Shown piece by piece: positions 1 to 45,525 of a stretch of 45,525 bases of DNA. Location of the stretch: contig WLJX01000010.1 in NCBI GenBank assembly GCA_009701575.1, positions 1 through 45,525 of the forward strand, written 5' to 3'. The DNA is from Actinomycetota bacterium (GTDB taxonomy: Bacteria; Actinomycetota; Actinomycetes; Nanopelagicales; Nanopelagicaceae). The stretch's first letter is position 1. Every line of letters starts with the position of its first letter. The notes under the pieces are model-generated. The model made no database searches and was not told the origin of the DNA. It worked only from the letters and a program-made list of their open reading frames with translations. Position numbers and translations under genes: made by a program.

Positions 1-352
1 CAAGTGTCTTTGCATCGAAAATATCAGAAGCCTTATATAGAAGATCTGCTGCTGCATAATCTGAGAATGTGTTTAGGTTCATGATGTCTGGTGTTGAGTT
101 TGTTGCCACCAAAGTACGACCCTTAACAAGAATGTCATCCCATGAAAGGTTTGTGTGTTCAACCTTGATTGTAGGATTTGCAGCTTCGAAGCGAGCATTT
201 AGATCTGCGTAATATGCAGGCATCGCATCTGTGTAGTTAGGTGTAATGATCTTGATTGTTGTTGCTGCTTGCGCAGGCATAACAGACAAGACTGTTGCTG
301 AAAGCGATACTGCTGCGATCGCGCTTAGGCGACGTAGGCCGATCTTCTTCAT
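1..352 (-). CDS. Carbohydrate ABC transporter substrate-binding protein, N-terminal part
   Basis: Only the first 117 codons lie in the window; the 3' end runs off the left edge. The start at 352 is preceded by a good ribosome site (AAGGAGAT, about 6 nt upstream). The protein begins with MKKIGLRRLSAIAAVSLS, a basic stretch and hydrophobic core ending in MPAQA, a typical Sec signal peptide. The mature part starts TTIKIITPNYTDAMPAYYAD, and residues about 30-110 have the look of family 1 extracellular solute-binding proteins, including a 'WDDI' stretch. It should capture a sugar outside the membrane for an ABC importer whose other genes would lie to the left. The substrate cannot be read from this part. 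Confidence 0.8.
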   Translation of the reverse strand, partial: MKKIGLRRLSAIAAVSLSATVLSVMPAQAATTIKIITPNYTDAMPAYYADLNARFEAANPTIKVEHTNLSWDDILVKGRTLVATNSTPDIMNLNTFSDYAAADLLYKASDIFDAKTL

Positions 353-400
353 TTATATATCTCCTTGCTCAGGGCGAACCCCAAGTTCTAGTAGTTAGAT

Positions 401-430
401 GAACCCGGCAGGAGGGTGCCCACCGGGTTC
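401..430. repeat. Inverted repeat upstream of the binding-protein gene
   Basis: GAACCCGG at 401-408 and CCGGGTTC at 423-430 are perfect 8-bp arms around a 14-nt loop. The repeat lies about 50 nt upstream of the minus-strand gene starting at 352. It has no T-run on either side, so an operator or leader hairpin is more likely than a terminator. Inference only. Confidence 0.4.
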
Positions 431-492
431 AGTGGGATAACTCCACCACTCGCCGATGGCTAAATCAAGGCAGGGATATAACGAATTGATAA

Positions 493-510
493 CGGATTCC
501 CACGAATCCG
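493..510. repeat. Perfect short hairpin between divergent genes
   Basis: CGGATTC (493-499) and GAATCCG (504-510) pair perfectly around a CCAC loop, in the gap between the minus-strand binding-protein gene and the plus-strand SnoaL-like gene. Its function is unknown; it could be an operator for either neighbour. Confidence 0.35.
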
Positions 511-534
511 CTGCCGCCCACCATACTTATGCGC

Positions 535-990
535 ATGAATAATCTGCCAAATAGAGGTGACGCGGGTGATAGCGATATCGCACGTAAGAATGAGGAAATC
601 CGCCAAATAGCGAAAGATTTTTTCGAAGAGATCTGGAACAAGGGCGATGAAAGCGCAATCGATAAATTTATTTCCGTCAATACATTTGGAAACGATCCGC
701 AATTTGGAACTGGTCGCGAAAGTTTTCGTGCGAAGTGGCGCGAATGGCAAATTGCATTTCCCGATATTCATTTCCGTATCGATGATGTAATCGTTGAGGG
801 CAATCAGGTTGTAACTAAGTGGCATTTAACTGGAACGCAGACTGGACCACTTGAAGGCCAACCACCTTCCAATAAGAAGGTATCGGTTGATGGCGTAAGC
901 ATCGATAAAGTTGAAGGCGGACTTGTTGTTTCAGGTTTCGACGCCTGGGATTCCCTTAACTTTCGCAAACAGCTCGGCCTACCGCTTTGA
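535..990 (+). CDS. SnoaL-like / ester cyclase family protein
   Basis: A 151-residue soluble protein of the NTF2-like fold. The pattern (helix with 'AKDFFEEIWNKGDESAIDKF', then 'REWQIAFPDIHFRIDDVIVE', then 'VVTKWHLTGTQTGPLEG') is typical of SnoaL-like polyketide-cyclase or ester-cyclase proteins, which are small one-domain proteins of about 130-150 residues and often of unknown function in bacteria. Two in-frame ATGs occur, at 529 and 535. The second is chosen because CATACT at 522-527 would be a -10 box 7 nt before it, fitting the leaderless pattern seen elsewhere here. It ends 15 nt before the next gene and may be co-transcribed with it. The substrate is unknown. Confidence 0.75.
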   Translation: MNNLPNRGDAGDSDIARKNEEIRQIAKDFFEEIWNKGDESAIDKFISVNTFGNDPQFGTGRESFRAKWREWQIAFPDIHFRIDDVIVEGNQVVTKWHLTGTQTGPLEGQPPSNKKVSVDGVSIDKVEGGLVVSGFDAWDSLNFRKQLGLPL

Positions 991-1005
991 TGCAAAACTA
1001 ATTAC

Positions 1006-1686
1006 ATGGGCTTCTTTAATGACCTCTTTGGTAATCCAAAGGGAAAGAAAGCACAACGCGAAGTTGACCGCTTGCATGAAGAATGGTCCGAAGATGTCGC
1101 AACACTTGCAAAGTTAAAAGAGGCATTCATCGCCGTGCAAGATGGCGAGGACGCTGAAAGCCACAACATGATTACCAAGCAAGGTGAATATGTAATCTGG
1201 GCAGGCATTGGTCAATTTCACGAGGCTGGTCGCACCGCCGGACAATATGTTGGTTCAAGCCAGGGCTTTAGCATTCCGGTTGTTGCCGGCATTCGTTATC
1301 GAGTCGGCGCACAACGTGGAACTTTTATTCCCGGTGAAGAAATTCAAGTTTACAAAGACACAGGGCAGGTTTATTTAACGACCGATCGCCTAGTTTTTAA
1401 TGGCTTGACCAATACTGCTGAATGGAAATTCGATAAGTGGATAGGCGCTGGAGCAAGCCCCGACGGTGGCGATTTCATCTTCCATGTTTCTAATCGCAAA
1501 AAATCTTCTGGAATCTTATTTGAAAAAGATGTTGGCGAAGAGTTTAATCGTTTTCTTGCATTCGCTTTAATACATGTCTCTGATGGACTAGAGCGCGTAA
1601 TGAAGGAGATCAAAGGTTTAGAAGAGCGCATCCCAACTGAGGAACCTAAGTTGCAGAACCAAATCGAAGCGCCAAAAGCTAGTTAA
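1006..1686 (+). CDS. Hypothetical protein with PH-like (GRAM-type) domain
   Basis: 226 residues. An N-terminal charged helical stretch (about 12-45, 'KKAQREVDRLHEEWSED') suggests a short coiled coil. It is followed by a beta-rich region containing 'IPGEEIQVYKDTGQVYLTTDRLVFNG' and 'EWKFDKWIG', the alternating pattern of bacterial PH/GRAM-like domains. A C-terminal helix ('GLERVMKEIKGLEERIP') closes it. There is no signal peptide or membrane segment. It starts 15 nt after the SnoaL-like gene. A related pattern occurs in the protein at 14556-15200. The function is unknown; the domain call rests on pattern only. Confidence 0.65.
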   Translation: MGFFNDLFGNPKGKKAQREVDRLHEEWSEDVATLAKLKEAFIAVQDGEDAESHNMITKQGEYVIWAGIGQFHEAGRTAGQYVGSSQGFSIPVVAGIRYRVGAQRGTFIPGEEIQVYKDTGQVYLTTDRLVFNGLTNTAEWKFDKWIGAGASPDGGDFIFHVSNRKKSSGILFEKDVGEEFNRFLAFALIHVSDGLERVMKEIKGLEERIPTEEPKLQNQIEAPKAS

Positions 1687-1752
1687 GTAACTTAAAGTAG
1701 TTTGCGATTTCGTAATATTTTCTTACATTTCAAACTCACCTTGCTATAAGAT
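1685..1752 (+). promoter_or_regulatory. Conserved promoter region of cassette copy 1
   Basis: About 68 nt, directly after the upstream stop codon, align with 12748-12815 with few changes. Both begin AAGTAACT and share the TTTCAAACTCA block. A plausible promoter is TTACAT (1723-1728), 18 nt, then TAAGAT (1747-1752), giving a start near 1759. The second copy has ATACAT and TACGCT at the same spacing. Conservation of this non-coding stretch together with the RNA block below argues that it is functional. Confidence 0.55.
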
Positions 1753-1755
1753 TTC

Positions 1756-1853
1756 GCCAGATGGTCCGGGAATTTCTTCCCGAAGCCACCTACCCTTCGT
1801 TAGAGGGATTTTGGATTGCGGCCTACCTGTTCACGCTAGTAGGCCGATCGCCA
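1756..1853 (+). ncRNA. Putative structured RNA, cassette copy 1
   Basis: The block 1754-1811 differs from its second copy (12817-12874) at only two positions, both in a loop. Visible helices are CGGGAA/TTCCCG (1767-1772 with 1777-1782, TTTC loop) closed by TGG/CCA (1762-1764 with 1786-1788), then CCCT/AGGG (1793-1796 with 1804-1807), then the end hairpin GGCCTAC/GTAGGCC (1820-1826 with 1839-1845). No open reading frame explains the conservation. The end hairpin overlaps the stop codon of the minus-strand peptide gene, so the two transcripts would converge and overlap at their 3' ends. It does not match any riboswitch family that could be recalled. The plus orientation is inferred from the promoter; the hairpins would also form on the other strand. 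Confidence 0.55.
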
Positions 1854-1919
1854 TTTCATGATAGCTAGTATCAAGTTGGCGATGATTGCAATAAATGCAA
1901 TCCATTTTCCCTTTTCCAT
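1836..1919 (-). CDS. Tiny single-span membrane peptide, cassette copy 1
   Basis: 27 residues, start ATG at 1919 with a strong ribosome site (GGGAGG, 5 nt upstream). The peptide has a short charged head (MEKGK), a hydrophobic span of about 17 residues beginning WIAFIAIIANL, and a basic tail KWRSAY. The second copy at 12889-12984 encodes a homologue sharing the pattern G-x-W-I-A-x-x-A-I-x-A-N-L and KWR-x-A. Conservation at the protein level between two loci, each next to the same RNA block, supports real coding. Size, one membrane span and a basic end are what type I toxin peptides look like, but other small membrane proteins look the same. Not recognised as a named family. Confidence 0.65.
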   Translation of the reverse strand: MEKGKWIAFIAIIANLILAIMKWRSAY

Positions 1920-1930
1920 AACGTCCTCCC

Positions 1931-2005
1931 TTCTCGAAATCCTCTGCGATTAGCAGAGAAAGCAAGTGAGTGAACGCTGGCGGCGTGCTCAACTTGCTTC
2001 GAGAA
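1931..2005. other. Strongly foldable region with 16S rRNA-like core
   Basis: Nested pairings: outer arms TTCTCGAA (1931-1938) with TTCGAGAA (1998-2005), inner hairpin CTCTGC/GCAGAG (1942-1947 with 1953-1958), and a second inner stem AGCAAGTGAG (1961-1970) with CTCAACTTGCT (1988-1998, one bulge). The loop region contains TGAACGCTGGCGGCGTGCT (1971-1989), identical to the conserved 16S rRNA segment near E. coli positions 29-47 in its common actinobacterial form. On the minus strand this is the leader of the 27-residue peptide gene, and the outer stem ends just before that gene's ribosome site. Confidence 0.5.
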
Positions 2006-2129
2006 AGAAACGGGCAGGGTGAAAGTAACTAGATTGAACGTATGGCCTTTAGCTTGAGAAAAATAATGTGAATAATTTATTTCTGTGAATAAATATTGCC
2101 GAAACATAGACGCGGAAGACACGGCTAAT

Positions 2130-2135
2130 TAACAT
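2130..2135 (+). promoter_or_regulatory. -10 box of a leaderless transcript
   Basis: TAACAT lies exactly 6 nt before the ATG at 2142, and no ribosome site is visible. Transcription should start at or within a base or two of the start codon. Confidence 0.5.
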
Positions 2136-2141
2136 TGAACA

Positions 2142-3827
2142 ATGAGAACCAAGCGGCTAACAATCAAGACTGTTGTTCTGGCTCTAGGATTTTCAATGAT
2201 TCCGCTAACAACAAGTTTGCAGAGTGCTTGGGCGTGCAGCGCTGCGCCCGGTGCCCCAATCGTGAAAACTATTTGGGGAACAACGGGCGGTCCATCATTC
2301 ACAGTCACACCAGCAAAGACTGACGAACTTCCAACCACTATTTATTATGCATATGCAGTTAAAAAAGTCAGCAAAGATTCTTGGGAGCCTTGGGCAGCCT
2401 GGGTGCCAACACAAGTTACTTCGGCAGGCGAAAGTGCAACATTTACAGCACCAATGGCAGAAGGAAACGATCTAATTACTTTTTCGGCCTACGCCTATAA
2501 CGTTTGTGGATCATCTGGTCAAAATCAGATTTATCGAAAACTGGTCACAAACGATTCACTGATGATTCCTAACTTAACTATCGCGGAAGATCTACCTTTG
2601 AGCGTTGGCACGATTCCAACTTATTTCTTTTCACCAATGGCATATGAGTTACCTCAGACTTTAACTTCTAAGAATCCAGCTATTTGTGCCTTTGATGAGA
2701 GCGCGAAAGTATTGAAACTTATATCAGCAGGGGAATGCGAAATTACAATCTCGCAGAACAATGAACTCCTTGCAACACCAAACCCAGATGTAACCCAAAC
2801 AATTAATATTCTTCCCACACCAAAGATTCTTCCGGTCACCGGGAAAGATCGCCCTGATGAAATAGATGGTTTCCAGATCCATGTGGTCTATGTGAAGGTT
2901 AACGGCACAACTCCTCATGAATACTATGAAAAGGGAGATGTTAATAACTGGCTTGATCTTGCCAATGCATGGATGAAGAGAAAACTAGGAAAAGAATTTA
3001 AATTTGACACTTTCGAAGGTACTTACGATATCTCGACGATGTTCTCTCAATACACGGCGGGTCAACTAGAAAAAGATGGAGCTAAATCTTCAGAGTCTTC
3101 ATCTAATACCCAGCCCACCCTATTTAAATTACAAAGCGAATTTAGTAAGCAAAATGGCTTAGAACTTATCGGTAAGAATTTGCTATTCATTATTGATGCG
3201 AATCTTTCTGAAAAATATTGTGGTTTTGCAAATCAACCTGGAATTTCTGCTCTCATCACGCCGGTAAGTTCCGGATGCTGGAGCCCTGAATTCGGTTATC
3301 TCGCCCAGACTCTTAAGTTGAATTATCCATCAAAAAGTCTAATTCACGAGTTAGTTCATAACTTAGGAGTAGGTCATCCTTGTGAGGATCTCTCTGACCT
3401 AATGATTGGCGGAACATGTGCGATGTCAAAGGAACAGACAGAAATAACTTTGGATTCCGCAAAGAAGTTATATATAGGAACTTCAAAAGCTGGCGCGAAT
3501 ATTCTTGATTTCAAGGTTTGGAAAGATGGCTCTGGTTCAAAATATCCGACTTCAAGAGGTTTGTGTTATGTAAATACTCCATGTTTAGTTTCAGACTGGT
3601 TTTGGAGAACACCCCAGGGCGATCTACAGATACAAGAGAAAATTGCTGGCAAATGGAAGACCCTTCAAACTTTCAAGATCAAAAAAATTGCAACAAATAA
3701 ATATGCCTTCAACGCTTCGATAATTCCAACTTCCAAGGGGATTCACACATACCGTGAATACATACCAGGCACCAAGAAATACGGCGCTTACACGGGCAGA
3801 CAAATCACAAAGACCGTCCCTTACTAA
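2142..3827 (+). CDS. Secreted zinc metalloprotease-like protein (HExxHxxGxxH)
   Basis: 561 residues. Residues 1-31 form a Sec signal peptide (basic head, hydrophobic core, AWA end). The motif HELVHNLGVGH at residues 402-412 is the zinc-binding signature of metzincin-type proteases, with H402, H406, H412 as ligands and E403 as the general base. Cysteines at the flanks ('HPCEDLSDLM', 'GGTCAM') suggest disulphides in an exported protein. The N-terminal 250 residues look like beta-sandwich (Ig-like) modules. A stretch beginning 'IHVVYVKVNGTTPHEYYEKG' opens the protease domain. The C-terminal 110 residues resemble another beta domain. It probably digests extracellular protein or peptide; the substrate is unknown. 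It starts leaderless from TAACAT at 2130. Confidence 0.75.
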   Translation: MRTKRLTIKTVVLALGFSMIPLTTSLQSAWACSAAPGAPIVKTIWGTTGGPSFTVTPAKTDELPTTIYYAYAVKKVSKDSWEPWAAWVPTQVTSAGESATFTAPMAEGNDLITFSAYAYNVCGSSGQNQIYRKLVTNDSLMIPNLTIAEDLPLSVGTIPTYFFSPMAYELPQTLTSKNPAICAFDESAKVLKLISAGECEITISQNNELLATPNPDVTQTINILPTPKILPVTGKDRPDEIDGFQIHVVYVKVNGTTPHEYYEKGDVNNWLDLANAWMKRKLGKEFKFDTFEGTYDISTMFSQYTAGQLEKDGAKSSESSSNTQPTLFKLQSEFSKQNGLELIGKNLLFIIDANLSEKYCGFANQPGISALITPVSSGCWSPEFGYLAQTLKLNYPSKSLIHELVHNLGVGHPCEDLSDLMIGGTCAMSKEQTEITLDSAKKLYIGTSKAGANILDFKVWKDGSGSKYPTSRGLCYVNTPCLVSDWFWRTPQGDLQIQEKIAGKWKTLQTFKIKKIATNKYAFNASIIPTSKGIHTYREYIPGTKKYGAYTGRQITKTVPY

Positions 3828-3843
3828 TCATTTATTCTTAACC

Positions 3844-4650
3844 ATGGCCAAAATCAAGAGCTATCTAACCGCATCGCACTTCGGCCCAACCCTGCTTGTA
3901 ACAATTGTTACTTTCTTGCTCGCCACTGAACTTTGGTGGGAAGGCCCTGCCTATTTAATTGCTTTTGGTATTTTCCTCGGCCAATTAATCGTTGGCTGGA
4001 CCAATGATCTCTATGATTTCCGGGATGATCTAAAACATAATCGCGTTAACAAGCCGCTCGTCGCCGGCGCTATAAAACCATCAGAATTAAAGCGCGCAAT
4101 ATTTATAGTTCTACCAATTGCGATAATCATAAATATCGCGGGCCCACTCGGATTTAAAGCTGGTGCAATATCTATTCTCGGTATCGGTTTAGGTGTCTCC
4201 TATAACTTCTATTTAAAACCAACTGCGTTTTCACCAATCCCATACACACTTGCCTTCGCACTGCTTCCGACGGCGCTCGTAATCTCTATCGATCGCACAC
4301 CACCTCTTTGGCTCTTCTGGGCCGGTGGGCTGCTTGGAATGTCTGCGCACTTCGCCAACGTTCTAAAGGATTTTAAAGAAGATAAGGCAAGTGGCATAAA
4401 TAGTCTGCCGATATCTCTAGGTCGCATTCCATCTCGATTAATTACATCAGCGCTTCTTATCGCCGCCACCATAATCTTGCATAGCGCTAAACCAAACACC
4501 ACAATTCTGGTAATCGGAATAATCACGGCAACCCTAAGCATCTTCGCACCAAGGTTTATTCTCTTCAAATTACTAATGCTGGTCGCACTTCTAGATGTCG
4601 CACTTCTTGTTAGTGCTGCGGGTGATTTAATTGGCTCAAAGACTGTTTAG
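3844..4650 (+). CDS. UbiA-family prenyltransferase
   Basis: 268 residues, almost entirely membrane-spanning (about 8-9 segments). The first Asp-rich motif NDLYDFRDD is at residues 54-62 and the second (DFKEDKASG) near residue 180; these bind Mg2+ and the prenyl diphosphate in UbiA enzymes. It should attach an isoprenoid chain to an aromatic or other acceptor, for example in quinone, heme O or lipid synthesis. The acceptor cannot be told from the sequence. An upstream in-frame ATG at 3754 would overlap the protease gene by 74 nt. ATG 3844 is preferred because TATTCT (3833-3838) lies 5 nt upstream, as in other leaderless genes here. Confidence 0.8.
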   Translation: MAKIKSYLTASHFGPTLLVTIVTFLLATELWWEGPAYLIAFGIFLGQLIVGWTNDLYDFRDDLKHNRVNKPLVAGAIKPSELKRAIFIVLPIAIIINIAGPLGFKAGAISILGIGLGVSYNFYLKPTAFSPIPYTLAFALLPTALVISIDRTPPLWLFWAGGLLGMSAHFANVLKDFKEDKASGINSLPISLGRIPSRLITSALLIAATIILHSAKPNTTILVIGIITATLSIFAPRFILFKLLMLVALLDVALLVSAAGDLIGSKTV

Positions 4651-4795
4651 TCTGAGCGTGAGCAATCTGTATACACATTGAATTAACTATAAATACCTAG
4701 AAAGGGTTATGGACTCTCATAGAGCGCTGCGCTACATTTCTCAAGTATCGGAAGTTTGAAGTAGGGGAAATCTAATCAATCTATTGGAGGAAGCA

Positions 4796-6169
4796 ATGAG
4801 AAGGATTATTGGTTTTAAAGGAAAGTCGAAGTCGCGAATTGTGGCAACCGCTGCTGTAACAGTAGCCGCGCTAGTAGCAACTATCGGGCTTGGAACTTCA
4901 ACATCATCAGCTGCATTCAAGACTGCTGATGCAAATACCGGCAAACTTGTTTATTGGTTCTGGGGTGAATCAGATATTCCTGGTTCTACCGCATGGATGC
5001 AAGATGCAATCAAAAGATATCAAGCAATCCATAAGGGACTAACAATTGAATTAGTTCCACAAAACAGCGATACCTTACAAGGCGCATTCGAAACAACTGC
5101 ACAATCAAAATCTGGTCCAGACATTGCAATGCAATGGGCGACACTTCCAGTTTTGACTCCAGTATGGCGTGGTCAAGTTGCTTCACTTAAGGGACTTGTT
5201 CCTCCAGCTGAAATGGCTAACTGGTTAAACACATCTGAGAATGTTTCTGGTGGCGAATCATGGGCGATGCCTTTGTATCTACTAGGACAACCATTCGTTT
5301 GGAACAAGGCACTGTTCAAGAAAGCTGGACTTGATCCAAATAAGGGTCCAAAGACTTGGAAAGAATTCCTTGCAACTTGTGCAGCACTAAAGAAGGCCGG
5401 AATTACTCCAGTAGTAGTTGGAGATAAAGATGGATTCTTCGGAAGCTGGTTCCAAGGAACAATCGGCACCCAGAATCTAAACTCTGTTAAAGAACTTCAA
5501 GATGTTTATGCCGGAAAGGCAAAGTTCACAGATTCTAAGTATTCAGATTACTTAACGAAGCTAGCTGAGTTGAAGGCAAAGGGATACATCAATAGCGATG
5601 TAACTTCAATTGACTTAACTCAAGGGTGGCAAGCATTTGCGCAGAAGAAGGGCGCAATGACTTGGACAACTGACGGAAACGTCGCAACTTGGATTAAGGC
5701 TGGAATGGGCGCTGACCTAGGCGTGCAATCAGTTCCTAAGGTTGGAACTGGAAAACTTGCATCGTTCTATACAGCAACTCAATCTATTTCTGCATACATA
5801 ACTTCATGGTCAAAGAACAAGCAAGCTGCAGCAAACTTCCTAGTTTGGTTGCACCAACCAGAGAACGTTAAGAGTTGGTACACCACAACAGGATCATTCC
5901 CTGCTGACAAGCGCTTCTCTGCCTCACTTATTAAAGATCCTGTAATGAAGGCGCTTTACAAATTGAATACTCAACCAAATCAACTTTGGGCACAAAACTA
6001 TGCGCCACCACAAGTTGACTCCCAAGGATTGCAACCAGCAGCCCAAGGAGTTCTTGCGGGAACAAGCACAGCAAAGCAAGCCGCTGCTGCTATCCAAAAG
6101 GCAATTGATGCATGGCGTACTCAACAACCTAAGGACCTAGCCGCTTACAAGAAGTGGGCTGGCGTCTGA
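4796..6169 (+). CDS. Sugar ABC transporter substrate-binding protein
   Basis: 457 residues; family 1 extracellular binding protein. ATG 4796 is chosen over TTG 4784 because GGAGG (4786-4790) sits 5 nt before it. A signal peptide covers about residues 1-39 ('RIVATAAVTVAALVATIGLG'). The mature part shows 'KLVYWFWGESDIPGSTAWMQDAI', 'GPDIAMQWATLPVLTPVWRG' and a late 'PENVKSWYTTTGSFPADK', all usual for binding proteins of carbohydrate importers. No lipobox is obvious. It is followed after 21 nt by two permease genes, with no ATPase gene nearby. A shared MsiK/UgpC-type ATPase encoded elsewhere is therefore likely, as is common in actinobacteria. The catabolic genes downstream suggest a sugar or sugar acid. 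Confidence 0.9.
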   Translation: MRRIIGFKGKSKSRIVATAAVTVAALVATIGLGTSTSSAAFKTADANTGKLVYWFWGESDIPGSTAWMQDAIKRYQAIHKGLTIELVPQNSDTLQGAFETTAQSKSGPDIAMQWATLPVLTPVWRGQVASLKGLVPPAEMANWLNTSENVSGGESWAMPLYLLGQPFVWNKALFKKAGLDPNKGPKTWKEFLATCAALKKAGITPVVVGDKDGFFGSWFQGTIGTQNLNSVKELQDVYAGKAKFTDSKYSDYLTKLAELKAKGYINSDVTSIDLTQGWQAFAQKKGAMTWTTDGNVATWIKAGMGADLGVQSVPKVGTGKLASFYTATQSISAYITSWSKNKQAAANFLVWLHQPENVKSWYTTTGSFPADKRFSASLIKDPVMKALYKLNTQPNQLWAQNYAPPQVDSQGLQPAAQGVLAGTSTAKQAAAAIQKAIDAWRTQQPKDLAAYKKWAGV

Positions 6170-6190
6170 TCAGTAACAAGTAATAAGTAA

Positions 6191-7099
6191 TTGAAATCTG
6201 ATCAATTAATTAGCGTAGGAACGGCGACAAATAGTCGCCGTTCCGAACGCTGGCCATACCTATTTATAGTCCCGATGGTCTTAATAATTTTATTGGTCTT
6301 TGTTTATCCCTTAATAGCAGTCGTTCGAAATAGTTTTTACAGCGGAAGCATAAGTAATTTATCTTTCATCGGAACCGCCAATTACGTTAATTTACTTCGA
6401 GACGATGTCTTTGTTCACGCAATTGTAAATAACATAAAACTCCTATTAACCGTCCCTATAACGACGCTTATCTCCCTAGCCGCAGCCCTGATTCTTTATG
6501 AAAACATCCGGGGTTGGAAGCTTTATCGAGTCATACTATTTCTGCCATACATCATTCCAGCGGCAGTTGTTGGTTTGAGCTTCTCATATCTTCTACAAGG
6601 TAATGGAATATTAAATACCGCGCTTAGAAACGTAAATTTGGATTTTGCCGCCCTCGATTGGATTGGAAGCACCACTCTTTCGATCTATTCCATCGGCGCC
6701 GTAATTATTTGGTCGCAATTTGGATTTGGTGTTGTAGTACTTACCGCTTCACTTCTATCTCTTCCCACAGAAGTATCTGAAGCCGCGCTTGTAGATGGTG
6801 CCTCAAGATGGCAACGCCAACGCTTTGTGATCATTCCTCAGATAAAAGAGACCGTTCAATTTCTTATGGTGCTTCAAGCGATTACGGCACTGGCCTGGGT
6901 ATTTCCATATATTTACACAATTACAAAAGGTGGCCCAGCTAATTCATCTATGGTGATGGATCTTTATATTTGGCAATATGGATTTAGCCTCGGCGCCGTA
7001 GGAATGGCATCAGCCGCAGCGGTATATCTACTTGCACTTTCAGGTGTTTTGATTTTGATTTATTCCAGAATGCGCAAGCGACAGAGTGAGCGGCGATGA
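6191..7099 (+). CDS. Sugar ABC transporter permease (MalF type)
   Basis: 302 residues with about six membrane spans, starting at a TTG (6191) because no ATG or GTG precedes the first span; the ribosome site is weak. The EAA loop that contacts the ATPase is 'EAALVDGASRWQRQRFVIIP' around residue 200. The N-terminal cytoplasmic stretch ('NSRRSERWPYLFIVPMVLII') is typical of MalF/LacF-like permeases. The gene overlaps the next permease by 4 nt (ATGA), so the two are translationally coupled. It works with the binding protein at 4796 and the second permease to import a carbohydrate. Confidence 0.9.
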   Translation: MKSDQLISVGTATNSRRSERWPYLFIVPMVLIILLVFVYPLIAVVRNSFYSGSISNLSFIGTANYVNLLRDDVFVHAIVNNIKLLLTVPITTLISLAAALILYENIRGWKLYRVILFLPYIIPAAVVGLSFSYLLQGNGILNTALRNVNLDFAALDWIGSTTLSIYSIGAVIIWSQFGFGVVVLTASLLSLPTEVSEAALVDGASRWQRQRFVIIPQIKETVQFLMVLQAITALAWVFPYIYTITKGGPANSSMVMDLYIWQYGFSLGAVGMASAAAVYLLALSGVLILIYSRMRKRQSERR

Positions 7100-7917
7100 G
7101 AAATTTATTTGGATCTTCCTATCGCCACGCATTTCTAATTTTCCTCTCACTCGCCTCGATATATCCTGTTTGGTTTATTTTCCAGACATCGCTAAAAACA
7201 AATAACGAATATCTGCTAAATCCATTGGCTTTGCCACTTCATCCCGTATTAAGTAATTTCAGAGAGACGTTCACATCTTTCCCGGTTGCTCACTGGGCTC
7301 TTAACAGCGTAATCATCGCGATCTTCTCAGTGTCTGGCGCGATGTTCATTGCCTTGCTAGCCAGTTATGCGATGGTGTTCAGCAAGATGCGTGGCGTGAA
7401 TTTCTTACTAAATACAAATATTGCGCTTATGGTGATTCCACCAGTAACTCTGGTAATTCCTATGTTTATGTTGATGGTAAATCTGCACCTGATAAATACT
7501 CTTGCATCAGTAATTATTTTTTATATTGGACTTTTTGTTCCCTTTTCTGTCTTCTTTCTTACAAACTTTATGAAATCAGTCCCATACGAGCTGATTGAAG
7601 CAGCGAAGATTGATGGCCTCACACCTTTTGCGATCTTGCGACGAATTGTTGTCCCACTCTCATCCGCGGCTCTATTTACCTTGATGTTGGTCAACATTAT
7701 TTATGCCTGGAACGAACTCCTGATAGCACTCGTATTTCTTCAACAGCAAGAATCTAGAACTCTGATGTCAGGGCTGTCCCTTTTCCAAGGTCGTTACTCG
7801 ATTAATCAACCACTTGTAATGGCCGGGGCATTTGTTTCAGTATTACCGATTTTGCTTATGTATATCTTTGGTCAGAGATTCTTCGTTAAAGGGATGATGG
7901 CCGGAATTGGGAAGTAA
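7096..7917 (+). CDS. Sugar ABC transporter permease (MalG type)
   Basis: 273 residues with six membrane spans. EAA loop: 'EAAKIDGLTPFAILRRIVVP' around residue 178, as in MalG/LacG. The start ATG lies in the ATGA overlap with the preceding permease gene. The stop codon is separated by one base from the stop of the convergent gene at 7919, so transcripts from the two strands meet here with no visible terminator hairpin. Confidence 0.9.
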   Translation: MRNLFGSSYRHAFLIFLSLASIYPVWFIFQTSLKTNNEYLLNPLALPLHPVLSNFRETFTSFPVAHWALNSVIIAIFSVSGAMFIALLASYAMVFSKMRGVNFLLNTNIALMVIPPVTLVIPMFMLMVNLHLINTLASVIIFYIGLFVPFSVFFLTNFMKSVPYELIEAAKIDGLTPFAILRRIVVPLSSAALFTLMLVNIIYAWNELLIALVFLQQQESRTLMSGLSLFQGRYSINQPLVMAGAFVSVLPILLMYIFGQRFFVKGMMAGIGK

Positions 7918-7918
7918 A

Positions 7919-8998
7919 TTACATCAGCGCTTTCTTTAAAGCAGCAATCACTAATTTAACTTCGCCCTTCTTCAACATGTCAGGGCTAATGAAGAGCGGA
8001 CCATCTAAGTCCAGAACAACTGCTGGGTTTTGAGCTAAAAGGTTTTCATAAACTCTATTTGCGGTCTCACTTGGCAACTTTGCGTCGAATTTAATCTCCA
8101 CACGTGGAATTGGTTGTCCAGCTTGATTGAATTCGTGAATTACTCCAGATAGGCCAGAAATCTTAGAAAGTTTTGCTGAAATCTTCTCGCAACTCTTCTG
8201 CCACATCCTTAAATCTTTCTCATGATCGCGCTCAAGATAATTCTCAATTGCTTGGGTTATTCCAAAGATTTCTTCTTTTCCTACTTTAAATGCGCGAGCA
8301 ATTCCTTGGTTAGGTGCTGCAAGCTTTGCCGCGGCTTCAATTATTCGAGAACTCCCAAGCATTAGACCTGTTGATTGCGGTCCGCATAAAGCTTTTCCAC
8401 CACTAAACAAAACAAGATCGGCGCCTGCTTTAACGGTAAAGAATGAAAGATTAGAAACTGGAGGCAATTGCGCCGCCGCATCAACAATTACTGAGATGCC
8501 GCGCTTCTTTGCGATTCGCACTGTAGTTTCAATACTCAACGCATTATCTCCGACATATTTGCCAGCAATCCAGAAGATCGCCAAGGTCTTATCTGAAATC
8601 GCGCTCTCTAAATCAGCTTCGCTGCGCTTTCCAGCCCCACCGAATTCAACTAACTTCTTTCCGGCAAAAGTTACTGCCTTGTCATAAGGAATTCTGTGGC
8701 TTACATCGATTAGTACCTCTGTGCGCTCTTTGCTTTCATCAAGTTCACCGAGAGCCAGCGCTGTTAAAACTATCGCTGATGCACAACCTGGAGTTATATA
8801 AGCCGCTTCATTTCCAGTTAAAGCGGCAATCCGCTTGCCACTTGCGGCCAATAATTGGTACATATCCGTAAATGATTTAGCACCACGGGCCATCGCATCA
8901 ATTACCGTGGGATCCATCAACGATCCGCCTATGCGGGTATATGTCGTCGAGGCATTAATAATTCGCTTAACACCAAGAGATTTATGAGTAATCTTCAC
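7919..8998 (-). CDS. SelA-like PLP-dependent enzyme
   Basis: 359 residues, start GTG 8998 with an AGGGG site just upstream. The fold pattern is that of the SelA/DgaE group of fold-type I PLP enzymes. 'INASTTYTRIGGSLMDPTVIDAM' near the N-terminus resembles the 'N..GT..GGS' opening of that group, D173 ('VIVDAAAQLPP') would contact the pyridine nitrogen, and K202 in 'FSGGKALCGPQSTG' would be the Schiff-base lysine. Family members include selenocysteine synthase and D-glucosaminate-6-phosphate ammonia-lyase. The neighbours are sugar-acid genes and no selenium genes are present, so a lyase or dehydratase on a sugar-acid derivative is more likely. It is the last gene of the minus-strand set that begins at 11772. 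Confidence 0.75.
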   Translation of the reverse strand: MKITHKSLGVKRIINASTTYTRIGGSLMDPTVIDAMARGAKSFTDMYQLLAASGKRIAALTGNEAAYITPGCASAIVLTALALGELDESKERTEVLIDVSHRIPYDKAVTFAGKKLVEFGGAGKRSEADLESAISDKTLAIFWIAGKYVGDNALSIETTVRIAKKRGISVIVDAAAQLPPVSNLSFFTVKAGADLVLFSGGKALCGPQSTGLMLGSSRIIEAAAKLAAPNQGIARAFKVGKEEIFGITQAIENYLERDHEKDLRMWQKSCEKISAKLSKISGLSGVIHEFNQAGQPIPRVEIKFDAKLPSETANRVYENLLAQNPAVVLDLDGPLFISPDMLKKGEVKLVIAALKKALM

Positions 8999-9020
8999 AG
9001 CCCCTGCTTTCGCTTAGAAA

Positions 9021-9776
9021 TTACGTCGCCGATAAATCTTTCTGTGCGCTAAATCCACCATCAACCAAGAGCGAAGCCCCTGAAATAAATGAAGCCTTAT
9101 CTGAAGCCAAGAAGCAGACGGCCTCACCAACTTCCTCTGGAAGTCCCATACGGTGCATTGCATTTCCCCGAATTGCTTCATCAAAGTTTTTATCAGTAGC
9201 GGTATCCCAAACCCGAGTCATGATTGGTCCAGGCAGTACAGCATTTACCCGAACTTTTGGTCCGTACTCAACTGCAAGCTGGTTACTTAACGAAACTATT
9301 CCACCCTTAGTTGCCGCATACACACCGCTTCCCAAGAAACCGAAGTGGGCATGTACTGAAGCGGTATTAACCATCGCTCCATTTGTGTCCTGCAAGTCTT
9401 GGATAAAAGTGATTACTGACTTATGAATTCCACCGAAATTCACGTCGATTTGCTTGTCCCACTCTTCAACGCTCGTTAAATGCGCGGGTTTAACTATCTT
9501 TAAATAGGCGTTGTTAAAAACTACATTTACTTTTCCATAGGCGGCATGAATCTTGGTGGCCGCATCGTTCCAATCTTCGATCTTGGTGATATCTAGCTTT
9601 AGCCCAAGTGCTATTCCGCCACTACCTACAATCTCTTTTGCCACAGAGTCTGCAGCTGCGCCATCTAAATCAGTAACGATTACGTTCGCGCCATATCCAG
9701 CAAACTTCTTGGCTGTCGCAGCACCAATTCCATTGCCGCCGCCAGTTATAAGAACATTTCTACCTTTAAAGTCCAT
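9021..9776 (-). CDS. SDR-family sugar dehydrogenase (putative)
   Basis: 251 residues; classical short-chain dehydrogenase. The cofactor motif TGGGNGIG is at residues 11-18, D36 in 'VIVTDLDG' favours NAD(H), and the catalytic residues are S140, Y153 and K157 (YAATK). The end 'SFISGASLLVDGGFS' is standard. In this cluster a likely role is oxidation of a free sugar (or a hydroxyl of a sugar acid) to the lactone or keto form, using NAD+. The precise substrate is inferred from the neighbours only. It sits 22 nt upstream of the SelA-like gene and 6 nt downstream of the epimerase-like gene. Confidence 0.85.
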   Translation of the reverse strand: MDFKGRNVLITGGGNGIGAATAKKFAGYGANVIVTDLDGAAADSVAKEIVGSGGIALGLKLDITKIEDWNDAATKIHAAYGKVNVVFNNAYLKIVKPAHLTSVEEWDKQIDVNFGGIHKSVITFIQDLQDTNGAMVNTASVHAHFGFLGSGVYAATKGGIVSLSNQLAVEYGPKVRVNAVLPGPIMTRVWDTATDKNFDEAIRGNAMHRMGLPEEVGEAVCFLASDKASFISGASLLVDGGFSAQKDLSAT

Positions 9777-9782
9777 ACGAAA

Positions 9783-10646
9783 TTATAGTTCGCGATCTAG
9801 GAAAATAGAGATTTTCCACTGGACTATCTCTTCTGGTGCAAGAATTGGAATTCGCCCAGCACTCTCTGCACTTCGCTCACTCACTTTGTAGGCAATTGCA
9901 GGTTGTGGCGAGATTACCTGTGCTGGGCAATACTCGTGATTGTCTACGAAAATACCGAAGTAGGGAATCTCTGACTTATCCCACTCAAAAGTTAGAAGCT
10001 CACCGCTATCTCGAAGAATTTCTACCTTCTCGATCTCATCATCTGTTTCACACCAATACTCAATTGATTTCCCATGAGCAAGATCCGAAGGCAAGAAAGT
10101 TTGGGCCACAGCGGGGGATAGCGGAGCAGTTTGAATTAGTGGTTTATTACTTGCAACCTGAACGCTTTTCACGCCTTCGCCTCTAAACATTGGATGGCAT
10201 GACCAAAATGCTGGTGTCGCGACTGGCCCAATATTCTCGAGCGAATAAACCAAATCAATTCGATATCGATTATTTGGTAATTCAAATAACGAAATACTTC
10301 GAGAAAACTTTAAAGTTCGCACATTTAGTTCAACGCTCAACAAAGCGCTATCTGATGATTCGGCTAAAACATCCCACGACCGGGCCCAAACTTCACCGTG
10401 ATCAGGAAGTTCCTTAGAATCATTTAAAGATGTGCAGGCATCTGTTGTCGGAACCATCTCGTCCCAGCCTGAGATTTCCGGTCTAATGAAATTATCACCA
10501 GGTGACCGAGGAACTAATCCACTCTGTGGTTGCGTTATCCATTCCTCGCAACCAGCAATCTTTATCGAGGAGATTCGCCCACCAAATTCAGGTAAGAGTT
10601 CTACCGTTAAATCACCTTTTGAAAGTCTGATATTAGATTTTGCCAT
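9783..10646 (-). CDS. Aldose 1-epimerase-like protein
   Basis: 287 residues. The pattern 'LLPEFGGRISSIKIAGCEEW', then 'GWDEMVPTTDACT', 'DHGEVWARSWDV', and late 'PYFGIFVDN.EYCPAQVISPQPA' belongs to the galactose-mutarotase superfamily, where a His ('PDHGEVW') and a Glu act in ring opening. It probably interconverts anomers of the sugar that is oxidised by this pathway. The chosen ATG 10646 lies inside the end of the upstream dehydratase gene (14-nt overlap), implying translational coupling. Longer in-frame starts would run deeper into that gene and add a non-homologous tail. Confidence 0.75.
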   Translation of the reverse strand: MAKSNIRLSKGDLTVELLPEFGGRISSIKIAGCEEWITQPQSGLVPRSPGDNFIRPEISGWDEMVPTTDACTSLNDSKELPDHGEVWARSWDVLAESSDSALLSVELNVRTLKFSRSISLFELPNNRYRIDLVYSLENIGPVATPAFWSCHPMFRGEGVKSVQVASNKPLIQTAPLSPAVAQTFLPSDLAHGKSIEYWCETDDEIEKVEILRDSGELLTFEWDKSEIPYFGIFVDNHEYCPAQVISPQPAIAYKVSERSAESAGRIPILAPEEIVQWKISIFLDREL

Positions 10647-11772
10647 ACGGTAAATATTGTCCTTCACTCTTAAATCGTTTAATTCCCGATTCAAGTGCGC
10701 TCTGATCTATTTCAAAACCAAGTCCAACACCTTCTGGGAGCCCCCACTTAGGTGAGGTCGCAGTAGGTATCTGCTTCTTCAAAATGTCGCCTTCCATGTG
10801 GGCGGCGGTTTGTTGATTCCCCATTACTAAATTTGGAATCGTCAAACTTGCATGGTGGAATGCTGTTGCCGCAATTCCCATTTCACCGTGCGTATGGCGA
10901 CAAACCTTGCTTCCCATAACATTTGCTACGTTGGAAACTTGTCTAAATTTCTCTAACGTTCCAACCCAATAAGGTGAGAAGGTATAAACATCAGCAACGC
11001 GGTTCATAATTAAACGGTTTGCATCATCTTCACTCCACAACCCTTCATTTGCCGCAAGGGGGACTGGAGTCTTGGTTCGAAGATCAATCATCAAAGACAT
11101 TGGGTGCTCGCGTACCGGTTGTTCAATAAAATCAATATCGTATTTCTCAAATTTCGCTAAGTAGCGAGGTGCATCTTGAAGTGACCAAGCCCCATTTGAA
11201 TCCAAGCGAATCCGGTTCTTAGGACCAATAGATTTTCTAATCGTGGCAACCATCTCTAATTCATGGTCAAGATCAATTCCAGTTTTTAAATAGTAAGTCT
11301 CATACCCGAGGGCCATTCCTTCGGCGCACTGTTCTGCAATATCGGCAACCGTTCCATGCCCAAGATAGAAGAAATAATCAACATCAGATCGAATTGCACC
11401 ACCAAGTAATTTATAAACCGGCAATCCCGCACTCTTTCCACATAAATCCCAGAGCGCCATATCAATCGCGGCCCAAGCAAAATTTCCAGTCGATACTCGC
11501 ATCGCCCACAACCCACGAAGAAAGGCATCTTCTCTAAGGACTGCAGATTCCCATGGCGATCTATCTTTAACAAATGGGAACATCGCTTTGATTGCGGCCT
11601 CGATTGAATAAACATCAGCGCCAGAACACGCCTCGCCCCAACCAACAAGGCCATCATCTGTCGTTAGTTTTATTACAACTGAAGTGACACCGCTTCTAGT
11701 AACGACGGAGCTAATTTCAGTTCGCTTATAAGGGATGTTTACGAGGTATGTCTCAAGACTAACTACCTTCAC
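10633..11772 (-). CDS. Enolase-superfamily sugar-acid dehydratase (MR/MLE type)
   Basis: 379 residues, start GTG 11772 with GGAG about 8 nt upstream, set in the palindrome GGAGCGCTCC. The N-terminal capping domain is followed by a barrel with the metal ligands D191 ('RLDSNGAW'), E217 ('IEQP') and E243 ('AANEG'). A candidate base is K163 ('YYLKTGID'), and the late His motif 'CRHTHGEMGI' (H293/H295) fits a dehydratase of the mandelate-racemase group. The usual K-x-K is K-T-G here, so the stereochemistry may depend on the single Lys plus His. It would remove water from an aldonic acid to give a 2-keto-3-deoxy acid. It is the first gene of the minus-strand set and divergent from the SMP-30 gene. 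Confidence 0.85.
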   Translation of the reverse strand: MKVVSLETYLVNIPYKRTEISSVVTRSGVTSVVIKLTTDDGLVGWGEACSGADVYSIEAAIKAMFPFVKDRSPWESAVLREDAFLRGLWAMRVSTGNFAWAAIDMALWDLCGKSAGLPVYKLLGGAIRSDVDYFFYLGHGTVADIAEQCAEGMALGYETYYLKTGIDLDHELEMVATIRKSIGPKNRIRLDSNGAWSLQDAPRYLAKFEKYDIDFIEQPVREHPMSLMIDLRTKTPVPLAANEGLWSEDDANRLIMNRVADVYTFSPYWVGTLEKFRQVSNVANVMGSKVCRHTHGEMGIAATAFHHASLTIPNLVMGNQQTAAHMEGDILKKQIPTATSPKWGLPEGVGLGFEIDQSALESGIKRFKSEGQYLPYGKI

Positions 11773-11868
11773 GGGGAGCGCTCCAAATCAAATAAGTAAA
11801 TCAAAAAAGACTCTTTATTAATTATGCGTTGAAGATTACACTGAAACCACGTCTATGTGAGGGGTTCC

Positions 11869-12744
11869 ATGAAAGTATTTTCTGCAGAGTGCATCCCAAA
11901 TACCAAGGGAGATCTTGGCGAGGGCCTCTTGTGGGACGAGCGCAACGAAACAATCATGTGGGTCGATGCCTTCGTTAAAATAATTAATACCTATAACCCA
12001 GCAACAAAAACCCTTATCGAAAGAAAATACGATTCACTCGTAACCTCAATCGCTAAGCGCGAATCCGGGGGCTATGTCGTAGCCGCTGGCTTAAAGTTAA
12101 TCGTGCTAAATGAAAACTTAGATGTAATTGGCACATCCCCACTTGAGATGCCTAATGAGAACGTTCGCACCAACGATGGCAACGTCGATATAAATGGCAA
12201 CTACTGGGTTGGATGTTTCGCAAATGATGCCAAGCCAAAGCAAGGTAATTTAAGAAGGATCTCGCCAAACCTTGAATCCAAGGTTTTCCTAAAAGATATA
12301 TCCATCGCAAATGGCATGGACTGGTCTCCTGATAACAAGATCTGCTATTACATCGACACCCCCACAAAGAAAGTAAGTCGCTTCAATTTCAATACTGAAA
12401 CTTCTGAATTCGAAGGCGAACTCGAAGCCATTGATGTAAGTCAATATTCCGGGGCGCCAGATGGAATGTGTGTAGATGCAGCAGGCAATCTTTGGGTCGC
12501 CTTCTGGGGCGGTGGCTGCGTTAGAAGTTTCTCACCAACCGGCGAACTCCTTGCACAAGTTGATGTTGCCGCAACTCTCGTAACAAATTGCGCATTTGGT
12601 GGTCCTGATCTTTCAACTCTTTACATAACTTGTGCCATACCAAGTTATGAAGATTTTGTTAAAGGCGAAGAACCACTTGCTGGCTCTTTATTTAAAGTAG
12701 ATGTCGGCGCAAAGGGCCGATTGCAAAATAATTTTCTGGGCTAA
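11869..12744 (+). CDS. SMP-30/gluconolactonase family protein
   Basis: 291 residues. The beta-propeller signatures are 'LGEGLLWDERNETIMWVD', 'RTNDGNVDINGNYWVGCF', 'IANGMDWSPDNKICYYIDT' and 'GAPDGMCVDAAGNLWVAFWGGG', containing the Glu, Asn and Asp residues that bind the metal in SMP-30 lactonases. It should open a sugar lactone to the aldonic acid in the cytoplasm. ATG 11869 is used because GAGGGG lies 5 nt before it; an in-frame GTG at 11857 is less likely. It is divergent from the dehydratase gene with only 96 bp between them, so both are probably controlled from this gap. Confidence 0.88.
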   Translation: MKVFSAECIPNTKGDLGEGLLWDERNETIMWVDAFVKIINTYNPATKTLIERKYDSLVTSIAKRESGGYVVAAGLKLIVLNENLDVIGTSPLEMPNENVRTNDGNVDINGNYWVGCFANDAKPKQGNLRRISPNLESKVFLKDISIANGMDWSPDNKICYYIDTPTKKVSRFNFNTETSEFEGELEAIDVSQYSGAPDGMCVDAAGNLWVAFWGGGCVRSFSPTGELLAQVDVAATLVTNCAFGGPDLSTLYITCAIPSYEDFVKGEEPLAGSLFKVDVGAKGRLQNNFLG

Positions 12745-12747
12745 AGA

Positions 12748-12815
12748 AAGTAACTCAAAGTAGTTTTCAATTTCGCAATATTTCCATACATTTCAAACTC
12801 AACTTGCTATACGCT
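12748..12815 (+). promoter_or_regulatory. Conserved promoter region of cassette copy 2
   Basis: Aligns with 1685-1752 and starts 4 nt after the lactonase stop codon. The proposed -35 ATACAT (12786-12791) and -10 TACGCT (12810-12815) keep the 18-nt spacing of copy 1 and predict a start near 12822. Confidence 0.55.
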
Positions 12816-12818
12816 TTC

Positions 12819-12921
12819 GCCAGATGGTCCGGGAATTTCTTCCCGAAGCCACCTACCCTTTGTCAGAGGGATTTATGGTGATTGTGGCTCACTCGTCTTT
12901 TGGGTGAGCCTTTCGCCATTT
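12819..12921 (+). ncRNA. Putative structured RNA, cassette copy 2
   Basis: The same 58-nt block as copy 1, with the CGGGAA/TTCCCG stem and the CCCT/AGGG stem; the only two differences in this block fall in the loop of the second stem. The following sequence diverges, but the end hairpin is kept as GGCTCAC (12886-12892) with GTGAGCC (12904-12910), followed by TTTCGCCATTT. Relative to copy 1 two base pairs are exchanged with compensation (C-G to T-A and T-A to C-G), which supports a real RNA helix. The hairpin overlaps the stop codon of the convergent peptide gene. Confidence 0.55.
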
Positions 12922-12984
12922 AATAATCGAAATCATTAAATTAGCGAATATCGCCAACAAGGCGATCCAGTTTCCATAATCCAT
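12889..12984 (-). CDS. Tiny single-span membrane peptide, cassette copy 2
   Basis: 31 residues, ATG 12984 with AAGGAT about 5 nt upstream. It opens MDYGNWIALLAIFANL, has one hydrophobic span, and ends in the charged tail KWRKAHPKDE. It is a homologue of the 27-residue peptide at 1836-1919: G4, W6, I7, A8, A11, I12, A14, N15, L16 and KWR are kept. Its start lies only 32 bp from the start of the divergent DUF167 gene, so its promoter must lie in or next to that gene. Function is not known; a type I toxin-like role is an inference from the arrangement. Confidence 0.6.
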   Translation of the reverse strand: MDYGNWIALLAIFANLMISIIKWRKAHPKDE

Positions 12985-13016
12985 AACATCCTTAAGCAAT
13001 TGATTTACACTCAATC

Positions 13017-13301
13017 ATGCTCTCCATCTTCACCTTCACCATCCGAGTCCGAGCCAACGCAACTAACAACAAAGTTGGCGGCACCGCAGGAGACCCACCT
13101 CGCCTCGTAGTTGCAGTCCAAGCCCCTGCTGTAGATGGCAAAGCTAATAGCGCAATCCTTAAGGAACTCGCTAAAGCATTTGGTCTTAGATCAAGAGACT
13201 TCACAATTCTTTCTGGAGAGACCTCTAGAGATAAGCGCATCCAAGTAACGGGAGACAGCGAAGTAGTAAGTAAGAGGTATGGGGAGTTGTGTAGTGGCTA
13301 G
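13017..13301 (+). CDS. DUF167 (YggU-like) family protein
   Basis: 94 residues. 'FTIRVRANATNNKVGG', 'LVVAVQAPAVDGKANSAILK', 'LAKAFGLRSRDFTILSGET' and 'RDKRIQV' match the DUF167/YggU family of small cytosolic proteins of unknown function. TACACT (13006-13011) lies 5 nt before the ATG, a further case of the leaderless arrangement. It overlaps the next small membrane protein gene by 8 nt. Confidence 0.85.
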   Translation: MLSIFTFTIRVRANATNNKVGGTAGDPPRLVVAVQAPAVDGKANSAILKELAKAFGLRSRDFTILSGETSRDKRIQVTGDSEVVSKRYGELCSG

Positions 13302-13464
13302 ATTATTCTTTATGTTCGGCGCCATAATCGGAGCCTCCCTTGGATGGGCCCTCCCAGATGGGAATCTTCTCGTGACAGTGTTCCTAGCTTTTTTCTGTGG
13401 ATCTATAACGCTTGGTTGTTGGTTGGGAGTTAAGAAAATAAGGGAACTCGCTGAGAGAAAATAA
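13294..13464 (+). CDS. Small two-span membrane protein
   Basis: 56 residues from GTG 13294, chosen because GGGGAG (13281-13286) lies 7 nt upstream; an ATG at 13279 would coincide with that site. Two hydrophobic spans are visible ('LFFMFGAIIGASLGWAL' and 'LLVTVFLAFFCGSITLGCWLG') with a basic tail. It overlaps the DUF167 gene by 8 nt and should be translated with it. No family is recognised. Confidence 0.6.
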   Translation: MARLFFMFGAIIGASLGWALPDGNLLVTVFLAFFCGSITLGCWLGVKKIRELAERK

Positions 13465-13655
13465 AAATCCGACAATTAAGAGTTAACGGAAGTAAGGTCT
13501 TACGCACTACTATTCACGCACACTACCGCATGTAATAAGCCTAGTAAACGCTCAATCATCGAATTAGATACCCAAATGACTATCCGCGTTGCTACCTCGT
13601 TGCTACTCTCGGACATGCAGCACTTCAATTGAGCCTTTTGGCTTGGGGGATTTTT

Positions 13656-14192
13656 ATGAAACGAAAGCTGTCTTCACTAATTCTGGTACTTGCCTTGTCC
13701 CCGTTCGTAACCTCTCCCGCTGTCGCAGCAATTGATTTACAGGCTGACCTGAATCGCATAGTCGCAGGAATAAAAAAGTTTGATGCAAATTCTGCGACCG
13801 CTTCTTCGGTCAGCACGATGACGGATGTTAAACGAATATTCTCGAATAATGCAGCCATTTTACGAGAAATAGGAGATGCTAATGCTGCATTCAAGCGAGA
13901 CCTTAATAGTGCCAAGAGACAGATTCCATCAAAAGATACCAAGGACTCTCCAGCATTTAATACGCTAATGAATCTAACTAAGGGTTATGAAGGATGGCTT
14001 AAGTATCAAAATATGGACCAAGCAGCATCCCAAAAATGTATTAATAGTGCCGGAAGTTCTTATAGTACTTTCACTCTTTGCTCCATCACACTTCTTCCAA
14101 ATACTATGGAGCATGAAAGAATCGGTAGACAAAAAATCCTAACGGCTTGGGCTGCCTGGAAGAAATGGCAAGTGAAATATGGATATGCATAA
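13656..14192 (+). CDS. Secreted hypothetical protein
   Basis: 178 residues, ATG 13656 with GGGGGA 5 nt upstream. A signal peptide is clear at about 1-24 ('KLSSLILVLALSPFVTSPAVA'). The rest is mostly helical ('LNRIVAGIKKFDANSATA', 'IGDANAAFKRDLNSAKRQ') with two cysteines ('QKCINSAGSS', 'FTLCSITLLP') that could form a disulphide outside the membrane. No known family is recognised. It starts a run of small accessory genes. The 191 bp before it hold no gene that could be supported. Confidence 0.6.
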   Translation: MKRKLSSLILVLALSPFVTSPAVAAIDLQADLNRIVAGIKKFDANSATASSVSTMTDVKRIFSNNAAILREIGDANAAFKRDLNSAKRQIPSKDTKDSPAFNTLMNLTKGYEGWLKYQNMDQAASQKCINSAGSSYSTFTLCSITLLPNTMEHERIGRQKILTAWAAWKKWQVKYGYA

Positions 14193-14227
14193 GTACTGTA
14201 ACTTGCAGAGTCTGCGAATGAAACTTA

Positions 14228-14554
14228 ATGCTTAAGAAATTAGCAGCTCTACTTGGATTGATACCAGGTGCACTCTTGCTTCTCGTTGGTGGATATAACG
14301 CTGCACTCACATTACTTGCACAATTCTTCTCAGATTTCATAGATTTCTCTAATTTTTCGTTAGTTTATCTATTTACTCCTTACACAAGCGCAGGAGGAAG
14401 TGGAACATTCTTGGATTCGATAGTTGCGGGACCAGGGGCATCAGGAGGCTCAGCAGTTCGATATTGGACTTATATGATTTATGGACTAATGGCCGCCGTT
14501 GGCTATACAACAATCAAAACTTGCTGGGGAATTATTACTGAACGGAGTAATTGA
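14228..14554 (+). CDS. Hypothetical membrane protein
   Basis: 108 residues with two to three hydrophobic stretches (about 5-40 'LAALLGLIPGALLLLVGGYN', and 83-100 'YMIYGLMAAVGYTTIK'), the middle being Gly/Ser-rich and probably outside. The ribosome site is weak. It ends 1 nt before the next gene and is likely in the same transcript. No family is recognised. Confidence 0.55.
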   Translation: MLKKLAALLGLIPGALLLLVGGYNAALTLLAQFFSDFIDFSNFSLVYLFTPYTSAGGSGTFLDSIVAGPGASGGSAVRYWTYMIYGLMAAVGYTTIKTCWGIITERSN

Positions 14555-14555
14555 T

Positions 14556-15200
14556 ATGGGTTTGTTTAGCAAGAGCACAAGTAAGCCTTCGTTTACATCT
14601 TTTTCTGAACAGCATTTCAAGATTGGTGTTCAGCGAATTCTTTGGCACGGTGAACAGGTTTTTGCTGACGGTTTCTTTGAAGACGGCCCAGACCCAATGG
14701 GTGAGGAAGATGAATTGAAGGGAATATTTGGGGGAAATTCCCACACATATCTTGCGGCAACAAACTGGCGAATTATTTTGGGCTATTTGGCTAACGGAAA
14801 TTTTGTCTCCTATGAGTTTAAAACTACTGAACCTCAGGTTCGCAGAAGTGGTTCCAAGTTTTATTTCACTTATTCGAATCCAGATTTAAAAACAAGTGGC
14901 CATTCAACATTTAGAAGTACATATAGCATTTCTAAGGAATTGACTGAAGCAATTGAGCTAAATATTGTTGGTGAAAGACCCAGCAAAAAAGAAGAAACCA
15001 AGATTCACCTATCGAGAAAAAGTTGGGGTGAAGGACCAATGGCTGAGCTTGCAAAAACTTACTCTGGGCGTGAATATATGCTTGTAGAAGTTTGTACGGC
15101 ATGTACGGCAACATCGCTAGCTCCAGATGATATTGAAACTTCGCCTGAAAAAGGAATTTCTGAATGTCGCACTTGTTTAAGAGTTAAAGTTAATAGCTAA
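14556..15200 (+). CDS. Hypothetical protein with PH-like domain and C-terminal CxxC pair
   Basis: 214 residues; ATG 14556 is chosen because ACGGAG lies just upstream and it directly follows the previous stop, whereas longer starts would overlap. 'THTYLAATNWRIILGYLANGNFVSYEF' resembles the core of bacterial PH/GRAM-like domains, as in the protein at 1006. The C-terminal 'CTACTATSLAPDD' and 'CRTCLRVKV' provide four cysteines in two CxxC pairs, which could bind a zinc ion. It is probably cytosolic. It is convergent with the next gene, with one base between the stop codons. The function is unknown. Confidence 0.55.
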   Translation: MGLFSKSTSKPSFTSFSEQHFKIGVQRILWHGEQVFADGFFEDGPDPMGEEDELKGIFGGNSHTYLAATNWRIILGYLANGNFVSYEFKTTEPQVRRSGSKFYFTYSNPDLKTSGHSTFRSTYSISKELTEAIELNIVGERPSKKEETKIHLSRKSWGEGPMAELAKTYSGREYMLVEVCTACTATSLAPDDIETSPEKGISECRTCLRVKVNS

Positions 15201-15201
15201 C

Positions 15202-15726
15202 CTATTCGTAAGAGTAATTACAGAACCTACATTTCTTTGCCGCAACCTTAATAGTCTCAGCACAGTCAGGACAAACTTTGGTCTCTTCTGGAGAATCTTC
15301 TAAATCACTTTCAATCGCAGCAGGAAATACAGCTTCAAGTGATTCACTTTCAGATTTAACCCTAGCTTTCTCAGCATTCGCTACGGCGTCAGCCATTTCA
15401 ATATTATTAAAAACAAAGCGAGCAACATCCGAGACATAGGTCATTATATTTAACGTATTTGGATTGTCGGCGGCAATTCTACGACCTATGCCTTGCGCAG
15501 TTACAAATTGTTCTGGACGTTCAAGAAGAATAGCTCGGTCACATTTCTGACAGACAAGAAAATGTTTTGCTTTATATTTTGCGATTCTTATTCCATAAAC
15601 TTGTCCGTATTTATAATTCTCAGTCACAGCGAAGGCAGAGAACCCGTCGCATATTGAGCAGTAGTAAGGAACCCAGAGCCCATCGTAGTTCTTAGACTTT
15701 GAACCCATTCCCCAGAAAATAGCCAT
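15202..15726 (-). CDS. Zinc-ribbon protein, hypothetical
   Basis: 174 residues from ATG 15726, preceded by GGAGG; longer in-frame starts are unlikely. There are three metal-binding cysteine pairs: 'YYCSICDG' near the N-terminus, 'LVCQKCDRA' in the middle and the C-terminal ribbon 'VCPDCAETIKVAAKKCRFCN', which is the common zinc-ribbon tail of many bacterial membrane or regulatory proteins. The linker is acidic ('ESDLEDSPEETK'). There is no membrane segment. The function is unknown, with a binding or adaptor role possible. Confidence 0.6.
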   Translation of the reverse strand: MAIFWGMGSKSKNYDGLWVPYYCSICDGFSAFAVTENYKYGQVYGIRIAKYKAKHFLVCQKCDRAILLERPEQFVTAQGIGRRIAADNPNTLNIMTYVSDVARFVFNNIEMADAVANAEKARVKSESESLEAVFPAAIESDLEDSPEETKVCPDCAETIKVAAKKCRFCNYSYE

Positions 15727-15866
15727 TCCGCCTCCAAGCACTTTTCCTCGGAATATTTTAGCTATGGATTGCACAAATACAATGCAAATTGATCATTCAA
15801 AACGGAGTTGGTCAAAAAATCACCGACCCATTGCGCTCTTACTATCTACGTGCTTAGACTTAAGGT

Positions 15867-16352
15867 ATGCGAGGTCGTGCTCTTGGAATCGGTGTAATAG
15901 TTGTCATAGCTTTATTAATCAGTCACTTTACAAGCGCGGGAAGAGATGACTCAGGCGAGATAACTAAGTCTGGTGATGTAAGTGCGTCAGAAGTGCAGGT
16001 TGGAGATTGTTTTGATGATTTACCGCAACTTAGTACAGAAGGTAGCACTTTTTCATCAGTACATGCAGTCCCCTGCAACGAGGGTCACCACTGGCAGGCA
16101 TTTCATCAGGAAGGTTCTTCATTAGAGTCTTATTCTGAAACGGATATTAAATCTGAAGCAGGTGCAATATGTAACTCGGTAGCGCAAACATTGATTAACA
16201 ACATGTCACCAATTAAGTATGATGCATTTCAAAATGTGCAACTAACGTATTTTGCTCCAACTTATAAATCCTGGTCTACTCATGGAGACCGTTTGGTCCA
16301 GTGCTTAATTGGAAGTGATACGGAATCATATTTCACTTCAGTTCTCGAATGA
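15867..16352 (+). CDS. Membrane-anchored septum-formation-like domain protein
   Basis: 161 residues. One N-terminal span ('LGIGVIVVIALLISHF') anchors the protein with its C-terminus outside. 'VQVGDCFDDL', 'VHAVPCNEGHHWQAFHQEG' and a late 'RLVQCLIGS' match the pattern of the actinobacterial septum-formation domain (paired Cys with a 'V.C...H..E'-type core), though the name of that family says little about function. TAGACT (15855-15860) lies 6 nt before the ATG, indicating a leaderless transcript. Confidence 0.55.
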   Translation: MRGRALGIGVIVVIALLISHFTSAGRDDSGEITKSGDVSASEVQVGDCFDDLPQLSTEGSTFSSVHAVPCNEGHHWQAFHQEGSSLESYSETDIKSEAGAICNSVAQTLINNMSPIKYDAFQNVQLTYFAPTYKSWSTHGDRLVQCLIGSDTESYFTSVLE

Positions 16353-16379
16353 CAATTGCTAAATAGAATTTTCGAAATT

Positions 16380-16742
16380 ATGAATCTAGTACCCATCGGA
16401 ATAAAGAGAAAAGTAATAACGGGCTTTGCATTACTTATAGTTATCCCATTGAGCGCATGTGGCTCTTCATCATTGCCTGTTACAGAATCTCAGCAAACTA
16501 CTAATTTTGTCGGGACAGAGGGTGAATTAATCCCAATTCAATCTGACAACGTGCGCGCCGCAGGGTACGACGAAGCTTCCATGGTCATGACTGTGCAATT
16601 CGATAATGGAGCGCTATATGAGTACTACGGCGTACCAGCTGACCTATGGACATCATTTGTTGCTGCTCAGCCCCACCCCTGGAGTCAAGTGGGATACCCG
16701 CGACTCGTAAAGGGGGGCATTCCATATAAGCGAATTGGGTGA
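16380..16742 (+). CDS. KTSC-domain lipoprotein
   Basis: 120 residues from ATG 16380. The lipobox LSAC near residue 27 follows a hydrophobic signal ('KVITGFALLIVIPLSAC'), so the protein should be lipid-anchored. The mature part, 'AAGYDEASMVMTVQFDNGALYEYYGVP', followed by a Tyr/Gly-rich end, fits the short KTSC domain, whose function is not established. An in-frame TTG at 16356 is a weaker start. Confidence 0.65.
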   Translation: MNLVPIGIKRKVITGFALLIVIPLSACGSSSLPVTESQQTTNFVGTEGELIPIQSDNVRAAGYDEASMVMTVQFDNGALYEYYGVPADLWTSFVAAQPHPWSQVGYPRLVKGGIPYKRIG

Positions 16743-16771
16743 TTCACTTACTCCATTGAGGAGGCTCAAAG

Positions 16772-16912
16772 ATGCGCGATAAGTTCGCAACCGTGGCCGC
16801 TGTATTTATACCACTTGGTTTTTTGGGTGGCATTTTCCAAGGAAGTATCGGCTTAGCAATTGGTAGCGCTATCACGTGGGCAATCATCTTCTTAATTGTC
16901 AGACCTAAGTAA
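16772..16912 (+). CDS. Small membrane protein (46 residues)
   Basis: ATG 16772 preceded by GAGGAGG at 16758-16764. The product is 46 residues with two hydrophobic stretches ('VAAVFIPLGFLGGIF' and 'AIGSAITWAIIFLIV') and a basic tail VRPK. It is followed after 31 nt by another small membrane protein gene with the same strong type of ribosome site. No family is recognised. Confidence 0.6.
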   Translation: MRDKFATVAAVFIPLGFLGGIFQGSIGLAIGSAITWAIIFLIVRPK

Positions 16913-16943
16913 TAAGTTAATACCAACCTAGAGGAGGAATGCA

Positions 16944-17186
16944 ATGTTCTGGTCTGTGTTAGGTCTTATCGGTGGTGGTTCGTTTATTGTGAATGGTTTT
17001 AGTGTTTTAACCGACCCAAATTGTGACACTGTAGGTTTTGGTGGTGGACGAGTAGTTCAAACAACTTGCTATCAAGCTGGAGCAGGAATGAGCGGTGAGT
17101 TTCCAGGAACTGTTGCTGGTTTAGGGATGCTAATAGTCGGGGGCTTGATTCTCTATTTCGCTTGGCGAAACTTTAAGAGAAGCTGA
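16944..17186 (+). CDS. Small membrane protein (80 residues)
   Basis: ATG 16944 with GAGGAGG about 7 nt upstream. There are two membrane spans ('FWSVLGLIGGGSFIVNGFSV' and 'GTVAGLGMLIVGGLILYFAW') separated by a Gly-rich loop with two cysteines ('DPNCDTVGFGGG', 'TTCYQAG') that could bond outside. It is next to another small membrane gene and a PH-like gene. No family is recognised. Confidence 0.6.
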   Translation: MFWSVLGLIGGGSFIVNGFSVLTDPNCDTVGFGGGRVVQTTCYQAGAGMSGEFPGTVAGLGMLIVGGLILYFAWRNFKRS

Positions 17187-17193
17187 TTCGATT

Positions 17194-17550
17194 ATGGCAA
17201 TGTCACTTGACGATATTCGCTACAGAGATTCACGCGCGAATCAAATTTTGGGAATAGTGCTCGGTCATTCCGCAGTGGGTCTTATCCGTGCGGAAATTAG
17301 AAAAGTTTATGATGGATGGCTGTACTGGGGAATCGACAGCTTTGTCTTCTTTGCCAATGAACAAATCTTTAATGGTTCTCGTGAATTACACCTGGACTAT
17401 GATTTCGTCAAAATTCCAAAATCAAAATACCTCCTATACAACGGTGAGCTGGTATTTGAAAGTATTAAACCGCCATTGGTTTTCCATTCATCACGGGGGA
17501 GAATCAAATTGATAGAAAAAGCTATTAATGACCACTTCAATCGGATTTAA
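17194..17550 (+). CDS. Small PH-like hypothetical protein
   Basis: 118 residues, starting 7 nt after the previous gene. Beta-rich with 'GWLYWGIDSFVFFANEQIFNG' and 'YLLYNGELVFESI', which resembles the short PH-like modules seen at 1006 and 14556, and a closing helix 'IKLIEKAINDHFNRI'. There is no signal or membrane segment. The domain call is a pattern-based guess. Confidence 0.45.
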   Translation: MAMSLDDIRYRDSRANQILGIVLGHSAVGLIRAEIRKVYDGWLYWGIDSFVFFANEQIFNGSRELHLDYDFVKIPKSKYLLYNGELVFESIKPPLVFHSSRGRIKLIEKAINDHFNRI

Positions 17551-17628
17551 ATTGGGATTAATTATCAATGATGCTTTACTAGTCCCTAAATTTGTATTTC
17601 TATCCTTTTGACGACTGGAGTGCAAATC

Positions 17629-17952
17629 TTGGTTCATACTAATCCCTTTGTTAAGTCCCGCATTGCCCTGGCAGCCTCATTGCTCCTTCTTTCTGCATCC
17701 CTGTCTTCATGTGGTGTGCAGATAGATAACGGTTGTATTCTTATTAAGAAACAATCCGAGGAAAGAAGACAACTAGGCGCATCACTCTTGGAAATGGCGG
17801 ATGCTGGAAAAGTTGACGAAGGCCTCACAGTGGAAGACGTTCAGGCCCAAGGTTATAAGTACATTATTGAGGGAACTCAGTGGGTCGTAGACAACCCTCA
17901 ATGTTTTACCGAAGATGAAGTACGAATAGCTAAGAATCTATTGGGACAGTAG
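17629..17952 (+). CDS. Hypothetical lipoprotein
   Basis: About 107 residues. The lipobox LSSC follows a hydrophobic signal ('IALAASLLLLSASLSSC'). The mature part is charged and helical, with two more cysteines. TTG 17629 is favoured because GGAG lies 9 nt upstream; a TTG at 17608 and a GTG at 17620 are in frame too. It is followed after 10 nt by a small membrane protein gene. No family is recognised. Confidence 0.55.
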   Translation: MVHTNPFVKSRIALAASLLLLSASLSSCGVQIDNGCILIKKQSEERRQLGASLLEMADAGKVDEGLTVEDVQAQGYKYIIEGTQWVVDNPQCFTEDEVRIAKNLLGQ

Positions 17953-17962
17953 AGGAAATGAA

Positions 17963-18175
17963 ATGAACAAAACTCGAATTGCTCTCTTGGTTCTTACATT
18001 CATATCAGCGATGGCCTACCAACCAAACTGGGTATATGAAAACTTCTGGAGCAAAGCGGACTTCTATGACTCGATTCCATTCACAGTACCATTTTTGGTT
18101 TTCTTAATTATTTACTCTTCGATTACGACTGGCCTTGTCGAACTTGGCATTAGGTTGATTAAGAAGCATGCATAA
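17963..18175 (+). CDS. Small membrane protein (70 residues)
   Basis: ATG 17963 with AGAGGA about 6 nt upstream. Two hydrophobic stretches ('IALLVLTFISAMAY' and 'FTVPFLVFLIIYSSITTGLVE') and a basic tail LIKKHA. It is probably co-transcribed with the lipoprotein gene before it. No family is recognised. Confidence 0.55.
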   Translation: MNKTRIALLVLTFISAMAYQPNWVYENFWSKADFYDSIPFTVPFLVFLIIYSSITTGLVELGIRLIKKHA

Positions 18176-18212
18176 CGATACTCAAAATGGCTAGGAGTAA
18201 TAATCGCTTTTT

Positions 18213-18242
18213 TGGGCTGTCTAAGCCCACAAAACTATGGGC
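18213..18242 (+). promoter_or_regulatory. Two mutually exclusive hairpins in the leader of the nuclease gene
   Basis: AGCCCA (18224-18229) can pair with TGGGCT (18213-18218) upstream, or its GCCCA part with TGGGC (18238-18242) downstream. A run of six T precedes the first arm. The element lies about 100 nt before the restriction-nuclease start. It could act as an attenuator or operator; nothing proves it. Confidence 0.3.
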
Positions 18243-18336
18243 GGAAATTTATTGGTCTAAAGCTGGTCAAATGACAATCTTATAAGTAACTTTGGTAATG
18301 CACTCAGCGTAACTTTTAAACGATTTTGGAGCTATT

Positions 18337-18984
18337 TTGAAATATATAACAACTGACCACAACAATGGATTAGATATCGTGAAATCGAATCCAGAACTTG
18401 GCAGCTTATGGAGTGAAATCGAATCCGCCTTATCGTCAATCACCGATGAACGCATAAAGGCACAAGTGCCATTAAGCAATAACAAGATGAGTCTAAGCTC
18501 CGCAATTAACGACTTAATTGATGTGGAGCTTAAGAAGCGAGGTTGGACAGCGCAGAGTGCGATTTTTCAGGGGGACCAATACAAAGATAAAAATTGGCGG
18601 TTGGACTTTTCAAAGAGAGTTGAGAATCCCAAAAAAGATATAACAGGAATGGCCGTAGAAGTTGCGTTCAATCACGGCGAAGCAATTGCATGGAATCTGA
18701 TGAAACCGAATTTAGCGGCTGAAATAAATCATGTAGGGACTCAGACAAATATAGGTGCGGGTGTTGGAATATATATTTGCGCTACTAAATCCCTCAAAAA
18801 GGCGGGTGGTTTTGACGGAGCAGTAGGTGAATACGAAAAAGTTTTGCGCTATCTGCTTCCAATGGCCCAAAAGTTAACGCGCCCTTTAATTATCGTTGGC
18901 CTCGAAGCACCTGAAACCTTCAAGATAGTAAAGAGAAAAGATCCTGTTACTAAAAAGAATTCAGGCGAACTACAGCCAATCTAA
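18337..18984 (+). CDS. BglII-like type II restriction endonuclease
   Basis: 215 residues starting at TTG 18337, with GGAG 5 nt upstream. The central 'RLDFSKR....GMAVEVAFNHGEAIAWNLMKP' carries D90 and the E-V-A run around E108, which fit the active-site arrangement of the BglII-type PD-(D/E)xK nucleases; the 'NHGEAIAWNL' block is what suggests this family. It would cut unmethylated DNA at a short palindrome; the site cannot be told from here. It is tail-to-tail with the methyltransferase gene, with a 4-nt overlap of the ends. The rare TTG start would keep its level low. Confidence 0.72.
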   Translation: MKYITTDHNNGLDIVKSNPELGSLWSEIESALSSITDERIKAQVPLSNNKMSLSSAINDLIDVELKKRGWTAQSAIFQGDQYKDKNWRLDFSKRVENPKKDITGMAVEVAFNHGEAIAWNLMKPNLAAEINHVGTQTNIGAGVGIYICATKSLKKAGGFDGAVGEYEKVLRYLLPMAQKLTRPLIIVGLEAPETFKIVKRKDPVTKKNSGELQPI

Positions 18985-20243
18985 GAATTTTTTCCTAAGT
19001 CGTTTGCAATAATTTTTCCAACTTTCTCAATCAATCCGATAACCAATGCATTCCCCATAAAGAATGCACGTTTGGCATCTGTTATAGATTTTCCAGAAGA
19101 ATCTGCTTGAGTCCAGTTATCTGGAAATCCATTCAGCCGTTCAAGTTCCATGGGAGTCAGCCTTCTATAACCATTCTTTGTCTTTATAATATGTTTAAAG
19201 CGTGACGGCGTTGTTCCGCCTTCTCCAGTGAGAATCGTCCTACTTGGGTTCGACAACAAATCGGGGAAAGCCATTTTTCCTTCGGCATAGTTATAAACCG
19301 TTCCACTTCCCTTATGCGTGCGTTCAATACTCTTTGCACCCTTCAGATATTTCCATTCTTTAAGCCTTTTATCTTCTACCCAATATGAATCTGGAACTTT
19401 GGAATCTGGTTCAAGAATGTCGCCCAACACCAGACTTGTTTTTGAAAGAATTGCGTCGGATTTCACTGAATAGGCAACACCATCGGCAAAATATCCAGCA
19501 GACAAGAACGGACTTTTCGCTCCACCCTTATTAAAATTTGAGCTAATCTGTTCGGCTTCACCGGACAAATCAATTTCACTAATTGTTCCATTTAGCTTTT
19601 CAATTGGTAATGCTCGAGCCAGGGTTCCTGTCTTAGAGATAATTGACTCCGGATTCAATTTCTTGGCTCCCGGTTTCTTTTTTGTTGCAACTATGAATAC
19701 TCGAATCCGACGTTGCGGGAAGCCATACTCGGCGGCATTAACAACACGCCATTCGATTGTGTAGCCCTCATCACCGAGGGTTTTGAGCATTACTGCAAAG
19801 TCACGGCCACGTTGATTAGAAGGTGATTTAAGTAAGCGATCAACATTTTCGAGAAAGATAAATTTAGGTTTTTGTTGATGAACAAGTCGTAAAATTTCCC
19901 ACCAAAGAACACCTTTTTTCCCTTTTAAGCCTTTAGAACTATTTAAAGTTTTCGCAACTGAATAATCTTGGCAAGGGAATCCTCCTACTAGTAAATCTAT
20001 ATTCCTAGGCAGGGATTCGATATTAGCGATATCTTCATTAGTGTGACCATCCTCGCCAAATCTTGCAACATAAACTTCAGAGGCGTGTTGAACTTTTGTT
20101 GCAGGTTCCCACTGATTTGAGAAAACAGTTTTCCAGCCAGCACGAGCGAGGCCTATGCGAAAGCCGCCAACGCCTGCGAATAATTCTGCAACGTTGCCAA
20201 CCGGGTTAGTCGGTTCTTTATAACCCTTTGATTTATAAGCCAC
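18981..20243 (-). CDS. DNA (cytosine-5) methyltransferase
   Basis: 420 residues, GTG 20243 with the strong site GGAGGT 5 nt before it. The classical C5-methyltransferase motifs are present in order: I 'VAELFAGVGGFR' (18-29), IV with the catalytic C91 in 'GGFPCQDYS', VI 'ENV' (132-134), VIII 'QRRIR' (177-181), then the variable target-recognition region (about 200-330), and X 'FFMGNAL' near the end. It would protect the cognate site of the convergent nuclease. Known BglII itself is paired with an N4-methyltransferase, so a C5 enzyme beside a BglII-like nuclease is notable. Confidence 0.9.
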   Translation of the reverse strand: MAYKSKGYKEPTNPVGNVAELFAGVGGFRIGLARAGWKTVFSNQWEPATKVQHASEVYVARFGEDGHTNEDIANIESLPRNIDLLVGGFPCQDYSVAKTLNSSKGLKGKKGVLWWEILRLVHQQKPKFIFLENVDRLLKSPSNQRGRDFAVMLKTLGDEGYTIEWRVVNAAEYGFPQRRIRVFIVATKKKPGAKKLNPESIISKTGTLARALPIEKLNGTISEIDLSGEAEQISSNFNKGGAKSPFLSAGYFADGVAYSVKSDAILSKTSLVLGDILEPDSKVPDSYWVEDKRLKEWKYLKGAKSIERTHKGSGTVYNYAEGKMAFPDLLSNPSRTILTGEGGTTPSRFKHIIKTKNGYRRLTPMELERLNGFPDNWTQADSSGKSITDAKRAFFMGNALVIGLIEKVGKIIANDLGKNS

Positions 20244-20322
20244 TTGTTACCTCCGACGAGAAGCATAGGAAGTAGCACTGACAATAGGTGGGATCGACTC
20301 GCCGATTATGAATTAACCTAAG

Positions 20323-20700
20323 TTACTTCCACTTCCCCACCAAATTCACCGTGTAAGAAATCCCAAAGCCAAAGCCGACTGCGGCATATGCATAGGTGAA
20401 CCAGGTTAGTTCTGCTGGGATCATAAGAGTTAGAACACCGAGTGCTGTGGCGCTGATACACATTACTTTTGCCACATTTCCAACACGTGCATCGCTGCTC
20501 TGGGATGCGTTGTTCCACATGTTTCCGGAGAGAGCAAAGACTGTTATGCCAATCATGCGCATAGACCAGATTAAGTCATCGCTGGTGTCGAGGGCTAAGA
20601 GATCGAGAAATAGTTTTGGCAGAACGAGAAGGAAGAGAGCTGATGCGCCAAAGACAAGGGATCCGGCTTGCAGGGTTTTGCGGAGTGCTCGGTAATTCAT
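20323..20700 (-). CDS. Hypothetical four-span membrane protein
   Basis: 125 residues with four hydrophobic segments ('SLVFGASALFLLVLPKLFL', 'MIGITVFALSGNMW', 'VMCISATALGVLTLMI', 'YAYAAVGFGFGISYTV'). TAATCT (minus strand, 20712-20707) stands 6 nt before the ATG, so the transcript is probably leaderless. No family is recognised. Confidence 0.65.
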   Translation of the reverse strand: MNYRALRKTLQAGSLVFGASALFLLVLPKLFLDLLALDTSDDLIWSMRMIGITVFALSGNMWNNASQSSDARVGNVAKVMCISATALGVLTLMIPAELTWFTYAYAAVGFGFGISYTVNLVGKWK

Positions 20701-20723
20701 AAGAAGAGATTACAACCTTCTAA

Positions 20724-20930
20724 TTACTGAAGTGCTTCGCAAGCCTCAGCTGCTTTTCCATTGGCGAATTCCAAGTTCGAACCTGTCTCATCCAAGAACT
20801 TCGCTGCTTCAGTTTCAATACATTTTTTGTATGCAGCTGGATCATTGGTCTTTTCAACTTTGTCGCCACCGCAACCGGTTAGGACAAATGAGGATGCAAG
20901 GGCTAGGGCTGTCAGGGTTGCTTTCTTCAT
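20724..20930 (-). CDS. Small lipoprotein
   Basis: 68 residues. The signal 'KKATLTALALASSFVLTGC' ends in a lipobox LTGC, so Cys20 should be lipid-modified. The mature part is short, with 'CIETEAAKFLDETGS' and 'AAEACEAL' and so two further cysteines. TATTCT (minus strand, 20942-20937) is 6 nt before the ATG, a leaderless arrangement. The function is unknown. Confidence 0.7.
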   Translation of the reverse strand: MKKATLTALALASSFVLTGCGGDKVEKTNDPAAYKKCIETEAAKFLDETGSNLEFANGKAAEACEALQ

Positions 20931-21036
20931 GGGCCAAGAATAACTAATGGGAAAATTTGGTCAAGGAAATTCGGAAGGCTCTTTTTCTACAGTTCCTATA
21001 AGGTTTGCTTTAACTTACTTAAGAAAGCAGGAAATT

Positions 21037-21186
21037 ATGGGTGCTTGTCAGTGTGGTTACACCAGAGATGAAGAGAAGAACTGCGATGGAACACATAAGG
21101 TTGTTAAGGCAGTGAAGGCTGATCTTGCAGAGAAGCTCGAGGCAAATGGTTTTCCACATGCATCTGAATATGTGAAGAACAACTAA
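21037..21186 (+). CDS. Minimal CDGSH-like iron-sulfur protein
   Basis: 49 residues from ATG 21037 (AGGAAA just upstream; a longer reading from 20947 lacks support). MGACQCGYTRDEEKNCDGTH contains C-x-C-x2-T and C-D-G-T-H, the ligand pattern of CDGSH (mitoNEET-type) 2Fe-2S proteins, where three Cys and one His hold the cluster. The spacing between the Thr and the third Cys is one residue longer than the usual x3-P-x, and the Pro is absent. The remaining 30 residues are helical and charged. Possible electron-transfer or redox-sensing role. Confidence 0.6.
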   Translation: MGACQCGYTRDEEKNCDGTHKVVKAVKADLAEKLEANGFPHASEYVKNN

Positions 21187-21208
21187 GTTTCTTTAGGAAC
21201 TTCCAAGG

Positions 21209-21610
21209 ATGAATTTGCTTCGAAGAGTTCCGCAGATTGTTTTAGGTCTCGCCCTTGCTTATGCAGGGGTGGGGCATCTGACTACAAGCCGTGTTGAGTT
21301 TCAAGCACAGGTCCCGACGCTCCTTAAAGATTATGCAGATTTTGTTGTGTTGGCATCTGGGGTAGTAGAGATAGTTCTGGGTCTTGGTTTGGTTGCGCTT
21401 TGGAAATATCGGGTGCGGATCGGTTGGTTAGTTGGGATCTTCTTTGTTGCGGTGTTCTGGGGGAATATTTCCCAGTATTTAAATCATGTCGATGCCTTTG
21501 GATTAAATAGCGATAAAGCCCGGTTCATACGATTGTTGTTTCAGCCCTTGCTTGTGGCATGGGCGCTCGGGAGTACTGGGGCGTGGAGAAAAATTAAGTT
21601 TCTTCGATGA
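21209..21610 (+). CDS. DoxX-like membrane protein
   Basis: 133 residues, four spans. 'VLGLALAYAGVGHLTTSR' at the start, 'VVLASGVVEIVLGLGLV' and 'LLFQPLLVAWALGSTG' resemble DoxX-type small membrane proteins, whose biochemical role is not settled. The stop codon overlaps the next start (ATGA), so the two are coupled. Confidence 0.7.
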   Translation: MNLLRRVPQIVLGLALAYAGVGHLTTSRVEFQAQVPTLLKDYADFVVLASGVVEIVLGLGLVALWKYRVRIGWLVGIFFVAVFWGNISQYLNHVDAFGLNSDKARFIRLLFQPLLVAWALGSTGAWRKIKFLR

Positions 21611-21828
21611 CAATTAAGATCAACGAGCGAACCAAGTTTTATGAGCCATTTGGTGGAGTTAATTACTTATACCTTGCACGATATAAAGGGGTTGCAGAAT
21701 CCGGTGAATATAGTTTTGTAATTACCGCAAAAGGTAAGGCAGCGGTCACTATCGCGGTTGGTGAGAAGGAGATAAGAGGCGAAGTTCTTCGCGGTGCAAA
21801 GCCAACGCCGACGCCAGCCCAGAATTAA
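21607..21828 (+). CDS. Hypothetical small protein
   Basis: 73 residues, coupled to the DoxX-like gene by a 4-nt ATGA overlap, which supports the start. Mostly beta-strand pattern ('SGEYSFVITAKGKAAVTIAVG') with a Pro/Thr-rich tail PTPTPAQN. No signal or membrane segment and no known family. Confidence 0.6.
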   Translation: MTIKINERTKFYEPFGGVNYLYLARYKGVAESGEYSFVITAKGKAAVTIAVGEKEIRGEVLRGAKPTPTPAQN

Positions 21829-21885
21829 TCAAAACGCCCCCGTTTCAGGTCGCGCTGTCAATACTTTGAATTTATCCTTAGGCGC

Positions 21886-21900
21886 GGCCTAGATTAGGCC
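21886..21900. repeat. Short palindrome upstream of a membrane protein gene
   Basis: GGCCTA (21886-21891) and TAGGCC (21895-21900) around GAT form a perfect inverted repeat 10 nt before the next start codon. It overlaps the only candidate -10 (TAGATT, 21889-21894). Such a position would suit an operator. Confidence 0.35.
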
Positions 21901-21910
21901 AGAAGAAAAG

Positions 21911-22303
21911 ATGAGATGGGTGTTTGAAATGGATGAAAAAGGGCTACTAGACCTTTGGAACACAAAGCGCACACAAGTAATTAACGCTCAAATTGCGCCA
22001 ACTCTGATGTTGATTGGTGTTTTTGTTGTGGCAGCATTTGGAAAGTTTGAGAACGCAACAGATGGTGCCAAGTATTTAACAATTGGTGTTGCTGCAGCGA
22101 CTGGAATTCTGGCAATAATTTCACAATATGCAACTATCCGTGAAGCGGAAGTATTAGTTGTAGATCTAAAGAGAATTGAAAAGCCATCTGAACTATCAAA
22201 GAGAATTGCAGACTCACGCCATCTTCTTTCGCTATCTGCGATTGCAATGGTTGGTTTAGGACTTGCCGTCTTTGCTCTTGTTGTTTGGGCCGTACTCGGA
22301 TAA
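21911..22303 (+). CDS. Hypothetical membrane protein
   Basis: 130 residues. Four hydrophobic spans are suggested: 'TLMLIGVFVVAAFG', 'YLTIGVAAATGILAIIS', 'LSLSAIAMVGLGLAVFALVV' and its end. A charged part 'ATIREAEVLVVDLKRIEKPS' lies between. Start ATG 21911 or 21929; no clear ribosome site decides. No family is recognised. Confidence 0.6.
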   Translation: MRWVFEMDEKGLLDLWNTKRTQVINAQIAPTLMLIGVFVVAAFGKFENATDGAKYLTIGVAAATGILAIISQYATIREAEVLVVDLKRIEKPSELSKRIADSRHLLSLSAIAMVGLGLAVFALVVWAVLG

Positions 22304-22429
22304 ATCCGTGGAAAATTTATAATAATTGGCGCCTTTGCCGTGGCTCTTATTGCCTTTCTCATCGCATATGAACGTCCTGCGCGAAACAGAAATAAGATCA
22401 CGGGCCGAGGTGGAGATTTCGAGAGTTAG
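22304..22429 (+). CDS. Possible short membrane protein without a standard start
   Basis: The reading frame of the preceding gene continues after its stop through 41 sense codons to a TAG at 22427-22429. It encodes a hydrophobic stretch ('FIIIGAFAVALIAFLIAYE') followed by a basic, Gly-rich tail 'RPARNRNKITGRGGDFES', which looks like a real small membrane protein. The only standard start in frame is GTG 22340, inside the hydrophobic part. Either a rare start codon (ATC 22304, ATA or ATT) is used, or stop-codon readthrough occurs, or the gene has decayed. Confidence 0.35.
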   Translation: MRGKFIIIGAFAVALIAFLIAYERPARNRNKITGRGGDFES

Positions 22430-22441
22430 CCCCAACCTCTC

Positions 22442-23914
22442 TTAAATAGTTCCTTCTTCTAAGCCGCTAAGAACTTCCTGGGCTCGCAACTTCAACTCAG
22501 GAAGATCACTTAAGCGGTTTAGGCCGAAGACTTGTTGGCTCATGCGATGGTTCTTAACAAATGTTTCTTTGTGGCGGTCTAGAAAATCCCAGTACAAAGT
22601 TGTAAACGGACAGGCAGTTTCACCAACGCGAAGCTTCGGGTTATAGACACAAGGTTTGCAGTAGTTAGACATTCGTGAAATGTAAGCACCGCCCGCGGCA
22701 TAAGGTTTTGTCATCATCTTGCCGCCATCGGCGTGAACTCCCATACCGATCACATTTGGAACCATTACCCATTCGGTCGCATCGATAAATACTTCGCGCA
22801 TCCAATCAAGAAATTGTTGCGGGTTGGTGCCTGTTGCAAGCGCAAGATTTGAAAGCAGCATAAGGCGGGGAATGTGGTGCACCCAAGCGCGGTTGTCGAT
22901 ATCAGTAACGGTTTCTTTGATGCAGTTCATCTGGGTTTTGTTGGGGTCGGTAAATAGCGGCAGCAGGTTTCTGTTTGCATTTAGCTGATTGTTCTCGCGG
23001 TAGGTAGGGCCAAGAAACCAATACATACCATTTACATATTCGCGCCAGCCAATTACTTGGCGGATAAATCCTTCGGCAGATTCAATTGGAATATCACCAG
23101 TTTTAAAAGCCTTCAGTGCGGCATCAATAACTTCACTCGGGTGCAACAACCCGTTATTTAGATAGGGCGAAAGTAGCGAATGGTGAAGCGCCCAGTTATC
23201 GGTAGTCATCGCATCTTCGAGCGGACCAAATTCAGCGAAGTGGTTATCGATAAAGTTTTTTAATTGGGCAAGTGCGCCTTTGCGAGTAGTCGCCCAAGTT
23301 GTCGTGGGAGTGTGACCAAGTTCCTCGGCAACTTCAACATCGATTACATCTCGCTTATTCTCTAAATAAGGCGGGCCATCATATTTTTTGGGAGGTGGCA
23401 ATCGATTCTCTTTATCAAAGTTCCAAGCACCACCGGTTGGTTTATTGCCTTCAACGAGAATTCCTAAGCGAATACGTTGGGCGCGGTAGAAACTTTCCAT
23501 CAAATAACTCTTCTGATCACTCGCCCATGCGCTAAATAGCGGGCGGGGTGTTAGGAAGAAATCATTTTCAACGAAGCTAACTCCGTGGTTTTTTAGCGCT
23601 TCGAATTGTCGGAATGAAGATGGTTCTGCGCAAGTGATCAGAAGGTTTTTGTGCTTCTCTGTTATTTTGTTTAGCCCATCAATTGTTGTTGCGGCCTTTA
23701 CATACTCAACAGTGAAGCCTTCGTCTTCTAGAGATTTTGCGAAGTGGCGAGCACTAGAGATTAAAAAGAAGAGCCGCTCTTTATGCCAGTTGCGCCCCGT
23801 GGTCATGCGCGCGCTTTCAACGAGTGCGATTACATCCTCTTTTGGATTGGCTCCTTTGAGTGCGCCAAAATTACGATGAAGATGATCAAATGGAATATAG
23901 ATAATGCGCTTCAT
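22442..23914 (-). CDS. Fe-S cryptochrome/photolyase family protein (PhrB/FeS-BCP type)
   Basis: 490 residues. The four cysteines C331, C419, C422 and C435 have exactly the spacing (88, 3, 13) of the 4Fe-4S ligands of Agrobacterium PhrB (350, 438, 441, 454), as remembered. The FAD-binding region includes '[18 protein letters not shown]' and '[11 protein letters not shown]'. This family repairs (6-4) photoproducts using light. Its start codon overlaps the stop of a DUF2256 gene (ATGA), and heliorhodopsin and SOUL genes lie just beyond. Together with DUF2256, which often accompanies such photolyases, this makes the call firm. Confidence 0.92.
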
Positions 23915-24054
23915 TTATTCTCACGACATCGATCGCTGCAGTACTTCACTTCGTTCCAGTTCTTGGCCCACTTCTTGCGCCATTCGAACTCAAGCCCACA
24001 GCGCACGCAGACTTTCGGAGCGAATCCATTCTTAACTTTTGCGACGCGTGGCAT
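23911..24054 (-). CDS. DUF2256 zinc-binding small protein
   Basis: 47 residues, not obvious at first sight because of its size. '[20 protein letters not shown]' and 'VKYCSDRCR' carry the four cysteines (C-x2-C and C-x3-C) of the DUF2256 zinc-ribbon family. The start ATG 24054 is 6 nt after TAATAT (minus strand, 24066-24061), a clean leaderless promoter. Its stop overlaps the photolyase start by 4 nt, so this promoter probably drives both. The function in the family is unknown, but it recurs beside photolyase genes. Confidence 0.85.
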
Positions 24055-24115
24055 TGCGCAATATTAGGTCAGCGGGCGGGAGTTCTCAGCGCGAAATACA
24101 AAGTATTATCTGGTT

Positions 24116-24646
24116 ATGACGGAGCGACAAGAATTTAGAGTCCTGCAAACTTTTAGTGATTTCGAAGTTCGAGAATATCAACCGTGCGTCCTAGCGGAAG
24201 TAAAAGTATCAGCCCATTACTCGACCGCTTCGAGTGTTGCATTTTCCTCGCTCTTTAAATACATATCTAAGGGGAACAAAACTTCACAGGCGATTGCAAT
24301 GACCGCTCCTGTTATCGCAGCCCAACGAGCAGACAACATGGAATCCGATGAATGGTTTGTCTCCTTCGTTATGCCTTCGGGCAGTACCTTTGGTCACCTG
24401 CCGCATCCAAATGATCCGCGAGTTGTATTGCGTGAGTTAGATAGCGAGACCTGTATTGCTACTTCATTTCGGGGAAGAGCAACAGCTGAATTATCAGAAA
24501 GAAAGGCTAAGCAACTTCGAGCAGCAGCCCTTAGAGAGAACATTGCGGTCTCTAAGGAAACTCGAATTTGTCGTTTTGATCCGCCGTTCAAACCAGGTTT
24601 TATGCACTACAACGAAATCGTAATCCCGGTTTATTTAGGAGATTAA
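24116..24646 (+). CDS. SOUL heme-binding family protein
   Basis: 176 residues. 'FEVREYQPCVLAEVKVSAHY', 'FSSLFKYISKGNKTSQAIAMTAPVI', 'WFVSFVMPSG' and 'PGFMHYNEIVIPV' are standard SOUL/HEBP signatures. Members bind heme or other tetrapyrroles; the exact role in bacteria is not fixed. TATTAT (24104-24109) lies 6 nt before the ATG, so the transcript is probably leaderless. It is divergent from the DUF2256-photolyase pair and overlaps the heliorhodopsin gene tail-to-tail by 12 nt. Confidence 0.88.
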   Translation: MTERQEFRVLQTFSDFEVREYQPCVLAEVKVSAHYSTASSVAFSSLFKYISKGNKTSQAIAMTAPVIAAQRADNMESDEWFVSFVMPSGSTFGHLPHPNDPRVVLRELDSETCIATSFRGRATAELSERKAKQLRAAALRENIAVSKETRICRFDPPFKPGFMHYNEIVIPVYLGD

Positions 24647-25396
24647 AGTGTTGGCAAAAATTTGCCAAGCTAAAAGCGATTTAGCCACTAGCGAGAGCGT
24701 GATGTATGTGCGTTCACCGCGGAGGTAGTCGCTCCACTTTCCGACCTTCTTGTATTGCAACCATTGCACAAGTGCGAATGAGTTAAAGAAGATAAATATG
24801 GTCAAGACGATTCCGTAGACAAAGGCTGGGGCAGAAGTATCGCCAACGCCGCCAATTGAGAACACATAAAAGAGAACCGCAATCCAAGGAACGATTCCAG
24901 TTATGCAACCGAAGATAAATGGCAGCCAACCACCATTGCCTGGATTCTCATACTTCTCTTGCAGCCAACCAAATAAAATCATTGAAGCATTAACGCCAAA
25001 GATTGAAACTAGTGCTGAAACTTCAGCGACGCCAGTAACTTGGGCGATTAAAACAATCATTACTGAAGAGCTGATGGAATATTCAACCCATCGGAAGTAA
25101 TTTCGCTTTGCGGTGAGGCCTGCGCTATAACGTGGGAAGAATTGTGGGCTTGCAACGATGAAATGGGCGAGTGCAGATAAGCCAAGGAAGATTGCGACAG
25201 TTAAACCAACTGGTGTACTAAATAGTGTTACTGGTTCGGCAAATGTGGATCCCGGAGGGCCAGCCATATATGTCGCGGTGACTGGAAGTGCGAAGTCGTT
25301 ACTTAGGGCGAGGACCGCGGCCATTTGGGCCAGGTGAAGAATTCCAGCGAAGATGTTTACTTTACGAAGACTTTGCGCGCTTATCTCTTTGCTCAT
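24635..25396 (-). CDS. Heliorhodopsin
   Basis: 253 residues, seven membrane spans. K239 in 'LSLVAKSLLAWQIF' is the retinal-binding lysine and E105 in 'FRWVEYSISSSVMIVLIAQ' is the counter-ion; H21 and H78 match the conserved His pair. All are shifted by two from the remembered type protein 48C12 (K241, E107, H23, H80), and many stretches are near-identical to it. Heliorhodopsins have an inverted topology and do not pump well; a light-sensing or enzyme-regulating role is proposed in the literature. The start ATG 25396 is favoured because TACCCT (minus strand, 25409-25404) is 7 nt upstream. No retinal-synthesis gene is in the window. Confidence 0.95.
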   Translation of the reverse strand: MSKEISAQSLRKVNIFAGILHLAQMAAVLALSNDFALPVTATYMAGPPGSTFAEPVTLFSTPVGLTVAIFLGLSALAHFIVASPQFFPRYSAGLTAKRNYFRWVEYSISSSVMIVLIAQVTGVAEVSALVSIFGVNASMILFGWLQEKYENPGNGGWLPFIFGCITGIVPWIAVLFYVFSIGGVGDTSAPAFVYGIVLTIFIFFNSFALVQWLQYKKVGKWSDYLRGERTYITLSLVAKSLLAWQIFANTLIS

Positions 25397-25496
25397 AAGT
25401 AAGAGGGTAGCCGAGGGTTTAAAGATTGGTGTGGACATTGTTCGGTGTCGGCGGCGGAGCGTAGGTTAATGGCAGTCGACCCGAACGGAGTAAGCC

Positions 25497-25904
25497 ATGT
25501 TTGAGTTTCTTTTTGTCGCAGTGTTGGTCTATTTATATCTGGAGCGCAGGGCGCGAAAGCGACGTGACGGTAAGAAGCTACACGGCTTGGATGCCGAACT
25601 AAAGGCAATCATTAAAGATGATGGCGATAAAACTGGGATTGCATTTGAGATTAAGCAATATTTATTGGCGATGATTGAAGATGATAAGAACGATGTTGAG
25701 AAGTTCTCTGATGCACGAATCCAACAAGCAGAACGAATCTTGGATCGCGCGGGACCAAATGCCATGTATTGGATGACGGATATTGCAGCGCAACTAGCAT
25801 TTTTGGCTGCGGCGCAGATAAATGGAATCGCGACAAATATCGATGCGAAAGTAGGGGAGAGCGCAACGCCAGAGGCGATTGTTAACGCAGTTGTGAAGGG
25901 CTAA
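25497..25904 (+). CDS. Hypothetical protein with N-terminal membrane anchor
   Basis: 135 residues, ATG 25497 with GGAG 6 nt upstream. A short hydrophobic start ('FEFLFVAVLVYLYLE') followed by a basic stretch (RRARKRRDGKK) suggests an anchored protein with its main part in the cytoplasm. The rest is helical and charged, with Ala-rich helices at the end. No family is recognised. Confidence 0.6.
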   Translation: MFEFLFVAVLVYLYLERRARKRRDGKKLHGLDAELKAIIKDDGDKTGIAFEIKQYLLAMIEDDKNDVEKFSDARIQQAERILDRAGPNAMYWMTDIAAQLAFLAAAQINGIATNIDAKVGESATPEAIVNAVVKG

Positions 25905-25911
25905 GTAGTTA

Positions 25912-26643
25912 TTAAGAATCTTGTCGCATGGACCACATTTTCCATACATGCGTGCGAACCGTACGTGGTTGGCTCATGATGGTTGTGATTTGGAAAGCTA
26001 CATCTTCGGGGCGGAGATAATTTTTTAATTTATCTTCACCAGCAGTGCGACCAACGCCAAGTGCAAACTCTGTTTCTGTTCCTGCTGGACAGACAAGTGC
26101 AACACGTACACCCTTTGCGCGAAGTTCGCGATCGAGTGAACCTGCAAAACCAACTTGGGCATGTTTTGTTCCGGCATAGATTGCTTCGATATCGCCGCCA
26201 CGGAATCCTGCGACAGATGCAACGATAATTACATCGCCCTCTTTCTTCTCCAACATTGTTGGAAGTGCGGCGCGAATAATATGAACTGTGCCTTCGTAGT
26301 TTGTGCGCATCATGCGGTTAACATCTTCATCGCTGTGATCAAGGATTGAACCGTAGAAACCAATTCCAGCATTTGGAACGATGGTGTCAATGGTGCCGAA
26401 TTTATCAAGGGCAGCCTTTGCAACTGCGCGAGAAACATCAGGTTCTGAACAATCGCCAGCGACATAAATTGCATTCTCACCAAGGGAGGCAACCATATCT
26501 TTGAGGCGGGTTTCGTTTCGGGCATTTAGGACGACTTTGCAGCCCATCTCAACTAAAGCTTTTGCGGCAGCGGCTCCGATACCTGCGGTAGCGCCAGTGA
26601 TGATTACAACTTTTCCAGTTAGGTCACGCAATTGATATGTCAT
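25912..26643 (-). CDS. SDR-family oxidoreductase
   Basis: 243 residues. Cofactor motif TGATAGIG (about 17-24), the NAG motif 'VPNAGIGFYG', catalytic Ser in 'IVASVAGF' and YAGTK. 'VVLNARNETRL' with Arg after the second strand hints at NADP(H). The substrate is unknown. TAGCCT (minus strand, 26655-26650) lies 6 nt before the ATG, again leaderless. It is convergent with the hypothetical gene at 25497. Confidence 0.85.
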   Translation of the reverse strand: MTYQLRDLTGKVVIITGATAGIGAAAAKALVEMGCKVVLNARNETRLKDMVASLGENAIYVAGDCSEPDVSRAVAKAALDKFGTIDTIVPNAGIGFYGSILDHSDEDVNRMMRTNYEGTVHIIRAALPTMLEKKEGDVIIVASVAGFRGGDIEAIYAGTKHAQVGFAGSLDRELRAKGVRVALVCPAGTETEFALGVGRTAGEDKLKNYLRPEDVAFQITTIMSQPRTVRTHVWKMWSMRQDS

Positions 26644-26711
26644 GGCGGAAGGCTAACCGAGGGTTAGTGGTTTTTCTATCTAAATTTGAATACAGTCAGT
26701 AATCTTTCACT

Positions 26712-27326
26712 ATGCGAGACACCAAGAGGTTAATCCTTGGAATAGCAACTGCGCTACTACTCACATCCAATATTGCACCGATATCGGCCGCTGAAAAAAT
26801 CACACTCGTGACAGCCGATGATCATGATTTTGGTTATGTGCGAACTTTGTTCAAGCATTGGATTGATGCGGATAAAGATAGATGTAATACTCGTTATGAA
26901 GTTCTGATAGCAGAGGCAATTGTTAAGCCGGTGGTTGGTACAGGATGTTATTTATCGGGCGGCAAGTGGAAGAGCCCTTATGATGGCAAAGTTTTCACAA
27001 ATCCAACTGGTTTAGATATCGATCATATGGTTCCGTTAGCAGAAGCTTGGCGATCTGGGGCGTGGGCTTGGACTGCGGCGCAGCGAATGGAATTTGCAAA
27101 TGATTTAGATGATTCGCGGACGTTGTTGGCGGTAACGGCAAGTTTAAATCGCTCGAAAAGTGATAAGGATGTGGCGCAGTGGTTACCACCAAAAGCGCAG
27201 TGCACCTATATATCTAATTGGATTGCGGTCAAATCGCGCTTTGATTTAAAGGTGGATTCCATCGAGGCAGAGTTCTTGCGTACGAAAATTGTGTCCTGCA
27301 ATATTACGAATGTGGTGATTCAGTAA
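26712..27326 (+). CDS. Secreted HNH nuclease family protein
   Basis: 204 residues. A signal peptide (1-27, 'LILGIATALLLTSNIAPISA') precedes a domain with 'GLDIDHMVPLAEAWRSGAWA' (Asp-His of the HNH core) and 'LAVTASLNRSKSDKDVAQWL' (Asn and Lys of the C-terminal part). This is typical of secreted HNH/DUF1524-like endonucleases of actinobacteria. Three Cys may stabilise it outside. It could degrade environmental DNA for nutrients. TAATCT (26700-26705) is 6 nt before the ATG, a leaderless start. Confidence 0.8.
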   Translation: MRDTKRLILGIATALLLTSNIAPISAAEKITLVTADDHDFGYVRTLFKHWIDADKDRCNTRYEVLIAEAIVKPVVGTGCYLSGGKWKSPYDGKVFTNPTGLDIDHMVPLAEAWRSGAWAWTAAQRMEFANDLDDSRTLLAVTASLNRSKSDKDVAQWLPPKAQCTYISNWIAVKSRFDLKVDSIEAEFLRTKIVSCNITNVVIQ

Positions 27327-27350
27327 GTTTCCAATAAGAGTTTCTGTTAG

Positions 27351-28622
27351 CTAAGCGGTTTCTTGCAAGATAGAAATAAGTGTGGCACGGTCAACGTTTT
27401 CGATACCACGGCGAAGTGCGCCATAAGCCGTTGCTAAGTCCTTTAATTCAGAGATAACTATCTTTGGTGCAATCAAGGTTATTTTCTGGACCATTTTCGA
27501 AATGGTCTTTAGATGTGGTTCAAGTGCGGGAGCCAGGCCACCTTCAAGGATAAAAACCTCAGGGTTTGTAATACAACATACTGAGGCGATCCCGCGCGAA
27601 AGTAGTTCTAATTGTTGATTAACGAGCTCAGTGGCTAACTTATTCCCCTTTGCCGCGGCAGCGTAAATAGTCTTTGCCGAAACTGGGCTAGTACCAGCTA
27701 ATTTAATTATCTCTTTCGCGCCCTCTTTGTTTTTGACTGCCTCAAAGTTTCGCTCTAAACCAACTGCGCTTGCATGGAACTCGAAGTTTGCATTCACTGG
27801 AGATTTAGCTTCATCTGCAATCTGAAGAGGGAGGTTTCCAACTTCGCCAGCAATCCCGTTGAAGCCACGATATACCTGGCCGTTAATTAATAAACCAAGA
27901 CCGATACCAACGCCGACAGACATCGCGGCCGCATTTGCTAAATCTTTTGCACCACCGCGCCAATGTTCGCCATAGATTGCAAGGTGGGCTTCATTCTCAA
28001 CATTTACTTGCTTCTTCAATACTTTCGAGAGTTCATCGCTGAGTGAAAAATTCTCCCAATCTGGCAGGTTATATGAACGAGTGATTTCTCCAGTAGCCGG
28101 GTCGATAGTTCCAGGAGATCCAGCAACGATTGAACCGATATCTGAAACCTTAATTTTATTCTCAGTCAAAGCAGTGTCGTAGAGTTCTTTAACTTTTGCA
28201 AGAATTGCTTTACGGCCGTTCTTGAGTGGCGTGCTTTGCATCAAAGTTGCGATGATATTTCCATCGAGATCTGAAACTAAGAGACGAATATTGGAACCAC
28301 CAATATCTATTGCGACTATTTTTTTACGATCTTTATTAAATGTTATCTGCTGCGCTTTTGGCCCCGGGCGACCGGTCGTGGATTTTGTCTTCGCCTCGTT
28401 CAAGGAGATTAGCTTCTCGTTGTTCAAAATTTCTAGCGCTTCATTGACCGTTGGCTTTGATAGCCCAGATATCTCTCCTATTGATTGGCGGGTGATAGGG
28501 CCATTCAAGCGGACGGTTTCGAAAACTCGGGCGACATTCAAGCGTCGCAAACCGGCCGGTGAGCCTGAGGAAGACCTCGTAAAAGCTGCCGGCAGAAACT
28601 CGGAGAAAGTGCTTGACAGAAT
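27351..28622 (-). CDS. ROK-family transcriptional regulator
   Basis: About 423 residues. N-terminal winged helix-turn-helix ('LNGPITRQSIGEISGLSKPT') followed by a ROK kinase-like domain with 'KKIVAIDIGGSNIRLLVSD' (ATP/sugar motif), 'SVGVGIGLGLLINGQVYRGFNGIAGEVGNLP' region features and 'EGGLAP'. The usual CxCGxxGCxE zinc motif is absent. No ATG, GTG or TTG exists ahead of the HTH in a sensible place. AAGGAG (28635-28630) sits 7 nt before an ATT at 28622 (and 10 nt before a CTG), making a rare start codon likely; the next TTG, 28550, has no ribosome site. It is divergent from the ABC transporter operon at 28750 and probably represses it, sensing a sugar. Confidence 0.8.
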   Translation of the reverse strand: MLSSTFSEFLPAAFTRSSSGSPAGLRRLNVARVFETVRLNGPITRQSIGEISGLSKPTVNEALEILNNEKLISLNEAKTKSTTGRPGPKAQQITFNKDRKKIVAIDIGGSNIRLLVSDLDGNIIATLMQSTPLKNGRKAILAKVKELYDTALTENKIKVSDIGSIVAGSPGTIDPATGEITRSYNLPDWENFSLSDELSKVLKKQVNVENEAHLAIYGEHWRGGAKDLANAAAMSVGVGIGLGLLINGQVYRGFNGIAGEVGNLPLQIADEAKSPVNANFEFHASAVGLERNFEAVKNKEGAKEIIKLAGTSPVSAKTIYAAAAKGNKLATELVNQQLELLSRGIASVCCITNPEVFILEGGLAPALEPHLKTISKMVQKITLIAPKIVISELKDLATAYGALRRGIENVDRATLISILQETA

Positions 28623-28749
28623 AGGAAGACTCCTTGTTCTATTAACCCTAAGTAAACCACGGATATGGCGCACAGGAGAAGGGCAGTTTAAAAGCAATCT
28701 CGGAGCAGGGCAAAGTTGGCAAAAGCAAACAAATAAAAGGAGAGTTTTA

Positions 28750-29529
28750 GTGGCGCAAGCAACACGGATCCAAATCACAGATGTTTCGAAGATCTACCAA
28801 ACTGAGACAAAGACAGTAGAAGCTGTTAAGAACTTCACTGAAAGTGTTAAAGATGGTGAGTTTGTCTGTGTGGTTGGCGCAAGTGGATGTGGCAAGACCA
28901 CGCTTTTGTGGTGCCTATCTGGACTTCATCCAGCAACATCAGGAACTGTGCATATAGATGGTGAACTATTAACTAAGCCGCTACCAGATCGCATTGGAAT
29001 GGTTTTCCAAGATTCAAACCTTCTTCCTTGGCGGACTTTGATCGAGAACATTGAACTTCCTTTTCAAATTAAAAAGAAAGCTGTCAATCGGAAATTAGTT
29101 GATGAGCTACTGGATGTTGCTGGGCTTAAAGGTTTTGAAAACTCATACCCTGGCGAATTATCAGGCGGAATGAAGCAACGCGGCTCAATCGTTCGTGCGC
29201 TCGCTCAAGATCCTGAAGTTCTTTTGATGGATGAACCATTTGGCGCACTTGATGCATTTACTCGTGAAGAGATGAACTTATTCTTATTGAAAGTTTGGGA
29301 GCGAACTAGAAAGACAATTGTTTTCGTGACGCACTCAATTTCAGAAGCAATTTTTCTAGCAGATCGGGTTTGGGTTATGTCTCCTCGACCAGGAAGACTT
29401 TCGCGAATAGTTGATGTTGATTTTCCAAGACCTCGCGATATTGATCTGCAATTTGAACCTAAATTTATCGAAATTCTGAAATCAATTCGCGAAGATGTTG
29501 AAGGCTCTAAATCTGGAAAGGGGCAATAA
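28750..29529 (+). CDS. ABC transporter ATPase, NitT/TauT type
   Basis: 259 residues from GTG 28750, with AAAGGAG about 8 nt upstream; any longer reading overlaps the divergent regulator. Walker A GASGCGKTT (43-51), signature LSGGM (137-141), Walker B VLLMDEP (157-163) and the switch His in 'VFVTHS'. The 'QDSNLLPWRTLIENIELPF' stretch is characteristic of the nitrate/sulfonate/taurine (SsuB/TauB-like) group. It powers the permease at 29532. Confidence 0.92.
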   Translation: MAQATRIQITDVSKIYQTETKTVEAVKNFTESVKDGEFVCVVGASGCGKTTLLWCLSGLHPATSGTVHIDGELLTKPLPDRIGMVFQDSNLLPWRTLIENIELPFQIKKKAVNRKLVDELLDVAGLKGFENSYPGELSGGMKQRGSIVRALAQDPEVLLMDEPFGALDAFTREEMNLFLLKVWERTRKTIVFVTHSISEAIFLADRVWVMSPRPGRLSRIVDVDFPRPRDIDLQFEPKFIEILKSIREDVEGSKSGKGQ

Positions 29530-29531
29530 AA

Positions 29532-30389
29532 ATGGCTACCGATAATCTTGCAGATAAGATTCCAGATTTTAATTCAGCTACGGTAAATCAAGGCGGAAAT
29601 GGCCCAGTTGATGTTTCCGCAATTGCTGGTATCCGCCGTGCAAAAGGTCTTAAGGAGATTGCATCTGTAATTGCCCTAGCAATTGTTGTCGTAACTCTTC
29701 TTGAATTCATTCTGATTTGGACTCACACCGAGGCTTATGTCTTCCCAAAGCCAACTGCAATTATTCGGAGCCTATTTACTGACTTTCCAACTCTCTACTG
29801 GAAGCCACTAACGCAGACGGTACAGACCTTCTTTCTTGGCCTGATAATTGGCTCGACGATAGGTCTCTCCCTTGCCGTACTCGTAACCCTCAAACCGGGA
29901 TTAGATATTTTCATCTCGCCTTACATCATCATTCTTGTAACAACTCCAATGGTTGCTTTGATTCCATTCTTGATGCTTAAGTTTGGATTTGGAATGACAC
30001 CACGCGTCATTGCAATTTCACTTGCAACCGGTCCGATGGTGATGATCAACTCGGCTACTGGTTTTAGGCGAACAAATGCTGAACTAATTGCACTTGGCAA
30101 GTCATATGGTGCAACAGAATTTCAATTATTTCGAAAGATTCGTTTTCCCTTTGCACTCCCTATGATCATCGTAGGTTTCATGGTTGGTTCAATCTTTGGA
30201 TTGTTGACAGCAGTGGGCGCTGAAATGGTTGGCGGTGGGATGGGACTTGGAAATCGCTTGATTTATTTCTCTTCCCTTGTTCAGATGTCGCAATTTGGTG
30301 CGGTACTCGTAATCGTTGCGACCTTCGGCGTTGGAATTTACTCCTTCTTCACTTTCATAAATCGAAAGTGGGCAAGTTGGGATGCATAA
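29532..30389 (+). CDS. ABC transporter permease, NitT/TauT type
   Basis: 285 residues. About six membrane spans and an EAA-like loop ('ELIALGKSYGATEFQLFRKIRFPFALP') as in SsuC/TauC permeases. Starts 2 nt after the ATPase gene. Substrate undetermined. Confidence 0.9.
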   Translation: MATDNLADKIPDFNSATVNQGGNGPVDVSAIAGIRRAKGLKEIASVIALAIVVVTLLEFILIWTHTEAYVFPKPTAIIRSLFTDFPTLYWKPLTQTVQTFFLGLIIGSTIGLSLAVLVTLKPGLDIFISPYIIILVTTPMVALIPFLMLKFGFGMTPRVIAISLATGPMVMINSATGFRRTNAELIALGKSYGATEFQLFRKIRFPFALPMIIVGFMVGSIFGLLTAVGAEMVGGGMGLGNRLIYFSSLVQMSQFGAVLVIVATFGVGIYSFFTFINRKWASWDA

Positions 30390-30476
30390 AAAAAGAATTG
30401 CGTTCTATTCCGAAACAGGGGCGCAACTAGTAAAGAAGCAAGTCCGCTAACAACAGAAACAGAAAGAGGTAGAGAT

Positions 30477-31577
30477 ATGAAGAACAGAAAGCTATGGCTA
30501 GCGGGGGTATCGGCGTTAGCCGCGCTCTCTCTAGTTGTTGGACCGACTGTTTCAAATGCAGCTCCTAAGCTCCAAACAATCACTTGGATGTCTCCTCGTG
30601 GTTCACTAGATGTAATGGATGACTACATGCTTCACGTAGCCATCAACCGTGGTTACTTCAAGGCGCAAGGCATTAACGTAAAACTTATTGCTGGCCCATC
30701 TGATGGAACTGCAGCAACAAAGTTCGTTGCTCAAAAGCAAGTTGACGTTTCTTATCCAAGCCCAGGAATTTTGTTATCTTCAATTGCAGCAGGCGTACCT
30801 GTTATTTCTGCTTTCAACATGATTCCAGGACAGGTATTCAACTTCGCAACTCCTAAGGGAAGTTCACTAAAGAAGATCTCTGAATTCACAGGCAAGAAGA
30901 TCTGCGTTGGTTCACCAGCATGGGCTGCAATTATTAACCCAATGCTTGTTGAAGCTGGCGTTGACTATAAGTCAGTGGAAATCATCGATGCTGGTTGGCC
31001 AACATGGTCACAAGCAATTGCATCAGGTAAGTGCGATGCAGGACTTGCATGGGATGGACTAATCGCACAATGGGCAGCAACAGGCATCAACGTTGACTGG
31101 ATCATCGGTAAGGAAACATCAAAGCAACCATCAAATGGTTATGACATCCGCGCTTCTGAATTAAAGTCAAAGGCCGGAAAAGATCTATACACACGCTTCA
31201 TGCGTGCAGTAGCGATGGGTATGGAGTTCGCAAAGGAAAATCCTCGCGCAGCTGCTGAAATTACCTACAACGCACTTCCAGCACTTGGTGCGACCTTGTC
31301 ACCACAAATTGCAGTTGATTCAATGCGTGAAGAGCAAGTAGGTCACATGATCTCTCGCGTTGATGGCAAGGGTTGGGGTTACCACTACCCAGATGCTTGG
31401 GCTGATTATCTAAAGGTTGTTGCAGACATGGAACAAACCCCACGTCTTCTTTCACCTGCAGAGACTTACTCAAATGCACTTATCAAGGGCGCAAACACCT
31501 TTGATCACAAAGCAGTTGCAAAAGATGCCAAGGCTTACAAGTTAAGTGGCGTTTTCGCAAAGGTTGCAATCAAGTAA
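30477..31577 (+). CDS. ABC transporter substrate-binding protein, NMT1/THI5-like
   Basis: 366 residues. A signal peptide (1-29, 'LWLAGVSALAALSLVVGPTVSNA') precedes 'MDDYMLHVAINRGYFKAQGINVKLIAGPSDG' and 'VDVSYPSPGILLSSIAAGVPVISAF', which match the NMT1/THI5-like fold. Members bind nitrate, sulfonates, pyrimidine precursors or other small organics. A terminator hairpin follows at 31595, so the transporter operon ends here. The neighbours are sugar-like catabolic genes, so a sugar-derived or polyol ligand is an open possibility. Confidence 0.88.
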   Translation: MKNRKLWLAGVSALAALSLVVGPTVSNAAPKLQTITWMSPRGSLDVMDDYMLHVAINRGYFKAQGINVKLIAGPSDGTAATKFVAQKQVDVSYPSPGILLSSIAAGVPVISAFNMIPGQVFNFATPKGSSLKKISEFTGKKICVGSPAWAAIINPMLVEAGVDYKSVEIIDAGWPTWSQAIASGKCDAGLAWDGLIAQWAATGINVDWIIGKETSKQPSNGYDIRASELKSKAGKDLYTRFMRAVAMGMEFAKENPRAAAEITYNALPALGATLSPQIAVDSMREEQVGHMISRVDGKGWGYHYPDAWADYLKVVADMEQTPRLLSPAETYSNALIKGANTFDHKAVAKDAKAYKLSGVFAKVAIK

Positions 31578-31594
31578 GTAATTAGTTAAGCGAG

Positions 31595-31630
31595 GTCGCC
31601 CTCGTTAATTCGGGGGCGACTTCTTTATTT
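31595..31630 (+). terminator. Rho-independent terminator after the transporter operon
   Basis: GTCGCCC (31595-31601) pairs with GGGCGAC (31614-31620) and is followed by TTCTTTATTT. It closes the ROK-controlled transporter operon. Confidence 0.75.
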
Positions 31631-31636
31631 CTAGAT

Positions 31637-31665
31637 TTTCAAATTCATCAGACAATTATTAGAAT
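31637..31665 (+). promoter_or_regulatory. Probable promoter of the TIM-barrel gene operon
   Basis: TTTCAA (31637-31642), 17 nt, TAGAAT (31660-31665), located between the terminator and the start at 31675. The next three genes would be read from here. Confidence 0.5.
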
Positions 31666-31674
31666 GGGGGAAAC

Positions 31675-32859
31675 ATGAGCAAACTATCAATGTTTTCCTA
31701 TTCGTGGGACCTCGCAGAAAACAGCGTAGCCAAATCTGTTGATGAATTTAAAAGAATCGGAATTAATTCCGTAACGTTAGCCAGCAGTTATCACGCCGGC
31801 AAATTTCTTCGCCCAAAGAGTGCGACTAACAAAGTTTATTTCCCGGAAGATGGCACGGTTTACTTTAAATCCGATGCATCGAAGTATGGCGATATCAGGC
31901 CAATTCCAAATTCAATTTATGGTAACGGAGAAGTTCTACGTGAGCTGACCGAAACTAAAGGGTTATCTGTAAGCGCCTGGCTAGTACTTCTGCACAACAC
32001 CCCACTTGGAACAAAGCATCAAGACAGTGCGGTACAGAATGCCTTCGGGGATCCTTATATTTATGCGCTCTGCCCATCTGCGCCAGCGGCTCGTGCTTAT
32101 GCACTTGGGTTATGTAAAGATGTAACTGAAAGTTATAAAGTAGATGGGATATCAATCGAATCAATTGGATTCCCACCTTACGAACATGGATATCACCATG
32201 AGATGAGCTTTGTTAAACCAAATAAGTGGCTCTCACAAAACTTAGGGTTATGTTTCTGTAAATATTGTGTAGCAGGTGCTGAAAAGGCCGGTATCGATGC
32301 AAAAGCGTTAAAGGCACGGGTAGCGAATAAAATTCACGGCTACCTAGAGGGCGACATCGATTATCAGAACGATATGGCAGAAGCGCTCTGGCTTGCAGAT
32401 ATCGCAAGCGACCCTGAACTACGTAAGTTCTTAGATTTCAGAAGTACTGTTGTGACTTCACTTGCAAAAGAGATTCGCGAGAGTGTTCGCAAAGATGTTG
32501 AGGTTGCAATTATCCCTTCAGTTGCACGGCCTACAGGTGGGGCTTGGTATGAGGGCACTGATTTGAAAGCGATAGCCGAAACTACTGGTGTAATCGAAGC
32601 GTGCTTCTATGAACCAGCAACTGATCGCATAAAAGCTGATCTTGTCGATATTAAATTGCGCACAAATAATGTGGGAAAGATAAAGGGAGTTTTGCGCCCG
32701 GCATTTCCTGATTTAACGAGTGAGGCTGCAGTAATTGATGCTGTGTCTGCACTTTGGGATGGCGGCGTTAAAGATATTGGGTTTTACAACTATGGCCACA
32801 TTCGTAGCCAAAGCCTTAACTGGATCGAGAGAGCGTTGGCAACGGTGACTAAAAAATGA
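31675..32859 (+). CDS. Putative glycosidase-like TIM-barrel protein
   Basis: 394 residues, ATG 31675 with GGGGGAAA upstream. The general pattern ('VDEFKRIGINSVTLASSYHAG', 'KVDGISIESIGFPPY', 'GLCFCKYCVAGAEKAG', 'WDGGVKDIGFYNYG') is that of TIM-barrel proteins related to glycoside hydrolases, with an unusual Cys pair (CFCKYC) that could bind a metal. There is no signal peptide, so it acts inside the cell. No specific family is recognised with confidence. It is coupled by a 4-nt ATGA overlap to an SDR gene. Confidence 0.55.
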   Translation: MSKLSMFSYSWDLAENSVAKSVDEFKRIGINSVTLASSYHAGKFLRPKSATNKVYFPEDGTVYFKSDASKYGDIRPIPNSIYGNGEVLRELTETKGLSVSAWLVLLHNTPLGTKHQDSAVQNAFGDPYIYALCPSAPAARAYALGLCKDVTESYKVDGISIESIGFPPYEHGYHHEMSFVKPNKWLSQNLGLCFCKYCVAGAEKAGIDAKALKARVANKIHGYLEGDIDYQNDMAEALWLADIASDPELRKFLDFRSTVVTSLAKEIRESVRKDVEVAIIPSVARPTGGAWYEGTDLKAIAETTGVIEACFYEPATDRIKADLVDIKLRTNNVGKIKGVLRPAFPDLTSEAAVIDAVSALWDGGVKDIGFYNYGHIRSQSLNWIERALATVTKK

Positions 32860-33647
32860 GCAAATTATTCGACAAGAAGATAGTTGCAATCACAGGCGCT
32901 GCTGGTGGAATCGGCCAGGAACTTTCTCGACACTTTGGTCGTGAAGGCGCAATCATCTTTGCAATAGATAAAAAAGATACCGTTAATACCTTTGCTATTG
33001 AACTTGCAGCTGAAGGAATTACCGCCCACCCCATGACTTGCGATATTGGTGATGCGAGCGCAGTTGCATCGGGCCTTGGAAAATTAATGAAAGATTTTGG
33101 CGATGTAGATATCTTGGTAAATAATGCCGGATTTTCAGATCATCCAACAATTGAAAAGACAACGCCGTCGGACTGGGCATTTGATATTAATGGCAATCTA
33201 AATGGCGCTTACAACTGTGTTCATGCAGTTCTGCCGGGAATGAAGAAGAAGGGCAAAGCTGCAATTGTCACCGTTGGTTCTGTGAATGGTCTTGCTGCAC
33301 TCGGAGATCCTGCCTACAGCGCAGCTAAGGCCGCGTTGATAAGTATGACAAAAGCTATTGCAATGGAGAACGGTCGCTACGGAATTCGCGCAAATATCGT
33401 GCTCCCAGGAACTGTTAGAACACCGATCTGGAATGCACGGGCCGCTAAGGATCCGCAGGTTCTAAAGACTTTAATGCGCTGGTATCCGCTGGCTCGAATT
33501 GCTGAACCTAGTGATGTGGCAAATGCAGTTGCGTTCCTTGCCTCAGATTCGGCATCAGCAATTACTGGAATCGAACTTCCCGTTGACTGTGGACTTACTG
33601 CAGGCAACATAGTTATGTCTCGCGAACTTACTTTGGAGAATTTCTAA
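32856..33647 (+). CDS. SDR-family oxidoreductase
   Basis: 263 residues. Cofactor motif TGAAGGIG (13-20), acid residue D37 in 'IIFAIDKKD' suggests NAD(H); NAG motif 'LVNNAGFSD'; catalytic Ser in 'VTVGSVNGL' and YSAAK. Its ATG overlaps the stop of the TIM-barrel gene, and it is followed after 20 nt by a Gfo/Idh/MocA gene. Probably a sugar or polyol dehydrogenase. Confidence 0.85.
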   Translation: MSKLFDKKIVAITGAAGGIGQELSRHFGREGAIIFAIDKKDTVNTFAIELAAEGITAHPMTCDIGDASAVASGLGKLMKDFGDVDILVNNAGFSDHPTIEKTTPSDWAFDINGNLNGAYNCVHAVLPGMKKKGKAAIVTVGSVNGLAALGDPAYSAAKAALISMTKAIAMENGRYGIRANIVLPGTVRTPIWNARAAKDPQVLKTLMRWYPLARIAEPSDVANAVAFLASDSASAITGIELPVDCGLTAGNIVMSRELTLENF

Positions 33648-33667
33648 CCTAAAAAAAGGAGAAGGAA

Positions 33668-34669
33668 ATGGATAGATTAAGAATCGGCGTCATAGGGCTT
33701 GGCTGGTTTGGTGAAATTCATTGCGATGCGATCATCGGAACTCCGAGTTTAGAACTTGCTTCGCTCTGTACTAGAACTGAAAGCCGACTAAACGAACTCG
33801 GCAAGAAGTATGGCGTAAAGAAGTTACATAAAGATTATAAAGATATGTTGGCAGATCCTGATATTGATGCGGTTTCAATAACAACTATGTGGGATCAACA
33901 TACCGACATCACAATTGAAGCTTTAAAAGCAGGAAAGCATGTCTTTCTGGAAAAGCCAATGGCATCAACAGTTGCTGATTGCGAAAAGATTATTGCTGCT
34001 TCCAAGGGCGCAAAAGGAATCCTACAAATTGGTCATATTGTTCGCTTCAACCCACGCTATCGCGCAGCCAAGAAGGCAATTAGCGAAGGTGCGATCGGAA
34101 AAATTCTCTCACTTAGTTCTCGCAGAAATATTCCGGCAGCATGGACACCTGAAATCTTAAATAAGATCGGACCTATTGTTGGCGATGCAATTCACGATAC
34201 CGACATAATGCTGTGGTTGACTGGCGACACAATTGTTAGTGCATATGCCCAGACCACAGATATGCGTGGCCTTAAATATCCAGATATCGGACAGACTATG
34301 TACCGCTTCAAGAGTGGCGCTACCGCGATTCTGGAAACTGTTTGGTGCATGCCAGAACACACCCCATTTGATATCGATGAACGTATGACCGTAATTGGTA
34401 CCGAAGGTCTAATTCATATTCAAGATACTTTTCCAAATCTTGGAATTGTTACCAAGACAACTGGAGTTCGCAGCCCCGATACAACGTACTGGCCAGAGTT
34501 TGATGGCTATCGTGGCGGCGCTCTTCGTGAAGAGTTCTTGTACTTTGCAGATTGCGCACTAAGAGGGATTCAACCAACAGTTAGCACCCCGGTTGATGCA
34601 ATGCGCGCACTAGAAGCAACCTTGGCCGCCGAAGAATCTGCTCGCACTGGTCAGGTAGTTAAGTTCTAA
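33668..34669 (+). CDS. Gfo/Idh/MocA-family oxidoreductase
   Basis: 333 residues. Rossmann opening 'RIGVIGLGWFGEIHCDAI', then 'HVFLEKPMASTVADCEKII' (the conserved EKP motif, with the Lys that acts in catalysis), and 'GDAIHDTDIMLWLTGD' with a catalytic His-Asp. These enzymes oxidise or reduce sugars, inositol or their derivatives with NAD(P). It is convergent with a second member of the same family at 34680. Confidence 0.88.
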   Translation: MDRLRIGVIGLGWFGEIHCDAIIGTPSLELASLCTRTESRLNELGKKYGVKKLHKDYKDMLADPDIDAVSITTMWDQHTDITIEALKAGKHVFLEKPMASTVADCEKIIAASKGAKGILQIGHIVRFNPRYRAAKKAISEGAIGKILSLSSRRNIPAAWTPEILNKIGPIVGDAIHDTDIMLWLTGDTIVSAYAQTTDMRGLKYPDIGQTMYRFKSGATAILETVWCMPEHTPFDIDERMTVIGTEGLIHIQDTFPNLGIVTKTTGVRSPDTTYWPEFDGYRGGALREEFLYFADCALRGIQPTVSTPVDAMRALEATLAAEESARTGQVVKF

Positions 34670-34679
34670 TTAGTTAAAT

Positions 34680-35681
34680 CTAGGCAATTGAAACTGGGCG
34701 TCCCTCTTTGAGGGATGCCTTTGCTGCAAGACAGACCTGTAAAGCACTAATTGCTGCAGGAGTTGGCGATAGATCATATTTACCACCAGAGCTTGCTTGA
34801 TCAAAGAAGTATTTAACTTGGCGGCCATATGGATCATCTGTAGCAATATGTTCAACAGTATTTCCTTTTGAAGAAAATACATGCCAGCTATTAACCCCAG
34901 CGTTATTTCCGGAGGATGACTCTTCGGTCGCAGAAATTGCGGAGAATTCATAATGTGCAATCCCAGCAGTACCAAGTAAATCAATCGTGCTAGTGAAGGG
35001 AACGCCTTCTGCCGCATTCATAAAACTTTGAACTTGGCCGACGCCACCACCTTCATACTTAACAGTGATTTCTGCCGGACCTGTTGGTGAAGTTTGTGCG
35101 GCAAATACTTCAATTGGCTTTCCAAGATACATATTTAATTGATCAAAATCATGAATAGAAAAATCAACTAACATACCGCCGGATTGACTCTCATCACCAA
35201 GCCAGGTAGCCCAAGTTGGTTTAGGGGAGAAGCGACGTGCATGTACTGAGAGCAAGTTACCGAGTTCACCACTTTCATGTATTTCACGTAACTTCTGATA
35301 GCCAAGAAAGAAGCGAACTACGTGGGCAACCATAAGAGAACCAGAACTTTTCGCAGCGGCATCAGCTACAACTTTCGCATCAGCAACAGTTAGCGCAACC
35401 GGCTTCTCTAAGAGCACGTGCTTACCAGCGGCTAGAAGTGCAACTGCAATATCTTTATGTGTTGGAGTTGGCGTGCAAACTGAAACGTATTTAACATCTG
35501 GATCCTTTAAAATTACATCAAGGTCAGTTACATATTTTGCGTTCTTTGCTGCAGGAACCGAGCCTTCTTTTGGACGTGGCGTGCAGATGTATTTAATGGA
35601 ATCTGCCTGTCCCGCACTTGCCCAAGCCCCAGCATGGGCATTGCCCATATATCCCTGTCCGATAATTGCAATTGAAGCCAT
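34680..35681 (-). CDS. Gfo/Idh/MocA-family oxidoreductase
   Basis: 333 residues. 'SIAIIGQGYMGNAHAGAW', 'HVLLEKPVALTVADAKVV' (EKP motif) and 'SGGMLVDFSIHDFDQLNMYLG' give the standard fold and catalytic residues. It has the same length as the convergent gene at 33668 but differs in sequence. Last gene of the minus-strand operon that starts with rhamnulokinase; probably oxidises a sugar intermediate. AGGAT before the start sits in a palindrome (35682-35696). Confidence 0.88.
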   Translation of the reverse strand: MASIAIIGQGYMGNAHAGAWASAGQADSIKYICTPRPKEGSVPAAKNAKYVTDLDVILKDPDVKYVSVCTPTPTHKDIAVALLAAGKHVLLEKPVALTVADAKVVADAAAKSSGSLMVAHVVRFFLGYQKLREIHESGELGNLLSVHARRFSPKPTWATWLGDESQSGGMLVDFSIHDFDQLNMYLGKPIEVFAAQTSPTGPAEITVKYEGGGVGQVQSFMNAAEGVPFTSTIDLLGTAGIAHYEFSAISATEESSSGNNAGVNSWHVFSSKGNTVEHIATDDPYGRQVKYFFDQASSGGKYDLSPTPAAISALQVCLAAKASLKEGRPVSIA

Positions 35682-35696
35682 GTTTAGATCCTAAAC
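35682..35696. repeat. Palindrome between operon genes
   Basis: GTTTAG (35682-35687) and CTAAAC (35691-35696) around ATC. It covers the ribosome site of the dehydrogenase gene on the minus strand and so could reduce its translation. Confidence 0.35.
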
Positions 35697-36506
35697 TTAA
35701 GCAGATAACCGTTTGATTGTGTCTACTGAATAAGCAAGTGATTCATGAACATCTTCCACACCATTTGGACCAGCAGGAGTGAATTCAATTTCAATGCTTA
35801 GTGCAGCAGTACAGCCATTCTTCTTAAGGGTTTTGAGAATACGATCAAAGTCGAGATCACCACGTCCAATTGCTGGGAAATTCCATTCATTCTGAGCGCC
35901 AGCCTTCTCCTTCAAGTGAATGCCTGTGATGGAACCAGTAGATGCTTCAAGATCTTCATAAGGCATGATCGCACCGTAAAACACTACATTTCCAGTGTCA
36001 TAGTTCAGGCGAACATTTGGCATATTCACTTTCTTCAAAAGCGCGATGATGCTCTGCCCAGTCGCGTAGTTATTTCCATGGGTTTCAATTGCCATAACTA
36101 AACCTAAATCTTTTGCTACTGATGCAAGGTCACGGATGATATTTACTAGTTCAGTATCATCGCCAATAACCGATTCATCGCCGTGAGTCTCACCAGTTGA
36201 AAGAGTTACATATCCAACGCCAAGCTTTTTAGCTAGCTGAAGATTCTTTTTGAAAGTCTCTTGACCCTCTTTTGTCTGAATGTTTGTGTGACCACACATG
36301 CCAATTGCCTTTATGTCATTGTCAGCCAATAATTTCAGGACCTTTGCTATTTGCTCATCAGAATAATTATTATGAACATGCTCAGTCCAACCAATCACTC
36401 CAGCGAGTTCAATGAGTTTAATCCCGGCGCGCTTGGCCCCGGTAACTGCCTCTTCAAGTGTGAAGCCGTGGTAGGAATTGCTGTTCAGACAGATTGGATT
36501 GTTCAT
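35697..36506 (-). CDS. Sugar isomerase/epimerase (AP-endonuclease-2-like TIM barrel)
   Basis: 269 residues, ATG 36506 after AAGGAG. Barrel strands 'IKLIELAGVIGW', 'IKAIGMCGHTNIQT', 'VGYVTLSTGETHGDE', 'LVMAIETHGNNY', 'VRLNYDTGNVVFYG', 'GIHLKEKAG' and 'ALSIEIEFTP' carry the Glu, Asp and His metal ligands of the xylose-isomerase-like superfamily. It probably converts a ketose or ketose phosphate to its epimer. It is too short for a classical L-rhamnose isomerase. Confidence 0.85.
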   Translation of the reverse strand: MNNPICLNSNSYHGFTLEEAVTGAKRAGIKLIELAGVIGWTEHVHNNYSDEQIAKVLKLLADNDIKAIGMCGHTNIQTKEGQETFKKNLQLAKKLGVGYVTLSTGETHGDESVIGDDTELVNIIRDLASVAKDLGLVMAIETHGNNYATGQSIIALLKKVNMPNVRLNYDTGNVVFYGAIMPYEDLEASTGSITGIHLKEKAGAQNEWNFPAIGRGDLDFDRILKTLKKNGCTAALSIEIEFTPAGPNGVEDVHESLAYSVDTIKRLSA

Positions 36507-36523
36507 TTTCTCTCCTTGGTTGC

Positions 36524-36533
36524 TAATCGATTA
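36524..36533. promoter_or_regulatory. Small palindrome, possible operator
   Basis: TAATCGATTA, a 10-bp palindrome upstream of the isomerase gene. GCTAATCGA recurs at 41331-41339 in the control region of the divergent rhamnose-type genes, so a shared regulator could read it. Weak evidence. Confidence 0.25.
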
Positions 36534-36537
36534 TTAA

Positions 36538-36900
36538 TTAAAACCAGCCGGTTTCATTTGGATTTCGGTATTGCATAAATTCAACGACTGCGCCTTCAAC
36601 TAGAACAAATGCGACGCGAACAAAACCGTCAGCGACATCCCATGGTTCAAGAAGAATTTCATGGCCTTTAATGGCTTCATCAACGCTATCGACGCGATAA
36701 GCAACGTGCGGTAGATGGCGGATTGGTCCCGTTACTGGTGTGTCATGTTCGTAACGAAGGTATTCAACATTGGCTGGATGCTGCCTTGGATTAGTTACCC
36801 AGACTCGAGTCGCATCAACGAAGTTCTCTTCACCATGTTTATCTTCGGTGATGACCCCGATATGGTCGAAGCGCGTTCTATCGAATTGCTCTGAACTCAA
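36538..36900 (-). CDS. VOC-family (glyoxalase-like) protein
   Basis: 120 residues from TTG 36900, with AGGAAGGG about 8 nt upstream. 'FDHIGVITEDKHGEENFVDA' and 'LPHVAYRVDSVDEAIKG', then 'VEFMQY' show the His-Glu pattern of the vicinal-oxygen-chelate fold. It is likely a metal-dependent isomerase or lyase within the sugar pathway. Co-transcribed with the upstream FGGY kinase after a 78-bp gap that contains a tandem repeat. Confidence 0.7.
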   Translation of the reverse strand: MSSEQFDRTRFDHIGVITEDKHGEENFVDATRVWVTNPRQHPANVEYLRYEHDTPVTGPIRHLPHVAYRVDSVDEAIKGHEILLEPWDVADGFVRVAFVLVEGAVVEFMQYRNPNETGWF

Positions 36901-36921
36901 AATTGGATCCCTTCCTGCATT

Positions 36922-36988
36922 GAATAGGAATTCTCCTTTCGAGCATCGAATATGTCAATACCTCTTCCTATTCGATTCCTATTCGATT
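36922..36988. repeat. Tandem 11-bp repeat with inverted partner
   Basis: CCTATTCGATT occurs twice in a row (36968-36978 and 36979-36989, within one base), and GAATAGGAA (36922-36930) is the reverse complement of TTCCTATTC (36965-36973). On the minus strand this gives a hairpin with a 34-nt loop just after the stop codon of the FGGY kinase, with the second repeat unit inside its last codons. Might be a processing or partial termination signal. Confidence 0.4.
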
Positions 36989-38307
36989 CCGAGCGCTAAC
37001 TTGAAGCGCAGATAGCCTGCGGCAAGGGTTTCAACCTCTTCCTGCGCAGGTAGATAAGTCTCACCAGCTGGCAATTTGATTGCGCTGATTCCAGCCGCAA
37101 TATCAATTGGGCTTGTTATAGATGCAATTGCGATTAGAGCGGCACCAAGATCGGATCCAGAGCCTTTCTGTGCAATTACGGGGTGGTTTAAAACAGTGGC
37201 ACGAATTTTGCACCAGATTGGTGATTTGGCCCCACCACCTGCAGTTCGTAATTCACCGGTCAGTGGCGCTCCTGCCTTGGCCAAGATTTCGTAGGAGAGT
37301 TTTTCAGCGAATGCAATGCCTTCGAGGATTGCGCGGTAATTATCTATTTCATTAGTTGGGTTACCGGATGAGATTTTTACTAAATCCTTATTAGCAATCG
37401 GGAATCTCTCTCCCTTTGAAATTAGGGGATAGGTTACAAATGATGCTGGGCCGTGTGCTTCTGCCTTTATATCCCAAGCCTTTATGTCACTTGCAAATTC
37501 TTTAAATGAGATGCCGCCAAGATTTGAGGCCCCACCAACTAGCCAATTAGTTTTAGGAAGTAGATGGCTATAGAAACCTGGACCAGATACATCTTTATTA
37601 CTAACTAATTTAATTACCATCGTTGTGCCTAGCGTTGTTACAGCAGAACCAAGATCTGCGCCGCCTGCGGAAATTTGTGCAGTACATCCATCTGTCATAC
37701 CAGCATAAATATTTAGATTTCCGATTGCACCAAGATTTGCTCCGGGCGCAACAACATTTGGGAGCGAAATCTTTTCAGCACTTGCTTGGGTGAGAATTTC
37801 TGGCTTCCAATTTTGGGAGTGTAGATCAACCCCAGTTTTTAGTGCGTGGCTCCAGTCCGCAGGAATCTCTTGTGGCTTTAGCTTCAATAGGGATGCAATA
37901 ACAAATTCTGGGGTGTGAACTAAGTGCAGCTTTCCTTCAAGTTTTTCTGTTTTGCGAATAAATATTGCACGATCAAGTGGGCTCGATGCACGACCATCGT
38001 TATACATAGCCGCTGGAATTACTGCCTGACCTTCGTCATTTACCAGAGTGAAAGTGCCAGATGTTGCAGAAATAACGAGCGAAATTGGCTCTACTTGCGC
38101 CGCCGCAGCTATGGCTTGTATTTCTTTAAGGAGTGAGGCGACAGCGACAACCCAGCTCTTTGGGTCTTGAGTAACTGAACCATCTGCGCCACGAATGACT
38201 GGGGCAAGTTTTGTTTTGGCAGTTCCTATGATCTTCGCATTTTCATTAACAAGTAGCGCCCTGGTTGATTCGGTGGCGATATCAATACCGATAAATGCGG
38301 GCTTCAT
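36979..38307 (-). CDS. FGGY-family carbohydrate kinase
   Basis: 442 residues. 'FIGIDIATESTRALLVN' (phosphate 1 motif), 'GMTDGCTAQISAGGADLGSAVTTLGTTMVIKLV' region and 'ELRTAGGGAKSPIWCKIRA' (FGGY signature area) identify the family of sugar kinases. At 442 residues it is somewhat shorter than xylulokinase. It is a second kinase beside rhamnulokinase, so the operon probably handles two sugars or an alternative intermediate. It begins directly after the HAD gene stop without overlap. Confidence 0.85.
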   Translation of the reverse strand: MKPAFIGIDIATESTRALLVNENAKIIGTAKTKLAPVIRGADGSVTQDPKSWVVAVASLLKEIQAIAAAAQVEPISLVISATSGTFTLVNDEGQAVIPAAMYNDGRASSPLDRAIFIRKTEKLEGKLHLVHTPEFVIASLLKLKPQEIPADWSHALKTGVDLHSQNWKPEILTQASAEKISLPNVVAPGANLGAIGNLNIYAGMTDGCTAQISAGGADLGSAVTTLGTTMVIKLVSNKDVSGPGFYSHLLPKTNWLVGGASNLGGISFKEFASDIKAWDIKAEAHGPASFVTYPLISKGERFPIANKDLVKISSGNPTNEIDNYRAILEGIAFAEKLSYEILAKAGAPLTGELRTAGGGAKSPIWCKIRATVLNHPVIAQKGSGSDLGAALIAIASITSPIDIAAGISAIKLPAGETYLPAQEEVETLAAGYLRFKLALGIE

Positions 38308-38970
38308 TTACAACTTTGCAATTTTTTCTGCAAGATTAATTAAATCCGTTGCAACGATATTCGGAACTTTCAGATCCGCTTCTGAAGGAGTTGTATTAGC
38401 CTCACCGCGAAGAATCCAGACTGTTTTGAAACCCAGTGATTTGGCATGGATTACATCGGTATCTAAGCGATTTCCGATATGAATAGTCTCGGGACCAGTT
38501 GTTCCTAGTTCGGTAAGTGCTAATTCAAAGATTCTCGGATCTGGTTTCTCTAAACCAACTACTGCCGAGATTCCAAGAAAATCAACTAAATCAAAGATGC
38601 CATCTCGCTTTAGGGAATCGACCGCAGATTTTGGTTGATTGGCTACAAGTCCAATCTTTATGCCAGATGCTTTCAACTCTTCAATTGTAGCCTTGGCATC
38701 GCCATAGATATCACTTGGCTCAAAGTTCCAACGCGCGGTTGCAAACTTCATAATTTCTGCCTTTAAATCAAGGGAGCCGAAGAATTCCATACATAACTTG
38801 CTGCGCAGCGAACCGGAGTGCGACTTTAAATGTTCGTCATAAACTTTTTCAAATCGGGCTGAGTCAATCGGGCCAGCGAAGTTTTCAATTGCGGCATAAA
38901 TCGCTCTCTTGAAGACATCGTCAGAGTAAATAATCCCGCCAACATCAAAAGTTGCAGCCGCTAATTTCAT
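38308..38970 (-). CDS. HAD-superfamily protein with altered motif I
   Basis: 220 residues. Motif I reads 'AATFDVGGIIYSDD': D9 is the nucleophile position, but the second Asp (acid/base in DxD) is G11. Motif II 'GLVANQPKSA', motif III Lys in 'VGLEKPDPRIFEL' and motif IV 'IGNRLDTDVIHAKSLG' are otherwise in place. Family members dephosphorylate sugar phosphates; with DxG the phosphatase activity is doubtful. It lies between the aldolase and the FGGY kinase. Confidence 0.8.
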   Translation of the reverse strand: MKLAAATFDVGGIIYSDDVFKRAIYAAIENFAGPIDSARFEKVYDEHLKSHSGSLRSKLCMEFFGSLDLKAEIMKFATARWNFEPSDIYGDAKATIEELKASGIKIGLVANQPKSAVDSLKRDGIFDLVDFLGISAVVGLEKPDPRIFELALTELGTTGPETIHIGNRLDTDVIHAKSLGFKTVWILRGEANTTPSEADLKVPNIVATDLINLAEKIAKL

Positions 38971-38976
38971 AAATTC

Positions 38977-39768
38977 TTACTTGCTTAAAGCTTCACGGGC
39001 GAGCAGGCGCTTTCGCAAGATTTCATCTGGGCGAAAGGCAATTGCTTCAGCCGCATCGTTTGGAACAAATGAAATTCCACCAGCGCTAAGTGCGCCCAAT
39101 CGAATTCTCGCTGCTTTAACTGCAATTTCAGTTGCACCAAGTGCATCACGTGCACCAACACCAAAGGTGCAGAGCCCATGATTTCCAAGAATTATCTGGC
39201 CAGGATTGCGACCATGCTTCTGTTGGTATTCCAAAACGCCAAGATAAACGCCAAGTCCAAGATCTAAACCAGGATTAGCAAATGGTAAGAACAATGGAAC
39301 TGGGCCGCACATAACTGCTTCATCAGGGAAAACTGTTCCGCTGTAATGCTTTGCACCATCTTTGCTTGCGGCTAACGCAACAACAGGAGTTGGGTGAGTG
39401 TGAAGTGACCAATCAACCTCCATTGCATGGAATGCAACAACGTGGACCAGAGTTTCAATACTTGCCTTGCGAACTTGACCATCTGCGTTCTTCGAGGTTG
39501 CAAGGATTGCATTTAGCGCGGCCGTTAATTTTTCACTTGAACCATTTTTGCGAGCATCCTCAAGTATTTCAACACAGTCTCCGAGTTCAAGCCAGACCCA
39601 ATCCTCATCTTTGGCATTGCCCATGATTACGCCGCTTGCTTTAACTAGAAACTTATTTTTTTTGCGATCGAAAACCGCGGCATTTCCCTCGGCCTGAATC
39701 GTTAAATCTGCTGCTGGCTCACCAGCTTTGCGGGAGAGATTGGTTAACTCCTTGGCTAATTTAGACAT
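38977..39768 (-). CDS. Class II aldolase (RhaD/FucA-like)
   Basis: 263 residues. 'SLHTHPTPVVAL' and 'LGNHGLCTFG' contain the His residues that bind zinc in class II (adducin-like) sugar-phosphate aldolases, and the N-terminal 'EGNAAVFDRKKNKFLVKASG' is the phosphate-site region. It should cleave L-rhamnulose-1-phosphate or a similar ketose phosphate to dihydroxyacetone phosphate and an aldehyde. Lies 11 nt after rhamnulokinase. Confidence 0.85.
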   Translation of the reverse strand: MSKLAKELTNLSRKAGEPAADLTIQAEGNAAVFDRKKNKFLVKASGVIMGNAKDEDWVWLELGDCVEILEDARKNGSSEKLTAALNAILATSKNADGQVRKASIETLVHVVAFHAMEVDWSLHTHPTPVVALAASKDGAKHYSGTVFPDEAVMCGPVPLFLPFANPGLDLGLGVYLGVLEYQQKHGRNPGQIILGNHGLCTFGVGARDALGATEIAVKAARIRLGALSAGGISFVPNDAAEAIAFRPDEILRKRLLAREALSK

Positions 39769-39779
39769 CTTTTCTCTCC

Positions 39780-41261
39780 CTAGTTAATTAATGACTCGTA
39801 TCTTATTTGAAGTTGCACAATCTCACTACGGATTTCACTGCCTTGGTCCGGCAGGTAGCTCTTTATTTTCAAATCACTGGCCCTCACGATTTTTCGTCCA
39901 TCTTCCAACGACGAAATTTCACCGAGTGCAATCGCTTGAACAATTGCATTGCCCATCGCTGTGGCCTCGATTGGACCGGCAATTACTTCAAGGCCTGAGA
40001 TGTCTGCGGTTAATTGGGAGAGAGGAGCGTTCTGTGAGCCACCACCAATAATCTGGATCGCGGGCATCGGCAAGCCACTGCATTCATGGAGAACCTTTGC
40101 GATTCGGGCATATTGAAAAGCCAGTGAAGCGAAGATGCATTGGGCCAATTGACCAGGCGTATTTGGGATTGGCTGGCCGGTCTTTTGCGCAAATTTTTGA
40201 ATGCGCGCAATCATCTCACCTGCATGGATAAAGACTGGATCATCAACAAAAATGAGAGTGCGCCATCTATCGGGCTCAGCTTCAGCAAGTTCAACAAGTT
40301 GGGCATAAGTTAAATCAATCCCTTGCAATTTAAGATCGCGCCGAACTTCTTGAATCAACCACAGGCCTGCAATATTGCAGAGCAACCTAGTGTTGCGACC
40401 AAAGCCACCTTCATTTGTTAGGCGGTATTTAAGAGTTAAGTCATTTATAACAGAGTTATTCAACTCAACTCCAAGAAGTGACCAGGTGCCTGAAGAGATA
40501 TAAGCATTACCGGGCGCTGTGAATGGCGTTGAAACAACGGCTGATGCGGTGTCATGGCTTGCAGTTGCGATGCAGGGGATTGGGCCAATTCCAGTTAACT
40601 CTTGCAACTCTTTACTTAAAGTTCCACGAATTGTTCCGGCATCTTGAACTTCGCCAAAGAGCTTAGTTGGGATACCTAAATCATCGGCCAACTTTGTGGC
40701 CCACTTATTATTTGGAACATCATAAAGACCAGTTGTCGAAGCAATTGTGTATTCGGTTCCTACTACTCCGGTAAGTGCATGCAACACGAGATCTGGCATC
40801 AGCAATAGATATTGGGCATCAATTAATTCATCTGGTGTCTGCTCGGTAATTGCAAGTAATTGATAAATAGAGTTAACTTCCAAAAGTTGCGAACCAGTAT
40901 CGCCATGCAATCTATCCTTACCGACCATTGCAGCAGCTTTTTCCAAATAGCCATCAGTGCGATGATCGCGATGACTTACCGGTAAACCAATTAATTTTTT
41001 ATCTTTATCAAGCAAACCAAAATCTAAACCCCAAGTATCAACTGCAATTGAAAGATAAGGACCATCAGGTGCTGCAATTTTTAGCGCGGTAATTACTTCT
41101 GTCATTATTTTTGGGAAATCCCAACAGCGACGACCGCGCTCATCGTTAATAACGGGAGTTGCAAAGCGGTAAATTTCCCGAGTATTTATCGAATTACCGA
41201 TCTCAACGGCCATCAAACGCCCTGATTCCGCCCCCATATCGAGTGCGAGATAAGTGCCCAT
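39780..41261 (-). CDS. rhaB: Rhamnulokinase-like FGGY kinase
   Basis: 493 residues from ATG 41261; longer readings would run over the operator at 41303. 'YLALDMGAESGRLMAVEI', 'ISIAVDTWGLDFGLLD'-type region, 'IATASHDTASAVVSTPF', 'SGTWSLLGVE' and 'IIGGGSQNAPLSQLTADISG' match rhamnulokinases. It phosphorylates L-rhamnulose at C1. First gene of the seven-gene minus-strand operon and divergent from the transporter genes. No L-rhamnose isomerase is in the window. Confidence 0.82.
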   Translation of the reverse strand: MGTYLALDMGAESGRLMAVEIGNSINTREIYRFATPVINDERGRRCWDFPKIMTEVITALKIAAPDGPYLSIAVDTWGLDFGLLDKDKKLIGLPVSHRDHRTDGYLEKAAAMVGKDRLHGDTGSQLLEVNSIYQLLAITEQTPDELIDAQYLLLMPDLVLHALTGVVGTEYTIASTTGLYDVPNNKWATKLADDLGIPTKLFGEVQDAGTIRGTLSKELQELTGIGPIPCIATASHDTASAVVSTPFTAPGNAYISSGTWSLLGVELNNSVINDLTLKYRLTNEGGFGRNTRLLCNIAGLWLIQEVRRDLKLQGIDLTYAQLVELAEAEPDRWRTLIFVDDPVFIHAGEMIARIQKFAQKTGQPIPNTPGQLAQCIFASLAFQYARIAKVLHECSGLPMPAIQIIGGGSQNAPLSQLTADISGLEVIAGPIEATAMGNAIVQAIALGEISSLEDGRKIVRASDLKIKSYLPDQGSEIRSEIVQLQIRYESLIN

Positions 41262-41302
41262 ATATTGAGACGACCCTTCTACTTCGATGTAAGTCTTCCG
41301 CT

Positions 41303-41317
41303 GTAACAATTTGTTAC
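41303..41317. promoter_or_regulatory. Inverted-repeat operator in the divergent region
   Basis: GTAACAATTTGTTAC is a perfect 7-1-7 inverted repeat, 42 nt upstream of the rhamnulokinase start and 137 nt upstream of the transporter ATPase start. It is well placed for a sugar-responsive repressor or activator of both operons. Confidence 0.5.
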
Positions 41318-41453
41318 CGAAATTTTATTGCTAATCGAAACCTTTTTCCATCTTTTTCCTAAAACAGTATAGATTGAATTTGAAAGTGTGAATAAGATTC
41401 TAATTATCGTTCCAACAGAAAATTAAAAAATTTAAGTTAAGAGTGGAGTTCAA

Positions 41454-42959
41454 GTGGCACAAAAGGGCGACCTTCTTCTTCAGATGAAAGGTGTTCAAAA
41501 GCGATTCGGCGGCGCCATTGCACTTCGTGGTACTGATCTTTCGATTCGCGCCGGAGAAATTCATGCACTGCTCGGTGAAAACGGTGCCGGAAAATCTACG
41601 ATGTTAAAAATTCTTGCAGGTGTTCACGTCAATGATGGCGGAACAATTTCACTTGGTGACAAGCCATTCACAACTGGTTCACCACAAGCATCAATCGAAC
41701 AAGGCATCGCAGTTATCTATCAAGAGCCTTCACTATTTTTGGATTTAACTTTGGCAGAGAATGTGTTTATTGGTCGCCAACCAATGAAGGGTGTTGCTAT
41801 TGATTGGGCCCAAGCGCAGAACGAAGCCGCCCGGTTATTTGCTGAACTTGGAGTTCCATTAGATCCAAAGCGTCAAGCACGTGGACTCTCAATCGCGGAT
41901 CAGCAAGTAGTTGAAATTGCGAAGGCACTTTCAATGAATGCAAATATTATTTTGATGGACGAACCAACTGCGGCGCTTTCAGCTTCAGAGGTAGAACGTT
42001 TGATGACTGTTATGAAGAGTTTGAAGGCTGCAAATAAGGCAGTTATCTTCGTAAGTCACCGACTTGATGAAGTCTTTGCAATTTCAGATTACATAACTGT
42101 TATGCGCGATGGTGCGACAGTTAGCGAGAATCCAGTAGGTGGAACTGATTTGCAGAAGGTCATCAAGGAGATGGTTGGTCGCGAATTGACCGAGCTCTTC
42201 CCAAAGACTGAGAATAAAATTGGGGATGTTGCCCTTGAAATTAAGGACCTTACGAACCCTGCATATTTCCGTAATATCTCATTCACAGTTCGCCATGGCG
42301 AGATTGTTGCCCTAGCCGGACTCGTCGGATCAGGTCGCTCTGAAGTTGCTCGCGCTATTTTTGGTATTGATAAATACACAACAGGTTCAGTAAAGGTAAA
42401 TGGCAAGGATCTTGCAAAGGGTTCACCGGTTGCGGCAATGGCAGAGAAGATTGCACTTGTGCCAGAAGATCGCCGCCAACAAGGCCTCTTTATGATTGCC
42501 GGAGTTGATCGCAATATTTCAATGGAATCTTTCGATCGCATTAAGGGAAAGATCTTTTTGAACTTTAAGAAAGAGCGAGCTCTTACCGAAACCTGGCGTG
42601 AAAAGTTAAGCATTAAATATGCCGCCCCATCAAACCCAGTCGAGTCTTTATCTGGTGGAAATCAGCAGAAGACAGTTCTTGCTAAGTGGCTTGCAACTGA
42701 TCCAGATATTCTGATTGTTGATGAGCCGACTCGTGGAATCGATGTTGGAACAAAGGCCGAAGTTCATAAATTAATTAATGCCGCTGCTGGAGAAGGAAAA
42801 GCAGTTTTGATGATCTCATCTGAACTTCCAGAAGTATTGGGTATGGCAGATCGAATTATCGTAATGCGTGAGGGTCATCAAGTTGCTGAACTTTCTCGCA
42901 AGGAAGCAACTCAAGAAAAAGTTATTGCTGCAGCAACTACCGGAAGCAAGGGTGCATAA
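41454..42959 (+). CDS. Sugar ABC transporter ATPase (RbsA/RhaT-like)
   Basis: 501 residues from GTG 41454 (GGAG about 7 nt before). Two fused ATPase domains: the first with Walker A GENGAGKST and 'LMDEPTAALS', the second with 'GLVGSGRSEV', 'LSGGNQQKTVLAKWL' and 'IVDEPTRGIDVGTK'. This doubled form is typical of ribose/xylose/rhamnose-type importers. It drives the two permeases that follow. Confidence 0.93.
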   Translation: MAQKGDLLLQMKGVQKRFGGAIALRGTDLSIRAGEIHALLGENGAGKSTMLKILAGVHVNDGGTISLGDKPFTTGSPQASIEQGIAVIYQEPSLFLDLTLAENVFIGRQPMKGVAIDWAQAQNEAARLFAELGVPLDPKRQARGLSIADQQVVEIAKALSMNANIILMDEPTAALSASEVERLMTVMKSLKAANKAVIFVSHRLDEVFAISDYITVMRDGATVSENPVGGTDLQKVIKEMVGRELTELFPKTENKIGDVALEIKDLTNPAYFRNISFTVRHGEIVALAGLVGSGRSEVARAIFGIDKYTTGSVKVNGKDLAKGSPVAAMAEKIALVPEDRRQQGLFMIAGVDRNISMESFDRIKGKIFLNFKKERALTETWREKLSIKYAAPSNPVESLSGGNQQKTVLAKWLATDPDILIVDEPTRGIDVGTKAEVHKLINAAAGEGKAVLMISSELPEVLGMADRIIVMREGHQVAELSRKEATQEKVIAAATTGSKGA

Positions 42960-42961
42960 CC

Positions 42962-43960
42962 GTGAATTTTCTATCTCGTCTTAAGCCAAGTGGTCGCGAA
43001 GGCAGTCTTGGATTAATTCTTATCGTGACAATTGCGATAACCGGAATTATTAATCCGCGCTTCTTAACTGGCGATGGAACTCGTGATTTATTCACATCAA
43101 CCGCCGTTGTTGCCTTACTTGCAATCGGCATGGCTCCAATCATCATTATGCGCCACATTGATCTTTCGGTCGCTTCAACTGTTGGATTAACCGCATGGTT
43201 TATCGCTGATCTTTGTGCAAAGCATCCAGAATTTACTTGGGTTCAATGCTTCATCATCGGACCAATTATTGGAATGGTTGTTGGAGTTCTAAACGGACTT
43301 CTAGTCGCTGGTCTAAGGCTTCCATCCCTGGTTGTAACACTGGGCACGCTTTACATCGTCCGTGGCGCCGTTTATGTAATCTCAAACTCTGTTGACTACA
43401 ACGCTCAAGAAATGCCACCAAGTCTTCTAGATCTCGGTCAGAAGGTTTACTTCGGCATTATGCCTTTCACTTTCTTATTAGTTATTTTTGCGATGCTTAT
43501 CACCGCATGGTTTATGAAGTATCGCAAAGCAGGTCGCGATTGTTATGCAATTGGATCAAATCCACATGCAGCAGATCTTGTTGGAATTAAAGTTTTCCGC
43601 CGTACCTTCCTCGCATTTGTTTTCTCAGGTGCGATGTCAGGGTTAGCCGGAGTTTTCTACTTAATGCGCTTCGCTCAAGTTGACTCAACAGCTTTCTACG
43701 GTCAAGAACTTGCAGTTGTTGCAGCCGCAGTTATTGGTGGCGTAACAATCGCTGGTGGTTCTGGAACAACAGTTGGCGCAACAATCGGTGCGCTACTTGT
43801 ACAAACAATTCAGGGTGGCCTTGCGGCGATTGGCGTAGATGCATTTTGGAAATCAGCGATTAACGGTCTGCTATTAATTGTTGCAATTTATGCTGACCGA
43901 ACTCTGGCGCGAAAGAGTGAAAACGCCTTACTGGCTCAGCGAATAAAGGAAAGGGCGTAG
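42962..43960 (+). CDS. Sugar ABC transporter permease (RbsC/RhaP-like)
   Basis: 332 residues, GTG 42962, 2 nt after the ATPase gene. About eight to ten membrane spans; 'MRHIDLSVASTVGLTAWF' and 'AIGSNPHAADLVGIKVFRRTF' are the two signatures of RbsC-type permeases. Pairs with the next permease. Confidence 0.92.
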   Translation: MNFLSRLKPSGREGSLGLILIVTIAITGIINPRFLTGDGTRDLFTSTAVVALLAIGMAPIIIMRHIDLSVASTVGLTAWFIADLCAKHPEFTWVQCFIIGPIIGMVVGVLNGLLVAGLRLPSLVVTLGTLYIVRGAVYVISNSVDYNAQEMPPSLLDLGQKVYFGIMPFTFLLVIFAMLITAWFMKYRKAGRDCYAIGSNPHAADLVGIKVFRRTFLAFVFSGAMSGLAGVFYLMRFAQVDSTAFYGQELAVVAAAVIGGVTIAGGSGTTVGATIGALLVQTIQGGLAAIGVDAFWKSAINGLLLIVAIYADRTLARKSENALLAQRIKERA

Positions 43961-43965
43961 CCACG

Positions 43966-44937
43966 ATGAAACTTAAATTACGTTTTTCTTGGGATACCTC
44001 AATTCTAATAATCTTGGCCGTTGTCTGGGTTGCTGCCTCTTTAACTACAGACAATTTCTTAAGCAGCATTAACGTTTCACAGATCTTCTCGAACACAAGT
44101 GAAATTACAATCATGGCTTTCGGCGTAATCTTTCTAATTATTCTCGGCGAGATTGATCTATCGGTCGCCTCGATTTTGGCACTTGGCTCATCAATGCTTG
44201 GTTGGTCATATGCACATGGGGCCCCAATTTGGCTCGCAATACTTATCTGTATCGCAGTTGGAACTCTCTGCGGCTTTATTAATGGCTGGCTGGTAACGAA
44301 GGTTGGACTGGGCTCTTTAGCTGTAACCATTGGAACACTTGCGTTATATCGCGGTATCGCCAATGGAATTTTGGGCACAAATACGATTAACGAATTCCCA
44401 GAATTTTGGACCGGCTTTGGCTTCGACACGATCGGAACTTCATTTATTCCACAGAGCTTGCCAATCATTATTCTCTTCGGAATTGGCTTTGGTTTACTTC
44501 TTCACAACACGCCATTTGGTCGTCGTACACTCGCAATAGGCCAGAGCCCAGAAGCAGCTCGCTTCGCCGGTGTAAATGTCATCAAACATAAAATTATTGT
44601 ATTTACATTCACTGGTTTTATGTCCGGAGTTGCTGGCGTTATCTACACATTTAGATTCTCAACTGCGCAAGCAGATAATGGAATTGGGCTTGAATTATTA
44701 GTGATTTCTGCCTGTTTATTGGGTGGTGTCTCAATATTTGGTGGCATTGGAACTATGTGGGGCGTTATCGCTGGTGTTCTACTCGCAGGAAGCGTTGAAT
44801 CATGGTTAACACTTCGTGAAATTAATGCACAGTGGCGAACAATCGTTACCGGAATTTTGCTTCTCATCTCAGTTGCAGCGCCTGTTTTAATTAACAAAGC
44901 GAAAGCAGCAAAAGTGCGAGCGGGGAATAAAAGTTAA
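43966..44937 (+). CDS. Sugar ABC transporter permease (RbsC/RhaQ-like)
   Basis: 323 residues, ATG 43966, 5 nt after the previous gene. 'LGEIDLSVASILALGSSMLG' and 'AIGQSPEAARFAGVNVIKH' match the partner permease family. Two different permeases in a row, as in the RhaPQ pair, fit a rhamnose transporter better than a ribose one. Confidence 0.92.
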   Translation: MKLKLRFSWDTSILIILAVVWVAASLTTDNFLSSINVSQIFSNTSEITIMAFGVIFLIILGEIDLSVASILALGSSMLGWSYAHGAPIWLAILICIAVGTLCGFINGWLVTKVGLGSLAVTIGTLALYRGIANGILGTNTINEFPEFWTGFGFDTIGTSFIPQSLPIIILFGIGFGLLLHNTPFGRRTLAIGQSPEAARFAGVNVIKHKIIVFTFTGFMSGVAGVIYTFRFSTAQADNGIGLELLVISACLLGGVSIFGGIGTMWGVIAGVLLAGSVESWLTLREINAQWRTIVTGILLLISVAAPVLINKAKAAKVRAGNKS

Positions 44938-44954
44938 GAAAACGTTATAAAAGA

Positions 44955-44967
44955 GACCTTGCAGGTC
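44955..44967. repeat. Short palindrome after the permease gene
   Basis: GACCT (44955-44959) and AGGTC (44963-44967) around TGC, in the 145-bp gap before the binding-protein gene. No T-run follows, so it is not a clear terminator. Confidence 0.3.
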
Positions 44968-45000
44968 GGGCTGAATCCCCAATAGATTCACAGAGTTGTT

Positions 45001-45025
45001 CTAGGAGACGTAGCTACATTCCTAG
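45001..45025. repeat. Inverted repeat just upstream of a strong promoter
   Basis: CTAGGA (45001-45006) with TCCTAG (45020-45025), and the inner palindrome GTAGCTAC (45010-45017). It lies 5 nt before the -35 box at 45031, a usual place for an activator or repressor site. Confidence 0.4.
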
Positions 45026-45030
45026 TTCGA

Positions 45031-45059
45031 TTGACAGAACCAAAGGTTGAGTCTGTTAT
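45031..45059 (+). promoter_or_regulatory. Strong promoter of the binding-protein gene
   Basis: TTGACA (45031-45036), 17 nt, TGTTAT (45054-45059): a perfect -35 and a good -10 with ideal spacing. Transcription would start near 45066, about 17 nt before the TTG start. It lets the binding protein be made in excess over the membrane parts. Confidence 0.7.
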
Positions 45060-45082
45060 AGCTAAGTAAGAGAGGAACCACT

Positions 45083-45525
45083 TTGAAAAAAGTACTTGCA
45101 GCAATTGCAACAGGTGCATTGATCGCAACAGCGTTCGTAGCACCATCTTCAGCAGCAACAAAGTTAAAGGTTGCACACATTCCTAAGTTAGGAACAATCG
45201 GCTACTTCCAAGCAGCTGATAAGGGTGTACAACGTGCATGTAAGGAACTGAAGGCTACTTGTGCATACAAGGGACCAACAGAAATCACTGCAGCAGCACA
45301 AGTTAAGGAAATCAACGCAGCAGTTCAAGGCGGATACAACGTTTTGATCATCGCAGCTAACGATAAGGATGCACTTGTTCCAGCACTAAAGGCAGCACAG
45401 AAGAAGGGTGTAACAGTTGTTACATACGATTCAGATGTTGCTCAAGCTGGTCGCTCAGTATTCGTTAACCAGGCTTCATCAGAAGGTATCGGTAACGCAC
45501 TTGCAGATTCAGCAGCTGAACTAGC
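45083..45525 (+). CDS. Sugar ABC transporter binding protein (RbsB/RhaS-like), N-terminal part
   Basis: First 147 codons; runs off the right edge. TTG 45083 with AGAGGA about 6 nt upstream. A signal peptide (1-25, 'KKVLAAIATGALIATAFVAPSSAA') is followed by 'KVAHIPKLGTIGYFQAADKG', 'TAAAQVKEINAAVQGGYNVLIIAAND' and 'AAQKKGVTVVTYDSDV', the lobe pattern of type I periplasmic sugar-binding proteins (RbsB/RhaS-like). Completes the importer encoded at 41454-44937. Confidence 0.88.
   Translation, partial: MKKVLAAIATGALIATAFVAPSSAATKLKVAHIPKLGTIGYFQAADKGVQRACKELKATCAYKGPTEITAAAQVKEINAAVQGGYNVLIIAANDKDALVPALKAAQKKGVTVVTYDSDVAQAGRSVFVNQASSEGIGNALADSAAEL

Follow-up and report, generated by a model that had tools for sequence, protein, structure and literature searches.

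A candidate type I toxin-antitoxin-like module with a DnaA box at its putative peptide promoter in lake Actinobacteria

We analysed a 45,525-nt stretch of an actinobacterial genome assembly (contig WLJX01000010.1; hereafter, the window) and found that it contains two copies of an intergenic unit that probably represents a module resembling type I toxin-antitoxin systems, with a DnaA box placed at the putative toxin promoter. A sequence-only reading of the window had described two cassettes with minus-strand ORFs for peptides of 27 and 31 residues. Both lay where it had placed them and were 78% identical over ~235 bp. As the unit recurs in genomes of the same genus and family, its arrangement is far beyond chance. 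Comparison of these copies shows the module itself, a leader predicted to sequester the Shine–Dalgarno sequence, conservation of the peptide, the placement of the DnaA box and opposite strand preferences of two hairpins, hp1 and hp3. The assembled host genome (79% complete) contained only the two module copies. The features in the window, with the evidence for them in brackets, were as follows.

2084..2092, minus strand: distal DnaA box TTATTCACA, at -75 from the leader start
2067..2075, minus strand: proximal DnaA box TTATTCACA, kept in all intact copies, at -58 from the leader start
2022..2027, minus strand: predicted -10 box TACTTT of the peptide mRNA, TAnnTT in homologues (sequence comparison)
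1917..2017, minus strand: conserved structured 5' leader of ~100 nt, a three-way junction whose 5' strand pairs the Shine–Dalgarno sequence (covariation; models R1/R3)
1924..1931, minus strand: Shine–Dalgarno sequence AGGGAGGA, paired with the 5' end of the leader (leader structure and covariation)
1836..1919, minus strand: 27-aa single-span membrane peptide MEKGKWIAFIAIIANLILAIMKWRSAY (ORF, alignment, pN/pS)
1820..1845, plus strand: hp3, a hairpin that overlaps the peptide gene's end, in most copies stabler as antisense; probable 3' end of the antisense RNA (strand test)
1793..1807, plus strand: hp2, a short hairpin with a weak plus-strand preference (strand test)
1758..1792, minus strand: hp1, AGGUGG..CCAUCU with a GAAA loop, stabler as peptide mRNA; probable 3' end of the mRNA (strand test)
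1742..1750, plus strand: putative antisense-RNA promoter, the extended -10-like motif TGC-TATAAG (sequence; position of the motif in homologues)
1687..1741, plus strand: conserved outer block GTAACYYAAAGTAGTTT..., the end of the element, directly after the stop codon of the 226-aa gene (comparison; empty sites elsewhere)
12889..12984, minus strand: copy 2 peptide, a 31-aa homologue MDYGNWIALLAIFANLMISIIKWRKAHPKDE (ORF, comparison)
12748..12992: copy 2 element, with hp1 (12821-12855, minus strand), hp2 (12856-12870), hp3 (12886-12910, plus strand) and the peptide

Copy 1 extends over ~1687-2092, from the stop codon of a gene for 226 aa (1686) to the DnaA boxes (2067-2092). On the minus strand, its order is two DnaA boxes, -10 box, three-way-junction leader, 27-aa peptide and hairpins. 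The conserved unit is longer than the limits of 1685-1919 drawn for the cassette by the sequence-only reading, which had overlooked the ~100-nt leader and the DnaA boxes. Copy 2, previously taken for the equivalent of copy 1, proved to be 5'-truncated: the Shine–Dalgarno sequence and peptide are kept, the leader, promoter and DnaA box are gone, and the leader model gave no match. A Shine–Dalgarno sequence of good quality precedes the peptide ORF in each copy. The start of the element just after a stop codon was true of these insertion sites but is not a general trait, as other copies sit elsewhere. In the 39-aa group (for example, L079 and L116), the outer motif GTAACYYAAAGTAGTTT (1687-1705 in the window) was found inverted (GAAACTACTCCGAGTAACG) at the same end of the element.

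The structure of the leader was modelled as a consensus three-way junction from thirteen near copies. Covariation was assessed in 25 sequences (23 distinct) from the near, 39-aa and 37-aa groups plus L091. In this alignment, 96.3% of cells paired and 15 pairs showed compensatory change on both sides. Compensatory cells numbered 62, compared to 17.7 in shuffles and at most eight in slid controls. The alignment was fitted to the model and is thereby biased towards structure; despite this, an effect so large, set against so few compensatory cells in the slid controls, makes an artefact unlikely. The Shine–Dalgarno sequence was inside the closing stem in all groups, with the 5' strand being CCCGUUUCUUUCU in near copies and GCCUGAAUUCCUU in far ones. 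Since this strand pairs the Shine–Dalgarno sequence, the nascent mRNA should be translationally closed. A translation block by intrinsic structure is a common but not universal trait of type I systems, and the computed position of the Shine–Dalgarno sequence in a covarying leader stem suggests one here.

Complementarity between the leader loop and the 3' part of the module differed between groups. The loop of the 38-aa group (L122, L123), GCCGCCAG, is perfectly complementary to CUGGCGGC, located 7 nt after the stop codon. A perfect 8-nt match was seen in this group only, and matches elsewhere were weak: near copies showed a shorter complementarity (CGCCAG/CUGGCG), and the 39-aa group none. Long-distance 5'–3' pairing of the leader loop with the region behind the stop codon is possible.

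We examined on which strand the hairpins are likely to act by a strand test. Because each G-U pair of one strand becomes an A-C mismatch in the complement, the strand of a conserved hairpin can be told from its pairing. Hairpin hp1 was stabler as peptide-strand RNA in all 20 distinct sequences (13 of 13 far, seven of seven near), with energies, sense versus antisense, of -20.7 versus -14.1 kcal/mol in far copies and -20.0 versus -14.2 kcal/mol in near copies, where the GNRA loop of hp1 is on the peptide strand. Hairpin hp3 was stabler as antisense RNA in 21 of 25 sequences (14/16 far, 7/9 near), which is weaker evidence because hp3 overlaps codons and its strand bias may in part reflect codon choice. 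Of the three plus-strand hairpins proposed from the window sequence, hp3 favoured that strand in most sequences, but the biggest, hp1, belongs to the minus strand. The opposite preferences of hp1 and hp3 support two convergent, 3'-overlapping RNAs, as the sequence-only reading had proposed. On the simplest reading, hp1 would mark the approximate end of the mRNA and hp3 that of the antisense RNA, most of which would lie in the overlap. An extended -10-like motif precedes hp1 directly on the antisense strand (TGC-TATACG in near copies, TGC-TTTAAT in the 39-aa group); it and the -10 box upstream of the leader are the putative promoters of the antisense RNA and the peptide mRNA. A clean U-run terminator was found on neither side, except for the mRNA terminator of the 37-aa group in genus g12. 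Trans pairing of the predicted antisense RNA with the leader was no better than in shuffles by a crude long-duplex method, so that regulation is supported by the 3' overlap only. A group II intron was considered for the GAAA hairpin, which resembles domain V, and was rejected: there was no Rfam match, and the bulge pattern did not match.

The peptides of all groups (n = 24) could be aligned with at most one internal gap, and most shared an A-x-A-N-L core. They are 27–39 aa long with one hydrophobic span, and the best 17-residue window scored 1.4–2.5 on the Kyte–Doolittle scale in all peptides but one. This is in line with type I toxins, which are usually small hydrophobic peptides of <60 aa with one helix. 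Synonymous differences exceeded nonsynonymous ones in most groups (pN/pS 0.20–0.62). The small single-span peptide noticed in the window was in this way borne out as a peptide under purifying selection, with the 27-aa group itself, represented by three sequences, showing no measurable selection and being uninformative. None of the 24 peptides came near any cut-off in Pfam and NCBIfam, including those of the TxpA, Fst, Ldr, Ibs, TisB and Hok families, and no PHROGs family fitted them. Together with the Rfam search described below, this agrees with the earlier impression that no named family fits.

The region upstream of the leader contained only two conserved motifs, TTWTNCACA and the -10 box. 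The first corresponds to TTATCCACA, the classical DnaA box consensus (PMC8203912). All 28 intact modules of the near, 38-aa and 39-aa groups with upstream sequence had an NTWTNCACA box 55–58 nt ahead of the leader, placing a TTATCCACA-like box, as expected for DnaA-regulated genes, at the putative promoter of each. The exact TTWTNCACA was present in 18 of the 28, and the remaining 10 deviated in the first base only. Columns flanking the box were near random; as the columns were aligned on CACA, independent evidence comes from the TWT part only. Copy 1 possesses two boxes 17 bp apart, and two of the five exact TTWTNCACA occurrences in the 45.5-kb window are at this copy. In four genomes of the family, dnaA is flanked by clusters of TTATCCACA boxes, identifying the box in the module as the DnaA box native to the host. 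The three 37-aa copies of g12 and L091 had boxes at other distances or degenerate ones only. Control of the toxin promoter by DnaA may be the role of this arrangement.

Next, we assessed the distribution of the module. The host family, most likely Candidatus Nanopelagicaceae, is the only one in its order and has small genomes with a GC content of 0.44. Block and peptide, sought in related genomes, were indeed present there: DNA search detected the unit in nine of 27 genomes of the genus, with at most five matches per genome, and in two further genera of the family. A leader covariance model identified divergent relatives in other genera; in each one that was read, the leader was followed by a Shine–Dalgarno sequence and then a tiny hydrophobic ORF. 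The improved model R3 matched 27 of 296 family genomes, in four of 17 genera. Outside the host family, R3 yielded no leader match in a 395-genome sample of the class, and searches of phages, plasmids and IMG/VR yielded no match to the module. An exact-pattern scan of 84,980 genomes gave matches in just 13 contigs, all but one titled as actinobacterial metagenome-assembled genomes (MAGs). The exception, L047 (CAMCPZ010000052.1), is titled Bifidobacterium breve and carries the module with the same neighbour genes as in lake actinobacteria; given these genes, the title is probably wrong (a misnamed MAG). At L104 (G230:C62:562-661), the core model for hp1 matched weakly (E 0.0036), with no leader match. 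Integron attC sites were rejected as an explanation, as the distance from one copy to the next ranges from ~130 bp to kilobases and is filled by ordinary stretches of several genes, and as the unit itself includes a promoter and a gene that are conserved.

The fate of individual copies varied. The 24 core matches in the near group comprised 13 with a leader, nine without and two cut at contig ends, and all near-group leaders were accompanied by a core. Loss was one-sided: nine copies, copy 2 of the window among them, retained the antisense-RNA side with no leader, and none had the leader and peptide with no antisense side. A toxin–antitoxin pair would be expected to decay in this way, losing the toxin half first and keeping the antisense half; 5' truncation during copying would look alike. 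Two 5'-truncated copies, in G286 and G288 (L057 ~15630-15874; L059 ~8325-8564) adjoin pseudo-tRNA fragments and have a common terminator flank, GACCCCGTCA..TGACGGGGTC, as if copied jointly. The g12 copies (L082, L084, L088) encode 37 aa starting with MDIHSW.., lack the inner leader arm and any recognisable antisense side, and end in a strong intrinsic terminator directly after the peptide. At the window site, the module follows the 226-aa gene in six genomes, and the same gene occurs with no module in five. The next gene varies among the six (561-aa, 298-aa or other; window 1006-1686, 2142-3827), which gives this region the appearance of a recombination hotspot.

Membrane peptide, closed mRNA, convergent antisense RNA, patchy multi-copy occurrence and one-sided decay together match the type I design. 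In the mechanism we propose, an mRNA for a membrane peptide of 27–39 aa would be transcribed from a promoter that has a DnaA box at constant spacing. This mRNA would be born shut, its 5' end pairing the Shine–Dalgarno sequence in the three-way-junction leader. From the opposite side, the extended -10 promoter would produce an antisense RNA of ~90–120 nt. This RNA would cover the 3' portion of the mRNA and stop at hp3, within the last part of the peptide gene, with the mRNA itself ending at hp1. We infer that the two RNAs would form a duplex through their overlap and be degraded, as happens in TxpA/RatA or BsrG/SR4. Opening of the leader, or transcription outrunning the antisense RNA, would allow the peptide to be made, which presumably harms or slows the cell via its membrane. 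DnaA would set the timing or strength of the toxin promoter, linking the module to replication.

Alternatively, the peptide could be a DnaA-controlled regulator and no toxin, acting on a membrane checkpoint of replication or division, with the leader and antisense RNA tuning dose only. Division machinery can be inhibited by single-span peptides. The constant position of the DnaA box across all intact modules of the near, 38-aa and 39-aa groups would suit such a role, and the logic would be comparable to that of Sda in Bacillus subtilis, a small inhibitor whose gene is directly regulated by DnaA (PMC8203912). We nevertheless consider a checkpoint peptide unlikely, as patchy presence, clustered multiple copies and frequent loss of promoter and start are unlike a core checkpoint, and Shine–Dalgarno sequestration with a convergent antisense RNA is a usual design for toxins.

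Two further explanations appeared less probable still. The unit may be a selfish repeat with RNA structures that help to copy it (through reverse transcription or a similar process), leaving 5' truncations with constant 3' ends and an incidental peptide. Many copies do have a common hp1 end with the other side broken at different points, and presence and absence between conserved genes is precise. However, a non-systematic look revealed no target duplication and no linked transposase or reverse transcriptase, the peptide is under purifying selection, and one site has an intact module in L061 and L062 versus a 5'-deleted copy in G020 (L056), which fits decay in place; this makes a selfish repeat improbable. 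Slightly more doubtful yet is a riboswitch-like cis-regulatory leader of a small membrane protein, in which the loop ACGCCGCCAGCGT would sense a ligand and open the Shine–Dalgarno sequence. The leader is the best-conserved RNA of the module, and this loop is nearly invariant in all groups but one. That one, the 37-aa group of g12, lacks the loop arm wholly, yet keeps the closing stem and the peptide. Moreover, the leader precedes one kind of gene only, and no Rfam model reached its gathering score anywhere in the window, with loose thresholds giving only chance-level matches over the module.

The type I-like reading, which we prefer, was compared with known systems. Membrane type I toxins are generally hydrophobic, <60 aa, with one helix and a cationic end (PMC8309996). 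TxpA/RatA, BsrG/SR4 and BsrE/SR5 of Bacillus resemble the module in having a small hydrophobic peptide, a convergent 3'-overlapping antisense RNA and a sequestered ribosome-binding site; the TxpA, BsrE and BsrG mRNAs sequester this site, and their base pairing with the antitoxins extends over long complementary regions (PMC6562991). They differ in belonging to another phylum and showing no sequence match, whereas the module adds a DnaA box at the toxin promoter and a large three-way-junction leader pairing the Shine–Dalgarno sequence with the mRNA 5' end. TisB/IstR-1 and DinQ/AgrB of Escherichia coli also combine a membrane peptide of ~30 aa with a structured, translation-blocking 5' UTR and a toxin promoter wired to a regulator of DNA metabolism, LexA in their case (PMC5668327). 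The module has no sequence match to them; in place of the LexA box and divergent antitoxin gene that mark TisB/IstR-1, it has a DnaA box and a convergent antitoxin. Fst/RNAII (Par) likewise has a convergent peptide gene and antisense RNA with a small membrane toxin, but there was no Pfam Fst match, and no antisense pairing at the ribosome site was found in the module. The earlier assignment to a TxpA/RatA- or Fst-like type I design thus held for arrangement and multi-copy state but not for membership of the TxpA or Fst families, as profile tests were negative. Sib/Ibs (QUAD repeats) is, like the module, a repeated intergenic unit with a tiny hydrophobic peptide and an antisense RNA; the overlap in the module is at the 3' side and not over the whole ORF, and there is no sequence match. 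MsoT1/MsoA1 of Microcystis, a proposed type I system outside the three classical phyla (PMC12390103), is cyanobacterial, unrelated and was tested in E. coli, whereas the module is known from sequence alone. Judged by its sequence, the module is in no known type I family, and its unusual part is the DnaA box.

According to a paper from 2025, the phyla with known type I systems were limited to Proteobacteria, Firmicutes and Tenericutes until it added a case from cyanobacteria (PMC12390103), and our literature searches found no actinobacterial one. It is quite possible, though we hold it with less confidence than the type I-like reading itself, that the module represents the first type I family of Actinobacteria and the first with a DnaA-controlled toxin promoter, releasing its peptide upon changes in replication initiation or DnaA activity in streamlined lake bacteria. 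The leader and core models ease the finding of further copies. If the proposal is true, the module would add Actinobacteria to the phyla with type I systems, in an abundant freshwater lineage whose genomes of ~1.2–1.5 Mb make extra modules unexpected, and the DnaA box, as the only conserved upstream site, would tie a membrane peptide to the control of replication in a way open to direct testing.
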